Of a DNA stretch of 64,000 nucleotides, positions 1-64,000 are shown piece after piece. The DNA is from Marivivens donghaensis (lineage in GTDB: Bacteria; Pseudomonadota; Alphaproteobacteria; Rhodobacterales; Rhodobacteraceae). The notes under the pieces are model-generated. The model was given only the letters and a program-made list of their open reading frames with translations, did not search any database and was not told where the DNA came from. Position 1 is the stretch's first letter. Each line of letters starts with the position of its first letter. The translations under genes and the position numbers were made by a program. The stretch lies in the NCBI RefSeq assembly GCF_011806565.1, contig NZ_JAATOP010000002.1, positions 62,001 through 126,000 of the forward strand. The letters are read 5' to 3'.

Positions 1-101
1 TCCCGGCTCTGTTCATCTTCAAGGACGGCGAAGTCCAATCGAACAAGGCAGGCGCTGCTCCCAAAGCCGCTCTGCAAAGCTGGATCGAGTCCTCGATCTA
101 A
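1..101 (+). CDS. trxA: Thioredoxin, C-terminal end (partial)
   Basis: The reading frame is open from the window edge to a TAA at 99-101 and encodes the last 32 residues of a thioredoxin fold protein: the cis-proline strand and the final strand-helix ([11 protein letters not shown], then GAAPKAAL and a terminal helix). This tail is typical of thioredoxin 1, the general disulfide reductase of the cytoplasm. The CGPC active site lies outside the window, so the assignment rests on the tail only. An intrinsic terminator follows directly. Confidence 0.8.
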
Positions 102-125
102 GCACGCATAGAATTCTATGAAAGC

Positions 126-166
126 GCCCGCTGACCTGATGAGGTGAGCGGGCCTTTTGTTTTTTA
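126..166 (+). terminator. Intrinsic terminator after trxA
   Basis: GCCCGCTGACC pairs with GGTGAGCGGGC (one mismatch) around a 6-nt loop, followed by a T-rich tract at 155-165. Confidence 0.85.
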
Positions 167-237
167 TACGTCGGAAATGTATACGGGCAATGTCACAGGT
201 CAGGCGGCTTCTTTGTGCTGAGAGTCGAGTACGCGGG

Positions 238-266
238 TTGCACCTGTGCCGCCGGCTAACCATATT
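238..266 (+). promoter_or_regulatory. Likely hslV promoter
   Basis: TTGCAC (238-243), a 17-nt spacer and CATATT (261-266) lie 25 nt upstream of the hslV start. The -10 part, preceded by C, also resembles the C-rich -10 of heat-shock sigma-32 promoters, which would fit the gene, but the sequence alone cannot separate sigma-70 from sigma-32. Confidence 0.5.
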
Positions 267-290
267 CCGGCAAAAGACAGGAGAGCCCGA

Positions 291-848
291 ATGGCCGATA
301 ACGAATTCCCCGGATGGCATGGCACGACGATCATTGGCGTGCGCAAAGGCAACGAAGTCGTCGTTGCCGGTGACGGACAGGTCTCGCTGGGCCAGACGGT
401 GATCAAAGGCACAGCGCGCAAGGTTCGCCGCCTGTCCCCAGGTGGTAAGGATGTGGTTTGCGGCTTTGCCGGTTCGACTGCTGACGCGTTTACTCTGCTT
501 GAGCGTCTGGAAAAGAAGCTTGAGGCGACCCCCGGTCAGTTGATGCGTGCAAGCGTGGAACTGGCGAAGGACTGGCGTACGGACAAGTACCTCCAGAAGC
601 TCGAAGCCATGCTGATCGTGACGGACGGCACCGACCTGTTCGTGATCACCGGTGCTGGCGACGTGCTGGAGCCGGAACATGACGTGGCTGCTATCGGTTC
701 GGGCGGCAACTACGCGCTTGCTGCGGCGCGTGCGATGATGGACAGCGATAAGGACGCCGAAACCGTTGCGCGCGAAGCCATGGCCATCGCCGCCGACATT
801 TGCGTCTACACCAACGGCAAGCTCACCATCGAAAAAATCGCGAAGTAA
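291..848 (+). CDS. hslV: ATP-dependent protease proteolytic subunit HslV
   Basis: HslV is the threonine protease core of the HslUV (ClpYQ) complex; two hexamers form the chamber that HslU feeds with unfolded protein. The protein is 185 residues. The catalytic N-terminal threonine is expected at Thr12 (HG followed by TTIIGVRKG), so an 11-residue propeptide should be removed; alphaproteobacterial HslV commonly carries such a leader. The [11 protein letters not shown] and [14 protein letters not shown] blocks are characteristic. The start at 291 is chosen because AGGAG lies 7 nt upstream. hslU is 400 bp downstream rather than adjacent, with an opposite-strand gene between. Confidence 0.97.
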
Positions 849-1145
849 CTACTTTTTCGCGTTCATATAGGCCCGCAGGACAGCGTTCATGCGGGTCTGA
901 TATCCCTTTCCGCCATCGCGGAAGTAATCCAGCACATCACGGTCGACACGGAGCGAGATGGCCTGCTTTGTCTGCGGCATCTCGGGCTCTTCGCGCAGCC
1001 ACGGCTCGTCGGGGGCCGCATATTCCTGCGGCTCAGGTTCGGCGGGGCGTTCTGGCTCCTGAACCGGCGCGACGTGTTCAACGGTCAGCTGGGTCGTCGG
1101 GATACGACGGACGATCTTGCGGATTTTCGGCGGCTCGACGCTCAT
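849..1145 (-). CDS. BrnA/DUF4415-like antitoxin-domain protein, no toxin partner
   Basis: This 98-residue protein has a proline- and glutamate-rich N-terminal half, then a short module (QAISLRVDRDVLDYFRDGG, GYQTRMNAVLRAYM) that matches the BrnA/DUF4415 antitoxin family, a ribbon-helix-helix-like DNA-binding fold. BrnA normally neutralises the RNase toxin BrnT, encoded just upstream; no BrnT-like frame is present on either strand here. It lies between hslV and hslU on the opposite strand, and its stop codon abuts that of hslV. The start at ATG 1145 has AGGAGG 6 nt upstream; ATG 1148 and GTG 1151 are in frame but too close to it. It may act as a stand-alone DNA-binding regulator. Confidence 0.75.
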   Translation of the reverse strand: MSVEPPKIRKIVRRIPTTQLTVEHVAPVQEPERPAEPEPQEYAAPDEPWLREEPEMPQTKQAISLRVDRDVLDYFRDGGKGYQTRMNAVLRAYMNAKK

Positions 1146-1255
1146 CATCACCCTCCTGAAGCTGCTCTTAGCGTATATACATAGACCGTTTTGGACAATC
1201 GGGTTGGATTTCTCTTTCGCAGTACCTAGATCGGTCCTGAAATTAAGAGGATGCC

Positions 1256-2557
1256 ATGACCGATCTGACCCCGCGCGAAATCGTTTCCGAACTCGATCGC
1301 TTTATCATCGGGCAGCAAGACGCCAAGCGCGCCGTCGCAGTCGCCCTGCGCAACCGCTGGCGCCGCAAGCAACTGGGCGATGACCTCCGTGACGAGGTGT
1401 ACCCCAAAAACATCCTGATGATCGGACCGACCGGTGTCGGCAAAACCGAAATCAGCCGCCGCCTTGCCAAGCTGGCCCGCGCGCCCTTCATCAAGGTCGA
1501 AGCCACCAAGTTCACCGAAGTCGGTTATGTCGGTCGTGACGTCGAGCAGATCGTCCGCGATCTGGTGGACATCGCGATCAACGACACCCGCGAATGGATG
1601 CGTGAAGACGTCAAAGCGAATGCTCACAAGGCCGCCGAAGACCGCGTGATCGAAGCTATCGCTGGCGTCGATGCTCGCGAAGGCACCCGCGAGTCCTTCC
1701 GCAAAAAACTGCGGACGGGCGAGCTGGACAACCACATCATCGAGATCGAAGTTGCCGATACGTCGAACCCGATGGGCGGCTTCGAGGTTCCGGGTCAACC
1801 GCAGATGGGCGGCATGATGAACCTTGGCGATCTTTTCGGTAAAGCGTTCCAGCGCAACGTGAAAAAGCGGATGACCGTGTCTGAGAGCTACGAGGTTCTG
1901 ATATCTGACGAGGCGGACAAACTGCTGGACGACGAGACCGTGAAGAAGGCCGCTATCGAAGCGGTCGAACAGAACGGCATCGTGTTCCTCGATGAAATCG
2001 ACAAAGTTTGCGCCCGCGCCGAAGCTCGCGGTGCTGATGTCAGCCGTGAAGGCGTTCAGCGCGACCTGCTGCCGCTGATCGAAGGTACCACCGTTTCGAC
2101 GAAGCACGGTGCGGTCAAAACCGACCACATCCTGTTCATCGCTTCGGGCGCGTTTCACGTTGCCAAGCCGTCGGACCTGCTGCCCGAACTTCAGGGCCGT
2201 TTGCCGATCCGCGTTGAACTGGGCGCGCTCAGCGAAGGCGACTTCGTTCGTATCCTGACCGAGACCGACAACGCGCTGACCCGTCAGTACGCGGCTCTTA
2301 TGGGTGCCGAAGAGGTGACGGTCGAATTCACACCCGACGGGATCGAGGCGATGGCCAAGATCGCTGCCGACGTGAACCGCAACATTGAAAACATCGGTGC
2401 GCGCCGCCTCTACACGATCATGGAGCGCGTGTTCGAGGAGTTGTCCTTCACCGCGCCGGACCGTTCGGGCGAGCACATCACCGTAGATGCTGAGTTCGTA
2501 GAAAAGAACGTCGGCGAACTCAGCCGGTCCGCCGACATGAGCCGTTACGTGCTCTGA
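1256..2557 (+). CDS. hslU: ATP-dependent protease ATPase subunit HslU
   Basis: HslU is the AAA+ unfoldase that recognises substrates and threads them into HslV. The 433 residues are normal length. Walker A is GPTGVGKT at residues 58-65, Walker B is FLDEID around 244-249, and the GYVGRD pore-loop segment lies between Walker A and the I-domain. The C-terminus ends in the conserved RYVL tail that docks into HslV. AAGAGG precedes the ATG. The last 13 nt overlap the end of the convergent phosphoesterase gene. Confidence 0.98.
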
Positions 2558-3339
2558 TGCACCCAAGCGTTGTCGACGAACTCGAAATCTCGGGTTTCGT
2601 CGACAGCGAATTCGGGCGTCTCGCCAGCCGCGAACCGCTCGATCTTGAGTTTCGCACCTTCCACCGTAAGCAGATTGAACGTGTTCTGTTCGCCGCGCAG
2701 GCGGGACGATAGACCCGTGCCTGCCTGAACGAGCAGCAAGCCCGGCGCGGCGGTAAACGGAGACGTAACCGTCGTGTGCAGGTGGCCACACAGCAGCACG
2801 TCGGCACCGCATTCACTGAGGCCCTCAATCGCTTTGGCAGCACCGGAGGTCAGACGCTTGTCCGTCTCCGTCAGGTGTTCAAGCGGGTGGTGCAGGACCA
2901 CGATGCGGCAGCGATCATCAGGCTTGCTCTGGAACGTGTCACAGATGCGTTTGACCGTGTGCGATCCGACCTTGCCACGCTGGTGAGCAAAGCGGTTTAC
3001 GGTGTTCACGCCAATTACATGGATTTCGTCGTCCGCAAACGTCGGCTCCAGATCCTGATTGATCGCCTTTTTATAGCGGCGGAACGGGCGGAAGAACCGC
3101 TCGATCAAGTTTTCTAGCGGCGTATCGTGATTGCCCGGCACAGAAAGTGTCGGCGCTTCGATACGGTCGAGGAACTGACGCGCATCGGCGAACTGCGAAC
3201 GACGCGCGCGCTGGGTAAAATCGCCCGACACGCATACGAGGTCAGGCTTCAGATCGTTGATCGTTTTTACAAGCGGATCGACAAGCTCGTCTCTGATCTT
3301 GCCGAAGTGGAGGTCGGAAATATGGATTACGCGTTTCAT
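2545..3339 (-). CDS. Metallophosphoesterase (calcineurin-like)
   Basis: A 264-residue cytoplasmic protein with the full set of metallophosphoesterase motifs: D9-x-H11 (SDLHFG), GDFTQRA, GNHDTP, a later HHPLEH and GHLHTT. These residues hold a two-metal centre that cleaves phosphomono- or diesters; the layout resembles the class III phosphodiesterase (CpdA-like) group, but the substrate cannot be read from sequence. Its start overlaps the stop of the upstream lipid kinase by 4 nt (ATGA), so the two are probably translationally coupled and co-transcribed. Confidence 0.9.
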
Positions 3340-4232
3340 GCACCTTCCTTGGGAACAAGGATCCGCAAAGCATCGGTGTGCATACGGAACTCTAACGGGG
3401 TTTTCATTTTGGCCTTCTCGCCATCGAACGCGACGAGCTCTTCTTTTCGGCCCGTGTCGATATCGAGCTCCTGAACCTTATAAAGGTCAAAGTCGCGGCC
3501 CTGCTTCATCGTGCGGCGCACCAGACGCCAGACGTTTTTCAGCATGGTATAGCGGCCTTGGCTGACAGCGGTGAAGACGGCGAAATTGTCTTCCTTGATG
3601 GCGTCCTCGCCTTCGAGGTTGAACATATCGAGCTGGTAGGAAGAGCGCGCGACGAACACGAGGGGTGTCTCGATGGTCTTTTCCACGCCTTCCGACATGA
3701 TGCGGATTTTCAGCACGCGGTCGAATTGCAGGAACGTCTTGAGCATGGAGATATGCGCAACAATCCGCGAACGACCCCAGTGTTTATACGTCGCCTCACG
3801 GTTCTTTAGGATCACCGGATAGACGCCGAGACTGGCGTTGTTGAGAAATATCTGGCCGTTCACCGACCCGACGGAGATCTTCTTCGGCTCGCCGTGCAGC
3901 AGCGCCCTTGCAGCTTCCTCGGGGTCTTCGGGGATGCCCAAGCCGCGGGCAAAGAAATTGAACGTGCCAAGCGGGAGAACGCCCATCGTCACGTCCTTGT
4001 CGAGCAGCAGAGACGAGATTCCCACGATGGTGCCGTCACCGCCCGCCGCAACAATCGTCGCGCAACCTTGCTCCAGCGCCTTTTCAACGGCACCTTCAAA
4101 CCCGCTCTCGGGGTCGGTCTCGATCAGCTGGGCTTGGTCGCCCAGAATAGCCATCACGCGATCAATAGCATTCGCGTCGTTGCTATTCGTTCCCGATTTT
4201 GGGTTGGTAATTACACAAATGGATTTCGACAC
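3336..4232 (-). CDS. Diacylglycerol/sphingosine-kinase family lipid kinase
   Basis: A 298-residue member of the DAGK catalytic (YegS/BmrU/LCB5) family, which phosphorylates lipid hydroxyl groups using ATP. The NPKSG motif near the N-terminus and GGDGT at residues 64-68 form the nucleotide site, followed by LPLGTFNFFARGLGIP, the family signature. There is no signal peptide or membrane helix, so it should act at the inner face of the membrane. Undecaprenol, diacylglycerol or another lipid are possible substrates. It is the upstream partner of the overlapping phosphoesterase gene. Confidence 0.88.
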   Translation of the reverse strand: MSKSICVITNPKSGTNSNDANAIDRVMAILGDQAQLIETDPESGFEGAVEKALEQGCATIVAAGGDGTIVGISSLLLDKDVTMGVLPLGTFNFFARGLGIPEDPEEAARALLHGEPKKISVGSVNGQIFLNNASLGVYPVILKNREATYKHWGRSRIVAHISMLKTFLQFDRVLKIRIMSEGVEKTIETPLVFVARSSYQLDMFNLEGEDAIKEDNFAVFTAVSQGRYTMLKNVWRLVRRTMKQGRDFDLYKVQELDIDTGRKEELVAFDGEKAKMKTPLEFRMHTDALRILVPKEGA

Positions 4233-4261
4233 AGTATCCGCACCTCAAATAGTGCGCCCTC

Positions 4262-4861
4262 TCAGCGCACCCGCTTGAGGTAGATGTAATAAGCGCCGTG
4301 TCCACCGTGTCGGGCGTGGGCGGGCGTAACTTGCAAAACAACGTGATTGAGGGGCGGTAGGCGCAGCCATTGCGGCACCTGATGGCGGAGAACGCCCATG
4401 CGCGTCGGGATCGGTCCGCCTGCGTCGCGGTCCTTGCCCTTGCCGGTGATGACGAGCAGCAGGCGGCGCTCCATTTCGAAGGAGGACAAGACAAACGCGA
4501 TGAGTTCGCTGTGTGCCTCGGCAATGGTCATCCCGTGGAGGTCGAGCTTCCCGTCCGGCACGATCTTGCCGCGGGTCATTTTGCGGTGGGTTTTATGGTC
4601 CATCGATAACGGCGCGGAGCGCAGCGCATCGGCAATCGGCGTGGCAAGGTCGTCTGCTTTGCGGGCCTTGGATTTCTGACCGACGCGGAATTTCGGCAGC
4701 GGCGTAGGCGCCACGGGTTCCCGTTTCTTCGAGAGCGCGGCAGGCATCGTTTCGGGCACGTCGATTTCTTTGCGCGTCGGATCGAGCTTGGTCACACGTT
4801 TCGCAACGAGGTCCCAGAGGTCCTTCTCTTCCTGCGAGATATGACGCGGACGGCGGGCCAT
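4262..4861 (-). CDS. Smr domain protein
   Basis: A 199-residue protein with a basic, low-complexity N-terminal half and a C-terminal Smr domain starting at LDLHGM (106-111) and continuing through ITGKGKD to the HGGHGAYYIYL end. Smr domains have nuclease activity in several bacterial and eukaryotic proteins; stand-alone forms such as SmrB/YdaL act on RNA (SmrB on collided ribosomes). The exact substrate here is unknown. Its start codon overlaps the mltA stop (TGATG), so it is co-translated with mltA. Confidence 0.9.
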   Translation of the reverse strand: MARRPRHISQEEKDLWDLVAKRVTKLDPTRKEIDVPETMPAALSKKREPVAPTPLPKFRVGQKSKARKADDLATPIADALRSAPLSMDHKTHRKMTRGKIVPDGKLDLHGMTIAEAHSELIAFVLSSFEMERRLLLVITGKGKDRDAGGPIPTRMGVLRHQVPQWLRLPPLNHVVLQVTPAHARHGGHGAYYIYLKRVR

Positions 4862-5799
4862 CAGACCAAGCCCTCTGCCAGCTTGCGCGGCAGCAACGCG
4901 ACCATGCGGCCCGACTGCTGATACCCGCCCGCGATATGTCCTGCCTTTTCGCCAGTGCCCACAAAGATATCTGCGCGCTGTGCTCCTTTGATGGCAGCGC
5001 CGGTGTCCTGCGCGATCATCAGGCGCGACATTGCGTCCGGCGCGTCCTTTTCGATCCAGACCGGAGCGCCATAGATGTTGAACCCGGGGTCCACGGCGAT
5101 CGTACGGCCAGCCGTCACGCTACGACCCATCACACCAATGGGTCCGCTCTCCAGCGGGACATCCAGTTCGCGGAAAAAGACATAGCTCTGGTTCTTTCGC
5201 ATCAGCTCTTTGGCGTCAGTCGGGTTCGCGCGCATCCAGTCTTTGATGCGCTCGGCCGAAATCTCTGTCGGGTCGATCTTTCCTGCGTCTATCAGCTTTT
5301 TACCGACGGATTGATAGAGGTAGCCGTTCTTTCCCGCATAGCCGACGCGCAGGGTACCGCCGCCGGGAAGCGCCACACGACCCGACCCTTGGATATGGAG
5401 GAAGAACGCCTCGACCGGATCGGCGAGCCATACAAGTTCGAGGTCGCGGCCATCAAGGGCACCGTCTTCGATCTCTGCGCGGGTCGGGAGTTCGCCGTCA
5501 GGCATGCGGTAGAGCGGATGACGGTAGGTGTCATCGGTCGTCAGGCTGCCCAGCAACTCAGGCTCGAAATAGCCCGTAAAGAGGGCAGGGCTGCTATCGC
5601 TGATTTCGAAGGGCGTGAAGTGCGTTTCGAAATACACGCGCGGGTCGTGAACGCCATCAAGCGCGGCAACGCAATCAGCCCAGTCAGGCCCCAGCAGATC
5701 GGCGGTGTTTCTGAAAACAGAAAGGGCCGCGGCGTGATCGTCCTCGGCCCATCCATTCAATTCGGAAAACGTCAGAAGCCTGTATGTGGCGTGAGCCAT
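4861..5799 (-). CDS. mltA: Murein transglycosylase A family (MltA) protein
   Basis: Lytic transglycosylases cleave the glycan strands of peptidoglycan. The 312 residues contain the MltA domain (FTGYFEPEL, IQGSGRV, VGYAGKNG, NQSYVFF) and the C-terminal 3D domain with VDPGFNIYGAP and AQDTGAAIKGAQRADIFVG, which holds the conserved aspartates. The start at 5799 has GGAGG at good spacing. Unlike E. coli MltA there is no signal peptide or lipobox: the chain begins directly with the mature domain (MAHATYRLLTF). How it reaches the periplasm is therefore unclear. It lies 18 nt downstream of the Tim44-like gene. Confidence 0.92.
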   Translation of the reverse strand: MAHATYRLLTFSELNGWAEDDHAAALSVFRNTADLLGPDWADCVAALDGVHDPRVYFETHFTPFEISDSSPALFTGYFEPELLGSLTTDDTYRHPLYRMPDGELPTRAEIEDGALDGRDLELVWLADPVEAFFLHIQGSGRVALPGGGTLRVGYAGKNGYLYQSVGKKLIDAGKIDPTEISAERIKDWMRANPTDAKELMRKNQSYVFFRELDVPLESGPIGVMGRSVTAGRTIAVDPGFNIYGAPVWIEKDAPDAMSRLMIAQDTGAAIKGAQRADIFVGTGEKAGHIAGGYQQSGRMVALLPRKLAEGLV

Positions 5800-5817
5800 A
5801 TCGGCCTCCGGCTTCTG

Positions 5818-6477
5818 TTATTCGTCGGTCGCGACGAGCGTCCAGTTCGGATCATTCTCGGTCATGCGGCGAGCAAAGGTCCAGATATCGCGCTGGCGCT
5901 TCGGCGTTTTGTCACCGCCCTCGACGATTTCACCTTCGGCATTGCGCACGGTGTAGGTGAACTCGCCGGTCATACGCATAGTGATCTCGGCCTCTTTGGT
6001 GGTCGGATCATATTCGGCGTGCTGGATGGCAACCTCGGACACACCGAGGAATTCGGCGTCGATGGTCAGGCCCTGAGCGTTGCGCTCGGCAATCACGGAC
6101 GACAGCGCTTCGTCTACGTCAGCCGACAGGAACGGACGCACGTCCGAGATGTCGCCCTTTTCGAACGCCATGAGGATCATCTCGTAAGCCCCGCGGGCGC
6201 CGCCGATAAAATCACCCACGGTGAAATCGGGATCCTGCTTTTTCATCTCGGCGAGAGCTTTGGCGGTCGGGCTGCTTTCGGGGACGTAGTCCACGATGTC
6301 GCGGTCCGGCCCACCTTCGATCACCTCGAAGTCGGCACGTTTCTGGACAGCGGCCTGATCGGCGCGAACCGGCGGTTTTTCAAAGCCTTCACGAGTACCA
6401 AGAACACTCCGCAGCTTGATGATCAGAAAAATCGCAATGCCGGCAAGAACCAGCAGTTGGATAAGCGGAGAGTTCAT
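5818..6477 (-). CDS. Tim44/TimA domain protein
   Basis: A 219-residue protein with one N-terminal membrane segment (residues about 6-22, LLVLAGIAIFLIIKL), a linker rich in charged residues, and a C-terminal Tim44-like domain (about 75-219) of the NTF2-like fold. In alphaproteobacteria this family (TimA) is anchored to the inner membrane and is considered the ancestor of the mitochondrial import motor subunit Tim44. It starts a run with mltA and smr and is divergent from fxsA-secB, as in Caulobacter, where the same neighbourhood occurs. Confidence 0.88.
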   Translation of the reverse strand: MNSPLIQLLVLAGIAIFLIIKLRSVLGTREGFEKPPVRADQAAVQKRADFEVIEGGPDRDIVDYVPESSPTAKALAEMKKQDPDFTVGDFIGGARGAYEMILMAFEKGDISDVRPFLSADVDEALSSVIAERNAQGLTIDAEFLGVSEVAIQHAEYDPTTKEAEITMRMTGEFTYTVRNAEGEIVEGGDKTPKRQRDIWTFARRMTENDPNWTLVATDE

Positions 6478-6579
6478 TCCAAACCTCTTCGGGATAGTTG
6501 GGGCATTCCATTTCGTTGCCTCGCACTTATGTATGTCACAGGCCCGATCAAGTCTACCTTCGGGCAGAAAGGACCTATC

Positions 6580-7062
6580 ATGTGGCTATTGTTGGCATTT
6601 ATCGCGGTTCCGCTGATCGAAATCGCACTTTTCATCAACGTTGGCGGTCTTATCGGGCTGTGGCCGACGCTGCTCATCGTGCTGTTGACCGCTATCCTCG
6701 GTGCCAATCTTGTGAAGCGTGAGGGCGCTAAGGAACTGCTGCGCCTCCGTCAGTCCTTCAACGATCTGCGTGATCCGAGCGAAAACCTCGCCGGTGGTGC
6801 GATGATCCTGTTTTCGGGGGCGCTGCTTCTGACGCCGGGCTTCTTTACCGATGCCGTCGGCTTTGCCCTGCTGATCCCTGCCGTCCGTACCGCCGTGTAC
6901 AAATACCTGCGTGGCAAGGTGAAGGTTCAGAGCTTCACCTATGGCCAGACGATGCAGCGCGAGCCGCGTGATCCGCAGCGTGGCGACACCATCGACGGCG
7001 ACTTCGTAGAGGTAGATCCGGAAAAGCGACCGACCCATCCGTCCGGTTGGACGCGCCACTAG
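6580..7062 (+). CDS. fxsA: FxsA family membrane protein
   Basis: A 160-residue inner-membrane protein with three or four hydrophobic segments in the first 110 residues and a polar cytoplasmic tail. The opening WLLLAFIAVPLIEIALF, the GLWPTLLIVLLTAILG segment and the LLLTPGFFTDAVGFALLIP block are diagnostic of FxsA, known in E. coli as a suppressor of F-exclusion of phage T7. The cellular role in this group is not known. AGAAAGGA lies 6 nt before the ATG at 6580. A 57-nt gap with an inverted repeat separates it from secB. Confidence 0.9.
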   Translation: MWLLLAFIAVPLIEIALFINVGGLIGLWPTLLIVLLTAILGANLVKREGAKELLRLRQSFNDLRDPSENLAGGAMILFSGALLLTPGFFTDAVGFALLIPAVRTAVYKYLRGKVKVQSFTYGQTMQREPRDPQRGDTIDGDFVEVDPEKRPTHPSGWTRH

Positions 7063-7072
7063 CCACCACCAT

Positions 7073-7097
7073 GTCGGACTGCTAAGCAGTGTCCGAC
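7073..7097 (+). repeat. Inverted repeat between fxsA and secB
   Basis: GTCGGAC at 7073-7079 is complementary to GTCCGAC at 7091-7097, with TGC and GCA able to extend the stem inward. No T run follows, so it is not a clear terminator; it could stabilise the fxsA 3' end or tune read-through into secB. Confidence 0.45.
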
Positions 7098-7119
7098 TTG
7101 AATTTTAGGGAGCCCAATA

Positions 7120-7617
7120 ATGTCGGATAATCCGCAGCAGCCGCAACAGCCGCAAATCAAGAACCGCATCGTCGCCCAGTACATCCGCGACATGTCGTTC
7201 GAAAACATCCTCGCCCAGAAGGGCCTGAAGGGTGACCCGCAGCCCGAGATGTCCGTCAAGGTCGCTCTGGACGCTCGCAAGCGCGGTGAAAACCAGTACG
7301 AAGTCAGCACCAAGCTGACGGTCAATTCGTCGACCAAAGAAAACAAAGAGCCGCTGTTCATTCTGGAAGTCGACTACGCAGGTGTGTTCCACATCGAAGG
7401 CGTGCCGGAAGACCAGCTGCACCCCTACCTGATGATCGAATGCCCGCGCCTGACCTTCCCGTTCCTGCGCCGCGTCGTTTCGGACGTGACCCGTGACGGT
7501 GGTTTCCCGCCGGTGAACCTCGACCTCATCGACTTCGTGACGATCTACCGTCAGGAACTTGCCCGCCGCGTTGAAGCGCAGAAGGCAGAAGGCGCCGAAG
7601 CTCCGGTCGCTAACTAA
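7120..7617 (+). CDS. secB: Protein-export chaperone SecB
   Basis: SecB keeps secretory precursors unfolded and hands them to SecA. The 165 residues are normal for alphaproteobacteria. QYIRDMSFE near the N-terminus, the acidic strand with VDYAGVF, and CPRLTFPFLRRVVSDVTRDGGFPPVNL-type sequence (split here by the substrate groove) are characteristic. The first ten residues are glutamine- and proline-rich. TAGGGAG precedes the ATG. The 3' end overlaps the convergent dnaQ by 8 nt. secA lies elsewhere in the window, at 58.1 kb. Confidence 0.97.
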   Translation: MSDNPQQPQQPQIKNRIVAQYIRDMSFENILAQKGLKGDPQPEMSVKVALDARKRGENQYEVSTKLTVNSSTKENKEPLFILEVDYAGVFHIEGVPEDQLHPYLMIECPRLTFPFLRRVVSDVTRDGGFPPVNLDLIDFVTIYRQELARRVEAQKAEGAEAPVAN

Positions 7618-8338
7618 GCTTTTTCCAGAGTGCGTCGTCGCCCAGTTTGTCTACGAAGGCAGCGTGGGCGGCGGCCTCTTCCTCGGTGATCCGCGAAGGA
7701 AGAGCATGGGGACGCGGCTTGGGCCGCCAGTCCTCGGCAACCCCGCCCGACGCGCTTCCGGCATTGCTGGACAGACCGAAGTCGGGCTGACGCCCCCCGA
7801 TCAGTTCCAGATAGACCTCGGCCAGAATTTCGGAGTCGAGAAGCGCGCCGTGCAAGGTACGTGACGAGTTGTCGATGCCAAAACGGCGGCAGAGCGCATC
7901 AAGCGATGCGGGCGAGCCGGGAAATTTCTTGCGCGCAATGGCCAGCGTGTCGATGGCCTGATCCCACGGGATCTGCGGCAGGTTCAGCCAGCCGAGTTCC
8001 GCATTGAGAAAGCGCATATCGAAAGCCGCGTTGTGAATGACGAGCTTCGCGTTGCCGATGAAATTCAGGAAATCCTGCGCGTGTTCGCGGAAAACCTTTT
8101 TGTCTTTCAGCAGCACCTGACCCGGTTGCAGCGGTTGCGGCGGCTCCAGAAGGTCGGGACCGATGCCGTGAACCTTGAACGCATCCGCAGGCATCGACCG
8201 TTCGGGGTTGATGTAGACGTGGTAGGTGCGTCCCGTCGGCATGTGGTTCTGCAACTCAAGACAACCGATTTCGACCAGACGATCGCCGCTGTCGGGATCA
8301 AAGCCTGTCGTTTCGGTATCGAGTACGATCTCACGCAT
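7610..8338 (-). CDS. dnaQ: DNA polymerase III epsilon subunit (3'-5' exonuclease)
   Basis: DnaQ is the proofreading exonuclease of the replicative polymerase. In 242 residues it has ExoI (DTETTG, residues 7-12), ExoII (HNAAFDMRFL) and ExoIII (HGALLDSEILAEVYLEL), giving the four acidic metal ligands of the DEDDh class. A C-terminal tail after the exonuclease domain would contact the alpha subunit. Its start overlaps the coaE stop by 8 nt; it is the last gene of the maf-aroE-coaE-dnaQ run leading away from the origin. Confidence 0.96.
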   Translation of the reverse strand: MREIVLDTETTGFDPDSGDRLVEIGCLELQNHMPTGRTYHVYINPERSMPADAFKVHGIGPDLLEPPQPLQPGQVLLKDKKVFREHAQDFLNFIGNAKLVIHNAAFDMRFLNAELGWLNLPQIPWDQAIDTLAIARKKFPGSPASLDALCRRFGIDNSSRTLHGALLDSEILAEVYLELIGGRQPDFGLSSNAGSASGGVAEDWRPKPRPHALPSRITEEEAAAHAAFVDKLGDDALWKKLS

Positions 8339-8924
8339 GGGAACTCCGCTCTGTCAGTTCGGCGATCAGGTTTCGCACGTCTTGGCGGGTGCCGTCTAGG
8401 GTCAGGGTCTCGATCAGATGATCCGCGCGTTCACGTTTTTCGGCATCGGGCATCTGCCGCGCGAGGATCTGGGCGAACTGCTCCTCGGTCATTGTTCCAC
8501 GGGAAAGCACACGGTCTTTCTGGACATCGGCAGGGGCGGTGACCACGAGGACAGAGTCCAGCCAGCTGTCGGCGCCCGTTTCAAACAGAAGCGGGATATC
8601 GAAAACAACGAGCGGCGCATCAGTGGTGGCAAGGAACTCCGCACGGTCGGCAGCGACCAGCGGGTGGACGATAGTTTCGAGCGTTTTGAGGACCGTGGGG
8701 TCTTCGGAAATCAGCGACTTCAAGGCGTTACGGTCAACGGCACCGTCGCGGATCGCTGAGGGGTAGGTATTGCCGACAGGATCGACCGCCGCGCCGCCAA
8801 TACCGTAGAGCTTGTGGACCGTCGCATCGGCGTCCCAGACCGGCACGCCTTCGTCGCGGAACATCTTGGCGGTCGTCGATTTGCCCATGCCGATCGAACC
8901 GGTCAGGCCGAGCTTCCACGTCAT
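8331..8924 (-). CDS. coaE: Dephospho-CoA kinase
   Basis: CoaE catalyses the last step of coenzyme A synthesis, phosphorylating the 3' hydroxyl of dephospho-CoA. The 197-residue protein opens with the P-loop GSIGMGKS (residues 9-16), then VWDADATVHKLY, the DIPLLFETGAD motif and the RQMPDAEKRERAD lid. The start at 8924 overlaps the aroE stop (ATGA); a longer frame upstream is only the aroE gene read in another frame. Confidence 0.96.
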   Translation of the reverse strand: MTWKLGLTGSIGMGKSTTAKMFRDEGVPVWDADATVHKLYGIGGAAVDPVGNTYPSAIRDGAVDRNALKSLISEDPTVLKTLETIVHPLVAADRAEFLATTDAPLVVFDIPLLFETGADSWLDSVLVVTAPADVQKDRVLSRGTMTEEQFAQILARQMPDAEKRERADHLIETLTLDGTRQDVRNLIAELTERSSHA

Positions 8925-9754
8925 CCCAGAACCACAGCGCGCAATTCGTCGTCGACTTCGGGGCGCGTACCGAACCAGCGCTCGAAACCGGGGACGGCTT
9001 GGTGCAGAAGCATCCCGAGCCCATCGACCGTGACGCAGCCCATTTGTTCTGCCTCGTTCAGCAGCTTGGTGCGAAGAGGGTTGTAGACGATATCGGTGAC
9101 CAAGGTGCCTGACCGCAATTGTTTCGTCGGCACTTTGAATTCGTTCGCGCCTTTCATGCCGAGCGACGTGGTGTTGATGACCGTATCGCATTCGCCCATC
9201 GCAGCACCGGCGTGGACCCATTCGACCACGCGGATGCGGGCACCAAATTCATCACGCAGCGCGTCCGAATTGGTGCGGGTACGGTTCGTCAGCAGAATTT
9301 CCGGCGTTCCGGCATCGAGCATCGCTGTCAGAATAGCCCGCGACGCACCACCCGCGCCGAGCACGAGGGCGGGGCCGGTTGTCGGATCCCAGTCGGGAGC
9401 CTTCTGTCGAAGGTTCGCCATGAAACCGTAGCCGTCTGTGTTGTCGGCCTGAATTTTACCGTCAGCACGGAAAATCAGCGTATTCGCCGCGCCGATCAAC
9501 GACGCGCGGTCGGACACCATATCCGCGATCTCCAGAGCGGAGACCTTATGCGGGATGGTGATGTTGCAGCCCACAAAACCCATCTCGGGCATGGTCCGCA
9601 GAACACGTTCCAGATTGTCGGGCTCGACGTGCATCGGAATGTAGTGGCCCTTGATCCCGTAGCGCTTCAGCCAGTGTCCGTGCAGGATCGGCGAGCGGGA
9701 ATGGGAAATCGGGCAGCCGATGACACCGGCTAGCGGAATGCGTTCTTCGCTCAT
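8921..9754 (-). CDS. aroE: Shikimate dehydrogenase
   Basis: AroE reduces 3-dehydroshikimate to shikimate with NADPH in the aromatic amino acid pathway. In 277 residues it shows the substrate site (GCPISHSRSP), the catalytic lysine in NITIPHK, ANTL and NTDGYGF, and the nucleotide-binding GAGGASRA with NRT after the next strand. It overlaps maf upstream and coaE downstream by 4 nt each, so the run is translationally coupled. Confidence 0.97.
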   Translation of the reverse strand: MSEERIPLAGVIGCPISHSRSPILHGHWLKRYGIKGHYIPMHVEPDNLERVLRTMPEMGFVGCNITIPHKVSALEIADMVSDRASLIGAANTLIFRADGKIQADNTDGYGFMANLRQKAPDWDPTTGPALVLGAGGASRAILTAMLDAGTPEILLTNRTRTNSDALRDEFGARIRVVEWVHAGAAMGECDTVINTTSLGMKGANEFKVPTKQLRSGTLVTDIVYNPLRTKLLNEAEQMGCVTVDGLGMLLHQAVPGFERWFGTRPEVDDELRAVVLG

Positions 9755-10350
9755 GCGTCCAGTACTCCCCGCACGATCAGATAGTTCACCAGTTCGACCA
9801 TCGGCAGCCCGAGGATCGTGAAATAGTCGCCTTCGGTTCGGGCCATCAGGCGGATGCCTTCCTCCTCAATCTTATAGGCACCAACCGACCAACGGATGCT
9901 GTCCCAGTTCCGATCGACATAATCGTCGAGGTAAGCGTCGCTGAAATCCCGCATCGTGAGGCGCACCACCCCGACATGACGCCAGAGCGGTTCTGCATCC
10001 TTATAGATGACGGCGGCGGAAAGCAGACGGTGCGTTTTGCCGCGCATCGCTCTGAGCTGCGCACGGGCGTCATCGGGGCTTTCGGGTTTGGACAGAACCT
10101 GACCGTCGAAATCCAGCACCTGATCGCAACCGATCACTAGCTTGCCCGGGTTCTTCTGGGACACCTTGCGGGCCTTTGCCTCTGCCAGCGCATCGGCAAT
10201 GTCGCGCGGGTTCGCCTCCTCCGCCTGAAGAGACATCTTTATCATTTCTTCATCGACCCGTGGCAGAACGGACTCAAACGGAATGTTGGCATTACGCAGG
10301 AGCGTCTTACGGATTTCCGATCCGGAGGCGAGGATGATCTGGTCAGTCAT
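9751..10350 (-). CDS. maf: Maf-family nucleoside triphosphate pyrophosphatase
   Basis: Maf proteins hydrolyse non-canonical or excess nucleoside triphosphates to monophosphates. The 199-residue protein has the family loop ASGSEIRKTLL, the VDEE segment, the catalytic GCDQVLDFDG and the C-terminal EGDYFTILGLPM. It is closer to the YceF-type branch by its SEIR loop than to the DTTP/UTPase (YhdE) branch, but this is a judgement from motifs. The start codon is directly next to a perfect DnaA box at 10351-10359, so its promoter must lie inside the origin region. Confidence 0.93.
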   Translation of the reverse strand: MTDQIILASGSEIRKTLLRNANIPFESVLPRVDEEMIKMSLQAEEANPRDIADALAEAKARKVSQKNPGKLVIGCDQVLDFDGQVLSKPESPDDARAQLRAMRGKTHRLLSAAVIYKDAEPLWRHVGVVRLTMRDFSDAYLDDYVDRNWDSIRWSVGAYKIEEEGIRLMARTEGDYFTILGLPMVELVNYLIVRGVLDA

Positions 10351-10359
10351 TGTGGATAA
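10351..10359 (-). promoter_or_regulatory. DnaA box, perfect match
   Basis: TGTGGATAA, the exact reverse complement of the consensus TTATCCACA, begins one base upstream of the maf start codon. Confidence 0.85.
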
Positions 10360-10440
10360 TTTCGGGGGTAACCCTGTGATTTCGAAGCGATAACTCGTGG
10401 ACGTCTTAGGCGTTGACAGCTTTCCACGCAAACACCCTCT

Positions 10441-10626
10441 GAGTCGACCACGATTCCATCACAGGTTTCACAGATGGGGATGGGATAAAGCGGCCCTGTG
10501 GGTATGTGGATGGGAATCGACAAAAGACTCCACAGCCAAAAAGAGTCAACGCGACTCACCGAGTCAAGTCTGCCTTAAAAATAAGGGCCTTGGCGATTCC
10601 CACAAGAATCTGCATGACTGTGAGTC
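10441..10626. promoter_or_regulatory. Cluster of ten GANTC methylation sites
   Basis: GANTC occurs at 10441, 10452, 10514, 10526, 10543, 10553, 10561, 10595, 10606 and 10622 (first bases). GANTC is the target of the cell-cycle methyltransferase CcrM in alphaproteobacteria. Random sequence would give less than one site in this length. Six of the ten are the GAGTC/GACTC form. Confidence 0.85.
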
Positions 10627-10672
10627 ATTGTGGAAATGTAGATAAGTTGGTGGAGAAGTCCCAATAAGCCAG

Positions 10673-10681
10673 TTATCCACA
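10673..10681 (+). promoter_or_regulatory. DnaA box, perfect match
   Basis: TTATCCACA, identical to the consensus, lies directly before the AT-rich tract that ends the origin region. Confidence 0.85.
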
Positions 10682-10748
10682 CTACCAACAAACAACTACA
10701 ATCTTTCTTTCTTTATTTATTATTTAAGAGGGAAAGCGCGAGGACCGT

Positions 10749-11225
10749 ATGCTCGACACTTTTTACGACTTTCTTGGCTGGGCTTATCCTTGGACCAAGT
10801 CGATCCATATCATGGCAGTAATTTCGTGGATGGCAGGGATATTCTATCTCCCGCGTCTCTTCGTATACCACGTCGAAGGGCCGAGAAGGGAAGGCGTCCC
10901 CGAGGGCAGCGATATGGACATCCTGTTTCAGAAGCAGGAACGTTTGCTCCTCAAAGCGATTATGAACCCCGCTATGATCGCGACGTGGATCTTCGGTCTC
11001 CTGATGGTCCTGACGCCCGGAGTCGTCGACTGGAGCTTCATATGGCCGTGGACGAAAGCTATCGCGGTCATTGGCATGACCTGGTTTCACATGTGGCTGG
11101 GAAAGCGCCGTAAGGACTTCATGAAGGGCGAGAACACCCTGACCGGTCGAAACTACCGGATGATGAACGAGGTGCCGACGCTTCTCATGATCGTGATCGT
11201 CATCTCGGTGGTCGTTAAATTCTGA
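10749..11225 (+). CDS. hemJ: Protoporphyrinogen IX oxidase, HemJ type
   Basis: HemJ converts protoporphyrinogen IX to protoporphyrin IX in most bacteria lacking HemG/HemY. The 158-residue protein has four membrane helices (about 15-35, 75-95, 103-115 and 138-157), His20 in the KSIHIMAVISWMAG segment as the expected haem ligand, and FYLPRLFVYH typical of the family. GAGGA lies upstream of the ATG. It is the first gene right of the origin; hemH and hemW are elsewhere in the window, but hemE, which flanks the Caulobacter origin, is absent here. Confidence 0.93.
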   Translation: MLDTFYDFLGWAYPWTKSIHIMAVISWMAGIFYLPRLFVYHVEGPRREGVPEGSDMDILFQKQERLLLKAIMNPAMIATWIFGLLMVLTPGVVDWSFIWPWTKAIAVIGMTWFHMWLGKRRKDFMKGENTLTGRNYRMMNEVPTLLMIVIVISVVVKF

Positions 11226-11227
11226 AT

Positions 11228-11257
11228 TTGACTCGCGCCGCAGGGCAGGGCTAATAG
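11228..11257 (+). promoter_or_regulatory. Likely rho promoter
   Basis: TTGACT, an 18-nt spacer and TAATAG begin 3 nt after the hemJ stop and give a leader of about 75 nt before the rho start. The leader contains the hairpin-forming CCTCCCC/CGGGGAAGG at about 11261-11280. Confidence 0.55.
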
Positions 11258-11339
11258 GGGTGCCTCCCCGTCCGGGGAAGGAATCTGTCTGAATATTGCT
11301 GAAACGAACGCGGGCTGGATGGCCCGAAAAGGGTATGCC

Positions 11340-12611
11340 ATGTCGCAAGACCGTTTGAACCTTGCCGATCTCAAAGCCAAGAGCCCGAAAGACCTGCTTT
11401 CGATGGCTGAAGAGCTGGAGATCGAAAACGCCTCGACCATGCGCAAGGGCGACATGATGTTTGCCATTCTGCGCGAACTTGCCGACGACGATTGGGTCAT
11501 CGGCGGTGACGGTGTGCTCGAGGTGCTTCAGGACGGTTTCGGCTTCCTGCGTTCGCCCGAAGCGAACTACCTGCCCGGTCCGGATGACATCTACGTCTCC
11601 CCCGACATGATCCGTCAGCACTCGCTGCGCACCGGTGACACCGTAGAGGGCGTCATCAAGGAGCCGAACGACAACGAGCGTTACTTCGCCCTGACCAGCG
11701 TCGAGAAGATCAACTTCGAAGATCCGGAGCGCGCACGTCACAAGATCGCGTTCGATAACCTGACGCCGCTCTATCCCGACCAGCGCCTGAACATGGAAAT
11801 CGAGGACCCGACAATCAAGGACCGTTCGGCCCGTATCATCGACCTCGTAGCACCAATCGGCAAGGGCCAGCGTTCGCTGATCGTGGCGCCGCCGCGTACG
11901 GGTAAGACGGTTCTGCTCCAGAACATCGCGCACTCGATCGAAAAGAACCATCCGGAGTGCTATCTGATCGTTCTGCTGATCGACGAACGCCCCGAAGAAG
12001 TTACCGACATGCAGCGCTCGGTGCGCGGCGAAGTCGTGTCGTCGACCTTCGACGAACCGGCGACACGTCACGTCCAAGTATCTGAAATGGTTATTGAAAA
12101 AGCGAAACGACTGGTCGAGCACAAGCGCGACGTCGTCATCCTGCTTGACTCGATCACCCGTCTTGGCCGCGCCTACAACACGACCGTCCCGTCCTCGGGT
12201 AAGGTTCTGACCGGTGGTGTGGACGCCAACGCGCTGCAACGTCCGAAGCGCTTCTTCGGTGCTGCTCGTAACATCGAAGAGGGTGGCTCACTGACCATTA
12301 TCGCCACCGCGCTGATCGACACCGGTTCGCGCATGGACGAAGTCATCTTCGAAGAATTCAAAGGTACGGGTAACTCGGAAATCGTGCTCGACCGTAAGGT
12401 TGCCGACAAGCGCGTCTTCCCGGCTATCGACATTCTCAAGTCGGGCACCCGTAAAGAAGACCTGCTGGTCTCGCCAAAGGACCTTCAGAAGACCTACGTG
12501 CTTCGCCGCATCCTCAACCCGATGGGTACCACCGATGCGATCGAATTCCTCATGGGCAAGCTGAAGCAGACCAAGACCAACGGCGAATTCTTCGACTCAA
12601 TGAACACCTGA
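11340..12611 (+). CDS. rho: Transcription termination factor Rho
   Basis: Rho is the hexameric RNA-dependent helicase that ends many transcripts. The 423-residue protein has the N-terminal helical domain ([19 protein letters not shown]), the cold-shock-like RNA-binding domain with GFGFLRS, Walker A PPRTGKT near residue 184, the Q-loop region, and the R-loop/arginine finger segment ([11 protein letters not shown]). The start at 11340 is chosen over an in-frame ATG at 11319 because AAAAGGG lies 6 nt before it and the family begins at this point. Confidence 0.97.
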
Positions 12612-12627
12612 TCCGCGGAGGGCGGAC

Positions 12628-13908
12628 ATGGATACCATTTACGCCCTGGCCACCGCGTCAGGCAAAGCCGGCGTTGCGGTTGTTCGCGTCTCGGGCCCGT
12701 TGGCATTTGAGGCAGGACGCCGCATGTCCGGCGATCTGCCCAAAAGCCGCGGCGTCCGCCGGATCGTAGACGGGCAGGGCGATCTGATCGACGAAGCACT
12801 GGTGCTGGTGTTCGAACCGGGCAAGAGCTTTACCGGTGAGGCTGTTGTCGAGTTTCAACTGCACGGATCGCCCGCGATTGTAGCGACTGTTCTGCGCGAG
12901 CTGTCGGAGATTGACGGCCTACGCCATGCTGAGGCGGGCGAGTTTACCCGCCGCGCGTTGGAGAATGGGAAACTTGACCTTGCACAAGTCGAGGGGCTCG
13001 CTGACCTCATCGAGGCTGAGACAGAAGCGCAGCGAAAACAAGCACTTCGTGTATTTCAGGGCGCTCTGGGAACCAAGGTTGAAAGCTGGCGTGAGCGGTT
13101 AGTGCGTGCTGCCGCTTTGGTCGAAGCCACCATTGATTTTGTGGATGAAGACGTGCCCGTCGACGTAATGCCCGAAGTTCGGGAATTATTGACGTCCGTT
13201 CGTGATGAGATGCAGGTCGAAGCTGATGGTGTTCGCGTGGCCGAGCGTATCCGTGATGGGTTCGAAGTTGCCATCGTCGGTGCGCCGAACGTCGGTAAAT
13301 CCACTCTGCTCAATCGCCTCGCTGGTCGTCAGGCTGCGATTACGTCGGACATCGCAGGCACCACCCGGGATGTGATCGAAGTTCGGATGGACCTCGGTGG
13401 CCTTCCCGTCACTATCCTCGATACAGCTGGTCTGCGAGAAACCGATGATGTGGTTGAAAGCCTTGGTATCGGGATTGCCAAGCAGCGTGCCGCGGCGGCA
13501 GATATGGTCGTCTACATGGTCGTTGATCCATCTGAGGTCGAACATGACTTCGGAAGCGACAGCTTGATTGTGATTGCGAAGGATGACGATCAATTGGCCG
13601 ATGGCGTCGGCATTTCGGGTAAGACCGGCGCAGGCGTTGATCGCTTGGTAAGTGTGATCGAAGAACGCCTACGTTCCAAGACGGCTCGGATCGGCGTTGC
13701 CATGCGCGAACGCCACCGGATCGCGCTTCTTAAAGGCTGCGACGCGTTAGACCTCGCGATGGGTTTAGTGGACACGCAGACCGGGTTGGCCGATCTTATC
13801 GCGGAAGAGATTCGTACAGCGGCTAGGGCCACCGAATCGCTCGTCGGACGTGTTGATGTCGAGGATTTGCTGGATGTGATCTTCTCCAGCTTCTGCATCG
13901 GCAAATAG
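12628..13908 (+). CDS. mnmE: tRNA U34 modification GTPase MnmE
   Basis: MnmE and MnmG together install the carboxymethylaminomethyl group on wobble uridine 34. The 426 residues comprise the N-terminal folate-binding domain ([18 protein letters not shown]), a helical domain, and an inserted G domain with G1 GAPNVGKST (about 217-225), G2/G3 ([14 protein letters not shown]) and a rather diverged G4 (VIAKDD). The C-terminal FCIGK with the conserved cysteine is intact. The mnmG frame follows directly, and a parS site begins 3 nt after its stop codon. Confidence 0.97.
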
Positions 13909-13911
13909 GAG

Positions 13912-13927
13912 TGTTTCACGTGAAACA
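13912..13927. promoter_or_regulatory. parS site 1, perfect palindrome
   Basis: The 16-bp palindrome TGTTTCACGTGAAACA is exactly the widely conserved ParB-binding site. It sits at the mnmE-mnmG junction and includes the probable GTG start codon of mnmG (13920-13922). Confidence 0.95.
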
Positions 13928-15782
13928 AATGGACTTTGATGTTGTCGTCATTGGCGGTGGCCATGCAGGTACGGAAGCGGCCCATGCCTCTGCTCGTATG
14001 GGTGCAAACACCGCACTGGTTTCACTGACTTTCGATTCGCTCGGCGTAATGTCATGCAATCCGGCAATCGGCGGCCTTGGTAAAGGCCATTTGGTGCGCG
14101 AAGTTGATGCTCTTGATGGCGTCATGGGACGCGCTGCTGATGCTGCGGGCATTCAGTTCCGATTGCTAAACCGCAAAAAGGGCCCTGCGGTGCAGGGGCC
14201 TCGTGCTCAGGCTGACCGAGCGCTTTACAAACAAGCTATCCAAAAATTAACGGTCGATCAGCCTAATCTCACCGTCATTGAGGGCGAGGTTACGGACCTC
14301 CTCATGTCGGGTGATCGCGTTTCGGGCGTCGAGCTCGCTGACGGGTCGCAGATCAACTGCGGCAATGTTGTTCTGACGACCGGCACTTTTTTGCGTGGCG
14401 TCATTCATATTGGCGACGTGTCCAAGCCGGGTGGCCGGATGGGCGATAAGCCTTCAGTAAAGCTGGCCGAGCGCCTCGATAGCTTTTCATTGCCGCTCGG
14501 CCGTCTGAAGACGGGTACACCGCCGCGCCTCGACGGTAGGACAATCAAGTGGGACCTCTTGGGCAGTCAACCTGGTGACGACGAGCCGGTCCTGTTCTCG
14601 TTCATGTCCAAGGCGGTCATGGCGCCTCAAATCGCCTGCGGTATTACACATACGAATGAGCGTACGCACGACATCATCCGCGAAAATCTATCGCGATCAG
14701 CGATGTATGGCGGACATATCGACGGGGTGGGGCCGCGATATTGCCCCTCAATCGAAGACAAGGTGGTACGCTTTGCTGACAAAACGTCCCACCAAGTGTT
14801 CCTTGAGCCCGAGGGCGTCAATGATCCCACCGTGTATCCCAACGGCATTTCGACCTCGCTTCCTGTTGAGGTTCAGGAAGATTACGTCCGCTCGATCTAT
14901 GGACTTGAGGATGTGAAGATTCTCCAGCCGGGATACGCGATTGAGTATGATTACGTTGATCCTCGCTCACTCAAACCGACGTTGGAACTGCGAGACGTGC
15001 AGGGCCTGTATCTCGCTGGCCAGATCAACGGTACGACTGGCTATGAGGAGGCAGCTGCCCAAGGTCTGGTGGCTGGCTTGAACGCCGCTAGGGGCGATGC
15101 GGACTCGATTACTTTCTCGCGCACGAGCAGCTATATCGGAGTGATGATTGACGACCTTATTACGCGTGGCGTGTCGGAACCGTACCGTATGTTCACATCG
15201 CGCGCCGAGTTCCGCCTGTCTCTTCGCGCTGATAACGCCGATCAGCGGCTGACTGAGTTTGGGCGTAATGCTGGATGCGTTGGTGATGAGCGCTGGTCTG
15301 CGTTCTCAAGAAAGATGGATGATATTCGCGAGGCCAAGGCTGAGCTTCAGCAGGTCAGCTTGACTGCGTCCCAAATTGCGAATTCCGGAGTCAATCTCAG
15401 CCCGAGCGGGCAAACACGGTCTGCTCTTGACGCACTTACTTTGGCCGAGTTTGAAGATGAACAGCTTGTCGGACTGGTGCCGAGCGCTGCCGCGTTCGAA
15501 AAGCCAATTCGCGAGCAGATCAAACGCGATGCTTTGTATGCGCATTATATTTCTCGTCAGGAAAAAGATATCGAGAGCCTTCAGCGAGATGAGCAGCTCG
15601 TTATTCCAAGCATGTTTAGCTATGCAGGCATCTCTGGGCTTTCGAACGAACTGCGTTTGAAGCTGGAAAAGGCGAGGCCCTCTACGATCGGGCAGGCTGG
15701 ACGTATCGAGGGAATGACACCAGCCGCTCTGGTTTTGCTAATTTCCCAAATTCGCAAGCAGTCGAAAGCAAAGTCGGCATGA
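13920..15782 (+). CDS. mnmG: tRNA U34 modification enzyme MnmG
   Basis: MnmG (GidA) is the FAD- and NADH-dependent partner of MnmE. The 620-residue protein opens with the dinucleotide-binding [19 protein letters not shown] block, includes GPRAQADR, the DYVDPRSL region and the signature [16 protein letters not shown] near the end of the FAD domain, then the helical C-terminal domain that binds tRNA and MnmE. Three in-frame starts exist: GTG 13911, GTG 13920 and ATG 13929. GTG 13920 is preferred because AGGAG at 13907-13911 is 8 nt upstream. Codon use here is visibly more AT-tolerant than in most of the window. Confidence 0.96.
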
Positions 15783-16384
15783 TCGCTGGGCTTGATGTTT
15801 CACGTGAAACAGAGGAGCGCCTTAGGGCGTTCTCTGATCTTGTTCTTAAGTGGACCACAAAGATCAACTTGATCGCGAAGGGCACTCAAGATGATATCTG
15901 GGATCGACATATCATTGATTCCGCCCAGGTCTGGCTAAATGCGCCTACCGGCTTCGCCACTTGGGTCGATATCGGATCTGGCGGAGGCTTTCCGGCCATC
16001 GTTCTTGCTACAATCGCCAAAGAACGGATGCCGGACGCTCAGTTTACCCTCATCGAGAGCGATCAACGTAAAGCGACATTCCTTCGCACCGCGATCCGAG
16101 AATTGGACCTGAACGCCAAGGTTATCGCCAAGCGGATCGAGGAGGCCGACGCGCAGAATGCGGATGTCGTTAGTGCCCGCGCACTCGCTTCCCTTGATCT
16201 GCTGCTGGGATTTGCTGATCGGCACCTGAGAGAGGGCGGTGTTGCGCTTTTCCAGAAGGGGAAGGGTGTCAACGACGAAATTGATGCCGCAAAGCAGAAT
16301 TGGTCCTTTGCCTACGAACTCCACGACAGTATCACCGACGCTGAGGCCAAATTGGTAGCAGTAAGGGAAATCGCCCGTGTCTGA
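15779..16384 (+). CDS. rsmG: 16S rRNA G527 methyltransferase RsmG
   Basis: RsmG (GidB) methylates N7 of G527 in 16S rRNA; its loss gives low-level streptomycin resistance in other bacteria. The 201 residues contain the conserved N-terminal VSRET segment, [10 protein letters not shown], the SAM-binding DIGSGGGFP and the [12 protein letters not shown] region. The start overlaps the mnmG stop by 4 nt (ATGA). The bases coding for VSRET are part of a perfect parS palindrome, so this protein motif and the DNA site share the same sequence. Confidence 0.96.
15796..15811. promoter_or_regulatory. parS site 2, perfect palindrome inside rsmG
   Basis: TGTTTCACGTGAAACA, identical to site 1, lies in the coding sequence of rsmG starting 15 nt after its first codon begins plus two bases, and 1.9 kb from site 1. 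Confidence 0.95.
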
Positions 16385-17174
16385 CCTGAGCAGAACGACA
16401 GCTCCGAAAATTATCGCAATCGCAAATCAGAAGGGCGGAGTTGGCAAGACAACGACGTCGATTAACCTTGCGGCCGGCTTGGCGGAGCTGGGTTGTCGTG
16501 TGCTACTGGTCGATCTCGACCCCCAAGGCAACGCATCGACTGGGATCGGTATTGAGCCTGATCAGCGAGAAGTGACGACCTACGACATCCTTGCTGGCGA
16601 AGCGAACCTTTACGACGCGGTTCAGGAGACCGGTATCTCCAATCTGATGGCGATCCCTGCAAATACAGACCTGAGTTCGGCCGATATCGAACTGATTTCC
16701 AATGAAAAGCGTAGTTTTCTCCTCTACGACGCGCTTCGTCAGCCCTCGGTCGACGCATTTGCTCTCGACTACATCATTATCGACTGTCCGCCTTCGTTGA
16801 ACCTGTTGACGATCAACGCGATGGTTGCCGCAGACTCGGTGATCGTGCCCCTACAGAGCGAATTCTACGCGCTTGAGGGTCTATCCCAACTGATGTTGAC
16901 CATTCGTGAAGTCCGCCAGACAGCCAATCCTGATCTTCGGATCGAAGGTGTCGTCCTGACGATGTTTGATCGCCGCAATAATTTGTCAACGCAGGTTGAA
17001 CAGGATGCCCGTGAGAACCTCAAGGATCTCGTGTTTAAAACGATGATCCCGAGAAATGTGCGTCTGAGCGAAGCTCCATCTTACGCGATGTCGATTATGG
17101 AGTATGATCCCAATTCGCGAGGTGCGAACGCGTACCGTGAATTGGCGGCCGAACTCATTCAGCGCCAAGCTTAA
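16377..17174 (+). CDS. parA: Chromosome partitioning ATPase ParA
   Basis: ParA is the nucleoid-bound ATPase that moves ParB-parS complexes after replication. The 265-residue protein has the deviant Walker A KGGVGKTTT, the A' motif (LLVDLDPQGNAS), and IIIDCPPSLNLLT as Walker B. There is no N-terminal helix-turn-helix extension, as expected for a chromosomal (type Ib-like, Soj) ParA. It starts at GTG 16377 with AAGGGA upstream and overlaps rsmG by 8 nt. Confidence 0.97.
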   Translation: MSDLSRTTAPKIIAIANQKGGVGKTTTSINLAAGLAELGCRVLLVDLDPQGNASTGIGIEPDQREVTTYDILAGEANLYDAVQETGISNLMAIPANTDLSSADIELISNEKRSFLLYDALRQPSVDAFALDYIIIDCPPSLNLLTINAMVAADSVIVPLQSEFYALEGLSQLMLTIREVRQTANPDLRIEGVVLTMFDRRNNLSTQVEQDARENLKDLVFKTMIPRNVRLSEAPSYAMSIMEYDPNSRGANAYRELAAELIQRQA

Positions 17175-17189
17175 GAGCAGGAGGCCGAT

Positions 17190-18098
17190 ATGGCAGACAA
17201 ACCGAACCGTAATCGTGGGTTGGGCCGTGGCCTCTCGGCTTTGATGGCTGATGTGAATGCGCCGGTCGAGCGCGCGCCTGCAGCGGCTGACAGCGCACCG
17301 CGCCGCCCAGACATGATGGTCGCAATTGAACGTGTCGAGCCTAATCCTGACCAGCCGCGCCGTTCGTTCGCTGACGAAGCGCTTCAGGAACTTGCATCGT
17401 CGGTAAAAGAAAAGGGTGTCATCCAGCCGCTTATTGTTCGGACGTCGCCACGTGATGCATCAAAGTTCGAGATTGTTGCCGGTGAACGTCGCTGGCGTGC
17501 ATCGCAGATCGCGCAATTGCATGAGTTGCCAGTTATTGTTCGCGAGTTCTCTGACACAGAAGTCCTCGAAGTCGCGATCATTGAGAACATCCAGCGTGCT
17601 GATCTCAACGCGATTGATGAAGCGGCGGGCTATAAGCAGCTGATGGACCGCTTCGGCCATACGCAGGAACAGCTCAGCCAAGCGCTGGGTAAAAGCCGTT
17701 CGCACATTGCGAACTTGCTTCGTCTGCTCAATCTTCCGCGTGACGTTCAGACTTACGTGATCGAAGGCCAACTATCCGCGGGCCACGCGCGTACTTTGGT
17801 TGGCAATGAGCAGGCGGCGGAAATCGCGCAGAAAATCATTCAGCAGGGACTTTCGGTGCGCGATGCAGAAAAGCTGACCAAAGCTGATCCGGCGAAGCAG
17901 AAGGCGACCCAAAACAACCGCGTTCGTGCAGCTGCAAAAGACCCTGATACGGCTCAAATCGAGCAGGAATTATCGTCCCAGATTGGGATGAAGGTGTCTA
18001 TCGATCACGATGCCAATGGTGAGGGCGGCCGCATCAGCATCCGCTACGAGTCGCTTGACCAGTTGGATGACGTGATGCGGATCCTGTCGTCGTCTTAA
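17190..18098 (+). CDS. parB: Chromosome partitioning protein ParB
   Basis: ParB binds parS and spreads as a CTP-dependent clamp, loading SMC and guiding segregation. In 302 residues: an N-terminal RGLGRGLSALM segment that contacts ParA, the CTP-binding ParB/Srx domain with GERRWRA and ENIQRADLN, a helix-turn-helix (LSQALGKSRSHIANLLRLL), and a C-terminal dimerisation domain. AGGAGG precedes the ATG, 15 nt after parA. Its two perfect target sites lie 1.4 and 3.3 kb upstream. It converges with hemW, overlapping by 4 nt. Confidence 0.97.
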   Translation: MADKPNRNRGLGRGLSALMADVNAPVERAPAAADSAPRRPDMMVAIERVEPNPDQPRRSFADEALQELASSVKEKGVIQPLIVRTSPRDASKFEIVAGERRWRASQIAQLHELPVIVREFSDTEVLEVAIIENIQRADLNAIDEAAGYKQLMDRFGHTQEQLSQALGKSRSHIANLLRLLNLPRDVQTYVIEGQLSAGHARTLVGNEQAAEIAQKIIQQGLSVRDAEKLTKADPAKQKATQNNRVRAAAKDPDTAQIEQELSSQIGMKVSIDHDANGEGGRISIRYESLDQLDDVMRILSSS

Positions 18099-19252
18099 TT
18101 GACCAGCAATTCGCGCAGTACAGCGTTGAGCAGGGGCCGGCCTTCGGATGTCAATCTAAGCCGGCCTTTTTCGTGGGTTAGAAATCCCATGTTTTCGAGG
18201 CGAGAGATATTCGGCTGGAGCGCATCACCGCCGAAATGAGATAGCCGGTTGAGATCAACGCCGTCCGCTACGCGAAGGCCCATAAGTAAAAACTCATGCA
18301 ATTGATCGATCTGATTCAGCGTATCAGAGACGTTTTCACCGTTCCCGCGCTGCTCCACCGCTTCGAGCCAAGTATTCGGCATACGGTAGGTCTCGGTTGC
18401 ATATTTCTGACCGCCCAGGGTCAGGCGTCCGTGGGCCCCAGGCCCAATGCCCGCGTAGTCGCCGTAGCGCCAATAGATCAGGTTGTGTTGGCTCTCAGCG
18501 CCTTCCGGCGCGTGATTAGAGACTTCGTAAGCGGGGAAACCCATCTGTGCAGCGACGTCCTGTGTGACATCGTACATGTCAGCGGCGGAGTCTTCGTCGG
18601 GAAGTCCGCGAAGTTTCCCAATTGCATATCGATCACCGAAAGCTGTTCCTTGTTCGATCGTCAGCTGGTACATCGAAATGTGGTCGACGGCCAAAGAAAG
18701 AGCCTGTTTCAGCTCGTTTCGCCATTCTTGGGTCGTTTGGTTCTGACGTGCATAGATAAGATCGAAGCTCACGCGATCAAACACGCCGCGAGCAATGTCG
18801 AATGCCGCGAGCGCCTCTTCGACACTGTGCAACCGTCCAAGAGCATGCAAATCCTGATTGTTTAGTGACTGAATGCCCATCGAGACGCGGTTAACACCTG
18901 CGTCGCGGTAGCCACGGAAACGTCCGGCCTCCACGGAAGTTGGATTGGCTTCAAGCGTGACCTCTGCACTGTTAGTCATGGGCCACGTGCGACGGATCTT
19001 GGTCATGATCGCGTCGACGAGTTCGGGGTCCATGAGGCTAGGGGTGCCGCCACCAAAGAATACGGACTTCAGCACGCGACCTTGGGTCAGCGTGCCAACA
19101 CGGTCGATTTCGGAGAGGTAGGCGCGAGCCCATCGATTCTGGTCAATGGAGCTCGCTACGTGACTGTTGAAGTCACAGTAGGGGCATTTCGACTGGCAGA
19201 AGGGCCAGTGAATGTAGAGGCCGAAGCCGCCGTGTTGCCAATCTTCAAGCAA
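18095..19252 (-). CDS. hemW: Radical SAM haem chaperone HemW
   Basis: HemW is the radical-SAM protein once confused with the anaerobic coproporphyrinogen dehydrogenase HemN; it binds haem and is thought to deliver it to targets. The cluster motif is C19-x3-C23-x2-C26 (FCQSKCPYCDF), followed by FFGGGTPS. HemN-specific extra N-terminal residues are lacking, which fits HemW. I place the start at TTG 19252, overlapping the rdgB stop, because conserved sequence ([17 protein letters not shown]) begins right there; ATG 19282 is in frame but has no ribosome-binding site. About 385 residues. Confidence 0.9.
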   Translation of the reverse strand: MLEDWQHGGFGLYIHWPFCQSKCPYCDFNSHVASSIDQNRWARAYLSEIDRVGTLTQGRVLKSVFFGGGTPSLMDPELVDAIMTKIRRTWPMTNSAEVTLEANPTSVEAGRFRGYRDAGVNRVSMGIQSLNNQDLHALGRLHSVEEALAAFDIARGVFDRVSFDLIYARQNQTTQEWRNELKQALSLAVDHISMYQLTIEQGTAFGDRYAIGKLRGLPDEDSAADMYDVTQDVAAQMGFPAYEVSNHAPEGAESQHNLIYWRYGDYAGIGPGAHGRLTLGGQKYATETYRMPNTWLEAVEQRGNGENVSDTLNQIDQLHEFLLMGLRVADGVDLNRLSHFGGDALQPNISRLENMGFLTHEKGRLRLTSEGRPLLNAVLRELLVN

Positions 19253-19856
19253 AGCAGCCCTGCACGAACTTGGCGAACGCATCCGCGCGGTGACTGATCT
19301 TGTTCTTTTCCCAGCGATCCATCTCGCCGAAGGTCACGTCGTAGCCTTCGGGTTGGAAGATCGGATCGTAGCCGTGACCCTGATCGCCGCGCATCGGCCA
19401 GACAATCTGTCCGTTCATGACGCCAGCAAAGACCTCATCGTGACCATCAGGCCATGCGAGGACGAGGGTGCAGCAGAAACGCGCGGTGCGCGGGAAGGGG
19501 GCCTTTGCCTCCTCCAACTTGTTCCACGTCTTTTCCATCGCCATGACGAAGTCGCGACCGTTCGGCGTTTCGGCCCAATCGGCGGTGTAGACGCCAGGTG
19601 CGCCATTCAAGCCGTCGATTTCGATGCCGGAGTCGTCGGCGAGAGCGGGCAAAGCAGTCTCTTTTGCAGCGTAATGTGCTTTTATACGCGCGTTGCCGAC
19701 GAAGGTGTTTTCGGTCTCTTCAGGCTCTGCAAGGCCGTGATCGGCGGCAGAGGTCACCTTGATCCCGAACGGCGCGAGCATTTCGCTGATCTCTTCGAGC
19801 TTGCCCTTGTTGTGGGTCGCTACGACGAGCTCCTTTCCCTCAAAGCGGCGTGTCAT
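19245..19856 (-). CDS. rdgB: dITP/XTP pyrophosphatase RdgB
   Basis: RdgB removes deaminated purine triphosphates (dITP, XTP) from the pool before they enter DNA. In 203 residues it has the N-terminal [11 protein letters not shown], the [18 protein letters not shown] helix, the [21 protein letters not shown] active site and [11 protein letters not shown]. It is 4 nt overlapped with rph upstream and 8 nt with hemW downstream, forming a coupled rph-rdgB-hemW run. Confidence 0.97.
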
Positions 19857-20563
19857 GCGGTGGCGGCCTTTTGTGCGGCAACCAGCTCAGCGATGCCTTT
19901 GTCCGCGAGGTCGAGGAGTTGGGTCATCTGGTCACGCGAGAAGGTGGCACCCTCGGCGCTCATCTGCACTTCGATCAGGCGGTTGCCGGTCATGACGAAG
20001 TTGCCGTCGACGCCTGCTTCGGAGTCTTCAGGATAATCCAGATCGAGAACCGGCTGACCAGCGTAGATACCGCAGGAGACAGCGGCGACAGGTTCGGGCA
20101 GGGGATCGCTGGTCACGAGGCCGGCTTTCATCAGTTTGTTGACGGCCAGCTTGAGCGCGACCCAACCACCGGTGATCGAGGCGCAGCGGGTGCCGCCGTC
20201 AGCTTGAAGGACGTCACAGTCGATGGTGATCTGGCGTTCGCCAAGAGCAACGCGGTCAACACCGGCACGCAGCGAGCGGCCGATCAGGCGCTGGATTTCA
20301 ACGGTGCGGCCGCCTTGCTTGCCGCTGGCAGCTTCACGGCGCATACGCGAACCGGTCGAGCGGGGCAGCATACCGTATTCGGCAGTGACCCAACCGAGGC
20401 CGGAGTTCTTGATGAACGGAGGCACACGATCTTCGATCGTAGCGGTGCACATGACGTGGGTATCGCCGACCTTGATGAGGCAGGAACCCTCGGCATGTTT
20501 GGTGACGCCGACCTCGATCGAGACGGGGCGCATTTCATTTACCTGACGACCGGAAGGGCGCAT
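19853..20563 (-). CDS. rph: Ribonuclease PH
   Basis: RNase PH is a phosphate-dependent exoribonuclease that trims the 3' ends of tRNA precursors. The 236-residue protein begins [13 protein letters not shown], as family members do, and contains [36 protein letters not shown] and [18 protein letters not shown], including the phosphate-binding arginines. AAGGAG lies 8 nt before ATG 20563; the in-frame TTG at 20569 is too close. It is divergent from hrcA with 112 bp between. Confidence 0.97.
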
Positions 20564-20625
20564 ATTCAATCTCCTTGCTGTACCGCTAGCGGGATACGCG
20601 GGTTGATACTGAAAACCAACCCCGA

Positions 20626-20654
20626 TTGACGTTCCACATAGGTGCCCTTTATTT
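20626..20654 (+). promoter_or_regulatory. Likely hrcA-grpE promoter
   Basis: TTGACG (20626-20631), a 17-nt spacer and TTATTT (20649-20654). Transcription would start about 15 nt before the hrcA ATG. No CIRCE-like inverted repeat is visible nearby. Confidence 0.55.
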
Positions 20655-20675
20655 GAATGGAAGGGTAAGGAAACG

Positions 20676-21734
20676 ATGACACGATCGCCTCTGCTAGATG
20701 ATATGAACGACCGCTCGCGCGAGGTATTCCGCCGCGTTGTCGAAGGCTATCTGGAAACCGGTTCACCCATCGGATCGCGCTCTCTGACCCACAGCATGTC
20801 CGAAAAAGTCAGCGCGGCCACGATCCGCAATGTGATGCAGGACCTCGAATACATGGGGTTGCTGGGAAGCCCGCATACCTCTGCGGGGCGTATCCCGACG
20901 CAGAACGGGTTGCGGATGTTCGTTGACGGGCTGCTAGAGGTGAACCTGTCGGGCGAGGATCGCCAGAAGATTGATCAGACGATGGGGACAAACTCGGGCG
21001 ACCTGAACGGCCTGCTGGACCGTGTCGGCTCCGCGCTGTCTGGCGTGACTCACGGTGCGTCGCTGGTGTTGACACCGAAGCATGAGGCGCCGATCAAACA
21101 CATCGAGTTCGTGTCTATTGCAGCTGAAAAGGCGCTCGTCGTTCTGGTGTTCGCAGACGGCAATGTCGAGAACCGCCTGTTCACACCGCCCGCCGGTCAA
21201 ACGCCGAGCTCGCTGCGTGAGGCTGCGAACTTCATCAACGCGATTGCCGAGGGGAAGACGCTGTCGCAGCTCGCCTCCGCCGTGACCGCAGAGATCAAAA
21301 AGCGCCGTCAGGAGATCGATACGCTCGCCGCCCAGATGGTCGAGAGTGGGATCGCGGTTTGGGAAGATCGCGGCGAATCCACCGAGCGACTCATCGTACG
21401 TGGGCGAGGTAACCTGCTGGGCGAATCCGGCACTCCAGACGACCTTGAACGCATCCGAACGCTGTTCGACGACCTTGAGCGCAAGCAGGACATCGCAGAA
21501 TTCCTCGAACTCGCCGAGGATGGCGAGGGTGTGCGCATTTTTATTGGCTCCGAAAACAAGCTTTTTTCACTTTCGGGTTCCTCTTTGGTGGTTTCTCCCT
21601 ATATGAACGCCGACCGTAAGATTATTGGCGCCGTAGGCGTCATCGGTCCGACGCGGCTTAACTATGGCCGCATCGTTCCGATCGTGGATTACACAGCGCA
21701 GCTGGTCGGGCGTATGATTTCCGGCCAGAACTGA
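20676..21734 (+). CDS. hrcA: Heat-shock repressor HrcA
   Basis: HrcA represses groESL or dnaKJ by binding the CIRCE element and is activated by GroEL. The 352-residue protein has an N-terminal winged helix ([22 protein letters not shown]... with [18 protein letters not shown]), the TSAGRIPT hinge, a GAF-like middle and the C-terminal [19 protein letters not shown] see no CIRCE in this window, so its targets are presumably elsewhere. grpE follows after 11 nt. Confidence 0.96.
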
Positions 21735-21745
21735 GGGAAACGAGA

Positions 21746-22294
21746 ATGAGCGAAGAACCGAAAAGCCTCGATGAACTGGCAGCAGAAGGCGACGAATTCG
21801 AGCAGGAAGCCAATGAAGCGAATGCCGAAACGATCGCTGCCCTGACCGCAGAGCGTGATGAATTCAAGGACCGTTTCATGCGTGCCGTTGCGGATGCCGA
21901 GAACGCCCGCAAGCGTGGTGAACGTGACCGCCGTGAAGCAGAACAGTACGGCGGCTCCAAGCTAGCCCGCGATCTGCTGCCGGTCTACGACAACATGCAG
22001 CGCGCCATCGAAGCGATTTCCGAAGACCAGCGTGAAGCGCAGGCCGCGCTGATCGAAGGTATCGAACTGACCATGCGTGCCCTGATCAACGTGTTCGAAA
22101 AGCACGGTATCAGCCGCATCGCACCGGAAGTTGGCGATCGTTTCGATCCGCAACAGCACGAAGCGATGTTCGAAGCTCCGGTTCCTGGTACGAAAGCGGG
22201 CGAGATCATTCAGGTCTCAGGCCACGGCTTCTTCCTGCACGACCGTCTGCTGCGTCCGGCGCAGGTTGGCGTGTCGTCGATGCCTGCTTCTTGA
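21746..22294 (+). CDS. grpE: Nucleotide exchange factor GrpE
   Basis: GrpE releases ADP from DnaK and serves as a thermosensor. The 182 residues begin with an acidic disordered stretch, then a long coiled-coil helix (about 25-85, TAERDEFKDRFMRAVADAENARKR), and the C-terminal beta domain with FDPQQHEAMF and GFFLHDRLLRPAQVGVS. It shares a transcript with hrcA, a common pairing. A strong hairpin element follows its stop codon. Confidence 0.97.
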   Translation: MSEEPKSLDELAAEGDEFEQEANEANAETIAALTAERDEFKDRFMRAVADAENARKRGERDRREAEQYGGSKLARDLLPVYDNMQRAIEAISEDQREAQAALIEGIELTMRALINVFEKHGISRIAPEVGDRFDPQQHEAMFEAPVPGTKAGEIIQVSGHGFFLHDRLLRPAQVGVSSMPAS

Positions 22295-22299
22295 GGTCG

Positions 22300-22338
22300 C
22301 TCGGGGGCGCTGCCCCCGAACCCCCGAGGTATTTTTAT
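22300..22338. repeat. C/G-rich extragenic hairpin element with T run, likely terminator
   Basis: CTCGGGGG at 22300-22307 can pair either with the adjacent GCCCCCGA (22312-22319) or with CCCCCGAG (22321-22328), the second pairing leading straight into TATTTTTAT. It sits between convergent grpE and mutS. The pattern of GC-rich palindrome, GAGGTATTTTT and then a GATGAAG-like end resembles a dispersed repeat I recall from Rhodobacteraceae genomes; only one copy is in this window. Confidence 0.7.
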
Positions 22339-22360
22339 CAGAATGAAGAGGGCTGGCGCG

Positions 22361-24979
22361 TTATCGTGCCAGCTCTTTCAGTTCGTAGAGTAGGGCAAGC
22401 GCCTCTCGCGGGCTGAGATCGTCGGGAAAGATGTCTTTGAGTTTGGCATCGATCTTTGACGGCTCGATCTTGGTTTGCGGAGCGGGCGGCGCGGCGACAG
22501 CGGCGAAGAGCGGCAGGTCGTCTATGATCGCCTTCTGTTTGCCGCCGCCCTCACGGTCACCTTTTTCCAGTGCTTCGAGGACGACTTTCGCGCGCTCGAC
22601 AACGGCAGGCGGCAGTCCGGCGAGGCGGGCGACTTGGACACCGTAGCTGCGGTCGGCGGTGCCTTTTCTAACTTCGTGAAGGAAGATCACATCGCCTTCC
22701 CATTCGCGGACCGCAACGGTGGCATTGGCGACGCCGTCGAGCTTATCGGCGAGCTGGCACATCTCGTGATAGTGGGTTGCGAAGAGCGCGCGGCAGCGGT
22801 TCACGTCGTGCAGGTGTTCAAGGGTGGCCCACGCGATGGAGAGGCCGTCATAGGTCGCAGTGCCTCGACCTATTTCGTCGAGGATCACAAGTGCACGATC
22901 GTCAGCCTGGTTCAGGATCGCGGCGGTTTCCACCATTTCGACCATGAAGGTCGAGCGGCCGCGGGCGAGGTCGTCGGACGCGCCGACGCGGCTGAATATC
23001 TGGCTGACAAGGCCGATATGGGCGGACTGTGCAGGAACCCAAGCGCCCATCTGAGCGAGGACAGCGATTAGCGCGTTCTGGCGAAGGAAGGTCGATTTAC
23101 CAGCCATGTTCGGGCCGGTGAGCAGCCAGATGTTTGTGTCGGTCAGCTCGCAATCGTTGGCGACGAACGTCTCGCCGTCCTTTTTCAAAGCCTGTTCCAC
23201 GACGGGATGGCGGCCGCCTTTGAGCTCGAACGCGCGGGAGCTGTCGATCACGGGGCGCACCCAGTTTTCAGCGCGGGCAAGGTCGGAGAGGCCGCAGCAG
23301 ACGTCGAGTTCGGCCAGCGCGCGGGCCATGGCGGAGAGGCGACCGGCTTGGCCGATGACTTGGCTTCTTAGGCTGGAAAAGAGCCGCTTTTCGATCTCCA
23401 ACGCGCGCCCACCGGCATTCAGAATACGGGTTTCGATGTCGCTGAGTTCGACAGTCGTGAAGCGCACCTGATTGGCGGTCGTCTGGCGGTGGATGAAGGT
23501 CTCATTCAGGGGTGGAGTCATCATCTTTTCCGCGTGTGTGGCGGGGGTCTCGATGAAGTAGCCAAGGACGTTGTTATGCTTGATCTTCAGCGAATTGACG
23601 CCAGACAACTCCGCGTATTGCTGCTGCATCCGAGCGATTACGCCGCGGCCTTCGTCGCGGAGCTCGCGAGCCTCGTCGAGCTCGGCATCATAACCAGGTG
23701 CGATGAAGCCCCCGTCGCGGGCGAGCATCGGCGGTTCGGCGACGAGCGCTTGGTCCAGAAGGTCCAGCAGTTCATTATGGCCGGTCAGATCGGCTGCGGA
23801 TTGGGCGAGCAGCGCGGGCATGTCGTCGTTCAGGTAGGCTGCAACCTGCTCGGCTTGGGTCAGGGTGTTGCGAACCGCTGCGACATCGCGCGGGCCCCCG
23901 CGATCCAGTGCGAGGCGAGACAGGGCGCGGTCGACGTCGTGGACGCTGCGGAAGCAATCGCGAAGGGTGCCGCGCAATTTGCTGTCTTCGGTCAGGAAGG
24001 TGATGGCGTCCTGGCGCACCATGATGGTTTCGAGGTGGCGGGACGGCGAAGACAGCCGCCGTTCCAGCAGACGTGCGCCAGCAGCCGTGAGCGTCCGGTC
24101 GATGGTTGCCAGCAGCGAACCGGCGCGGCCGCCGGTGGTCCCGTGGGTCAGCTCCAACGACCGGCGGGTCGCGGCATCGATTTGCATGTTGGCTGTTTCG
24201 CCTTCGACGACGGGCGTGCGGAGAAGGGGCAAGTTACCCTTCTGCGTGATCTCCAGATACTCGACGATGGCTGCCATGGCGGAGATCTGGGCGCGGGTAA
24301 AGCTGCCGAAAGCATCGAGCGAGGCCACATCATAGAGACTACACAGGCGCTTTTCACCCAGTGTGCTGTCAAACGCGCTCCGCCCGAGGTCGGTGACGGC
24401 GGCGCCGGCTTCGCGGACGACTTTCTCCATTTCGGAGCCGTCGGCGAGCAACACCTCGCGCGGGGTGAGGCGCGCCAGTTCGGGGGACAGGCGGTTGGTG
24501 GCGCATGTCATCACGTTGAACGCACCTGTCGAGATATCGACCCACGCCAGCGCGCTTTCGTCGCGGACCTCGGCAAATGCAGCAAGGAAGTTGTGACGGC
24601 GCGCGTCGAGCAGCGAGTCCTCTGTCAGCGTGCCGGGTGTGACAAGACGCACGACGTCGCGCTTTACTACGGCCTTGTAGCCGCGCTTTTTCGCTTCGGC
24701 GGGATCTTCGAGTTGTTCGCAGACCCCAACGCGGAAACCTTTGCGGATCAGCGTGAGCAGATAGCCTTCAGCGGCGTGCACGGGGACGCCGCACATCGGG
24801 ATGTCCTGATCGTTCAGCTTGCCACGTTTAGTCAGCGCGATGTCGAGCGCTTCGGACGCGGCAACCGCATCATCAAAGAACATCTCGTAGAAATCGCCCA
24901 TGCGATAGAACAGCAGCGCGCCGGGGTGGGCTTCCTTGATTTCGAGGTATTGCGCCATCATTGGCGTCACGTTGCTCAT
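22361..24979 (-). CDS. mutS: DNA mismatch repair protein MutS
   Basis: MutS recognises mismatches and small loops and starts repair. The 872-residue protein has the mismatch-contacting Phe-x-Glu motif in GDFYEMF near residue 30, connector and lever domains, and the C-terminal ABC-type ATPase with Walker A TGPNMAGKSTFLRQ, a signature SDDLARGRSTFMVEM and Walker B LVILDEIGRGTATYDG, followed by the FATHYHE switch. GAGGA precedes the ATG. It is convergent with grpE and divergent from the malic enzyme gene. Confidence 0.97.
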   Translation of the reverse strand: MSNVTPMMAQYLEIKEAHPGALLFYRMGDFYEMFFDDAVAASEALDIALTKRGKLNDQDIPMCGVPVHAAEGYLLTLIRKGFRVGVCEQLEDPAEAKKRGYKAVVKRDVVRLVTPGTLTEDSLLDARRHNFLAAFAEVRDESALAWVDISTGAFNVMTCATNRLSPELARLTPREVLLADGSEMEKVVREAGAAVTDLGRSAFDSTLGEKRLCSLYDVASLDAFGSFTRAQISAMAAIVEYLEITQKGNLPLLRTPVVEGETANMQIDAATRRSLELTHGTTGGRAGSLLATIDRTLTAAGARLLERRLSSPSRHLETIMVRQDAITFLTEDSKLRGTLRDCFRSVHDVDRALSRLALDRGGPRDVAAVRNTLTQAEQVAAYLNDDMPALLAQSAADLTGHNELLDLLDQALVAEPPMLARDGGFIAPGYDAELDEARELRDEGRGVIARMQQQYAELSGVNSLKIKHNNVLGYFIETPATHAEKMMTPPLNETFIHRQTTANQVRFTTVELSDIETRILNAGGRALEIEKRLFSSLRSQVIGQAGRLSAMARALAELDVCCGLSDLARAENWVRPVIDSSRAFELKGGRHPVVEQALKKDGETFVANDCELTDTNIWLLTGPNMAGKSTFLRQNALIAVLAQMGAWVPAQSAHIGLVSQIFSRVGASDDLARGRSTFMVEMVETAAILNQADDRALVILDEIGRGTATYDGLSIAWATLEHLHDVNRCRALFATHYHEMCQLADKLDGVANATVAVREWEGDVIFLHEVRKGTADRSYGVQVARLAGLPPAVVERAKVVLEALEKGDREGGGKQKAIIDDLPLFAAVAAPPAPQTKIEPSKIDAKLKDIFPDDLSPREALALLYELKELAR

Positions 24980-25107
24980 ATCTGTTCCTCTGCTCGTGCG
25001 GAAACTTACCTAAAGCGCCAATGTTAGCGACGAAAGTAGAAAACAACGCCGTTGCGGCTGAGGGTCAAGGGGCTGTAATCCTGACGGGCGCTAACGGAGG
25101 AAGAATT

Positions 25108-27363
25108 ATGACCAAGGCACGTGTCACGCGAGAAGATGCGCTGACGTTTCACATGGATCCGGCCCCGGGCAAGTGGGAGGTCTCGGCCACCGTGCCAATG
25201 ATGACGCAGCGCGACCTGTCGCTTGCGTATTCCCCCGGTGTTGCGATCCCGTGCGAGGAAATCCACGCCGATCCCGAAACCGCTTACGACTACACGAACA
25301 AGGGTAACCTTGTTGCGGTGATCTCGAACGGTACGGCTGTTCTTGGCCTCGGTAACCTTGGTGCGCTGGCCTCCAAGCCGGTGATGGAGGGCAAGTCGGT
25401 GCTATTCAAGCGGTTCGCCGACGTGAACTCCATCGACCTCGAGCTCGATACCGAAGATCCCGATGAATTCTGCCGCGCCGTGCGCCTCATGGGGCCGTCA
25501 TTCGGCGGCATTAACCTCGAAGATATCAAGGCGCCCGAGTGTTTCATCATCGAGCAGCGCCTCAAGGAAGAAATGGATATTCCCGTCTTCCACGACGACC
25601 AGCACGGCACCGCCGTGATCTGCGCAGCGGGTCTGATTAACGCGCTGCATCTGTCGGGCAAGAAGATCGAGGACTGCAAAATCGTCCTCAATGGCGCGGG
25701 CGCTGCCGGTATCGCGTGCCTCGAACTGGTCAAAGCGATGGGCGCGAAGCAGGACAACTGCATCATGTGCGACACCAAAGGCGTGATCTATCAGGGCCGT
25801 ACCGAGGGCATGAACCAGTGGAAGTCGGCTCACGCCGCTGTCACCGACGCACGTAGCCTCGCTGATGCGATGAAGGATGCGGACGTGTTCCTCGGTGTGT
25901 CGGCCAAGGGTGCGGTCACGCAGGAGATGGTCGCCTCGATGGCGCCGAACCCCGTTATTTTCGCAATGGCGAACCCCGATCCCGAGATCACTCCCGAAGA
26001 AGCGCATCAGGTTCGCGAGGACGCCATCGTTGCCACGGGTCGTTCGGACTATCCGAACCAGGTGAACAACGTACTCGGTTTCCCGTATCTGTTCCGCGGC
26101 GCGCTCGACATCCACGCTCGTGCGATCAATGACGAGATGAAGATCGCCTGCGCAAACGCGCTTGCCGAACTTGCGCGTGAGGACGTGCCGGACGAAGTCG
26201 CGCTGGCCTATGGCCGCAAGCTGTCCTTTGGCCGTGATTACATCATCCCGACCCCATTCGACCCCCGCCTGATCCACCGCATCCCGCCCGCTGTGGCGCG
26301 TGCTGGCATGGACACTGGCGTAGCCCGCCGTCCAATTGTGGATATGGAAGGCTACGAGCTGTCGCTGAAGTCCCGCATGGACCCGACCGCGAACATCCTG
26401 CGTAACATCAATGCCCGCGCTCGTGCGGCCCAAGCAACCATCGTGTTTGCCGAGGGCGACGATCCCCGCGTTCTACGCGCTGCGGTCCAATACCAGCGCA
26501 ATGGCCTCGGCAAAGCGCTCGTTATCGGCCGCGAAAAAGAAGTCGAAGACCTGCTGATCGCGGAAGGTATGGCCGACGCGGTTTCGGAAATCGAAGTGGT
26601 CAACGCGCGCAACACAGCGCATCTGAACACCTATAAGGAATTCCTGTACAACCGCCTACAGCGCAAAGGTCATGACCGTCAGGACATTCACCGCCTCGCG
26701 GCCCGCGACCGTCACGTCTTTGGTGCGCTGATGGTGGCGCATGGTCACGGCGACTGTCTGGTTACCGGTGCGACGCGCAAATCGGCACACGTTCTGGAGC
26801 TGATCAACCACGTCTTCGATGCGCAGCCGAAAACGGGTGCGGTCGGTATCTCTGCCGTGCTGAACAAGGGCCGCATCGTCCTCATCGCCGATACGCTGGT
26901 TCATGAATGGCCGGACGAGTTGGACCTCGCGGACATCGCAGAGCGCGGCGCTGAAGTCGCCCGCGACCTCGGCCTTGAGCCGCGCGTTGCCTTCGTCTCG
27001 TTCTCGACTTTCGGCTATCCTGTGTCCGAACGTGCCGAGAAGATGCACATCGCGCCCAAGATCCTCGACGCGCGCGGCGTGGACTTCGAGTACGAAGGCG
27101 AGATGACCGTCGACGTCGCACTGAACCCCAAATCGGCAGAGCATTATCCGTTCAGCCGCCTGACGGGGCCTGCAAACGTGCTCGTCGTTCCGGCCCGTCA
27201 CTCGGCCTCGATCTCGGTGAAGCTCATGCAGGAAATGGCTGGCGCAACCGTGATCGGCCCGATTTTGTCTGGTGTGGACAAGCCAATTCAGATCTGTTCG
27301 ACGGTATCGACTGTCAACGACATCCTGAACATGGCAGTAATGGCGGCCTGTAAGGTCAAATAA
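25108..27363 (+). CDS. maeB: NADP-dependent malic enzyme with phosphotransacetylase-like domain
   Basis: Malic enzyme decarboxylates malate to pyruvate, yielding NADPH. The 751 residues combine an N-terminal malic enzyme (about 1-430; SPGVAIPCEEI, the catalytic Lys/Asp region, DIPVFHDDQHGTA, and the nucleotide fold NGAGAAGIA) with a C-terminal phosphate acetyltransferase-like domain (about 440-751) typical of MaeB and thought to be regulatory. The start at 25108 follows GGAGG; the frame is open for a further 147 nt upstream but without a good start. It is divergent from mutS. Confidence 0.95.
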   Translation: MTKARVTREDALTFHMDPAPGKWEVSATVPMMTQRDLSLAYSPGVAIPCEEIHADPETAYDYTNKGNLVAVISNGTAVLGLGNLGALASKPVMEGKSVLFKRFADVNSIDLELDTEDPDEFCRAVRLMGPSFGGINLEDIKAPECFIIEQRLKEEMDIPVFHDDQHGTAVICAAGLINALHLSGKKIEDCKIVLNGAGAAGIACLELVKAMGAKQDNCIMCDTKGVIYQGRTEGMNQWKSAHAAVTDARSLADAMKDADVFLGVSAKGAVTQEMVASMAPNPVIFAMANPDPEITPEEAHQVREDAIVATGRSDYPNQVNNVLGFPYLFRGALDIHARAINDEMKIACANALAELAREDVPDEVALAYGRKLSFGRDYIIPTPFDPRLIHRIPPAVARAGMDTGVARRPIVDMEGYELSLKSRMDPTANILRNINARARAAQATIVFAEGDDPRVLRAAVQYQRNGLGKALVIGREKEVEDLLIAEGMADAVSEIEVVNARNTAHLNTYKEFLYNRLQRKGHDRQDIHRLAARDRHVFGALMVAHGHGDCLVTGATRKSAHVLELINHVFDAQPKTGAVGISAVLNKGRIVLIADTLVHEWPDELDLADIAERGAEVARDLGLEPRVAFVSFSTFGYPVSERAEKMHIAPKILDARGVDFEYEGEMTVDVALNPKSAEHYPFSRLTGPANVLVVPARHSASISVKLMQEMAGATVIGPILSGVDKPIQICSTVSTVNDILNMAVMAACKVK

Positions 27364-27375
27364 ACGGAGCGAACA

Positions 27376-28242
27376 ATGGCGGTATGGAATCTCGGGTCGA
27401 TCAACAGCGACATCGTTTACTTTGTGCCGCACATCGTTGCTCCGGGTGAAACCCTGCCGTCGACAGGACGGCAGGTGTTTCTTGGCGGGAAGGGCGCGAA
27501 CATGTCTGTCGCCATCGCACGGGCGGGTGGTACGGCTCGCCACATCGGTGCGGTGGGGCATGGTGCTGGTTGGACCGTCGAGCGACTGACCGAATACGGC
27601 GTGGACACCCGCGCGATCCGCCGCATTGATGCCGATCCGGCAGAGGCCGTGATTGCCGTCGCGGCAGACGGCGAAAACTCGATCATTCTGCATCAAGGCG
27701 CGAATATCGAAATTCCGATGGACCTCGTGGCGAATGCACTTTCCGAAGCGCAGGTCGGCGACTGGGTAGTTACGCAGAATGAAACCAACGCACAGCTTGA
27801 AGCGCTGGAACTCGGCAAGCGTATGGGGCTGAACATCGCCTACGCCGCCGCGCCGTTCAGTGCCGATGCCGTGGCGAAGGTGCTGCCGCTGCTCGACTTC
27901 CTCATTCTGAACGAGATCGAGATGCAGCAGCTGCGCGATGCGCTGGGCAAGGAGCCCGAAGAGCTCGGCGTGGAGTCCGTCATCGTGACGATGGGCGGGA
28001 AGGGTGCGCTGCTGGTCGAAGACGGCAAGCGGACCCAGTTCGATGCGCTGCCTGTCACGCCGGTCGATACGACGGGTGCTGGCGACACGTTCACCGGATA
28101 CGTATTGGCTGGTCTGGATCGCGGAATGCCGATCGGGCAGGCGATCGGTCAAGCGACCCGCGCGGCGGCTCTGATGGTGACGCGGAAGGGCACCGCCGAC
28201 GTCATCCCTGATCTGGCCGAAGTGCAGGAAATGCGGCTCTAA
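27376..28242 (+). CDS. PfkB-family sugar kinase, probable ribokinase
   Basis: A 288-residue kinase of the PfkB/ribokinase family. GGKGANMSVAIARAGG near residue 37 is the substrate-binding signature, and DTTGAGDTFTGYVLAGL near 237 carries the catalytic aspartate (GAGD) and anion hole. NEIEMQQL and VTMGGKGALL support ribokinase most strongly, but ribose cannot be told from other sugars or nucleosides by sequence. The gene starts 12 nt after maeB and is followed by a terminator; there is no sugar transporter nearby. Confidence 0.85.
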   Translation: MAVWNLGSINSDIVYFVPHIVAPGETLPSTGRQVFLGGKGANMSVAIARAGGTARHIGAVGHGAGWTVERLTEYGVDTRAIRRIDADPAEAVIAVAADGENSIILHQGANIEIPMDLVANALSEAQVGDWVVTQNETNAQLEALELGKRMGLNIAYAAAPFSADAVAKVLPLLDFLILNEIEMQQLRDALGKEPEELGVESVIVTMGGKGALLVEDGKRTQFDALPVTPVDTTGAGDTFTGYVLAGLDRGMPIGQAIGQATRAAALMVTRKGTADVIPDLAEVQEMRL

Positions 28243-28272
28243 ACCAGCAAAATACGCAGCAAGATTATGTTA

Positions 28273-28299
28273 AAAGCCCGCGCGAGCGGGCTTTGTTTT
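28273..28299 (+). terminator. Intrinsic terminator after the sugar kinase
   Basis: AAAGCCCGC and GCGGGCTTT form a perfect 9-bp stem with a GCGA loop, then TTTGTTTTG. Confidence 0.85.
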
Positions 28300-28362
28300 G
28301 TCCGATAGTCGGTGTCGTTGGTCATCAGCTGAGTCAGAATTTCCGACATCCTGCTAACCCAT

Positions 28363-28387
28363 TGATTTCATAGAGACTATGAAATCA
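28363..28387. repeat. Perfect 11-bp inverted repeat at the end of the SCP2-like gene
   Basis: TGATTTCATAG and CTATGAAATCA are exact complements separated by AGA. The second arm holds the stop codon of the minus-strand gene. No T run follows in the minus direction, so it is not a standard terminator. Confidence 0.6.
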
Positions 28388-28661
28388 GCTGGCCAAGCTT
28401 CATCGCCACTGCCGGATTGCCCGACACCTTGAGCTTGCCCATCATGACGCCGGTCATGGGGTTCAGCTTCCCGTGAAGCAATTTCGACAGGTTCTCGGTG
28501 GAAATGCGAATGGTGCAGTCGGCGGGAGCGTCGGTGGTCGCAACGCCCTCCGGTCCGAGTACGATACAGCCGTCATCACCGCAGTCGAACTTTAGCGTAT
28601 CGCTGAGCGACGTGCGCTCGGTGCCTTTGCGAATGATCGCAACGTTGTCTTCAAAAGTCAT
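28377..28661 (-). CDS. SCP2 sterol-binding domain protein
   Basis: A 94-residue stand-alone SCP2-type domain. The pattern of an N-terminal helix, a central KFDCGDDGCIVL strand pair, ADCTIRISTENLSKLLHGKLNPMTGVMMGKLKVSGNPAVAMKLGQL matches (in pieces) the bacterial SCP2 family, which has a hydrophobic tunnel for acyl chains or sterol-like lipids. The ligand is unknown. The start at 28661 has AGGAG at good spacing; upstream in-frame codons are not needed. It stands alone on the minus strand. Confidence 0.88.
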   Translation of the reverse strand: MTFEDNVAIIRKGTERTSLSDTLKFDCGDDGCIVLGPEGVATTDAPADCTIRISTENLSKLLHGKLNPMTGVMMGKLKVSGNPAVAMKLGQLIS

Positions 28662-28733
28662 GGGCCGTCTCCTGATTGCCGTTAACGTCAACGGCTAGGG
28701 GACGGCCCATTCTCAATCAATCGAAACGCTGCG

Positions 28734-29966
28734 TCAGCCTTTTTCGGCGACGCGGCGGTTACGGGTCGCGATCAGTTTGAGGCGCAGGGCGTTCAGGCGG
28801 ATGAAGCCAGCGGCGTCCTTCTGATCGTAAGCACCAGCATCTTCTTCGAAAGTGACGTGCTTTTCAGAATACAGCGAGTAGTCAGACCAGCGGCCAACGG
28901 TGGTTGCCGAACCCTTGTAGAGCTTCAGACGAACGGTGCCGGTGACGTTTTCCTGCGACTTGTCGATCAGGGCTTGCAGCATCTCGCGTTCCGGCGAGAA
29001 CCAGAAGCCGTTGTAGATCAGTTCCGCATAGCGCGGCATGATGCTGTCCTTGAGGTGGCCAGCGCCGGCGTCGAGGGTGATCTGTTCGATACCGCGGTGA
29101 GCTTCGAGCAGAACGGTGCCACCCGGCGTTTCATAGATGCCGCGCGACTTCATACCGACGAAACGGTTCTCGACGAAGTCGAGGCGACCGATACCATGCT
29201 TGCCGCCGAGTTCGTTGAGCTTGGTCAGGATTGTCGCCGGCGACATTGCTTCGCCGTTGATGGCAACCGCGTCACCCTTTTCGAAGGTCACTTCGATGAA
29301 TTCGGGCTCGTTCGGGGCTTCTTCCGGCGAAACAGTGCGCTGGTAGACGTATTCCGGTGCTTCCGCAGCCGGATCTTCCAGTGCTTTACCTTCGGACGAG
29401 GTGTGCAGCAGGTTGGCGTCGACCGAGAACGGTGCCTCGCCGCGCTTGTCTTTGGCGATCGGAATCTGGTGCGCTTCGGCGAACTCGATCAGCTTGGTGC
29501 GCGAGGTCAGGTCCCACTCACGCCACGGCGCGATCACCTGAATTTCGGGGTTCAGCGCGTAGGCGGACAGTTCGAAACGAACCTGGTCGTTGCCTTTGCC
29601 GGTCGCGCCGTGAGCCACAGCGTCCGCACCGGTTTCTTTCGCGATCTCGACAAGGCGCTTGGAGATCAGCGGGCGGGCAATCGAGGTGCCCAGAAGGTAG
29701 AGACCTTCGTAAAGCGTGTTGGCGCGGAACATCGGGAAGACGAAGTCACGCACGAACTCTTCGCGGACGTCTTCGATGTAGATGTTTTCGGACTTGATAC
29801 CGAGCAGTTCTGCCTTGGCACGGGCCGGCTCCAGCTCTTCGCCCTGACCGAGGTCGGCAGTGAAGGTCACGACTTCGCAGCCGTACTCCGTTTGCAGCCA
29901 CTTCAGGATGATCGAGGTATCAAGACCGCCAGAATAGGCGAGGACGACTTTCTTGGGCGCGGACAT
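28734..29966 (-). CDS. argG: Argininosuccinate synthase
   Basis: ArgG joins citrulline and aspartate with ATP, the penultimate step of arginine synthesis. The 410 residues begin with the ATP pyrophosphatase loop AYSGGLDTS (residues 10-18), followed by the [14 protein letters not shown] citrulline/ATP site and the C-terminal helix that mediates tetramer formation. The start at 29966 is supported by GGAGG; a 20-codon extension is in frame but lacks a ribosome-binding site. argJ is separate, at 55.8 kb. Confidence 0.97.
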
Positions 29967-30095
29967 CGGCAGGCCTCCAAATTCACGTATCGCCAGCGCG
30001 ATATAGGTTTTTGCGACCGCAAGCAAGGGAACGCCATTGACCGAACGGAAAGAGATTGCGATCTAAACTCTGTATTTCATTCAAAGGGTCAAATT

Positions 30096-30902
30096 ATGGG
30101 CTGGGACATCGTCAAACACTCGCTTCGCATGGTCGTCATGAACCTCGGAGCCGCGCTGCGCGTCACTCTCGCACCGGTCGTGATCGGGTTGGTTCTGGCC
30201 TATGTGATTGGCTTGGCGCTCGGCGTGGATTTCGGCGCACTGTTTACCGACGGTGCCGTTCTGGAAACGCTTTCAGGTGACGCATCTGCTGTTGATCCGA
30301 CAAGCGGCCTTTCGGATGTGCAGGTGCAGTCGGTTGCGATGCTCGTTCCCATCTCCATCATTCTATACCTCTTGATGGCAAGCTGGATGGCCGTGTCGTG
30401 GCACCGCTATATCCTTGTCGACGAAAAACTCGGCGTCGTGCCGTCGTTCAACTTCGGAACCGTAACAGCCTACGCAGGAAAGTCCCTGTTGATCGGGCTC
30501 ATCATTATGCTGGCGATCGGATTGCTGAGCCTTATCCTGTTGCCGCTGCTCGGCTTCACATTCGGCCTGTTCCTCTACGCATTCATCTTCGGCATCGGCG
30601 TTAGCTTCCTCGTTTTCCGTTTGTCGATCTGCCTTCCGGCGCGCGCCATCGGTGAAAAGATGGGTATCGCCGAAAGCTGGCGCATGACGTCGGACATGTC
30701 TGGCGCGATTTTCCAAGCGGCGCTCTTTATCGCGCTGATCAACACCGTCATCGAAGCGGTTCGCACGATGATTGGTGTCTACATGCCCATCGTTGCAGAG
30801 GGCCTGTCGATGCTCGGCACGTGGATCATGACGCTGGTCGGCATCAGCATCCTGACCACGCTCTACGGTATCATCGTCGAAGGACGTCAGTTGCCGAAGT
30901 AA
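30096..30902 (+). CDS. Uncharacterised multi-pass membrane protein
   Basis: I do not recognise a named family. The 268-residue protein has about six hydrophobic segments: near 20-42, 85-108, 130-150, 152-178, 208-230 and 240-260. The first loop after helix one is periplasmic-looking and polar. Near the middle, SWHRYILVDEKLG and CLPARAIGEKMGIAESWRMT are amphipathic linkers that recall bacterial membrane proteins with repeated 'WRH-type' linkers, of unknown function. AAAGGG lies 8 nt before the ATG. It is divergent from argG (129 bp) and its end overlaps the Nudix gene by 16 nt. Confidence 0.8.
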   Translation: MGWDIVKHSLRMVVMNLGAALRVTLAPVVIGLVLAYVIGLALGVDFGALFTDGAVLETLSGDASAVDPTSGLSDVQVQSVAMLVPISIILYLLMASWMAVSWHRYILVDEKLGVVPSFNFGTVTAYAGKSLLIGLIIMLAIGLLSLILLPLLGFTFGLFLYAFIFGIGVSFLVFRLSICLPARAIGEKMGIAESWRMTSDMSGAIFQAALFIALINTVIEAVRTMIGVYMPIVAEGLSMLGTWIMTLVGISILTTLYGIIVEGRQLPK

Positions 30903-31330
30903 TTGGCGACAAACCAGTTATCGCCCTCGTTGGTCAGTAGGACGAGCGCTTCTTCGAGTGTAACCCACACCGCTGTATGACCTTTTTCTAGCGGCGGCCC
31001 CAGTCGCTGGATCGGGCGGGCGGTGTAGATGTGGCAGACCTTCTCTGCCCAATAGCCGTAGTCGGGCAGGTAGCAGTACCGCTTGAACACGCCCAGCTTG
31101 CGCGGTGCGCCCATCGTGTAGCCGGTCTCCTCGTAAACCTCGCGGTGAAGGGCAGGGACCGGATGTTCGCCCGGATCAATGCCGCCGCCCGGAAGCTGGA
31201 ATTCGGGCTCCGGCGCTTCCTGAAATGTCAGCAGAAAACGTCCGTCCCGTTCGAGGATCACGTATGCGCCGGGGCGGCTACGGTAGCGTTGATCGGCCCT
31301 GACAGCCTCGCCAAATCGTCTGATCACCAC
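30887..31330 (-). CDS. Nudix hydrolase
   Basis: A 147-residue Nudix protein with an intact box: GGIDPGEHPVPALHREVYEE followed by TGY, giving G-x5-E-x7-REV-x-EE-x-G. Such enzymes hydrolyse nucleoside diphosphates linked to another moiety; the substrate cannot be deduced. It begins at GTG 31330 or the next codon, also GTG, after a G-rich stretch. The gene is convergent with the membrane protein and divergent from hslO. Confidence 0.88.
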   Translation of the reverse strand: MVIRRFGEAVRADQRYRSRPGAYVILERDGRFLLTFQEAPEPEFQLPGGGIDPGEHPVPALHREVYEETGYTMGAPRKLGVFKRYCYLPDYGYWAEKVCHIYTARPIQRLGPPLEKGHTAVWVTLEEALVLLTNEGDNWFVANYFGN

Positions 31331-31404
31331 CTACCCCCTTGGACCCGCGCTTGATGTGCCTATATGGAAGCGGTATGCCAACTTCCGCACATCAAGGAAA
31401 GCCC

Positions 31405-32409
31405 ATGACCCTCGGCAGTCAAATCGCCTGGGACGATACCGTCCTTCCGTTTCAACTCGATCGCTCGGACGTTCGCGGCCGCGTCGCGCGTCTTGACGGA
31501 GTGCTCGACCAAATTCTGAGCCAGCACGATTACCCTGCGCAGATCGAGGCGCTGGTGGCCGAGATGGCGTTGCTGACCGCGCTGATCGGTCAGACCATGA
31601 AACTGCGCTGGAAGCTGTCGCTTCAGGTGCGCGGTGATGGTGGCGCACGCATTATCGCGACTGACTACTATGCTCCCCAGAAAGAGGGTGAGCTGGCCCG
31701 TATCCGCGCCTATGCGTCGTTCGACAAGGAAAAGCTGGACCCGAACGCACCTGCGTTCGACCAGATCGGTCGTGGCTACTTTGCCATTCTGATCGACCAA
31801 GGTCAGGGCACGACCCCTTATCAGGGCATCACCCCGATCTCGGGTGGCTCGCTGACCTCTTGTGCAGAGACCTACTTTGCACAGTCCGAACAGCTGCCGA
31901 CCCGTTTCGAGCTGTCGTTCGGCAAGTCGCAGATGCGCGGCGGTGCCGAGGGCTGGCGTGCGGGCGGCGTGATGCTCCAGCACATGCCCAAAGCGTCCCC
32001 GTTCGTGGCCTCCGAAGGTGGCAGCGGCGAAGAAGGTCTGCTGACCGCGAACGATATCCTAGACGAGGATGAAGGCGACAACTGGAACCGCGCGAACGTG
32101 CTGCTGGACTCGGTCGATGACCTCGAACTGATCGGGCCGACCGTTCAGCCGACCGAGCTGCTCGTCCGTTTGTTCCACGAAGAACAACCTCGCGTGTATG
32201 ATCCGCAGACGGTGAAATTTGGGTGCTCGTGCTCGTCCGATCGCGTCCGCGAAAGCCTGTCGATCTACTCGGCCAAGGACATCGCGCACATGACCACCGA
32301 CGAAGGCATCGTAACCGCCGATTGCCAGTTCTGCGGCGCTCATTACGAGTTCGACCCGAAAACGCTCGGCTTCGAAGCCACGGAAAAGCCGGATGACTCC
32401 GACGCTTGA
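31405..32409 (+). CDS. hslO: Redox-regulated chaperone Hsp33
   Basis: Hsp33 is a holdase that is switched on when its zinc-bound cysteines are oxidised. The 334 residues show the N-terminal domain (ALTALIGQTMKLRWKLSLQV) and the zinc switch C274-x-C276 and C307-x2-C310 (GCSCSS, CQFCGAHYEF). The start at 31405 is chosen because AAGGA lies 6 nt upstream; two further in-frame starts exist upstream without a Shine-Dalgarno sequence. It overlaps the next gene by 17 nt, so it heads a coupled run with the Nudix and CCA genes. Confidence 0.95.
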   Translation: MTLGSQIAWDDTVLPFQLDRSDVRGRVARLDGVLDQILSQHDYPAQIEALVAEMALLTALIGQTMKLRWKLSLQVRGDGGARIIATDYYAPQKEGELARIRAYASFDKEKLDPNAPAFDQIGRGYFAILIDQGQGTTPYQGITPISGGSLTSCAETYFAQSEQLPTRFELSFGKSQMRGGAEGWRAGGVMLQHMPKASPFVASEGGSGEEGLLTANDILDEDEGDNWNRANVLLDSVDDLELIGPTVQPTELLVRLFHEEQPRVYDPQTVKFGCSCSSDRVRESLSIYSAKDIAHMTTDEGIVTADCQFCGAHYEFDPKTLGFEATEKPDDSDA

Positions 32410-32986
32410 TCCGCATGAAAGATTGCGCGCTGCCCTGAATGTTCAGGGCGGCGACTCTTCGGATTTCGACCTGAATCCGAACCTGGAACTTCCCCAACAG
32501 CGCCAACTCCGCCCCGCTGCCGTTCTTGTGGCGTTCGACGAGTCTGGCCAACTGGTGCTGACGAAGCGCTCCGCCCGTCTGAAGCACCACCCCGGACAGA
32601 TCGCATTTCCCGGCGGAAAGGTCGAAGCGGGCGAGACGTTGATTGAGGCGGGACTTCGCGAGGCCCAAGAAGAGGTTGGCCTGAACTCTGACCAAGTTGA
32701 AATCCTTGGCCTTTTGCCTCCACACGAGACGGTGACGGCGTTCCTTGCCACTCCGGTTCTGGCACTGATCAAGGGCGAATTTCACCCGATCCCCGAAGCT
32801 GGTGAGGTCGATGAGGTGTTCCGAGTCCCCTTCGACCACATAGCCGACCCCGCCAATTATCGCATCGAAAGCCGCCGTTGGCAGGGCACCAGACGGTCAT
32901 TTTACGTCGTCCCGTATGGCCCTTATTATATCTGGGGCGCCACGGCGCGTATGCTGAGGGGGCTCGCAGAACGACTATGCGCATAA
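32393..32986 (+). CDS. CoA pyrophosphatase-type Nudix hydrolase
   Basis: A 197-residue Nudix enzyme. The upstream LTKRSARLKHHPGQIAFPGGKVE is the UPF0035 signature of coenzyme A pyrophosphatases, joined to the Nudix box GGKVEAGETLIEAGLREAQE then EVGL. E. coli NudL and eukaryotic NUDT7 belong to the same group and cleave CoA or oxidised CoA to 4'-phosphopantetheine. It overlaps hslO by 17 nt and the CCA gene by 10 nt. Confidence 0.92.
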   Translation: MTPTLDPHERLRAALNVQGGDSSDFDLNPNLELPQQRQLRPAAVLVAFDESGQLVLTKRSARLKHHPGQIAFPGGKVEAGETLIEAGLREAQEEVGLNSDQVEILGLLPPHETVTAFLATPVLALIKGEFHPIPEAGEVDEVFRVPFDHIADPANYRIESRRWQGTRRSFYVVPYGPYYIWGATARMLRGLAERLCA

Positions 32987-34116
32987 CGGCTGACTGGCTC
33001 ACTTCCGAACGCTCCCAAGCGGTTTGCCGCATGCTGACGGATGCGGGTTATCAGGCGTTTTTCGTGGGGGGCTGCGTGCGGAATGCGCTGATCGGTGCGC
33101 CTGTCTCCGACCTTGACGTTTGCACAAGTGCGCTGCCTGAACAGACACTAACGCTGGCAAAAAAGGCCGGTTTGAAAGCCATTCCGACCGGTATTGACCA
33201 TGGCACCATCACGGTGATTTCGGGCGGCGAGCCTTATGAGATCACCACCTTCCGCCAAGACGTCGAAACCGATGGGCGGCACGCGGTCGTGGCCTTTGCC
33301 GACAATATCGAGGACGATGCAAAGCGGCGCGACTTCACGATGAACGCGCTATACGCCGCGCCTGATGGGACCATTGTCGACCCTGTTGGTGGCATCGCTG
33401 ATCTTGAGGCGCGGCACGTCCGGTTTATCGGCGATGCGGACCAGCGCATTCGTGAGGACTACCTCCGCATCCTCCGGTTCTTCCGGTTTACCGCGTGGTA
33501 CGGCGATCCTGAAATCGGGATTGATGCCGACGGCCTTGCCGCCTGCGCCGAAAATATCGATGGGCTGGAGGCTCTTTCGGCAGAGCGTATCGGCGCGGAG
33601 ATGAAAAAACTGCTCAGCGCCCCTGATCCCGCGCCCGCGCTTGCAGCAATGCAAAGCTGCGGCGCGCTCAATGCGATCCTGCCGGGGGCGACGGCTCAGT
33701 CTCTGGCCGTGCTGGTGCATCTGGAGGACGGCATTCAGCCCAACCGGCTGCGCCGTTTGGCCGTTATCGGCGGGGAAGACCTAGTTGAACGGCTCCGTCT
33801 GTCGAATGCCGAAGCGAAGAAATTGGCGGCAATTCAAGCTGGATTAGAGACTGATATCCACGAACTTGGCTACCGTTTCAAGGATACGGCAGTCGACACC
33901 TACCTCGTCCGGCAAGCGTCGATGGGTCAGCATCTCAATCCCGATGAACTCGCCCAAATCAAGCAAGCGACCCGCCAGGTATTTCCCGTAACAGCTGCCG
34001 ATCTCATGCCGGAATACCAAGGCCCAGCCCTCGGCCAGCGCCTCCGCGAGCTTGAAGAGCGTTGGATCAAATCGGGCTTCTTCCTCTCCGCGGCAGAACT
34101 GTGCGAACGTGACTAA
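32977..34116 (+). CDS. cca: CCA tRNA nucleotidyltransferase / poly(A) polymerase family
   Basis: A class II nucleotidyltransferase that adds or repairs the CCA end of tRNA. In 379 residues the N-terminal head has FFVGGCVRNALIG and SDLDVCTSA with the two catalytic aspartates, then RRDFTMNALY, then the RNA-binding segment IREDYLRILRFFRF. The overall length and the lack of an HD domain fit alphaproteobacterial CCA enzymes. It is translationally coupled to the preceding Nudix gene. Confidence 0.93.
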   Translation: MRITADWLTSERSQAVCRMLTDAGYQAFFVGGCVRNALIGAPVSDLDVCTSALPEQTLTLAKKAGLKAIPTGIDHGTITVISGGEPYEITTFRQDVETDGRHAVVAFADNIEDDAKRRDFTMNALYAAPDGTIVDPVGGIADLEARHVRFIGDADQRIREDYLRILRFFRFTAWYGDPEIGIDADGLAACAENIDGLEALSAERIGAEMKKLLSAPDPAPALAAMQSCGALNAILPGATAQSLAVLVHLEDGIQPNRLRRLAVIGGEDLVERLRLSNAEAKKLAAIQAGLETDIHELGYRFKDTAVDTYLVRQASMGQHLNPDELAQIKQATRQVFPVTAADLMPEYQGPALGQRLRELEERWIKSGFFLSAAELCERD

Positions 34117-34166
34117 TTCCCCTCACGAGGCGCCGCGCTATGTTGCGGAATATTCGAGAGGCCGCC

Positions 34167-35999
34167 GTGTTCAAATTTTTCGAGGGATTGGTCGATCCCT
34201 ACAGCAATTACCAAGAAAACGATAATCCGCCGCAGAAGCTCTGGCCGTTCCTGCGGTCGTTTGCGTATGAATTCCGTTGGGTCTTCGCGATCACAGGATT
34301 CCTGTCCATTTGCATCGCGTTTTTCGAGGTCTGGCTGATTTCCTACATGGGGCGTCTGATCGACCTGCTCGATGGCGAACCGATCGAGGTCTGGGGCAGT
34401 CACGCCGCCGAGTTCATCATCGTTGCGATCGTCATCCTGACCCTGCGCCCGATCGTTTACGTCGCGCAGTTCGCGCTGCTGAACAACACGATCCTCGTGA
34501 ATTTTCCGACGATGATCCGCTACCGCGCGCACCGCCACGTGCTGCGCCAGTCGATTGGCTGGTTCGAGAATGACTTCGCCGGACGGATCGCGAACCGCAT
34601 CATGCAGGCACCGCCCGCTGCGGGCGAGGTCGCTTTCCAGACATTTGACGCGATGACCTTTGCCGTCGCCTATGTCATCGGTGCCGCCTACCTGCTCGCC
34701 GATGCGGATGCGCGGTTGCTGATTCCGCTGTCGTTCTGGTTGTTCCCTTATATCGCGCTGCTGGTGTGGGTCGTGAAACGGGCGGGCCCAGCGGCCGAGG
34801 CGTCCTCCAATTCGCGCAGCCGCGTGACCGCGCGGGTCGTCGACAGCTACACCAATATCCACTCGGTCAAACTGTTCGCGCATCACGGAAAAGAAGTCGA
34901 CTACGCCCAAGAAGCTATCGAGGACGCCCGTCAGACCTTTATCCGCGAGATGCGGCTGCTGACGATCATGGACCTCGTCCTGATGGTGCTGAACGGTCTG
35001 CTGATTGTCGGCGTGGTCGGTTTTGCCATGTACCTCTGGTTCGGTGCGCTGGCTTCGGTCGGTGTCGTCGCTGCGGCGACCGCGCTGGCGCTGCGCCTCA
35101 ATGCGATGAGCGGTTGGATCATGTGGGCCACGAGCAGTTTCTTCCGCGAACTGGGCGTTGTGCGCGAGGGCATGATGACCATTTCGCAGCCGATCACGCT
35201 GACCGATAAACCGACGTCGCAGACATTAGTGGCGGGCAAGGGTGAGATCACTCTACAAGGACTGAGCCACCATTACGGACGCAAAACCGGCGGCCTCGAC
35301 AATATCGACCTTGTAGTAAAACCGGGTGAGAAGGTCGGCCTCGTTGGGCGCTCGGGCGCAGGGAAATCGACCCTACTCAAGCTGCTTTTGCGTTTTTACG
35401 ACGCCGAGAGCGGTCGTATTCTGATCGACGGTCAGGGTATTTCCGAGGTGTCTCAGGACAGCCTCCGTCAGACCATCGGCATGGTTCAGCAGGACAACTC
35501 GCTGCTGCACCGCTCGGTCCGCGAAAACATCCTTTATGGCCGTCCGGATGCGACCGAAGACGACATGATCCGCGCCACGAAGGAAGCGCAGGCGCATGAC
35601 TTCATCCTCGATCTGGAAGATGCGGAGGGCAACAAGGGGTACGACGCTCGTGTTGGTGAGCGCGGTGTGAAATTGTCCGGCGGCCAGCGTCAGCGTATCG
35701 CGATTGCGCGCGTGCTGCTGAAGGACGCGCCGATCCTGCTGTTGGACGAAGCAACCTCCGCCCTCGATTCTGAGGTTGAGGCCGCTATTCAGGACACCCT
35801 CTACGGCCTCATGGAAGGCAAAACGGTCATCGCGATCGCGCACCGCCTTTCGACGATTGCGCAGATGGACCGCATTGTCGTGATGGACCAAGGCCGCGTG
35901 GTGGAGGACGGGTCGCACGACGAACTGCTGGCGCTGGGCGGTATCTATGCGCGCTTGTGGCAGCACCAGTCAGGCGGGTTTATCGGAGAGAGCGCATGA
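34167..35999 (+). CDS. ABC transporter, fused permease-ATPase half-transporter (first of pair)
   Basis: A 610-residue type IV half-transporter: six membrane helices in about residues 35-320 and an ATPase domain in about 360-600. Walker A (GRSGAGKST), Q-loop (MVQQDNSLL), signature LSGGQRQRIAIAR, Walker B (ILLLDEATSALDSE) and the switch histidine (AHRLST) are all intact. The start is GTG 34167, after GAGAGG; the 9-codon extension upstream is unlikely. It overlaps the next gene by 4 nt, and the two subunits probably form a heterodimer. The substrate is unknown; lipid or drug export would be typical. Confidence 0.92.
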   Translation: MFKFFEGLVDPYSNYQENDNPPQKLWPFLRSFAYEFRWVFAITGFLSICIAFFEVWLISYMGRLIDLLDGEPIEVWGSHAAEFIIVAIVILTLRPIVYVAQFALLNNTILVNFPTMIRYRAHRHVLRQSIGWFENDFAGRIANRIMQAPPAAGEVAFQTFDAMTFAVAYVIGAAYLLADADARLLIPLSFWLFPYIALLVWVVKRAGPAAEASSNSRSRVTARVVDSYTNIHSVKLFAHHGKEVDYAQEAIEDARQTFIREMRLLTIMDLVLMVLNGLLIVGVVGFAMYLWFGALASVGVVAAATALALRLNAMSGWIMWATSSFFRELGVVREGMMTISQPITLTDKPTSQTLVAGKGEITLQGLSHHYGRKTGGLDNIDLVVKPGEKVGLVGRSGAGKSTLLKLLLRFYDAESGRILIDGQGISEVSQDSLRQTIGMVQQDNSLLHRSVRENILYGRPDATEDDMIRATKEAQAHDFILDLEDAEGNKGYDARVGERGVKLSGGQRQRIAIARVLLKDAPILLLDEATSALDSEVEAAIQDTLYGLMEGKTVIAIAHRLSTIAQMDRIVVMDQGRVVEDGSHDELLALGGIYARLWQHQSGGFIGESA

Positions 36000-37816
36000 A
36001 GCTGGTTGATCTGATCCGTCCGTTCCGCCGTGTCGATACGCCTCCGCCGAATACGCTCTGGCCGTTTATTTGGTGGTGTTTGTCCGGATCATGGCCCGCG
36101 CTGACGATCGCGGCCATCGCTTGTATGCTGGCCGGCTCGCTCGAAGTTGTAACGGCTTATCTGCTGGGCGCGGTGCTCGATGCGACTTCGGGCACGGCGG
36201 AGGGGTTCTGGCAGGACCAGTGGCCGCTCGCCGTCGTGTTCATCGTGTTCTACATCGTTCTGCGGCCAATCATCTTTGGCGTTTCGGCGCTATCCAACAG
36301 CATCATCGTGCAGCCCAACGTCGGCCCGCAGATCCTGTCGCGCTTGCACCGTTGGACGATGGGTCATTCGGTGCGGTTCTTTGACGAAGACTTCGCCGGT
36401 CGTCTGACCCAGAAGCAGATGCAGGTGTCCAACTCCGTCACCGAGCTAACGAGCGAATTCCTGAACACGATCTGCTTTGCGATTGCGTCAGTCGTGGGCG
36501 CGCTGATCCTCGTGCTTGGCGTCGATATCTGGATGGCGGTTGGGCTGCTGGCGTGGTTCGTGGCGTACGTTCTGATGATCTCGTGGTTTATCCCGCGGGT
36601 CCGCCTTCGGGCCAAAGCGCGGGCCAATGCACGGGCGGCGATCACGGGGCAGGTCGTGGATACGTTCACCAATATCCGCACCGTGAAGCTCTTCGCCCAC
36701 GATGATTTCGAAGACGCCGTCGCGCTGGATGCGATGAACGAATTCCGCAACCGCGCGGTGGAGTTCGGGCGCGTGGCGGTGGCGTTCCGTCTTGCGCTTA
36801 TGACCATCGCCGGTGTGGTGCCCATCATGCTGATCGGCGGCACGGTGTACATGTGGACGCTGGGCAGTGCGACGGCTGGCGATATCGCTGCGACGGGTGC
36901 GATTGCGCTGCGTTTGTCTCACATGACAGGGTGGGTTAGCTTCACGCTGATGGGCATGTATGGCCATCTGGGCGAGGCCGAGGACGGTATGAAAACACTC
37001 ACGCCTGCGCATGACTTGACCGACGACATCGACGCGGCAGAGCTTGTCGTGCCGCGTGGAGAGATCAATTTTGACGATGTGACCTTTGCTTACGGCGAGC
37101 GGAACGGCGGTGTGCGTGACATCGCCCTCACGATCCAACCGAGCCAGAAGGTCGGGATCGTGGGTGCCTCGGGTGCAGGCAAGTCGACGCTCGTGTCGCT
37201 GCTGTTGCGCCTTTACGACACCGAACAGGGCCGCGTGCTGATCGACGGGCAGAACATTTCCAACGTCACCCAAGTCAGCCTGCGCCGTCATATCGGGATG
37301 GTCACGCAGGACACTTCGATGTTCAATCGCTCCGCGATGGACAACATCCGCTACGGGCGGCCCGATGCCACCGACGCCGAGGTGATGGAGGCCGCACGCA
37401 AGGCCGAGGCGCATACGTTCATTCCCGACCTTCGCGACGCCAAGGGGCGCACGGGCTATGACGCGTTCCTTGGTGAGCGCGGCGTAAAGCTGTCTGGCGG
37501 TCAGCGTCAGCGGATCGCGATTGCGCGCACGATACTCAAAGACGCGCCGATCCTCGTGTTGGACGAGGCGACATCCGCGCTCGATTCCGAGGTGGAAGCT
37601 GCCATTCAGGAAAGCCTCGATCAGGTTATGGAGGGCAAGACCGTCCTCGCCATCGCGCACCGTCTGTCGACAATCGCGCGGATGGACCGGATCATCGTGA
37701 TGGAAGGCGGACGGATCGTGGAGGACGGCACCCACGATGATTTGCTTGCGCAGGGCGGGATCTACGCGCGGTATTGGGCGCGGCAGTCTGGCGGCTTTAT
37801 CGGTACAGACGACTAG
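35996..37816 (+). CDS. ABC transporter, fused permease-ATPase half-transporter (second of pair)
   Basis: A 606-residue paralogue of the preceding gene with the same plan: six membrane helices (about 30-310) and an ATPase with Walker A GASGAGKST, LSGGQRQRIAIAR, ILVLDEATSALDSE and AHRLST. Both ATPase sites look catalytically competent, unlike heterodimeric exporters with one degenerate site. Helix segment wording (FTNIRTVKLFAHDD against YTNIHSVKLFAHHG in the partner) shows close relatedness, so the pair arose by tandem duplication. Confidence 0.92.
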   Translation: MKLVDLIRPFRRVDTPPPNTLWPFIWWCLSGSWPALTIAAIACMLAGSLEVVTAYLLGAVLDATSGTAEGFWQDQWPLAVVFIVFYIVLRPIIFGVSALSNSIIVQPNVGPQILSRLHRWTMGHSVRFFDEDFAGRLTQKQMQVSNSVTELTSEFLNTICFAIASVVGALILVLGVDIWMAVGLLAWFVAYVLMISWFIPRVRLRAKARANARAAITGQVVDTFTNIRTVKLFAHDDFEDAVALDAMNEFRNRAVEFGRVAVAFRLALMTIAGVVPIMLIGGTVYMWTLGSATAGDIAATGAIALRLSHMTGWVSFTLMGMYGHLGEAEDGMKTLTPAHDLTDDIDAAELVVPRGEINFDDVTFAYGERNGGVRDIALTIQPSQKVGIVGASGAGKSTLVSLLLRLYDTEQGRVLIDGQNISNVTQVSLRRHIGMVTQDTSMFNRSAMDNIRYGRPDATDAEVMEAARKAEAHTFIPDLRDAKGRTGYDAFLGERGVKLSGGQRQRIAIARTILKDAPILVLDEATSALDSEVEAAIQESLDQVMEGKTVLAIAHRLSTIARMDRIIVMEGGRIVEDGTHDDLLAQGGIYARYWARQSGGFIGTDD

Positions 37817-37858
37817 GGCCGCTGGCGCGGGTCAACGCTTCGCTGTAAAAGCGCTCCC

Positions 37859-39052
37859 ATGAAAATCGAAAGCATCACACACCTTGGTATGGGGCGCGCC
37901 GAAGACGGCACGCTCGTCCCGCGCGTTCTGCCTGGCGAAACCATTGAGCTGACCGACGATGGCGCCCGCGTCATCGAGCCGTCCGCCGCCCGCGTCAGCC
38001 CGCCTTGCCGTCATTTCAAAGCCTGCGGCGGCTGTGCGATGCAGCACGCCTCGGATAGCTTCGTGGCCGACTGGAAAGCCTCGAATGTGGCTAAGTCATT
38101 GGCAGCGCACGGAATTGATGCGCATATACAGGGTGTAGATACATCGCCCACGAACTCCCGCCGCCGTGCGAAGTTCAGCGGTCGCCGCACGAAGAAAGCC
38201 GCGCTAGTGGGCTTTCATGCGCGCGCCTCTGACACCATCGTCGAAATCCCCGACTGCCAGCTGATTTCGCCCGCGCTGAAGGCGACTCTGCCAGCGCTGA
38301 ACGAGTTGACCAAGATTGCCGGCAGCCGCAAAGGCGAAGTCGCGATGACGGTCACGGAAAGCTCCAGCGGTCCCGATATTCGTGTCGAGGCTGATAAAGA
38401 ACTGACCGAGGAGCTGCGCATCGAACTGGCGGATTGGGCGAATGCGCATAGCATTGCCCGTCTGGTGTGGCGTGACGAGCCCGTGGTGACCATCAACGTT
38501 CCTGTGCAGTCATTCGACGGCATTCGTGTCCTGCCACCTCCCGGAGCGTTCTTGCAGGCGACGGTGCAGGGGGAAAACGCCCTCCAGTCCGCCGTGAAAC
38601 AGATCGTCGGTAAGGCTGCCAAGGTCATCGACCTATTCGCAGGGTCGGGAACATTTAGCCTGCCGCTGGCCCGCAATGCCGAAGTCCACGCCGTCGAAGG
38701 CGAGAAGGTGATGATGGACGCACTGGATCGCGGTTGGCGCGATACCCGCGGCCTCAAGCTGGTGACGACCGAAACGCGCGACCTGTTCCGCCGTCCGATG
38801 CTGCCCGATGAGCTCGACAAATTCGACGCTGCCGTCATCGACCCGCCGCGCGCAGGTGCCGAAGCGCAGATCGCAGAGATTGCCTCGTCGAAGCTGAAGA
38901 TCGTGGCGATGGTGTCCTGCAATCCCGTGACCTTCGCCCGTGATGCCCGCACACTCATCGACGCTGGCTTCGAGATGGGTGCTGTGACCGTTGTCGATCA
39001 GTTCAGATGGTCTCCACATACGGAGGTCGTCTGTGCGTTCACTCGTCAGTGA
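37859..39052 (+). CDS. RNA uracil-C5 methyltransferase, RlmD/TrmA family
   Basis: A 397-residue SAM-dependent methyltransferase. An N-terminal iron-sulfur motif (CRHFKACGGCAMQH and a later IPDCQL) replaces part of the usual TRAM layout. The catalytic part has DLFAGSGTFSLPLA, the VIDPPRAGA motif and VSCNPVTFARD, which carries the nucleophilic cysteine of 5-methyluridine methyltransferases. It could modify 23S rRNA U1939, U747 or tRNA U54; I cannot choose between them. No strong ribosome-binding site precedes the ATG. Confidence 0.9.
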   Translation: MKIESITHLGMGRAEDGTLVPRVLPGETIELTDDGARVIEPSAARVSPPCRHFKACGGCAMQHASDSFVADWKASNVAKSLAAHGIDAHIQGVDTSPTNSRRRAKFSGRRTKKAALVGFHARASDTIVEIPDCQLISPALKATLPALNELTKIAGSRKGEVAMTVTESSSGPDIRVEADKELTEELRIELADWANAHSIARLVWRDEPVVTINVPVQSFDGIRVLPPPGAFLQATVQGENALQSAVKQIVGKAAKVIDLFAGSGTFSLPLARNAEVHAVEGEKVMMDALDRGWRDTRGLKLVTTETRDLFRRPMLPDELDKFDAAVIDPPRAGAEAQIAEIASSKLKIVAMVSCNPVTFARDARTLIDAGFEMGAVTVVDQFRWSPHTEVVCAFTRQ

Positions 39053-39134
39053 TGACCTATCGAACAGGTAGAACAGAACACGCTTTTCTTGTACGGTGGC
39101 TCCAATAAAAGCCATCAAGGCGAGGCAGTGAGCA

Positions 39135-39641
39135 ATGTTTATCCGTAGCGTTTTTGCGCTTGGCGCGGCAGCGGCGTTATCCGCTTGCGCGGCGTCCAAT
39201 CCCGCAGGCGAAAAATTCCGGACCTACAACGGGCCGGAAGTGACCAGTGTTTATATCGATAAGAGCGATCGCGCGATGTACCTGCTTCATAACGAAGAGG
39301 TGCTGAAAACCTACCAGTTCGGTCTTGGGTTTGCGCCCGAAGGCCACAAGCAGTTCGAAGGCGACGGACGTACGCCTGAAGGTGGCTACTGGATCGATGC
39401 ACTCAATCCCAACAGCAATTACCACCTGTCGCTGCGTGTTTCCTACCCGAATCCCGCTGATACGGCGCGCGCTGGCAGCATGGGCCGCAGTCCGGGTGGC
39501 AACATCTTCATCCACGGCACCCCGACCGGTGTCGATTCGACCACCGACTGGACAGCCGGATGCATCGCGGTATCCAACGATGAGATTGAGGAGATCTACT
39601 CGATGGTGAAGGCGCCGACGCCGATCTACATCATGCCATAA
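39135..39641 (+). CDS. L,D-transpeptidase (YkuD) lipoprotein
   Basis: A 168-residue exported enzyme with a short lipoprotein signal and lipobox LSAC (Cys18). The YkuD catalytic core is FIHGTP followed by GCIAVSNDEI with the nucleophile at about Cys143. Such enzymes make 3-3 cross-links in peptidoglycan or attach lipoproteins to it. The chain is shorter than typical YcbB or ErfK, being close to the bare catalytic domain. It is convergent with the CAP lipoprotein gene, 6 nt apart. Confidence 0.92.
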   Translation: MFIRSVFALGAAAALSACAASNPAGEKFRTYNGPEVTSVYIDKSDRAMYLLHNEEVLKTYQFGLGFAPEGHKQFEGDGRTPEGGYWIDALNPNSNYHLSLRVSYPNPADTARAGSMGRSPGGNIFIHGTPTGVDSTTDWTAGCIAVSNDEIEEIYSMVKAPTPIYIMP

Positions 39642-39647
39642 CAGGCA

Positions 39648-40163
39648 TCAGCGGCGGCCGGTCACCATAGTCCACCAGATCTTGCCGCCGTTTTCCTGGA
39701 AGAAGTCGAAGCCAAGTTCGTTAGCCGTCGGATCGAGAATCACCGAGCGGGTGTCTTCCTTCTGGAGCCAGCTTGCGAGCGTCTGAAGCTCGGTCTCGTA
39801 GGTTTCCGAGATGTTCTCACCCATGATCCGACCCGCGTAGCCGACACGGCGACCGCGATCGAGCGGCGAGGAGCCGTCCGAACCGAAGTGCCATGGGCGG
39901 TTCTGCACAGCCATATCGCGCGAGTGAGTCGCTGCCGCAGCGTTAAGCTGGGCGTTGAGTTGCAGCGCGCCGCGTCCTGCGGTCTGGCGCATGGCGTTCA
40001 CAGCATCGAGGAATCGGTACTGGATCGTCGCGGTGTCAGCCTCGGAGATACGGTAAACCTGCGGCAAAGGCAGACCGTCGGGACCGAGTCGCACCTGCTT
40101 GGGCGGTTCACACGCCGCCAGAGCAGTTGCAGCCAGACCGAAAACCATAAAACGCCGATTCAT
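39648..40163 (-). CDS. CAP/SCP-domain lipoprotein
   Basis: A 171-residue protein with a lipobox (LAAC, Cys18) and a CAP (SCP/PR1-like) domain: the LDAVNAMRQTAGRGALQLNAQLNAAAATHSRDMA helix pair, GENISETY and the C-terminal WWTMVTG. Bacterial CAP proteins are often secreted or envelope-bound and of unclear activity. The start is ATG 40163; a TTG 12 nt upstream is in frame but GGAG fits the ATG. It sits between two L,D-transpeptidase genes. Confidence 0.9.
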   Translation of the reverse strand: MNRRFMVFGLAATALAACEPPKQVRLGPDGLPLPQVYRISEADTATIQYRFLDAVNAMRQTAGRGALQLNAQLNAAAATHSRDMAVQNRPWHFGSDGSSPLDRGRRVGYAGRIMGENISETYETELQTLASWLQKEDTRSVILDPTANELGFDFFQENGGKIWWTMVTGRR

Positions 40164-40335
40164 AAGCGACTCCAAAATTAGCTACGCAACGCATAGCGAC
40201 TTGTTCGTTTCGTTTCAAACGCGGGAAAGCGCCAGTTTCGTTCAACTCAAATCGCTGTGAATTGCAGGGAATGCACGTCAATAGTAAGTTAAGCGCAGAA
40301 ACAGGCGGAGAGCAGCCGCCGGTGTGGAGTTTAGA

Positions 40336-40917
40336 ATGACCGATCATATTACGCGTCGCGGCTTTGTTGCAGCTGCAGCCGCCCTCGCAGGGACCGCTTC
40401 CTTCGGGCAAACCGAAAATTCGACCGAAGTCGAAGCCGATATCTCGCGGTCGGTCACCCATAACATTTCCAGCTTCCGTTCGCTGGACTGGCAGCCGTAT
40501 TTCACCGACCTGACCAACGGCGCGGTTCTCGTGGATATCCAGTCGCGTGCGCTGCACTTCTGGTCGCAGGATCAGAGCATCTACAAGCTCTACCCGACCT
40601 CTGTGCCGCTGACTGACGACCTGACCCGCAAGGGCCGGACCGAGATTACCCGCAAGATCGTCGGCCCCGAATGGCGTCCGACTCCGTCGATGAAAGAGCG
40701 CAACCCCGAATGGCCGGATTATATCGGCCCCGGTCCGGATAACCCCCTCGGCACCCATGCGCTTTATCTGTCGTGGACCTACTACCGAATCCACGGCACC
40801 CACGACACGCGCAAGATCGGCCGTCGGTCGTCGAACGGCTGTATCGGCCTCTACAATGAACATATCGCCGAACTTTTCAGCCTTACGAACGTAGGCACAC
40901 AGGTTCTGCTTATCTGA
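40336..40917 (+). CDS. L,D-transpeptidase (YkuD) with Tat-like signal
   Basis: A 193-residue YkuD-family enzyme with a twin-arginine style leader (TRRGFVAAAAALAG). The catalytic core is YRIHGTHD and SSNGCIGLYNEHI, nucleophile at about Cys169. The segment ALYLSWTYYRIHGT places it in the ErfK/SrfK-type group rather than with its neighbour at 39.1 kb; the two share little outside the core. GGAG lies 6 nt before ATG 40336. Confidence 0.92.
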   Translation: MTDHITRRGFVAAAAALAGTASFGQTENSTEVEADISRSVTHNISSFRSLDWQPYFTDLTNGAVLVDIQSRALHFWSQDQSIYKLYPTSVPLTDDLTRKGRTEITRKIVGPEWRPTPSMKERNPEWPDYIGPGPDNPLGTHALYLSWTYYRIHGTHDTRKIGRRSSNGCIGLYNEHIAELFSLTNVGTQVLLI

Positions 40918-40953
40918 ACCAAACTATTCTCACGCAGCGCTGGCAAAAACGTG

Positions 40954-41007
40954 AGCGATCAGGCACATTGGGGCCATCAGGTTGTCTGACTTGATGTGCC
41001 GTGCGCT
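40954..41007 (+). ncRNA. Structured non-coding stretch, possible 3'UTR or small RNA
   Basis: AGCG-GGCACAT at 40954-40968 pairs with ATGTGCC-CGCT at 40994-41007, and TCAG/CTGA forms an inner hairpin. A strong terminator follows at 41034. No reading frame is apparent. It may simply be the trailer of the transpeptidase transcript. Confidence 0.3.
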
Positions 41008-41033
41008 GTCCTCAACAACAGGCTGCGGCAATT

Positions 41034-41068
41034 GAAAAAGCCGGTGGGGTTCCACCGGCTTTTTCTTA
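41034..41068. terminator. Bidirectional intrinsic terminator
   Basis: AAAAAGCCGGTGG and CCACCGGCTTTTT form a perfect 13-bp stem around GGTT, with A and T runs on both sides. It serves the transpeptidase on the plus strand and hemH on the minus strand. Confidence 0.92.
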
Positions 41069-42139
41069 TTCGATCCATCCCCGCAGGTTCTGCGTGATGA
41101 CATGGGTCAGCGCGTCGATGTGCGCCGGATCGTCGTTGAGGCAGGGGATGTAGTTGAATTTTTCGCCGCCTGCGTGCTCGAAGCTCTCTTTGATCTCTTC
41201 GTTGATCTCTTCGAGCGTTTCGATGCAGTCGGCGCTGAAAGCGGGCGCGATCACGGCGATATTCTTGTGACCGGCCTCGGCCAGACGCGCGACTTCTTCA
41301 ACCGTGTAGGGCTGGAGCCATTCTTCGGGGCCGAACTTCGACTGGAAGGTCGTGATGATCTTGTCGTCTGCCCAACCGAGCGCCTCTTTGAGCAGGCGAG
41401 TCGTCTTGTGGCAGTGGCAGTGATACGGATCGCCTTCCTCGGTGAGGTAGCGCTTCGGCAGGCCGTGATAGGAGCAAACCAGCTTGTCCGGCTTCACATC
41501 CATCGCGTCATAGGCGCGCTGAACGGATGCGGCGAGGGCTTTGATGTACTCGGGCTTGTCGAAATACGGCGGCACGATACGCGCGGCGGGCTGGAATTTC
41601 TCTTTCATCAGCGCGCGGAAGAACTGGTCGTTCGCAGTAGCCGATGTCGCGCCCGCGTATTGCGGGTAGAGCGGGAAAAACAGGATGCGGTCGCAGCCTG
41701 CCTTCACCATCTCGCGGACCTTGGCTTCGGTCGACGGATTGCCGTAGCGCATACAGAAATCGACGATCACGTTGTCACCGAACTCGGCGGCTAGACGCGC
41801 TTTGATCGCATCGGTCTGGTCACGGGTGATGGTCATGAGCGGGCTTTCGTTCCGCTCGTTGTTCCAGATCGACTTGTAGGCGGCACCGGACTTCTGCGGA
41901 CGGATCGACAGGATGATGCCCTGAAGGATCGGCTGCCATTTCCAAGCGGGGTAATCGATCACGCGCTGGTCGCTGAGAAACTCGCTCAGGTAGCGGCGCA
42001 TGGACCAGTAATCGGTGCCGTCGGGTGTGCCGAGGTTGGCAAGCAGGACACCGATGCGGCGCGGTTTGATCGCCGGATGGGTTGCGGGCGCGTGCTCGGG
42101 GCGGGTCGCTGTTCCGCCAGTGTTCTGAAAATCTTTCAT
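41066..42139 (-). CDS. hemH: Ferrochelatase
   Basis: HemH inserts ferrous iron into protoporphyrin IX to make haem. The 357 residues include an N-terminal extension of about 28 residues, then GVLLANLGTPD, RRYLSEFLSD, CMRYGNPST, the YPQYAGATSATA loop, the catalytic His in CSYHGLPKRY, and the C-terminal APAFSADCIETLEEI. GGAGA lies before the ATG. Together with hemJ this covers the last two steps of haem synthesis in the window. Confidence 0.97.
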   Translation of the reverse strand: MKDFQNTGGTATRPEHAPATHPAIKPRRIGVLLANLGTPDGTDYWSMRRYLSEFLSDQRVIDYPAWKWQPILQGIILSIRPQKSGAAYKSIWNNERNESPLMTITRDQTDAIKARLAAEFGDNVIVDFCMRYGNPSTEAKVREMVKAGCDRILFFPLYPQYAGATSATANDQFFRALMKEKFQPAARIVPPYFDKPEYIKALAASVQRAYDAMDVKPDKLVCSYHGLPKRYLTEEGDPYHCHCHKTTRLLKEALGWADDKIITTFQSKFGPEEWLQPYTVEEVARLAEAGHKNIAVIAPAFSADCIETLEEINEEIKESFEHAGGEKFNYIPCLNDDPAHIDALTHVITQNLRGWIE

Positions 42140-42188
42140 ATTTCTCCGTCCCGTGAGTGCCGCGTACTTATGCTGAAGCTTTTACGTG

Positions 42189-43010
42189 TCAATTATCCGA
42201 TTGGTTCACCGGACCCTTTGCCGCATTCAGCGCCTCGGCCAGACTGAATTTCGCAGAGCCAGGGCGCAGCGGCTTCTGCTGGCTTTCGTCAGGGGCCCAA
42301 CCAGCGAGGAAGATCACCTCGAACGTTGCTGTGATCCTACCATCTTCGGTGCCGAAGTGCTGCTGGTAAAGCTCTGCGGCCAATTCAAACACCTTGCGGC
42401 GGGTCGGGGCGCGGTGGCGGGCGTTCAGCGCATTGGCCTCGCCCATCGCCCGAAGGTCGCGCATCAGCGCCCACGCATCCTGATAGCTGACGGTAAACGG
42501 CACCGCATCGGCAACGGGCAGCGCAAGGTTACAGCGTTGGAGCAGGGCGCCCACATCGCGGATTTCGCCCATTGGGGCGATACGCGGGGACAGCCCGCCC
42601 GTCACACGCGACTCGGCCTCGGCCAGAACGGTGCGCAGCTCGTGCAGGGTCTGACCGCCGAACAGCGCGGCAAGGAACAGCCCGTCGGGGCGCAGGGCGC
42701 GGTGGCTCTGGATGATCTGGCCGACAGGGTCGTTCGCCCAATGCAGTGCCATCGCATGGATCACCAGATCGCGGCTCTGCGGTTCCAAATCGAGCGTGTC
42801 GCTATCAACAACCTGTGCGGCATTGGGGAATTGGTCGCCCCAGAATTCAGGGTTACCCGAGACAACGGCAGCGTTGGTGAACGTCCTGTTAACCTCGTTC
42901 AGTCTTTCATGAAATTCGTCGGCAACCGTTTCGAGCATGAAAGTTGCAGTCATACGCGCACGGTTGCGTGCGAGCGCCTGTCGGTCGGTAAGAAGCGGTT
43001 GGTTGTTCAT
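42189..43010 (-). CDS. BioC/NDUFAF5-like methyltransferase
   Basis: A 273-residue protein with a SAM-methyltransferase fold. The N-terminal RARMTATFMLETVADEFHERLNEVNRTF helix resembles the NDUFAF5/BioC-type family; the HAMALHWANDPVGQI and LRPDGLFLAALFGGQTLHEL segments support it. The canonical GxGxG motif is weak, as in NDUFAF5 homologues, which act as arginine hydroxylases of complex I in mitochondria. Its function here is not established. Its start is only 25 bp from the divergent comF start. Confidence 0.82.
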   Translation of the reverse strand: MNNQPLLTDRQALARNRARMTATFMLETVADEFHERLNEVNRTFTNAAVVSGNPEFWGDQFPNAAQVVDSDTLDLEPQSRDLVIHAMALHWANDPVGQIIQSHRALRPDGLFLAALFGGQTLHELRTVLAEAESRVTGGLSPRIAPMGEIRDVGALLQRCNLALPVADAVPFTVSYQDAWALMRDLRAMGEANALNARHRAPTRRKVFELAAELYQQHFGTEDGRITATFEVIFLAGWAPDESQQKPLRPGSAKFSLAEALNAAKGPVNQSDN

Positions 43011-43035
43011 AACTACGGTTTAGGGAAAGTCGTCC

Positions 43036-43794
43036 ATGTTGCAAAGCGTTGTCCGCCTCATCATGCCTCAGCAATGTGTGCTGTGCGATGAACTGATCGA
43101 GTCGGACGGGGGGTTGTGCCCCGCTTGCTGGCGGGACGCAACGCTCGTTGCCGGAACCGTGTGCGACTGTTGCGGCACGCCCCTGGTCGGGCAGGGCGAC
43201 GATACGGCTCATTGTGACGACTGCCTCCGGACCCCTCGGATTTGGACAAAAGGACGGAGCGCGCTGGTCTACGAAGGCACCGGAAAGCGGCTGGTTATGG
43301 GTCTGAAACACGGCGACAGGCAGGATCTGGTACCGACGCTCGGGCGGATCATGGCGCGCTCCTCGCGGCCGCTGCTGGAAGATGACACTGTGATTGTGCC
43401 CGTTCCGCTGCATTGGTCCCGATTACTGCGGCGGCGGTACAACCAGTCCGCGCTGCTTGCGCTCGAAATTGGAAAAATCGTCGGGCGGCCTGTCCTGGTC
43501 GACGGCCTTGTGCGCATCCATCGCACAAGACCGACCAAAGGACAGACCCGCGCAGAGCGTGAAATGTCTCAGCAGGATTCGATCAGGCCGCATCCGAAAA
43601 AGGGCAGTCGCCTCAATGGTCGAAGCGTGATGATCGTGGATGATGTGATGACCACGGGTGCCACGCTCAAGGCAGCAGCGCAGGGTGCATTGCTCGCTGG
43701 CGCAAAGCAGGTTTGCGTTCTTACACTGGCGCGCGCGGTCTCGGAGGCCTACATATTCGCTAAACCGAATGAGGCACGACATGAAGACAGTTGA
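43036..43794 (+). CDS. comF: ComF family phosphoribosyltransferase-like protein
   Basis: A 252-residue ComF protein: an N-terminal zinc-ribbon region (CVLCDEL, CPACW, CDCCG, CDDCL) and a phosphoribosyltransferase domain with the PRPP loop IVDDVMTTGATL near residue 197. ComF takes part in DNA uptake in competent bacteria, handling incoming single strands; in Rhodobacteraceae it is common without proven competence. It overlaps grxC by 14 nt and heads a five-gene overlapping run. Confidence 0.9.
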   Translation: MLQSVVRLIMPQQCVLCDELIESDGGLCPACWRDATLVAGTVCDCCGTPLVGQGDDTAHCDDCLRTPRIWTKGRSALVYEGTGKRLVMGLKHGDRQDLVPTLGRIMARSSRPLLEDDTVIVPVPLHWSRLLRRRYNQSALLALEIGKIVGRPVLVDGLVRIHRTRPTKGQTRAEREMSQQDSIRPHPKKGSRLNGRSVMIVDDVMTTGATLKAAAQGALLAGAKQVCVLTLARAVSEAYIFAKPNEARHEDS

Positions 43795-44035
43795 AATCTA
43801 CACCTCTCCGATCTGTGGCTATTGCCACCGTGCAAAGCATCTTCTGACTGCCAAAGGTGTCGAATATACCGAGTACGACGTGCTCGAAGACCCCGACAAG
43901 CGTCCCGAGATGATGCAGCGCGCCAATGGCGGACGTACCGTTCCGCAGATCTTTATCGGCGGCGAACACGTGGGCGGTTGCGATGACCTCTACGCGCTGG
44001 ACCGTGCGGGCAAACTCGACCCGATGCTGGCATGA
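43781..44035 (+). CDS. grxC: Glutaredoxin 3
   Basis: An 84-residue dithiol glutaredoxin with active site C12-G-Y-C15 (SPICGYCHRAK) in place of the more common CPYC, followed by the GGRTVPQIFIGGEHVGGCDDL glutathione-binding block. It reduces protein disulfides and mixed disulfides with glutathione. It overlaps comF upstream and the nitrilase downstream (4 nt). Confidence 0.95.
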   Translation: MKTVEIYTSPICGYCHRAKHLLTAKGVEYTEYDVLEDPDKRPEMMQRANGGRTVPQIFIGGEHVGGCDDLYALDRAGKLDPMLA

Positions 44036-44865
44036 AGGCGGCTCTGCTCCAGTTGACATCCTCGGATGATCCGCTTGCCAACCTCAAGACGGTAAGCGGC
44101 ATGATGGAGCAGGCCGTAGCTGCGGGTGCGGGGTTCATTCTCACGCCCGAAGTGACCAACATGGTCAGCATGAGCCGCAGCCACCAGCGCGAGCACTTGC
44201 AGGCCGAAGAGACAGACCCTGTTCTGGCCGGATTGCGCGAAAAAGCTGCCGCGCTGGGCGTCTGGCTGGCTATCGGATCGCTGGCGCTGAAGGTCGAAGG
44301 CGAAGAGCGCTTTGCCAACCGTTCGTTCATGATCGGGCCCGGTGGCGAAATCCGCGCCCGCTACGATAAAATCCACATGTTTGACGTCGAGGTCTCCGAA
44401 ACCGAGGTCTACCGCGAATCCGATGGTTTCCGTCCTGGCGATCATGCGGGGGTGTGCGAGTCGCCGTTCGGTACCGTCGGTCTAAGCGTCTGTTATGACT
44501 TGCGCTTTCCGTATCTGTATCGCGATCTCGCGAAGGCAGGCGCAACGATTATCCTGATCCCTGCCGCATTCACACCCGCCACCGGACGCGCCCATTGGGA
44601 GCCGCTGCTGCGTGCCCGCGCAATCGAGAACGGTGCATACGTGCTGGCTGCTGCGCAGACGGGAAAGCACTTCGCCAAGGTCGGAAAACTGCGTGAAACC
44701 TACGGGCATTCGATGGCGATTTCACCGTGGGGTGAAGTTCTTGCGGATGGCGGTACCGACGAAGGTATTGTTTTCATTGAACTGGATAGCGGGGAAGTGT
44801 CAAAAGCGAGAAACCGCATTCCCTCACTGACACACGACCGATCCTACCGCGCTCCAAATGAATGA
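44032..44865 (+). CDS. Nitrilase-superfamily amidase, Nit1-like
   Basis: A 277-residue carbon-nitrogen hydrolase with the Glu-Lys-Cys triad E40 (TPEVTN), K113 (YDKIHMFDV) and C154 (SVCYDLRFP). This branch (KIHMFDVEV, PAAFTPATGRAHWE) matches the Nit1/NIT-like group; Nit1 is the deaminated-glutathione amidase, a metabolite-repair enzyme that hydrolyses the alpha-keto analogue of glutathione. The overlap with grxC is in line with a glutathione-related role. Omega-amidase activity is an alternative. Confidence 0.88.
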   Translation: MKAALLQLTSSDDPLANLKTVSGMMEQAVAAGAGFILTPEVTNMVSMSRSHQREHLQAEETDPVLAGLREKAAALGVWLAIGSLALKVEGEERFANRSFMIGPGGEIRARYDKIHMFDVEVSETEVYRESDGFRPGDHAGVCESPFGTVGLSVCYDLRFPYLYRDLAKAGATIILIPAAFTPATGRAHWEPLLRARAIENGAYVLAAAQTGKHFAKVGKLRETYGHSMAISPWGEVLADGGTDEGIVFIELDSGEVSKARNRIPSLTHDRSYRAPNE

Positions 44866-45304
44866 TTCGACCAACAACCTCGCCGTCACGCTCTTCAGCG
44901 AAATTCTCGTTGTGGACCAGTTGGCGCGCGCGAATGTGGATCGCGTCCTGCCCAAGGGGATGGAGCTGTCGCATTTCTCGGTCCTGAACCACCTCGCCCA
45001 TGCAGGCGGAGAGCGCACGCCGGCGCAACTGGCCAAGACGTTCCACCTGACGCGCGGCGCGATGACGAACACGCTGGGCAAGCTCGAGTGGGCAGGCTGG
45101 GTGCATATCCGTCCCGATTGGGACGACGCGCGGCGCAAGCTCGTGTCGATCAGCCCTGCGGGCCTGCAAGCGCGTGATGCCGCTCTGGCTGCGATGACAC
45201 CGGTAATCTCGGGCCTTGTGAATAAGGTCGGCGCGGCCAAAGTGCGCGCCGTCCTGCCGATCCTGCGTGAACTCAGACAGCAATTGAGCGAAGCCGATGA
45301 TTAA
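44858..45304 (+). CDS. MarR-family transcriptional regulator
   Basis: A 148-residue winged-helix regulator. The recognition region is RTPAQLAKTFHLTRGAMTNTLGKLEWAGWV and the wing is RPDWDDARRKLVSISPAG, characteristic of MarR. Its target and ligand are unknown. It overlaps the nitrilase gene upstream and the acetyltransferase downstream by 8 nt each, so it is produced from the comF-grxC transcript. Confidence 0.88.
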   Translation: MNDSTNNLAVTLFSEILVVDQLARANVDRVLPKGMELSHFSVLNHLAHAGGERTPAQLAKTFHLTRGAMTNTLGKLEWAGWVHIRPDWDDARRKLVSISPAGLQARDAALAAMTPVISGLVNKVGAAKVRAVLPILRELRQQLSEADD

Positions 45305-46082
45305 AAGCGAAGGTATCGCCAGCGATCTGCTGGTCATGCGGGGCCGGACTCTGGTCGAAGAATACAGCGATCATTTCGTTTTCCGCACGCCGACCCAGCC
45401 GGATTTCTGGTGGGGGAACTGCGTGATCGAGAAAATGCCGCCGCTGTCGCCCGAAGCTCCGATCAAACGCTTCCAAGAGGCGCTGCCGGACAGCAATCAC
45501 CTCGTCGTCGGCTGGGACATCCCCGATTTCCGCCTTGGTGCGATGGCCGATTGGTACACAGAGCGCGGCTACGAGATTGACAGTACGATTTTCATGTCGG
45601 TGGACGGTGATATCAACCATTTCGACATGCCCGAGGGTATCGACGCGCGTCCGCTGGATGGCGATGCCGACTGGGACCAGCTGATCGAATTGCAGTACGC
45701 TATTGGCGTCGAGCTGGGATTTGGCGCGTCTAACCACTACGATTACCTGCGCGGTCGCAACAAAGCCCGCCGCGAGCAGATCGCCAATGATGAGGGGCAG
45801 TGGTTCGGCGGGTTCGACGGCGATACGCTCGTCGCGGCGCTGGGCATTTTCCACGATGACCGCGTGGCCCGCTATCAGGCGGTAGAGACGAAGCCCGAAT
45901 ATCGCCGCCGTGGTATTTCGTCGGGTCTTCTCTGCGTCGCTCACGACTGGGCCAAAAGCCGCGCGCCCCGCGCTCGGGTGCTGATCGCGACCGACGAGGA
46001 CGGCGATGCGCGGCGGGTCTACGAACGGCTCGGTTTCGAGACGTTCCAGACCATTACGGGCGTAATTAAGAGAGCCTATTAA
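45297..46082 (+). CDS. GNAT-family acetyltransferase
   Basis: A 261-residue protein. The C-terminal half has a GNAT core: [34 protein letters not shown] carries the acetyl-CoA loop (RRRGIS), then [10 protein letters not shown] and [11 protein letters not shown]. The N-terminal half (about 1-115) is a second, degenerate-looking domain, as in tandem GNAT proteins. The acceptor is unknown. Its last gene position in the comF run and the 4-nt overlap with ubiG (convergent) are noted. Confidence 0.85.
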
Positions 46083-46813
46083 GGCTTGATCGCTGCGGTG
46101 ACGTAGTTCACGGACAGATCCTTGTCCGACACAGACCACGTCCAGAGCACAGGATTGAACACGAAACCTTTACGGTCGACCGGATCGAGGCCAGCCTTGC
46201 GGATGAGATCATAGAGCTCGTCCGGCGTGATGAACTTGTGCCATTCGTGCGTGCCCTTCGGCAGCCAACGCATCACCCATTCCGCGCCGAGGATCGCAAC
46301 GGCAAAGCTTTTGGGGTTGCGGTTGATCGTCGAGCAGATGTGCAGGCCGCCGGATTTCAGCAGTTGCTGGCAGGCGGTCAGGTAAGCGAGCGGATCGGCG
46401 ACATGCTCGACAACTTCCATGTTCAGGACCACGTCGAACTGCTCACCCGCTTCGGCCAACGCTTCGGCAGTGGTGTGGCGGTAGTCGATATCGAGGCCCG
46501 ACAGTTCGGCGTGGGTCTTGGCGACGGGAATGTTCCGCTCTGCCGCATCAACGCCGACGATCGTGGCGCCAAGGCGCGCCATAGGCTCGCAAAGCAGGCC
46601 GCCACCGCAGCCGATGTCCAGAATACGTAGACCTTCGAACGGCTTACGGTCATCGAGGTCACGTCCGTACTCTGCCGCGATCTGCTGGGTGATGTAGCCA
46701 AGGCGCACGGGGTTCATCATGTGGAGCGGTTTGAATTTGCCGTTCAGGTCCCACCATTCGGCGGCCATTGCCTCGAACTTTGCAACTTCGGCGGGGTCAA
46801 CGGTGACGGACAT
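46079..46813 (-). CDS. ubiG: Ubiquinone biosynthesis O-methyltransferase
   Basis: UbiG performs both O-methylations in ubiquinone synthesis. The 244 residues have the N-terminal [23 protein letters not shown] segment, SAM motif [13 protein letters not shown], the [11 protein letters not shown] motif and the [22 protein letters not shown] insertion typical of UbiG, which binds the membrane. ATG 46813 is used; the upstream frame has no supporting site. It is divergent from pip with 56 bp between them. Confidence 0.97.
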
Positions 46814-46869
46814 AATATTGTGCTCCACTTGCGATGGTCTGACGCGATGTCGTGCTATATAGAGTGACC

Positions 46870-47841
46870 ATGGACAAGGTCTCTGGTCAAAGACGCGCAG
46901 TGCCGCACCTTTATCCCCCATGTAACCCGTTTGACCAGCGAATGCTGGACGTGGGTGATGGGCATAAGGTCTATGTAGAACAATGTGGTCGGCCCGACGG
47001 TATTCCCGTTGTGATCTTCCACGGCGGTCCGGGTGGTGGATGCAGCCCCACCATGCGCCGCTATTTCGATCCCGACATTTACCGCGTGGTGCTGTTCGAC
47101 CAGCGCGGCTGCGGGCGCTCTACGCCTGCGGCGAGCGTCGAGGCGAACACGACGTGGCACCTCGTGGCGGATACGGAGCTGATCCGCGAAACGCTTGGCA
47201 TTGAGAGCTGGTACGTCTTCGGCGGAAGCTGGGGCGCGACGCTGGGACTGATCTACGGCCAAACGCACCCCGAGCGGGTCAAGGGCCTGATCCTGCGCGG
47301 TGTGTTCCTCATGACGCAGCGCGAGCTCGACTGGTTTTACGGTGGCGGCGCTGGGCAGTTCTGGCCCGAGCTCTGGAACCGTTTCGAGCGCATCATCCCG
47401 CCCGAAGAGCGCGGCGATCTTATCGAAGCCTACCACAAACGCCTGTTCGACGCGCCGATCCCCGAGCAGACGAAATACGCCCGCGCTTGGAGCAACTGGG
47501 AAAACGCGCTCGCGTCGATCGAGTCCAACGGATTTTCCGGCGAAGCCCCCGGTGAGTATGCCCGCATCTTTGCGCGGCTCGAAAACCATTACTTCATCAA
47601 TCACGGCTTCCTTGATGAGAAGACCGCGATTCTGAACAACATGGACAAGTTGCAGGGCATCCCCGGTTACATCGTCCAAGGGCGTCTTGATATGATCTGC
47701 CCGCCGCGTTCCGCGTGGCTTGTGCATCAGAAATGGGCAAAGTCGCAGCTTCGGATGGTTCCTATGGCCGGACATGCGCTGTCAGAGCCGGGAATTACGC
47801 GCGAACTCGTACGTATAATGGACGAAATCGCGCATCACTGA
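46870..47841 (+). CDS. pip: Proline iminopeptidase
   Basis: Alpha/beta-hydrolase that removes N-terminal proline from peptides. In 323 residues: [21 protein letters not shown] (oxyanion region), [11 protein letters not shown], the nucleophile Ser in [10 protein letters not shown], the cap domain, [10 protein letters not shown] and the catalytic His in [10 protein letters not shown]. Residues and length match Pip. It is monocistronic, transcribed away from ubiG. Confidence 0.95.
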
Positions 47842-47898
47842 GCCGTTTACGAGCCCATGAAAGCTCCGTAAGCTGTGCGTCCGTGAGAGGAGGGCCTG

Positions 47899-49347
47899 AT
47901 GGCACCGATCAGCAGACGTAAACTGTTCCATTCGGGTGTGGCCGCCGCAGTGCTTATGGCAACCGGCGTCGCAGTCGAAGCGCGTCCGCGTGGCGGTACG
48001 TTGAGGGCGGGTCTGTCGGGTGCATGGTCCACCGATAGCTGGGATAGCCGCACGCACGCGGGTGCGTTCATGATGGCTGCCGCACACGGGGCTGTCTTTG
48101 ACACGCTGACCGAAGTCGCGGCCGATGGTTCCCTGCGCGGAGAGCTCGCAACTGGTTGGGAAGCGTCTGACGGTGCGCGCCAGTGGGTATTTAACCTCCG
48201 CCGCAACGTGCGTTTCCACAACGGCGCACCCTTTACCGCTGACGATGTGATCGCGTCTATCCTAATGCACGGCGGTACGCTGTCGGGCGCTGCGCCAATT
48301 TCCGAATCAATCGCGCGGATTGACCGCTTGGACGACTATCAGGTGCGCTTTGTGCTGCACACGGGGAACGCAGACTTCCCGTATCTGATGTCGGACTATC
48401 ATCTGATCATCTATCCGCACGTCGATATGCAGGCAGCGATGCAGCGCGGGATCGGCACCGGCCTTTACCGCGTCGAGCGTTTCACGCCGGGCGAGCGGAT
48501 GACGGCTGTGCGGGTGAACGGTCACTATAAGGACGGCTCGGCGGGTTACTTTGGCCGCCTCGATTTCTTCGGCATGAACGATGCCGCTTCGCAGGCCGAG
48601 GCTTTAAGCGAGGGCCGTATCGACGTGGCCGACCTCGCTGCTGAGGGCGCGGACCGCATCATCCAGACCGTCGGCAATCGCCACATCAATTTCGCGATGC
48701 CGACCGATATGGCGCCGTTCGACGATGCGCATGTCCGCAAGGCGCTGAAGTACGGAATCGACCGTCACGAGCTGCTCGACACGCTCACCGGTGGGCACGG
48801 TACAATTGCCGCTGACACGCCCATTGGCCCTGCAAACCCTTATTTCGACGCGTCTTTGCTGCCTGTCGGGTTCGACCCCGACCGTGCGCGCTGGCACCTC
48901 GCTCAGGCAGGTGTGCCTAACCTGACGGTCGAGATTTCGGGCGGCGCTGCCGCGCGGCTTTATGCGAACTCGGCGGATCGGGCAGGGATCACGATCAATC
49001 CGGCGCTGGGCGCTGACTGGGCTGCCCGCGATTGGTCGGGCCGCGTGACCGAGGACTGGATGTTCAGCGCGGGCTACATGACGGGCGCGCCGTGGAATCA
49101 TTCGCGCTGGGCGGACGAGCGTTTCGACAGCCTTCTGCTTGCCGCGCGCGCTGAGCTCGACACCGATCTGCGCCGCGAGATGTACCACGAGATGCAAGCA
49201 ATTCTGCGTGATGACGGCGGCGCGGTGATCCCGATGTTTGCCGATTGGCGCCACGGTGTCAGCAAACGCATCGGCACGCCCGAGGTCATCGGCAACCTTT
49301 GGCACCTCGATAACGCCCGTATGGCGGAGCGATGGTGGATGGCATGA
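47899..49347 (+). CDS. ABC transporter substrate-binding protein, family 5 (orphan)
   Basis: A 482-residue periplasmic protein of the peptide/nickel-binding family 5 (DppA/OppA-like). It begins with a twin-arginine signal (SRRKLFHSGVAAAVLMATG). The family signature is seen in ELATGWEASDGARQWVFNLRRNVRFHNGAPFTADDVI (in parts), and in the DDAHVRKALKYGIDR segment. No permease or ATPase gene is adjacent, so it must work with a system elsewhere or act as a stand-alone binding protein. The ligand is unknown. Confidence 0.9.
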   Translation: MAPISRRKLFHSGVAAAVLMATGVAVEARPRGGTLRAGLSGAWSTDSWDSRTHAGAFMMAAAHGAVFDTLTEVAADGSLRGELATGWEASDGARQWVFNLRRNVRFHNGAPFTADDVIASILMHGGTLSGAAPISESIARIDRLDDYQVRFVLHTGNADFPYLMSDYHLIIYPHVDMQAAMQRGIGTGLYRVERFTPGERMTAVRVNGHYKDGSAGYFGRLDFFGMNDAASQAEALSEGRIDVADLAAEGADRIIQTVGNRHINFAMPTDMAPFDDAHVRKALKYGIDRHELLDTLTGGHGTIAADTPIGPANPYFDASLLPVGFDPDRARWHLAQAGVPNLTVEISGGAAARLYANSADRAGITINPALGADWAARDWSGRVTEDWMFSAGYMTGAPWNHSRWADERFDSLLLAARAELDTDLRREMYHEMQAILRDDGGAVIPMFADWRHGVSKRIGTPEVIGNLWHLDNARMAERWWMA

Positions 49348-49356
49348 GCAAGTGGC

Positions 49357-49385
49357 TTGCAAATTTCCTTTTGCGGGCCTATATC
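49357..49385 (+). promoter_or_regulatory. Likely promoter of rimP-nusA-ylxR-infB
   Basis: TTGCAA (49357-49362), a 17-nt spacer and TATATC (49380-49385) begin 10 nt after the upstream stop codon. The start point would be near 49392, giving a leader of almost 90 nt that includes the terminator at 49442-49469. Confidence 0.6.
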
Positions 49386-49441
49386 GCCTTTCAACAGCGG
49401 CACCTTCGGTCACTGACCTGAGGTTCCACCGGGAAATATCG

Positions 49442-49469
49442 ACGGGCCGCGAGCCCGTTTTTTTGTTTT
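49442..49469 (+). terminator. Intrinsic terminator in the rimP leader
   Basis: ACGGGC and GCCCGT pair around CGCGA, then seven T, G, and five more T. Its T run ends 11 nt before the rimP start codon, so any promoter upstream of it must read through it. Confidence 0.8.
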
Positions 49470-49479
49470 TGGACTACCG

Positions 49480-50067
49480 ATGAATGATCTTATCGCCAAA
49501 GCGGCAATGGACCGCCGTGTCGCAGAGATAATTACTCCTGTCGTTGAAGACATGGGGTTCGAAATCGTGCGCGTCCGGCTGACGAAAACCACCAAACAGA
49601 CCACGCTTCAGGTTATGGCCCAGAGGCCCGACGGCACCATCGAAGTGGATGACTGCGGCGAGATTTCGACCGCTATCTCTGCTGTTCTGGACGTCGAGGA
49701 CCCGATTATCGAAGCTTACGACCTTGAAGTGTCGTCGCCGGGCATCGACCGCCCGCTGACCCGCCTCAAGGACTTTGATCAGTGGGCCGGTTATGTGGCC
49801 AAGCTCGAAACCGATGAACTGATCGACGGTCGCCGCCGCTTCAAGGGCGTGCTTCAAGGCACCGAAGACGGCGAAGTCCTCATCACTCTGGACGACCAGA
49901 AAGATGACGTGACCATCGGTCTGAAATTCGAATGGCTGTCGGATGCCAAACTGGTGCTGACAGATGAACTGATCCGCGAAGTACTGCGCGGTCGCAAAGA
50001 CAAGGGCCAGATCGACGAGGCCCAGTTTGACGAAGTTGAGACCATCATTGATGGCGACGAGGAGTAA
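49480..50067 (+). CDS. rimP: Ribosome maturation factor RimP
   Basis: RimP is needed for 30S subunit assembly. The 195 residues have the N-terminal KH-like alpha/beta domain ([25 protein letters not shown]) with the signature [12 protein letters not shown] near residue 87, and a C-terminal SH3-like domain, followed by an acidic tail ([13 protein letters not shown]). It has a weak ribosome-binding site, being right after a terminator's T run. nusA follows after 5 nt in the classical rimP-nusA-ylxR-infB operon. Confidence 0.97.
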
Positions 50068-50072
50068 CTGAC

Positions 50073-51674
50073 ATGGCAATCACCTCTGCCAACCAGCTCG
50101 AACTGCTGCAAACCGCTGAAGCAGTCGCGCGCGAGAAGATGATCGATCCGGGCCTCGTGGTCGAAGCGATGGAAGAGTCGCTCGCCCGTGCTGCGAAGTC
50201 GCGCTACGGCTCCGAGATGGACATCCACGTCTCGATCGACCGCAAGACCGGTAAGGCGACCTTTACCCGCGTCCGCACCGTCGTCGAAGACGAAGAGCTG
50301 GAAAACTACCAAGCCGAGATGACCGTCGATCAGGCCAAGCAGTACATGGAAAACCCGCAGGTGGGTGACGTGTACTCCGAAGAGGTCCCGCCGGTCGAAC
50401 TCGGCCGTATCGCTGCGCAATCGGCCAAGCAGGTTATCCTGCAAAAGGTCCGCGAAGCAGAGCGTGACAAGCAGTACAACGAATTCAAAGACCGCGTTGG
50501 CACCATCGTCAACGGTCTGGTCAAGCGCGAAGAATACGGCAACGTCATCGTCGATGTGGGCGCTGGTGAAGCTGTTCTGCGCCGCAATGAGAAAATCGGC
50601 CGCGAAGCATATCGCCCCGGTGACCGCGTTCGTGCGTTCGTTAAGGACGTTCGCCGCGAACAGCGTGGCCCGCAGATCTTCCTGTCGCGTACCGCTCCGG
50701 AATTCATGTCCGAGCTGTTCAAAATGGAAGTGCCGGAAATCTACGAAGGCATCATCCAGATCAAAGCCGTCGCCCGTGACCCGGGTTCGCGCGCCAAGAT
50801 CGCCGTTGTGTCCTATGACGGCTCGATCGACCCCGTCGGCGCTTGCGTCGGTATGCGCGGTTCGCGCGTACAGGCCGTTGTGAACGAGCTTCAGGGCGAA
50901 AAGATCGACATCATTCCGTGGAATGAAGACACCCCGACCTTCCTCGTCAACGCACTGCAACCGGCTGAAGTATCGAAGGTTGTTCTGGACGAAGAAGCCG
51001 GCAAGATCGAAGTCGTTGTTCCCGAAGAGCAGCTGTCGCTGGCCATCGGCCGTCGCGGTCAGAACGTACGTCTGGCTTCGCAGCTGACCGCTCTCGACAT
51101 CGACATCATGACCGAGGAAGAAGAATCCAAGCGTCGTCAGGCAGAGTTCGAAGAGCGCACCAAGCTGTTTGTCAACACGCTGGACCTCGATGAATTCTTC
51201 GCCCAGCTTCTGGTTTCGGAAGGCTTCACCAACCTCGAAGAAGTCGCCTATGTCGACCTCGACGAACTGCTGGTGATCGATGGTGTTGACGAAGGCACCG
51301 CTGAAGAACTTCAGGCCCGTGCCCGCGACTTCCTCGAAGCCCAGAACCGTGCAGCCCTCGAAAACGCCCGCAGCATGGGTGTCGAAGAGAGCCTCATCGA
51401 ATTCGATGGCCTCACCCCGCAGATGGTCGAAGCTCTGGCCAACGACGGCGTGAAGACCCTTGAAGACTTCGCAACTTGCGCAGACTGGGAACTCGCCGGT
51501 GGTTGGACCACTGTCGACGGCCAGCGCGTGAAGGATGACGGTGTTCTGGAACAGTTCGACGTCAGCCTCGAAGAAGCGCAGACCATGATCATGACCGCCC
51601 GCATCATGCTGGGTTGGGTCGATCCGGCCGAGCTCGAAGCTGATGAAGACGAAGTAGAGGAGGCGGAGGAGTAA
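50073..51674 (+). CDS. nusA: Transcription termination/antitermination factor NusA
   Basis: NusA binds RNA polymerase and modulates pausing, termination and antitermination. The 533-residue protein has the N-terminal polymerase-binding domain (1-about 130), an S1 domain ([17 protein letters not shown]), KH1 and KH2 ([38 protein letters not shown]) and two C-terminal helix-hairpin-helix-like acidic repeats (about 360-520), ending with a run of acidic residues. The C-terminal repeats are longer than in short NusA forms. Confidence 0.97.
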
Positions 51675-51693
51675 TCCTCGGAGACCTTGTAAA

Positions 51694-52329
51694 TTGACAC
51701 GTGGCGGCCAACATAAGAACAGGGAAGCGGACTCCGAGCGTAAGTGCATTGTCACTGGCGAAGTCCAACCCAAAGCAGGACTGATCCGATTTGTGGTCGG
51801 TCCTGACAATCAGGTCGTACCCGACGTGCTTGAGAAACTGCCGGGGCGTGGACTGTGGGTCACCGCCTCGCGCGATGTGATTGAAAAGGCGGGCAAGGGC
51901 CAGTTCTCGCGCTCCGCCAAAATGGCCGTAACCGTACCGGACGCACTTGTAGACGAGGTGGAACGCCAACTCGTCAAGCGCGTTGTCGATCTGATCGCCC
52001 TGGCTCGCAAGGCGGGCCTCGCGGTCTGCGGCTTTGAAAAGGTAAAAGGTTGGCTGGCCGGCGGAGAAAATGTCCGCGTTCTGCTTCAGGCGAACGACGG
52101 CTCCACCCGCGGTAAGGCCAAACTCTGGACGCCTCAGGGCGCCCGATATTTCGACTGTCTGAGTGCCGAGGAATTGGGTTTGGCTTTCGGACGGCAAAGT
52201 GTGATACATGGCGCGCTCGCGACTGGCGGACTCAGCGACCGTGTTGTAGAGGAAGCAGCGAAGCTGAAAAGCATGCGCGACACTGACGGCGGCAATGGGG
52301 CCACCGGAAAGGATAAAGAATCGACATGA
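51694..52329 (+). CDS. ylxR: YlxR-family RNA-binding protein (DUF448) with L7Ae-like domain
   Basis: A 211-residue protein between nusA and infB, the usual place. The N-terminal DUF448 domain ([39 protein letters not shown]) is a basic RNA-binding module; the C-terminal half ([22 protein letters not shown]) matches ribosomal protein L7Ae/YlxQ-type folds, so two small genes found separately in Firmicutes are fused. The start is TTG 51694 with a poor ribosome-binding site. It overlaps infB by 4 nt. Confidence 0.9.
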
Positions 52330-54860
52330 GCGATAACGACGGTAAAAAACCACTTGGTCTCCGCGGCGGCGCCGGCAACGTGAAGCAAAGCTTCAGCCAC
52401 GGACGCACCAAGAACGTCGTGGTAGAAACCAAGCGTAAGCGCGTCGTGGTACCGAAGCCCGGCGCGTCGAAGTCCGGTTCGGCCTCGCCGAAAGCCGGTG
52501 ATCCTTCGCGTCGTCCGGCTGGCATTTCGGATGCCGAACTGGAACGCCGTATGAAGGCACTCGCGATGGCGAAAGCCCGCGAAGCAGATGATCAAGCCAA
52601 GCGCGAAGCCGAAGAACGTGCACGCGAAGAAGAGCGCGAGCGCCGCAAGGCAGAAGCCGAAGCCAAGGAGCGCGAAGAGCGCGAACGCGAAGAAGCACTT
52701 CGCGCCAAGGCCGAGGAAGAAGAGCGCAAGAAGCGTGAAGCCGAAGAGGCCGCCAAGCGCGACGCACAGCAGAAAGCTGCCGCCAAAGAGAAGCGCCAGC
52801 AGCCCGCAGCTGCATCGCAAGCTCCGGCTGACCCTTCGGTTGCACAAGCTGCCGAAGCACGCGGTGCCGGTCCGACCGGTGCGCGCAAGCCGGATCGTGA
52901 ACGCGACAACCGCAACAACGACAACAAGCAAAACCGTGGCAAAGGCCGTGGCGACGACAACCGTCGTTCGGGCAAGCTGTCGCTGAACGACGCTCTGTCG
53001 GGGCGCGACGGTGGCCGTCAGCGTTCGATCGCAGCAATGCGCCGCAAGCAGGAAAAGGCCCGCCAGAAAGCTATCGGCGGCCAGCAGCAGCGTGAAAAGG
53101 TTGTCCGTGAAGTCCAGCTTCCGGAAATCATCACGGTTGCAGAGCTTGCTAACCGTATGGCCGAGCGCGTCGCTGACGTCGTTAAGGCGCTGATGCAGAA
53201 CGGCATCATGGCAACGCAGAACCAGTCGATCGACGCGGATACCGCGGAACTGATCATCGAGGAATTCGGCCACCGCGTACAGCGTGTGTCGGATGCCGAC
53301 GTTGAACAGGCGATTGATCAGGTCGAGGACAAGTCGGAAGACCTCCAGTCGCGTCCGCCGGTCATCACCATCATGGGTCACGTTGACCACGGTAAGACCT
53401 CGCTGCTCGACGCTATTCGTAAAGCAAACGTTGTTTCCGGCGAAGCCGGCGGCATCACCCAGCACATCGGTGCTTATCAGGTAACCACCGACTCCGGTGC
53501 GGTTCTGTCGTTCCTCGACACTCCAGGCCACGCGGCGTTTACCTCGATGCGTGCCCGCGGTGCTCAGGTGACAGACATCGTTGTACTCGTTGTTGCTGCT
53601 GACGACGCGGTTATGCCGCAGACCATCGAAGCGATCGCTCACGCGAAAGCTGCGAAGGTTCCGATGATCGTCGCGATCAACAAGTGCGATAAGCCCGACG
53701 CAAACGCCGTGAAGGTACGTACCGACCTGCTCCAACACGAAGTTCTCGTGGAAGAAATGGGCGGTGATGTTCAGGACGTCGAAGTTTCGGCAAAGACCGG
53801 CAAAGGTCTTCCGGAACTGCTCGAAGCCATCGCGCTTCAGGCCGAAATCCTCGAACTTCAAGCGAACCCCGATCGTGCAGCTGCCGGTGCCGTCATCGAA
53901 GCCCAGCTCGACGTCGGTCGTGGTCCGGTTGCCACCGTTCTGGTTCAGAACGGCACTCTCAAGCGCGGCGATATCTTCGTCGTGGGCGAGCAGTGGGGTA
54001 AGGTCCGCGCGCTGATTAACGACAAGGGCGACCGCGTCGAAGAAGCTGGTCCGTCGGTTCCGGTCGAGGTCCTTGGCCTCAACGGAACGCCGGAAGCCGG
54101 TGACGTGCTCAACGTTGTCGAGACCGAAGCTCAGGCCCGCGAAATCGCTGACTACCGTGCTCACGCTGCCAAAGAGAAGCGTGCCGCTGCCGGTGCTGCG
54201 ACGACCCTTGAACAGCTCATGGCGAAAGCCAAAGAGGACAAGAACGTCGCCGAACTGCCGATCGTGGTCAAAGCCGACGTTCAGGGTTCTGCCGAAGCTA
54301 TCGTTCAGGCGATGGAGAAGATCGGCAACGAAGAGGTCCGCGTTCGCGTCCTGCACCACGGTGTAGGTGCGATCACCGAAACCGATATCGGCCTCGCCGA
54401 AGCATCGGGCGCTCCGGTCATGGGCTTCAACGTTCGTGCAAACGCTCCGGCCCGTAACTCGGCCAACCAGAAGGGCGTCGAGATCCGCTACTACTCGGTG
54501 ATCTACGACCTCGTAGACGACGTGAAGAAAGCGGCCTCGGGTCTGCTGTCTGCCGAAGTCCGCGAAAACTTCATCGGCTACGCGTCGATCCGCGAAGTGT
54601 TCAAGGTTTCGAACGTCGGCAAGGTTGCCGGTTGTCTCGTCACCGAAGGTGTTGCTCGCCGCTCGGCCGGTGTTCGCCTTCTGCGCGACGACGTGGTTAT
54701 CCACGAAGGCACGCTCAAGACGCTCAAGCGCTTCAAGGACGAAGTCAAAGAAGTCATCTCCGGTCAGGAATGTGGCATGGCTTTCGAAAACTACGACGAC
54801 ATCCGCCCTGGCGATGTCATCGAAATCTTCGAGCGCGAAGAAGTGGAGCGCAGCCTGTAA
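52326..54860 (+). CDS. infB: Translation initiation factor IF-2
   Basis: IF-2 brings initiator tRNA to the 30S subunit. The 844 residues include a long, charged N-terminal part (about 70-240) with a highly repetitive Lys/Glu/Arg helix, a DNA-binding-like IF2N domain ([28 protein letters not shown]), the GTPase with G1 GHVDHGKT (351-358), G3 DTPGHAAF and G4 NKCD, then domains II and III and the fMet-tRNA-binding C-terminal domain. A perfect terminator follows. Confidence 0.97.
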
Positions 54861-54883
54861 TAGGGCTGCCCACAAACCAATTA

Positions 54884-54916
54884 AAAAAGGGACGGTCGAA
54901 AGACCGTCCCTTTTTC
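54884..54916 (+). terminator. Intrinsic terminator after infB
   Basis: AAAAAGGGACGGTC and GACCGTCCCTTTTT form a perfect 14-bp stem closed by a GAAA tetraloop. The same palindrome could also stop minus-strand transcripts from the small gene at 54939. Confidence 0.95.
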
Positions 54917-54938
54917 GTTGCGGAGTGGCGCTTGGTAT

Positions 54939-55070
54939 TTAGTTACGTGCGATGGGTGTTCCTGCGAACTGGCGACCGTTGACCTCCACAACGATACGAC
55001 CGTTTTCGAGAGCCTTGACGAAAAGGCCCTGCACAGAAACGCAACTTCCTACCACGATGGTTCTGAGCAT
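54939..55070 (-). CDS. Small protein of 43 residues, paralogue of the one at 55203
   Basis: An uncharacterised small gene. It begins ATG at 55070 with an AGGTG-like site 5-6 nt upstream and ends in TAA at 54939-54941. The product starts MLRTIVVGSCVSVQGLFV, continues KALENGRIVVEVNGRQF and ends AGTPIARN. It is 60% identical (26 of 43) to the next small gene, with the whole of CVSVQGLFV unchanged. The alternation of hydrophobic residues suggests a small beta-barrel or beta-hairpin. Paralogy is strong evidence that it is a real gene. Function is unknown. Confidence 0.8.
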   Translation of the reverse strand: MLRTIVVGSCVSVQGLFVKALENGRIVVEVNGRQFAGTPIARN

Positions 55071-55202
55071 TTTGACACCTGCTTGCATGAGTGATGTCTT
55101 ATTCTACCACAGGGCTGTTGAGTGCGCACGAAAATTTCACGCAAATGACACAAATTATTTTTATCTTGCGTGAGTGTTTCTGCGATGCAGCAAAGAATGC
55201 TG

Positions 55203-55337
55203 CTATGCAGCTTTGGTGACAGGCTTTCCAACGAACTGCCGGTCCTCGACGCGGACGACAACACGTCCGTCTTCGAGTTGGCGGACGAACAGTCCTTGGA
55301 CAGACACACAGGTGCCGATGGTGATGGTGCGGAACAT
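55203..55337 (-). CDS. Small protein of 44 residues, paralogue of the one at 54939
   Basis: An uncharacterised small gene with ATG at 55337 and GGAG 9 nt before it. The product begins MFRTITIGTCVSVQGLFV, continues RQLEDGRVVVRVEDRQF and ends VGKPVTKAA. The single cysteine and following VSVQG are identical to its paralogue. No signal peptide or membrane helix is present, so it should be cytoplasmic. It follows mutT by 85 nt on the same strand. I recall similar short proteins next to infB in other Rhodobacteraceae but cannot check this here. Confidence 0.82.
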   Translation of the reverse strand: MFRTITIGTCVSVQGLFVRQLEDGRVVVRVEDRQFVGKPVTKAA

Positions 55338-55422
55338 CGTCCGATTCTCCAAAAAGATACTGGGTACAGTACAACTTTAAGGAAAATCGGCTTTTCAATT
55401 AAGCAAGCAGAGGGATTGTTCC

Positions 55423-55827
55423 CTATAGCCAGTCGCGGAGGATCGGTATCAGAGGGATATCGGCAGGAGGCATCGGGTAATCCCGCAGCTCGTTCCCACG
55501 CACCCATTTCAGGGTCTGACCTTCCTGCGCCTGCGGTGTGCCGTTCCAGCGGCGGCAGGCGAAGAGGGGCATCAGTAGGTGGAAATCGTCGTAGTTATGG
55601 CTCGCGAAAGTGAGAGGCGCGAGGCAGGAATCCCACGTTTCGATGCCAAGTTCCTCATGAAGCTCGCGAATCAGGGCAGCTTCGGGCGTCTCACCGGGCT
55701 CTACTTTGCCGCCGGGAAACTCCCACAGACCGGCGAGCGATTTGCCCTCGGGACGCTGCGCAAGCAGAACGCGCCCATCGACATCGATGAGCGCGACTGC
55801 GGAAACGAGGATGATCTTCTTGCTCAC
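55423..55827 (-). CDS. mutT: 8-oxo-dGTP pyrophosphatase MutT
   Basis: MutT removes 8-oxo-dGTP from the nucleotide pool. The 134-residue protein has LLAQRPEGKSLAGLWEFPGGKVE and the Nudix box GGKVEPGETPEAALIRELHEELG, the standard MutT signature, and the C-terminal LKWVRGNEL seen in the family. It overlaps argJ by 4 nt. Confidence 0.94.
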   Translation of the reverse strand: MSKKIILVSAVALIDVDGRVLLAQRPEGKSLAGLWEFPGGKVEPGETPEAALIRELHEELGIETWDSCLAPLTFASHNYDDFHLLMPLFACRRWNGTPQAQEGQTLKWVRGNELRDYPMPPADIPLIPILRDWL

Positions 55828-57038
55828 GAGCGGTAGTCCGCGTTGATGCGGATGTATTCGTAGGTCAGATCACAGGTCCAAACTGTCGAAGCGCCAGAGC
55901 CGATGCCGAGGTCAACGCCGATGACCAGCTCTTCGTTCTTCATGTAGGCCGCGGCTTCGGCTTCGGAGTAGTTCGGCGCGCGCCAGCCGTTCTCGGCCAC
56001 TGTGATGTCGCCAAAGCGGATCGACAGTCGGTCACGGTCGGCCTCAGCGCCAGATTTACCCACGGCAGCCACGATGCGGCCCCAGTTGGCGTCCTGACCG
56101 GCGATAGCGGTCTTGACGAGCGGGGAGTTCGCGACCGACAGACCCACGCGCTTGGCGTCGGCGTCGTTAGCAGCGCCCGTGACTTGGATCTCGACGAATT
56201 TCGTCGCGCCTTCGCCGTCGCGGATCACCTGATGCGACAGGTCGAGCATGACCTTGTGCAGCGCGTCCTCGAAATCGGCGTTGCCGGTCACGTCCACGCC
56301 CGAAGCGCCCGTTGCGCCGATCAGTAGCGTGTCGGAGGTCGAGGTGTCGCTGTCGACGGTGATGCAGTTGAAGGTCTTGTCGGTGAGTTTCGACAGGATG
56401 CCCTGAAGCGCCTCATGGCCGATTTTCGCATCCGTAAAGATGTATACCAGCATCGTCGCCATATCAGGCGCGATCATGCCCGAGCCTTTGGCGATACCCG
56501 AGATTTTGACCTGCTTGCCATCCACATTGATGGTTGCGGCCGAGCCCTTGGGGAAGGTGTCGGTGGTCATGATCGCTTTTGCAGCGTCGGCCATCGTATC
56601 AGCGGACAGGTTATCCTGAAGCTCGCCGATCTTGGCGGTGATGCGGTCGTAGGGCAGGGGCTCACCGATCACGCCCGTGGAGGACGTGAAGATGCGGTCT
56701 GTTGCGATGCCGGTCTGTTCGGCGACCGAAGCGCAGAGGCTGTCGACAGCCTCCACACCGTTGCGACCGGTGAAGGCATTGGAATTGCCCGAGTTTACGA
56801 TAATAGCGGCCCGTCCCGCCTGCGATTTGCCGTTCTTGGCCTGACAGTCCAGCACGTTGGCCGACCGCGTGGCAGAGCGGGTGAAAACGCCCGCAACGGT
56901 GCTGCCTTCCGCCAATTCGGCGAGCATCACATCGGTGCGGTTCTTGTATTTCACACCAGCCATTGCGGTGGCAAAGCGGACGCCTTCAATAACCGGAAGT
57001 TCAGGGAAAGAGGCGGGAGCAAGTGGCGAGACGGGCAT
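55824..57038 (-). CDS. argJ: Bifunctional ornithine acetyltransferase/N-acetylglutamate synthase
   Basis: ArgJ recycles acetyl groups in arginine synthesis and, in its bifunctional form, also makes N-acetylglutamate. The 404-residue proenzyme is cut before a conserved threonine (MIAPDMA followed by TMLVYIFTDAKIG) to give two chains. NSGNSNAFTGRNG and the SPLAPA opening fit. The ribosome-binding site is weak, in line with coupling to the parvulin gene 4 nt upstream. mutT follows by overlap. Confidence 0.97.
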   Translation of the reverse strand: MPVSPLAPASFPELPVIEGVRFATAMAGVKYKNRTDVMLAELAEGSTVAGVFTRSATRSANVLDCQAKNGKSQAGRAAIIVNSGNSNAFTGRNGVEAVDSLCASVAEQTGIATDRIFTSSTGVIGEPLPYDRITAKIGELQDNLSADTMADAAKAIMTTDTFPKGSAATINVDGKQVKISGIAKGSGMIAPDMATMLVYIFTDAKIGHEALQGILSKLTDKTFNCITVDSDTSTSDTLLIGATGASGVDVTGNADFEDALHKVMLDLSHQVIRDGEGATKFVEIQVTGAANDADAKRVGLSVANSPLVKTAIAGQDANWGRIVAAVGKSGAEADRDRLSIRFGDITVAENGWRAPNYSEAEAAAYMKNEELVIGVDLGIGSGASTVWTCDLTYEYIRINADYRS

Positions 57039-57042
57039 GTTT

Positions 57043-57906
57043 TTACTGGTCCAGAAGCTGGATGTTGGAGATCAGAGCGGGATCGAACTCGACCTCGCTG
57101 CGGGTAACGTCAGCACCTTCTTCGAGCCCGGCGACGTATTCGTCAATCGCAGCGGTCTGGATTTCGTTCGCGAGCTGACCAGCGGTCTGCTGAAGCGTCG
57201 GTGCTTCGGTGTCGCGGGTGTCTTCCAGCTTCACGATGTGCCAGCCGAATTGGGTCTGAACCGGATCGGAGACTTCGCCCTTTTCAAGCGAGGTGACGGT
57301 GTCTTCGAACTCGGGGACCATCACGCCGGTGCCGAACCAGCCGAGATTGCCGCCGTTGGCCGAGGTGGTGTCGAGCGAAACGTCTGCCGCAACGTCAGCG
57401 AATTCCTCGCCAGCGCCAAGGCGTTCGACGACAGCCTGCGCTTCTTCTTCGGTTTGCACGAGAATGTGAGAAGCATTGTATTCGGTGGCCGGTACGAAGT
57501 CGGCGACCATCTTTTCGTAAGCGGCGTTCACGGCCTCTTCCGAAACGGCTTCTTCGCTCACGCGAGCGAGCACTTCACCAGCGAGAATGCTGCGCTCTTC
57601 GTTTTCGATGGCGTACTGCGCACGGGCCGGTACGTCCTCGAGGTCGTCGGCCAGAAGTTGCTGTTGGATCAATTGGTTAAGTACACCTTCCCACAGCACG
57701 TCAGCGGGGAGCTGCTGGTACTGCTGGGGCAGGGCAGAGGCTGCAATGATGATGTTGGCAACGGTGATGTCGGTACCGTCAACGGTCGCAACGACCGTGT
57801 CGGCATTCACGTCCGCCGTTGCGGCTTCGGCAGTGTCCTGCGCTTGTGCTGTTGCTGCAATCAGAGCGACAGCGCTTGCCGTGGCGAATGTGGCAAATTT
57901 CTTCAT
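57043..57906 (-). CDS. Periplasmic peptidyl-prolyl isomerase (parvulin type)
   Basis: A 287-residue exported protein with a cleavable signal peptide (about residues 1-22, ending AQAQ), an N-terminal SurA-like helical region, and a PpiC-type parvulin domain at about 135-225 (ASHILVQTEEEAQAVVERL; GGNLGWFGTGVMVPEFED; FGWHIVKLED). It assists folding of periplasmic and outer-membrane proteins. It is divergent from secA and starts the argJ-mutT run. Confidence 0.92.
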   Translation of the reverse strand: MKKFATFATASAVALIAATAQAQDTAEAATADVNADTVVATVDGTDITVANIIIAASALPQQYQQLPADVLWEGVLNQLIQQQLLADDLEDVPARAQYAIENEERSILAGEVLARVSEEAVSEEAVNAAYEKMVADFVPATEYNASHILVQTEEEAQAVVERLGAGEEFADVAADVSLDTTSANGGNLGWFGTGVMVPEFEDTVTSLEKGEVSDPVQTQFGWHIVKLEDTRDTEAPTLQQTAGQLANEIQTAAIDEYVAGLEEGADVTRSEVEFDPALISNIQLLDQ

Positions 57907-57943
57907 TAATCCGTTCCTATTAAGGCCACGGAAGCCCGTGGCG

Positions 57944-57972
57944 TTGACAGTTTATGGCCCTCCCCCTATTTC
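57944..57972 (+). promoter_or_regulatory. Likely secA promoter
   Basis: TTGACA (57944-57949), a 17-nt spacer and TATTTC (57967-57972). The leader of about 115 nt includes the hairpin TGAGGAC/GTCCTCA at 58018-58047. Confidence 0.65.
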
Positions 57973-58092
57973 CCTTCAAGGCTCCTGAGGGAGGACAGCT
58001 TGCCAATGTGTAGGCTTTGAGGACTGGGCCGACAAGGAACGTCCTCATCATAACGACGTCAACAAGCCCCGATACGAGGGCGCGGAGAAAAC

Positions 58093-60804
58093 ATGCTGGG
58101 ATTCGGAACGCTTGCCAAAAAGGTGTTTGGCACCGCGAACGACCGCCAAGTTAAGGCAACACGGCCGATTATCGCAAAAATCAACGCGCTGGAGCCGGAG
58201 TTCGAAAAGCTTTCCGACGAAGGACTGAAAGAGAAGACCGCGGAATTCAAGGAACGTATCGCCAAGGGCGAGAGCCTTGACGACCTGCTTCCCGAAGCGT
58301 TCGCAAACTGTCGTGAGGCCGCCAAGCGCGCCCTCGGCCTGCGCGCCTTCGATGTGCAGATGACCGGCGGTATCTTCATGCACCGCGGCAACATCGCCGA
58401 AATGCGCACCGGTGAAGGTAAAACGCTTGTCGCGACCTTCCCTGCCTACCTAAACGGCCTCACCGGTCGCGGCGTCCACGTCGTCACGGTGAACGACTAC
58501 CTCGCCAAGCGCGACGCCGAATGGATGAGCAAAGTCTACGCGGCTCTGGGTCTGACCACTGGCATCGTGGTGCCGAACCAGCCAGAAGCGGACAAGAAGC
58601 AAGCCTACGCCTGCGATATCGTCTACTCGACGAACAACGAGCTGGGCTTCGACTATCTGCGCGACAACATGAAGTCCGAGCTGAACCAGATGATGCAGCG
58701 CGACCATTACTTCGCGATTGTGGACGAGGTCGACTCGATCCTGATCGACGAAGCGCGTACGCCGCTGATCATCTCCGGTCCTGCGCAGGACCGTTCGGAC
58801 CTCTACATGGCCATCGACCGCGTGATCCCGACCCTGTCGGACGACCACTACACGATGGACGAAAAATCCCGTCAGGTGACCTTCACCGACGACGGCAACG
58901 ATTTCCTCGAACAGCGCCTCCGCGCCGAAGCGATCCTGCCCGAAGGTCAGTCGCTCTACGATCCGGAGAGCAGCACCATCGTTCACCACGTGAACCAGGC
59001 GCTGCGTGCCCACAAGCTATTCACCCGCGACAAGGATTACATCGTTCGCGAAGGCAAAGAGATCGTCCTTATCGACGAATTCACCGGCCGCATGATGTCC
59101 GGTCGCCGTCTGTCGGACGGCCTGCACCAAGCCATCGAAGCCAAGGAAAACGTGGCGATCCAACCGGAAAACGTGACCCTCGCTTCGGTGACCTTCCAGA
59201 ACTACTTCCGCCTCTACGACAAACTGGCCGGCATGACCGGTACCGCGATGACCGAGGCTGACGAATTCGCTGAAATCTACGGCCTCGGCGTGGTCGACAT
59301 TCCGACCAACCGTCCGGTCCAGCGCCTCGACGAGCACGACCAAGTGTATCGCACCGCGCAGGAAAAGTTTGGCGCGATCGTCAAAGAGATCGAGAAGGCC
59401 CACGAAACCGGTCAGCCGGTGCTCGTCGGTACGACCTCGATCGACAAATCCGAATACCTGTCGACCCTGCTGAAGAACGCAGGCGTTCCGCACAACGTTC
59501 TGAACGCGCGCCAGCACGAGCAGGAAGCGCAGATCGTAGCTGACGCTGGTAAGATGGGCGCCGTCACTATCGCGACCAACATGGCGGGCCGTGGTACCGA
59601 CATCAAACTCGGCGGCAACGTCGAGATGAAGGTCATGGACGCAATCGCGGCCAACCCCGAAGCCGATCCCGATGAAGTCCGCCGCCAGATCGAAGCCGAA
59701 CACGCTTCGTCCGAGCAGGAAGTCAAAGACGCGGGCGGTCTGTTCGTTCTCGCGACCGAGCGCCACGAATCCCGCCGCATCGACAACCAGCTCCGCGGTC
59801 GTTCGGGCCGTCAGGGTGACCCCGGTCGTTCGGTGTTCTTCCTGTCACTCGAAGACGATCTGATGCGCATCTTCGGCTCCGACCGTCTGGACAAGGTTCT
59901 GTCGGGTCTGGGCATGAAAGAGGGCGAAGCGATCATCCACCCGTGGGTGAACAAGACGCTCGAACGCGCGCAGGCGAAGGTCGAAGGCCGTAACTTTGAC
60001 ATTCGTAAGCAGCTTTTGAAGTTCGACGACGTGATGAACGACCAGCGTAAGGTGATCTTCCGCCAGCGTCGCGAAATCATGGAGAACCACAACCTCTCCG
60101 AGACCGTCAAAGACATGCGTCACGACGTGATCGAGGATCTGGTCGACCAGTACGTTCCCGAGCGTTCTTACGCCGATCAGTGGGATGTGCAGGGCCTCTA
60201 TGCTGCTGTGATCGAAAAGCTGGGCATCGACCTGCCGGTCATCCAGTGGGCCGAAGAAGACGGCGTTGACGATGAAGTCGTCCGTGACCGCCTCGTCGAA
60301 GCCGCTGACAAGATGATGGCCGAGAAGGAAGAAGCCTTCGGCTTTGACACCATGCGCAACATCGAAAAGCAGATCCTTCTGCAAACCATCGATGGCAAGT
60401 GGCGTGAGCACCTGCTGCGCCTCGAACACCTGCGTTCGGTCGTCGGTTTCCGTGGCTACGCGCAGCGCGACCCGTTGAACGAGTACAAGACCGAAGCCTT
60501 CCAGCTGTTCGAAAGCCTGCTCGAGTCGCTCCGTGAGGAAGTGACCCAGAAGCTGTCGCGCGTTCAGCCGATGACCAAGGAACAGCAGGAAGAACTGCTC
60601 AAGCGCTACATCCAGCAGCAGCGCGAAGCGCAAGCGGGTGCGGCTGCTCCGGCACCGACACCTGCCGCCGAGGCTCCGGCTGCCGAGGCGCGTCCGGGTT
60701 TTGACGAAAACGACGAGTCGACTTGGGGCAACCCGAGCCGCAACGACCCGTGCCCCTGTGGTTCGGGCGAGAAGTTCAAGCACTGCCACGGCCGCGTGGC
60801 CTGA
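58093..60804 (+). CDS. secA: Preprotein translocase ATPase SecA
   Basis: SecA drives proteins through SecYEG. The 903 residues carry Walker A MRTGEGKT (104-111), the [19 protein letters not shown] motif, the two-helix finger, and a C-terminal zinc-binding tail C887-P-C889 with C898-H899 ([14 protein letters not shown]) used to bind SecB, which is also in this window. The region just before the tail is an alanine- and proline-rich linker. GGAGA precedes the ATG. Confidence 0.98.
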
Positions 60805-60827
60805 TCCCAGCGATCATCCAAGACTTG

Positions 60828-60852
60828 CGGGCGCCCTAGTGGCGCCCGTTTT
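60828..60852 (+). terminator. Intrinsic terminator after secA
   Basis: CGGGCGCC and GGCGCCCG form an 8-bp stem around CTAGT, then TTTT. Confidence 0.8.
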
Positions 60853-60860
60853 CGTTGGTG

Positions 60861-60872
60861 GGAATCGATTCC
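60861..60872. repeat. Palindrome with two GANTC sites
   Basis: GGAATCGATTCC is a perfect 12-bp palindrome just after the secA terminator. It holds adjoining GAATC and GATTC sites. No known binding site is recognised. Confidence 0.4.
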
Positions 60873-61059
60873 AACGGGATAGGTCCCATTTGCGCGATGG
60901 CATAGTTTTGCCCTGTTTCGCGCGATGCGAGAGGCTGGATCGGTCCAATTCAGGGCAAATGCCTCATTTCGGCCCATATGTTTCCCACTCGGGGGCCTCG
61001 GGATACCACTTTTACGAGCGATCTTTGTCTGGAACGAAACGGCATTGATTGGGGGCGTT

Positions 61060-62028
61060 ATGTCCTTCCTCCGCAAGACACTCACCATCGGATCGACCTT
61101 CACGGTTGCGCTGTGCATCGGCTTCGTGATGCAGAACGAAAACGCGATGGCGGCGCGGTTCGGGGAGGACACTCCGGAGGACTACACAGTCTCTATCCAG
61201 ACGCCGACGCTCTGGGCGCCAGAAGTTGCTACCGCATCGTTCGAGCTGCCCGCGTTCGAGACCCCCGAAGTGCCCATGATGGTTCCGCAGTTGGCCGCCG
61301 CAGTGATGCCCGACGCTGCCGTCGGAGCAGCCCCTCAGGTTGAGATCAGCTGCACCCCGTCGCTGGGTGCGCAAACGGGCGACTTCGCGCTTGTCCGGCT
61401 GTCCCTGAATGCCTCGTGCTATCCGTCGACCGCGCTGACCATCCACCATCAGGGTATGATCTTCACCGCGACGACCGATGCTGCGGGGCAATTGCTTGTC
61501 GATGTTCCCGCGCTGACCGAGCACGCGATTTTCATTGCGGAATTTGCAAATGGTTATGGTGCTGTCGCCATCTCCGAAGTGCCTGAGCTGGCCCAGTACG
61601 ACCGCGCGGTGCTGCAATGGAAAGGCGAAGCCGCTGTATCCATGCACGCTTTCGAATTCGGCGCGAACTTCGGCGATACTGGCCACGTCTGGTCGAATTC
61701 GCCGCGTTCGGCTTTCGCAGCTGACGAAGGGCAGGGGTTCCTGATGAAGCTGGGCGATAACAGCGCCGAGAACGCGCATCTGGCCGAGGTCTATACCTTT
61801 CCTGCCAGCGAGCCTAGTCAAGACGGCACTGTCGAGCTGAGCACCGAGGCTGTCATCACCGCCAACAACTGCGGTCAGGACGTCGCTGCGCAGAGCATTC
61901 AGGTGAACGGCGCCGCGCTTCCTGATGCGGTCGATCTGACGCTGCGGATGCCCGATTGCAGCGCGATCGGTGACATCATCGTCCTGAAGAACATGTTTCA
62001 GGACCTGCAGTTTCCGATCCGTTCATAA
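61060..62028 (+). CDS. Conserved exported or membrane-anchored protein of unknown function
   Basis: A 322-residue protein. An N-terminal hydrophobic segment (about 8-24, LTIGSTFTVALCIGFVM) anchors or exports it; a Pro/Ala/Glu-rich linker follows; the rest (about 95-322) is predicted beta-rich. Four cysteines lie outside the membrane segment (ISCTPS, NASCYP, NNCGQ, PDCSA), spaced like two disulfides. I recall homologues beside secA in Rhodobacteraceae, sometimes labelled translocase because of that neighbour; no translocase motif is visible. Start ATG 61060 follows GGGGG; upstream in-frame starts are weaker. Confidence 0.8.
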   Translation: MSFLRKTLTIGSTFTVALCIGFVMQNENAMAARFGEDTPEDYTVSIQTPTLWAPEVATASFELPAFETPEVPMMVPQLAAAVMPDAAVGAAPQVEISCTPSLGAQTGDFALVRLSLNASCYPSTALTIHHQGMIFTATTDAAGQLLVDVPALTEHAIFIAEFANGYGAVAISEVPELAQYDRAVLQWKGEAAVSMHAFEFGANFGDTGHVWSNSPRSAFAADEGQGFLMKLGDNSAENAHLAEVYTFPASEPSQDGTVELSTEAVITANNCGQDVAAQSIQVNGAALPDAVDLTLRMPDCSAIGDIIVLKNMFQDLQFPIRS

Positions 62029-62778
62029 CAGCCCTTCAGCGCGGAAGCTGAGCTCCGACGACTTGCCGATGATCAGGTGGTCGTGAAGCGATAGCCCGAG
62101 CACCTTCGCCGCCGCCTCGATCTGCTGCGTCACGCTGATATCCGCCTCGGACGGCGTAGGGTCACCCGATGGGTGGTTATGGACGAGGATCAACGCCGAG
62201 GCGTTCAGCTCCAGCGCACGTTTGACGACCTCGCGGGGGTAGACGGGCACATGATCTACGGTGCCGCGCGCCTGTTCTTCATCAGCAATCAGCACGTTTT
62301 TCCGGTCGAGAAAAAGGATGCGGAACTGCTCGATCTCTCTGTGCGCCATTACAGTGTGGCAGTAGTCTAGCACGGCGTCCCAACTGCTGATGACGGCGCG
62401 TTGCATGACCTTGGCTCGTGCAAGCCGCTGTGCGGCTCCTTCCACGATTTTCAATTCACATATGACAGCTTCGCCTACGCCGCTCACGCCGCGCAATTGG
62501 GCGGCGGGTGCTGATATCACTCGCCCGAAATCACCGAAATGGTCGATCAGCGCGCGCGCCAGTGGTTTGACGTCCTGACGCGGAATGGCCCTGAAAAGCA
62601 CAAGCTCAAGCATTTCGTAGTCGGCCACAGCCGCAGAGCCGCCCTTCATGAACCTCTCGCGCAGACGCTTGCGGTGGTCACGCAGATACGACGGAGCCTT
62701 GGCGCCCGTTACCGGTGCCTCGTCGGACAGTGTGCGGAAAAGGAGTGGCGCTTCGGCCATGTGTGGATGCTCGGTCAT
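62023..62778 (-). CDS. radC: RadC-family JAB domain protein
   Basis: A 251-residue protein with an N-terminal helix-hairpin-helix-like segment (LELVLFRAIPRQDVKPLARALI, AQLRGVSGVGEA) and a C-terminal JAB/MPN domain with an intact JAMM-type metal site: HNHPSGDPTPSEAD. Despite the name, a role in DNA repair is not well supported; the domain suggests a metal-dependent hydrolase. It overlaps the end of the convergent gene by 6 nt. Confidence 0.94.
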   Translation of the reverse strand: MTEHPHMAEAPLLFRTLSDEAPVTGAKAPSYLRDHRKRLRERFMKGGSAAVADYEMLELVLFRAIPRQDVKPLARALIDHFGDFGRVISAPAAQLRGVSGVGEAVICELKIVEGAAQRLARAKVMQRAVISSWDAVLDYCHTVMAHREIEQFRILFLDRKNVLIADEEQARGTVDHVPVYPREVVKRALELNASALILVHNHPSGDPTPSEADISVTQQIEAAAKVLGLSLHDHLIIGKSSELSFRAEGLL

Positions 62779-62813
62779 GGCCTGAGCATCGCAAATGGTG
62801 CCTAATAAAGCGT

Positions 62814-62839
62814 AAAGGGCGATCCTAGGACCGCCCTTT
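62814..62839 (-). terminator. Stem-loop after dnaJ
   Basis: AAAGGGCG and CGCCCTTT pair around a 10-nt loop, and lie 3 nt beyond the dnaJ stop in the minus direction, ahead of radC. The following T run is short, so it may be a leaky terminator. Confidence 0.65.
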
Positions 62840-62842
62840 GTC

Positions 62843-63994
62843 TCAGCCTTTCATCGAATCCCAGAAGCCTTTGACCGCTGAGAAGAACCGCGAGGTGTTC
62901 GGGTTGTTCTCTGCGCTCTCTTCTTGGAATTCGGCAAGGAGCTCTTTCTGACGCGCTGTCAGCTTGACCGGCGTTTCCACCTGCAACTCGATCAGCATAT
63001 CGCCCTGACCGCCGCCACGGAGGGCAGGCATACCCTTTCCGCGCAGACGCATCTGGCGGCCGGACTGGCTGCCTTCGGGAATGCGGACGCGGCTGCGGCC
63101 ACCGTCGATCGTCGGCACTTCGACGTCACCGCCAAGCGCTGCATCGACCATCGAAACAGGTACGCGGCAGAACAGCGTCGCGCCGTCGCGCTGGAACAAC
63201 TGATGCTCTGCGACCTCGATAAAGATATAGAGATCGCCGGTCGGACCGCCGCGCATACCGGCCTCACCTTCGCCAGCGAGGCGAATGCGGGTGCCGGTTT
63301 CGACGCCAGCCGGAATGTTGGCCGAGAGCGATTTCTCTTTCTCGACGCGGCCGGCACCATGACAGACCTTACAAGGATTTTTGATGATCTGGCCGTTGCC
63401 GTTACAGGTCGGGCAGGTGCGCTCTACGGTAAAGAAGCCCTGCTGCGCGCGGACCTTACCCATGCCCGAACAGGTCGGACAGGTGACAGGCTCGCTTCCG
63501 CCTTCGGCGCCCGTGCCTTCACAGGAGCCGCAGGCCACTGCGGTCGGCACACGGATCGTTTTCTGGCTGCCCGTGTAGGCTTCTTCGAGCGAGATACCGA
63601 GGTTGTAGCGCAGGTCGTTGCCACGCTGAGCGCGCGGACGTCCGCCACCACCGCGGCCACCCATGAAGTCGCCGAACAGGTCGTCGAACACGTCCGAGAA
63701 GGCAGACGCAAAGTCGCCGTTTCCACCGCGGTATCCGCCGCCTGCGCCCGGATGTCCGCCCATACCGCCGTCGAATGCCGCGTGACCGTAGCGGTCGTAT
63801 GCAGCTTTCTTTTCGGGGTCTTTCAGGACGTCGTAGGCTTCGTTCGCTTCTTTGAACTGCGATTCGGCGTCGGGATTGTCCGCATTGCGGTCAGGGTGGA
63901 GTTCCTTGGCTTTTTTACGATAGCCCTTTTTGATTTCCTCAGCGGTCGCGCCTTTGGAAATGCCGAGCACTTCGTAGTAATCGCGTTTGGACAT
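62843..63994 (-). CDS. dnaJ: Chaperone protein DnaJ
   Basis: DnaJ stimulates DnaK's ATPase and delivers substrates. The 383-residue type I protein has a J domain with HPD at residues 33-35, a Gly/Phe-rich linker ([16 protein letters not shown]), four zinc-binding repeats ([32 protein letters not shown]) and the substrate-binding C-terminal barrels. Its partner grpE lies 40 kb away, and dnaK presumably lies just outside the right end. The start codon is at 63994, near the window edge. Confidence 0.97.
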
Positions 63995-64000
63995 TCGTTC

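What the first reader, a model, noticed from the sequence alone, without database searches (positions are those of the whole stretch)
54939..55337. Twin small genes of 43 and 44 codons with an invariant CVSVQGLFV core
Two minus-strand frames with own ribosome-binding sites are 60% identical in protein, share a single cysteine in the same place, and lie in tandem between infB and mutT. Frames this short are normally left out of annotation; conservation between two copies argues that both are translated and under selection. No function is known to me. They may be small beta-barrel RNA- or protein-binding factors linked to the translation genes beside them, or redox-sensitive because of the single cysteine.
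Basis: partly seen in the sequence, partly recalled or inferred. Interest (0 to 1): 0.78.

Follow-up and report, generated by a model that had tools for sequence, protein, structure and literature searches.

The report
Twin copies of unannotated small protein
Two neighbouring genes too short to be annotated encode a real, strongly conserved protein of about 40 residues found in roughly two thirds of the bacterial family Rhodobacteraceae; the same small domain also sits in front of the export signal of a sulfate-uptake protein, so it is probably a cytoplasmic docking or control module whose job is still unknown.

Summary
Copies A (55203-55337, minus, 44 aa) and B (54939-55070, minus, 43 aa) share 26 of 43 residues. 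The protein is real: matches in 196 of 295 genomes of the family, a fixed place after ppiC-argJ-mutT and convergent to infB, median dN/dS 0.14 over 189 pairs, a confident four-strand model (pLDDT 93). No curated family reached its cut-off. The tandem pair is rare: the window and one related MAG; genomes of the window's genus hold 0, 1 or 2 copies.

The main result lies outside the window. The same domain opens the sulfate-binding-protein precursor, ahead of its signal peptide, in at least 16 genomes and 3 plasmid records; in one of these no ATG, GTG or TTG lies between domain and mature protein. Free copies also lie on Sulfitobacter and Paracoccus plasmids and in two phage contigs.

I favour a cytoplasmic protein-binding adaptor; that mechanism is inferred.

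The parts
55203..55337 (-). copy A, 44-aa small protein (next to mutT)
   Evidence: family, dN/dS and structure
54939..55070 (-). copy B, 43-aa small protein (downstream copy)
   Evidence: L059 has a second copy in the same position
55347..55350 (-). GGAG, likely ribosome-binding site of copy A
   Evidence: read
55076..55080 (-). AGGTG, weak candidate ribosome-binding site of copy B
   Evidence: read
54883..54916 (.). terminator-like hairpin of 15 pairs between copy B and convergent infB
   Evidence: consensus scan
55137..55173 (.). inverted repeat with 8-base arms TCACGCAA / TTGCGTGA between the copies, upstream of B; function unknown
   Evidence: read, not tested
55423..55827 (-). mutT (NUDIX; TIGR00586 101.9 bits, cut-off 97.9), immediately upstream
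   Evidence: same place in 75 of 80 loci
55824..57038 (-). argJ
   Evidence: 75 of 80 loci
57043..57906 (-). PpiC-type peptidyl-prolyl isomerase
   Evidence: Rotamase families; 74 of 80 loci
52326..54860 (+). infB (convergent; named by recognition, not scanned against a family library)
   Evidence: convergent relative in 71 of 80 loci, 69 of them within 440 nt

Best explanation
Shown: A and B are two copies of a real gene for a single-domain protein of about 40 residues, found so far only in Rhodobacteraceae (in the GTDB sense), on their plasmids and in two phage contigs. It normally stands alone as one gene after mutT and is under strong purifying selection as protein. The same domain is the N-terminus of the sulfate-binding-protein precursor in part of the family, ahead of the signal peptide, so it is made first and should lie on the cytoplasmic side while the rest is exported. 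Inferred: the domain is a soluble cytoplasmic small beta-barrel that works by binding a protein partner. In the fusions it does so in cis on the precursor, most likely to control its targeting or rate of export; the free protein does the same kind of docking in trans. In the window the duplication left a copy A close to the family consensus and a more changed copy B, which may have split partner or timing. I hold the shown part at about 0.95; the number below is for the adaptor mechanism.
For: Distribution: 98 of 149 genomes, 196 of 295, 174 of 244 in an order-level sample; in a class-level sample 3 of 289 matched, all in the window's family. Selection: dN/dS median 0.137, 183 of 189 pairs below 0.3. 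Synteny: mutT 75, argJ 75, ppiC 74, convergent infB 71 of 80 loci; 6 of 6 further chromosomal copies lie by mutT. Fold: pLDDT 93.3, pTM 0.69. Fusion: 16 genomic precursors; three of three scanned exceed the TIGR00971 and PRK10752 cut-offs; free and fused profiles align over 40 columns at probability 99%, E 3.6e-18; the fused model repeats the four strands (block means 85-93), then a helix 40-61, then the binding protein. L034 has no ATG, GTG or TTG between the domain's start and the mature part. The fused domain is better conserved than the signal and linker stretch, 0.67 against 0.52. The Thioclava record annotates the gene from the domain's start. Copy A shares 34 and B 27 of 40 residues with a consensus string of mine.
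Against: No partner, location or phenotype is known. No PDB match reaches E 0.001 (best 0.84) or Z 5 (best 4.2), so 'barrel' is a shape, not a relationship. Fused domains vary more than the binding protein: omega median 0.50 over 125 pairs against 0.23 over 105 for the start of the mature part, with dN above dS in several pairs, and conservation 0.67 against 0.86. Many have GTG at codon 40, a possible internal start; the Ponticoccus record starts the gene after the domain. 99 of 295 genomes lack a match and congener G669 has an empty site, so the protein is dispensable there. Plasmid copies near polysaccharide or regulator genes and phage copies near lysis genes do not obviously involve export.
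Confidence: 0.38

Rival explanations
1. RNA-binding mini-barrel: an Sm/Hfq-like small protein that binds RNA, perhaps as a ring, and regulates mRNAs; in the fusion it would act on its own message.
For: Hfq and an archaeal SmAP are among the weak fold matches; a short TI..V..QG likeness to the genome's own Hfq; free proteins are mildly basic, mean net charge +2.9; single members of 76 hit archaeal RNase P component 1 profiles at E 0.024 and 0.03.
Against: hhalign against the own Hfq gives probability 0.4%. The model has four strands and no helix, not the helix and five strands of Sm (recalled). Over the same 40 residues the mean net charge is +2.0 free and +1.1 fused, low for RNA binding.
Confidence: 0.2
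2. Sulfur or redox status sensor: the cytoplasmic domain senses a sulfur metabolite or thiol state, by the cysteine in the free form, and tunes sulfate uptake or a stress response.
For: Fused to the sulfate-binding protein, with cysT and an Rrf2 regulator beside it in annotated records; cysN near three Sulfitobacter plasmid copies, cysD seen behind it in one; Cys in 30 of the 31 best-scoring copies; mutT beside the free gene.
Against: The position-10 Cys is missing in G117 and L059 copy 1, in 3 of 6 further chromosomal copies, in the 15 fusions aligned and in five of six plasmid copies read, although some of these have a Cys elsewhere. The mutT-linked locus has no sulfur gene among its conserved neighbours. 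cysN there lies in a polysaccharide region.
Confidence: 0.15
3. Mobile cargo gene: a host-takeover or exclusion factor spread by phages and plasmids, of which the copy at mutT is a domesticated form.
For: Two phage contigs carry it between tail-fibre and endolysin genes on the opposite strand; 15 plasmid records match (at least two of them fused forms); the best match in the viral structure library is a 57-aa protein at TM 0.79, E 6.7e-3; copy number 0, 1, 2 within one genus.
Against: The chromosomal copy is at one place in 75 of 80 loci and in most genomes sampled; the phage copy resembles the mutT-linked copy of G023, which fits capture from a host. Four tblastn searches of 50,697 phage records gave none or only partial chance-level matches.
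Confidence: 0.12
4. Coding small RNA: the transcript, like Pos19 of R. sphaeroides, acts mainly as regulatory RNA and the peptide matters little.
For: Short gene followed by a terminator-like hairpin; Pos19 is such a case in a related species (PMC5036791).
Against: Selection is on the protein: third codon positions vary widely. No Rfam match in the window. The domain survives as part of a larger protein. Pos19 lies between cxp and fadB and its authors did not find it in other species.
Confidence: 0.05
5. Chance open frames, not genes.
For: Many frames of 30-50 codons are listed around the locus.
Confidence: 0.01

Closest known systems
Extended signal peptide region (ESPR, PF13018) of type V secreted proteins
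   Same: A conserved N-terminal extension ahead of a Sec signal peptide; reported to slow export or affect periplasmic transit in some proteins, with little role in others (PMC8151025, passages seen).
   Different: ESPR is about 25 residues and belongs to type V secretion; here it is a folded 40-residue domain on a sulfate-binding protein and also a free protein. PF13018 was not returned.
Pos19 coding small RNA of Rhodobacter sphaeroides
   Same: Short translated frame of similar length in a related species; its over-expression lowers sulfur-metabolism mRNAs, cysP among them (PMC5036791, parts 1-4 of 7 read).
   Different: Different locus (cxp-fadB), not found in other species by its authors; the effects tested did not need the peptide. 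Sequences were not compared here.
Small beta-barrels: C-terminal SH3-like domain of BirA, Tudor, Sm/Hfq, MSSS (MutS2/Smr SH3)
   Same: Weak likeness in fold comparison; single members touch SH3 profiles at E about 0.01.
   Different: No significant structural or sequence match; no known ligand.
Sulfate ABC transporter substrate-binding protein (TIGR00971, PRK10752)
   Same: The fused proteins are members from about residue 52-76 on (three scanned).
   Different: They carry the extra domain before the signal peptide; the Cereibacter and several Paracoccus plasmid homologues listed match only from residue 71 or 72 of the query.

Membership tests
Sulfate-binding protein (TIGR00971), for the fused relatives only | Score above the curated cut-off | tested here: met
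   401, 379.1 and 402.6 bits against 155.5 for the three fused proteins given, of 16 found
DUF5983_N (PF25638) | Score above the gathering cut-off of 27 bits | tested here: not met
   19.4 bits for B, none for A; 4 of 34 members matched at E up to 1, best 0.00083
Sm/Hfq (PF17209) | Profile similarity to Hfq | tested here: not met
   hhalign probability 0.4% against the own Hfq, which scores 108.4 bits itself
Sm/Hfq (PF17209) | Helix plus five strands, ring oligomer (recalled) | tested here: inconclusive
   Monomer model has four strands; oligomers could not be predicted here
Small beta-barrel / SH3-like fold | Barrel of short strands with matching topology | tested here: inconclusive
   Confident model but best Z 4.2 and best E 0.84
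ESPR (PF13018) | Match to the Pfam model | tested here: not met
   Not among families returned for 34 and 15 domain sequences or three full fused proteins
ESPR-like function | Extension alters targeting or export rate | not testable with these tools
   needs export assays
Pos19 | Same locus | tested here: not met
   the paper places it between cxp and fadB; ours follows mutT
Pos19 | Same peptide sequence | not tested
   its sequence was not in the text seen
Any Rfam RNA family | Gathering score | tested here: not met
   0 matches in the window

The most novel reading that the evidence does not exclude
Rhodobacteraceae use one undescribed 40-residue barrel both as a free cytoplasmic protein and as a folded domain ahead of the signal peptide of an exported sulfate-binding protein, where it gates export or synthesis from the cytoplasmic side and is left as a membrane-tethered remnant each time a binding protein is cut; phages and plasmids carry free copies to interfere with or borrow the same docking site.
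Probability: 0.2. Interest if true: 0.82.

Novelty: new variant of a known kind. Interest (0 to 1): 0.6.

Why it matters
A protein present in about two thirds of the sampled genomes of a large bacterial family, with named carriers such as Rhodobacter, Luteovulum, Sulfitobacter and Thalassovita, reached no family cut-off in the libraries scanned and was unannotated on the plasmids checked. Its double life, free and fused ahead of a signal peptide, gives a handle on its partner, because sulfate uptake and export of one protein can be measured. A folded domain ahead of a Sec signal peptide on a plain binding protein seems unusual and would bear on how precursors are targeted.

Tried and rejected
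Pos19: I expected from memory that this sulfur-linked coding RNA might be the same gene; the paper puts it elsewhere, so I dropped it. The StsR paper (PMC8307010) was searched for terms of this locus: no occurrence. Leader peptide: rejected, because no same-strand gene follows B before the end of infB. RNA element: disfavoured by third-position freedom and no Rfam match. Hfq kinship: rejected on hhalign, although the fold lists contain Hfq. Translation-factor link: rejected, infB is convergent. A PilZ-like motif came to mind from memory and was dropped, because the serine is not kept in the fusions. Upstream of the copies the sigma-70 scan found no promoter; other promoter types were not tested.

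Literature: six searches bear on the gene or the precursor extension (the motif letters gave 0 papers) and their listings show no description; two searches were on Pos19, 128 on ESPR, 129 on the fold. The library lacks most subscription journals. The Ruegeria proteogenomics paper (PMC3305630, passages) has no occurrence of infB, mutT or argJ in its main text; supplements were not open to me. The sORFdb paper (PMC11796252, passages) was looked at; its database could not be searched here.

Limits: pairs are not independent, and most of their loci were chosen by motif. Presence counts use E cut-offs of 0.01, 0.001 or 0.0001. Match tables are cut, so 16 fused genomes is a lower bound; in one of the 16 (L154) the first ten or so residues of the domain are not in frame, and it was left out of alignments A4 and A5. 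In the class sample most non-matching genomes are not listed, so I cannot say how many lie outside the family. Of 309 relatives only the best 80 are shown. PHROGs was scanned with four sequences only. Of 18 mutT loci from genomes without a match, 8 show mutT facing infB 13-193 nt apart with no small frame between; the other 10 have no infB within the fetched flank. On five of the 11 plasmid regions viewed I did not read the frame itself.

Full report
What is there. On the minus strand the window reads ppiC (57906-57043), argJ (57038-55824), mutT (55827-55423), copy A (55337-55203), copy B (55070-54939), then a terminator-like hairpin at 54916-54883 and the end of convergent infB (infB by recognition). 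A is MFRTITIGTCVSVQGLFVRQLEDGRVVVRVEDRQFVGKPVTKAA, B is MLRTIVVGSCVSVQGLFVKALENGRIVVEVNGRQFAGTPIARN. They share 26 of 43 residues, far beyond 5000 shuffles. No further copy was found in the window's genome.

It is a gene family. Relatives occur in 98 of 149 genomes of the window's family by tblastn with A and in 196 of 295 by profile; an order-level sample gave 174 of 244, a class-level sample 3 of 289, all three inside the window's family. The family is unnamed in those outputs; named relatives are Rhodobacteraceae. In the named collection 309 of 313 pattern matches encode a relative, of which the best 80 were kept. In those 80 loci mutT lies upstream on the same strand in 75, argJ in 75, ppiC in 74, and infB converges in 71; some contigs end early. 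The gap from mutT to the start codon is 73-215 nt, median 123; from the stop to the end of infB it is 42-440 nt in 69 loci and over 2.8 kb in two. A G-rich Shine-Dalgarno-like run is present in 79 of 79 loci with enough sequence.

Selection. Over the first 40 codons, 189 usable pairs of 232 give a median dN/dS of 0.137, 183 of them below 0.3, maximum 0.455; A against B gives dN 0.293, dS 1.97. Third positions vary most (1.66 bits against 0.72 and 0.54). What is conserved is the protein.

Structure. With 76 sequences AlphaFold2 gives pLDDT 93.3 and pTM 0.69: strands 2-7, 11-20, 26-30, 33-39. Foldseek finds nothing at E 0.001 or better in the PDB; among its top rows are BirA's C-terminal domain, Hfq, Tudor and integrase C-terminal domains at E about 1 to 3, and VIA-align's best Z is 4.2. 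In the viral library the best row is an unnamed 57-aa protein, TM 0.79, 43% identity, E 6.7e-3. This is a small-barrel shape without a proven relative among solved structures. Pfam (36 domain sequences, some in two of these), NCBIfam (76) and PHROGs (4) gave no family that reached its cut-off, or in PHROGs no hit at E 0.1.

The cysteine. It is at position 10 in 30 of the 31 best-scoring copies, but missing in G117 and L059 copy 1, in 3 of 6 further chromosomal copies read (L214, L215, L216), in the 15 fusions aligned and in five of six plasmid copies read.

The twin. Tandem copies occur in the window and in one MAG, L059, of the 80 loci. In the window's genus I saw two copies (window), one without the Cys (G117) and none (G669, where the ends of mutT and infB are about 60 nt apart with a hairpin between). 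L059 has an upstream copy without Cys and a downstream copy with it. So A and B look like an older local duplication followed by divergence and loss. A 40-residue tree puts A with L059 copy 1 and G117, but does not join B to L059 copy 2.

The fusion, the most informative result. In at least 16 genomes the same domain opens a protein of about 370-400 residues. After about residue 40 comes a signal-peptide-like stretch, then a sulfate-binding protein; three of three scanned exceed the TIGR00971 and PRK10752 cut-offs. In 14 of these 16 genomes there is a separate second match besides the fusion. Free and fused profiles align over 40 columns with probability 99% and E 3.6e-18. The fused model repeats the four strands, then a helix at 40-61, then the binding protein (mean pLDDT 75.7, 15 sequences). 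In L034 no ATG, GTG or TTG lies between the domain's start and the mature part, and in L033 the only one is codon 87, late in the signal region, so there the domain should be translated. The domain is better conserved than the stretch between it and the mature part (0.67 against 0.52) and less than the mature part (0.86). Against this reading, many others have GTG at codon 40, the Ponticoccus record starts the gene after the domain, and domain omega is 0.50 over 125 pairs, higher than 0.23 over 105 pairs for the start of the mature part. The Thioclava record starts at the domain. Three plasmid records add to the 16: Paracoccus denitrificans, Ponticoccus, Thioclava.

Mobile copies. tblastn finds the domain on 12 plasmid records with A and 15 with the phage copy. 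I viewed 11 regions of apparently free copies and read the protein in six. Five adjoin a mannose-1-phosphate guanylyltransferase gene (H4, H6, H10-H12); H10 and H12 share identical neighbours and H11 the same layout, all three with cysN further on, cysD seen for H10. One lies near other sugar genes (H9), one by VanZ and YjbH/YjbF (H1), three after a response-regulator gene (H5, H7, H8), one near none of these (H2). Two IMG/VR contigs carry a copy between tail-fibre and endolysin genes, on the opposite strand. It resembles Paracoccus plasmid copies and the mutT-linked copy of G023, which suggests capture from a host.

Empty sites. Of 18 mutT loci from genomes without a match, 8 show mutT facing infB at 13-193 nt with no small frame between; in the other 10 infB was not in the flank. 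The protein is therefore dispensable in some lineages.

How it most likely works. Shown: a conserved protein with a confident model, whose domain can sit ahead of a Sec signal peptide and so on the cytoplasmic side. Inferred: it binds a cytoplasmic or membrane-peripheral protein. In layout the known analogue is the ESPR of type V secreted proteins, reported to slow export in some cases (PMC8151025, passages). I give the adaptor idea about 0.38. RNA binding (0.2), sulfur or redox sensing (0.15) and mobile-element cargo (0.12) remain open.

What is known. Six searches of the held library listed no description of the gene or of the precursor extension. Pos19, a small coding RNA of R. sphaeroides, is a different locus (PMC5036791, first four of seven parts read).

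Noticed in passing
L032-L036, L149-L155, L157, L159-L161, L171, L172, L206: Sulfate-binding-protein precursors carry the same 40-residue domain before the signal peptide; one public record starts the gene after it, another at it.
   Followed up: partly
L207 5154-5276, L208 6001-6123 (IMG/VR contigs): Phage contigs carry a free copy between tail-fibre and endolysin genes, on the opposite strand.
   Followed up: partly
L168, L169, L170, L198, L199 (Sulfitobacter plasmids): Unlisted copies beside a mannose-1-phosphate guanylyltransferase gene; three of the regions also hold cysN.
   Followed up: partly
L195, L196, L197 (Sulfitobacter plasmids): The match lies 180-195 bp after a response-regulator gene near a cache-domain gene; two plasmids of S. 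indolifex carry the same region.
   Followed up: no
window 55137-55173: Inverted repeat TCACGCAA / TTGCGTGA between the two copies, a possible operator or hairpin upstream of B.
   Followed up: no
L054 (CP059262.1): A record titled Exiguobacterium profundum carries the mutT-small gene locus of Rhodobacteraceae; the name looks wrong.
   Followed up: no
L158 2183-2308: A free-standing gene of the fused type (MFRTIVIAGTITAQG...) with no binding-protein frame right behind it, a possible intermediate between free and fused forms.
   Followed up: partly
L190 (G083) and L216 (G045): Very divergent copies without the position-10 Cys, still downstream of mutT.
   Followed up: partly
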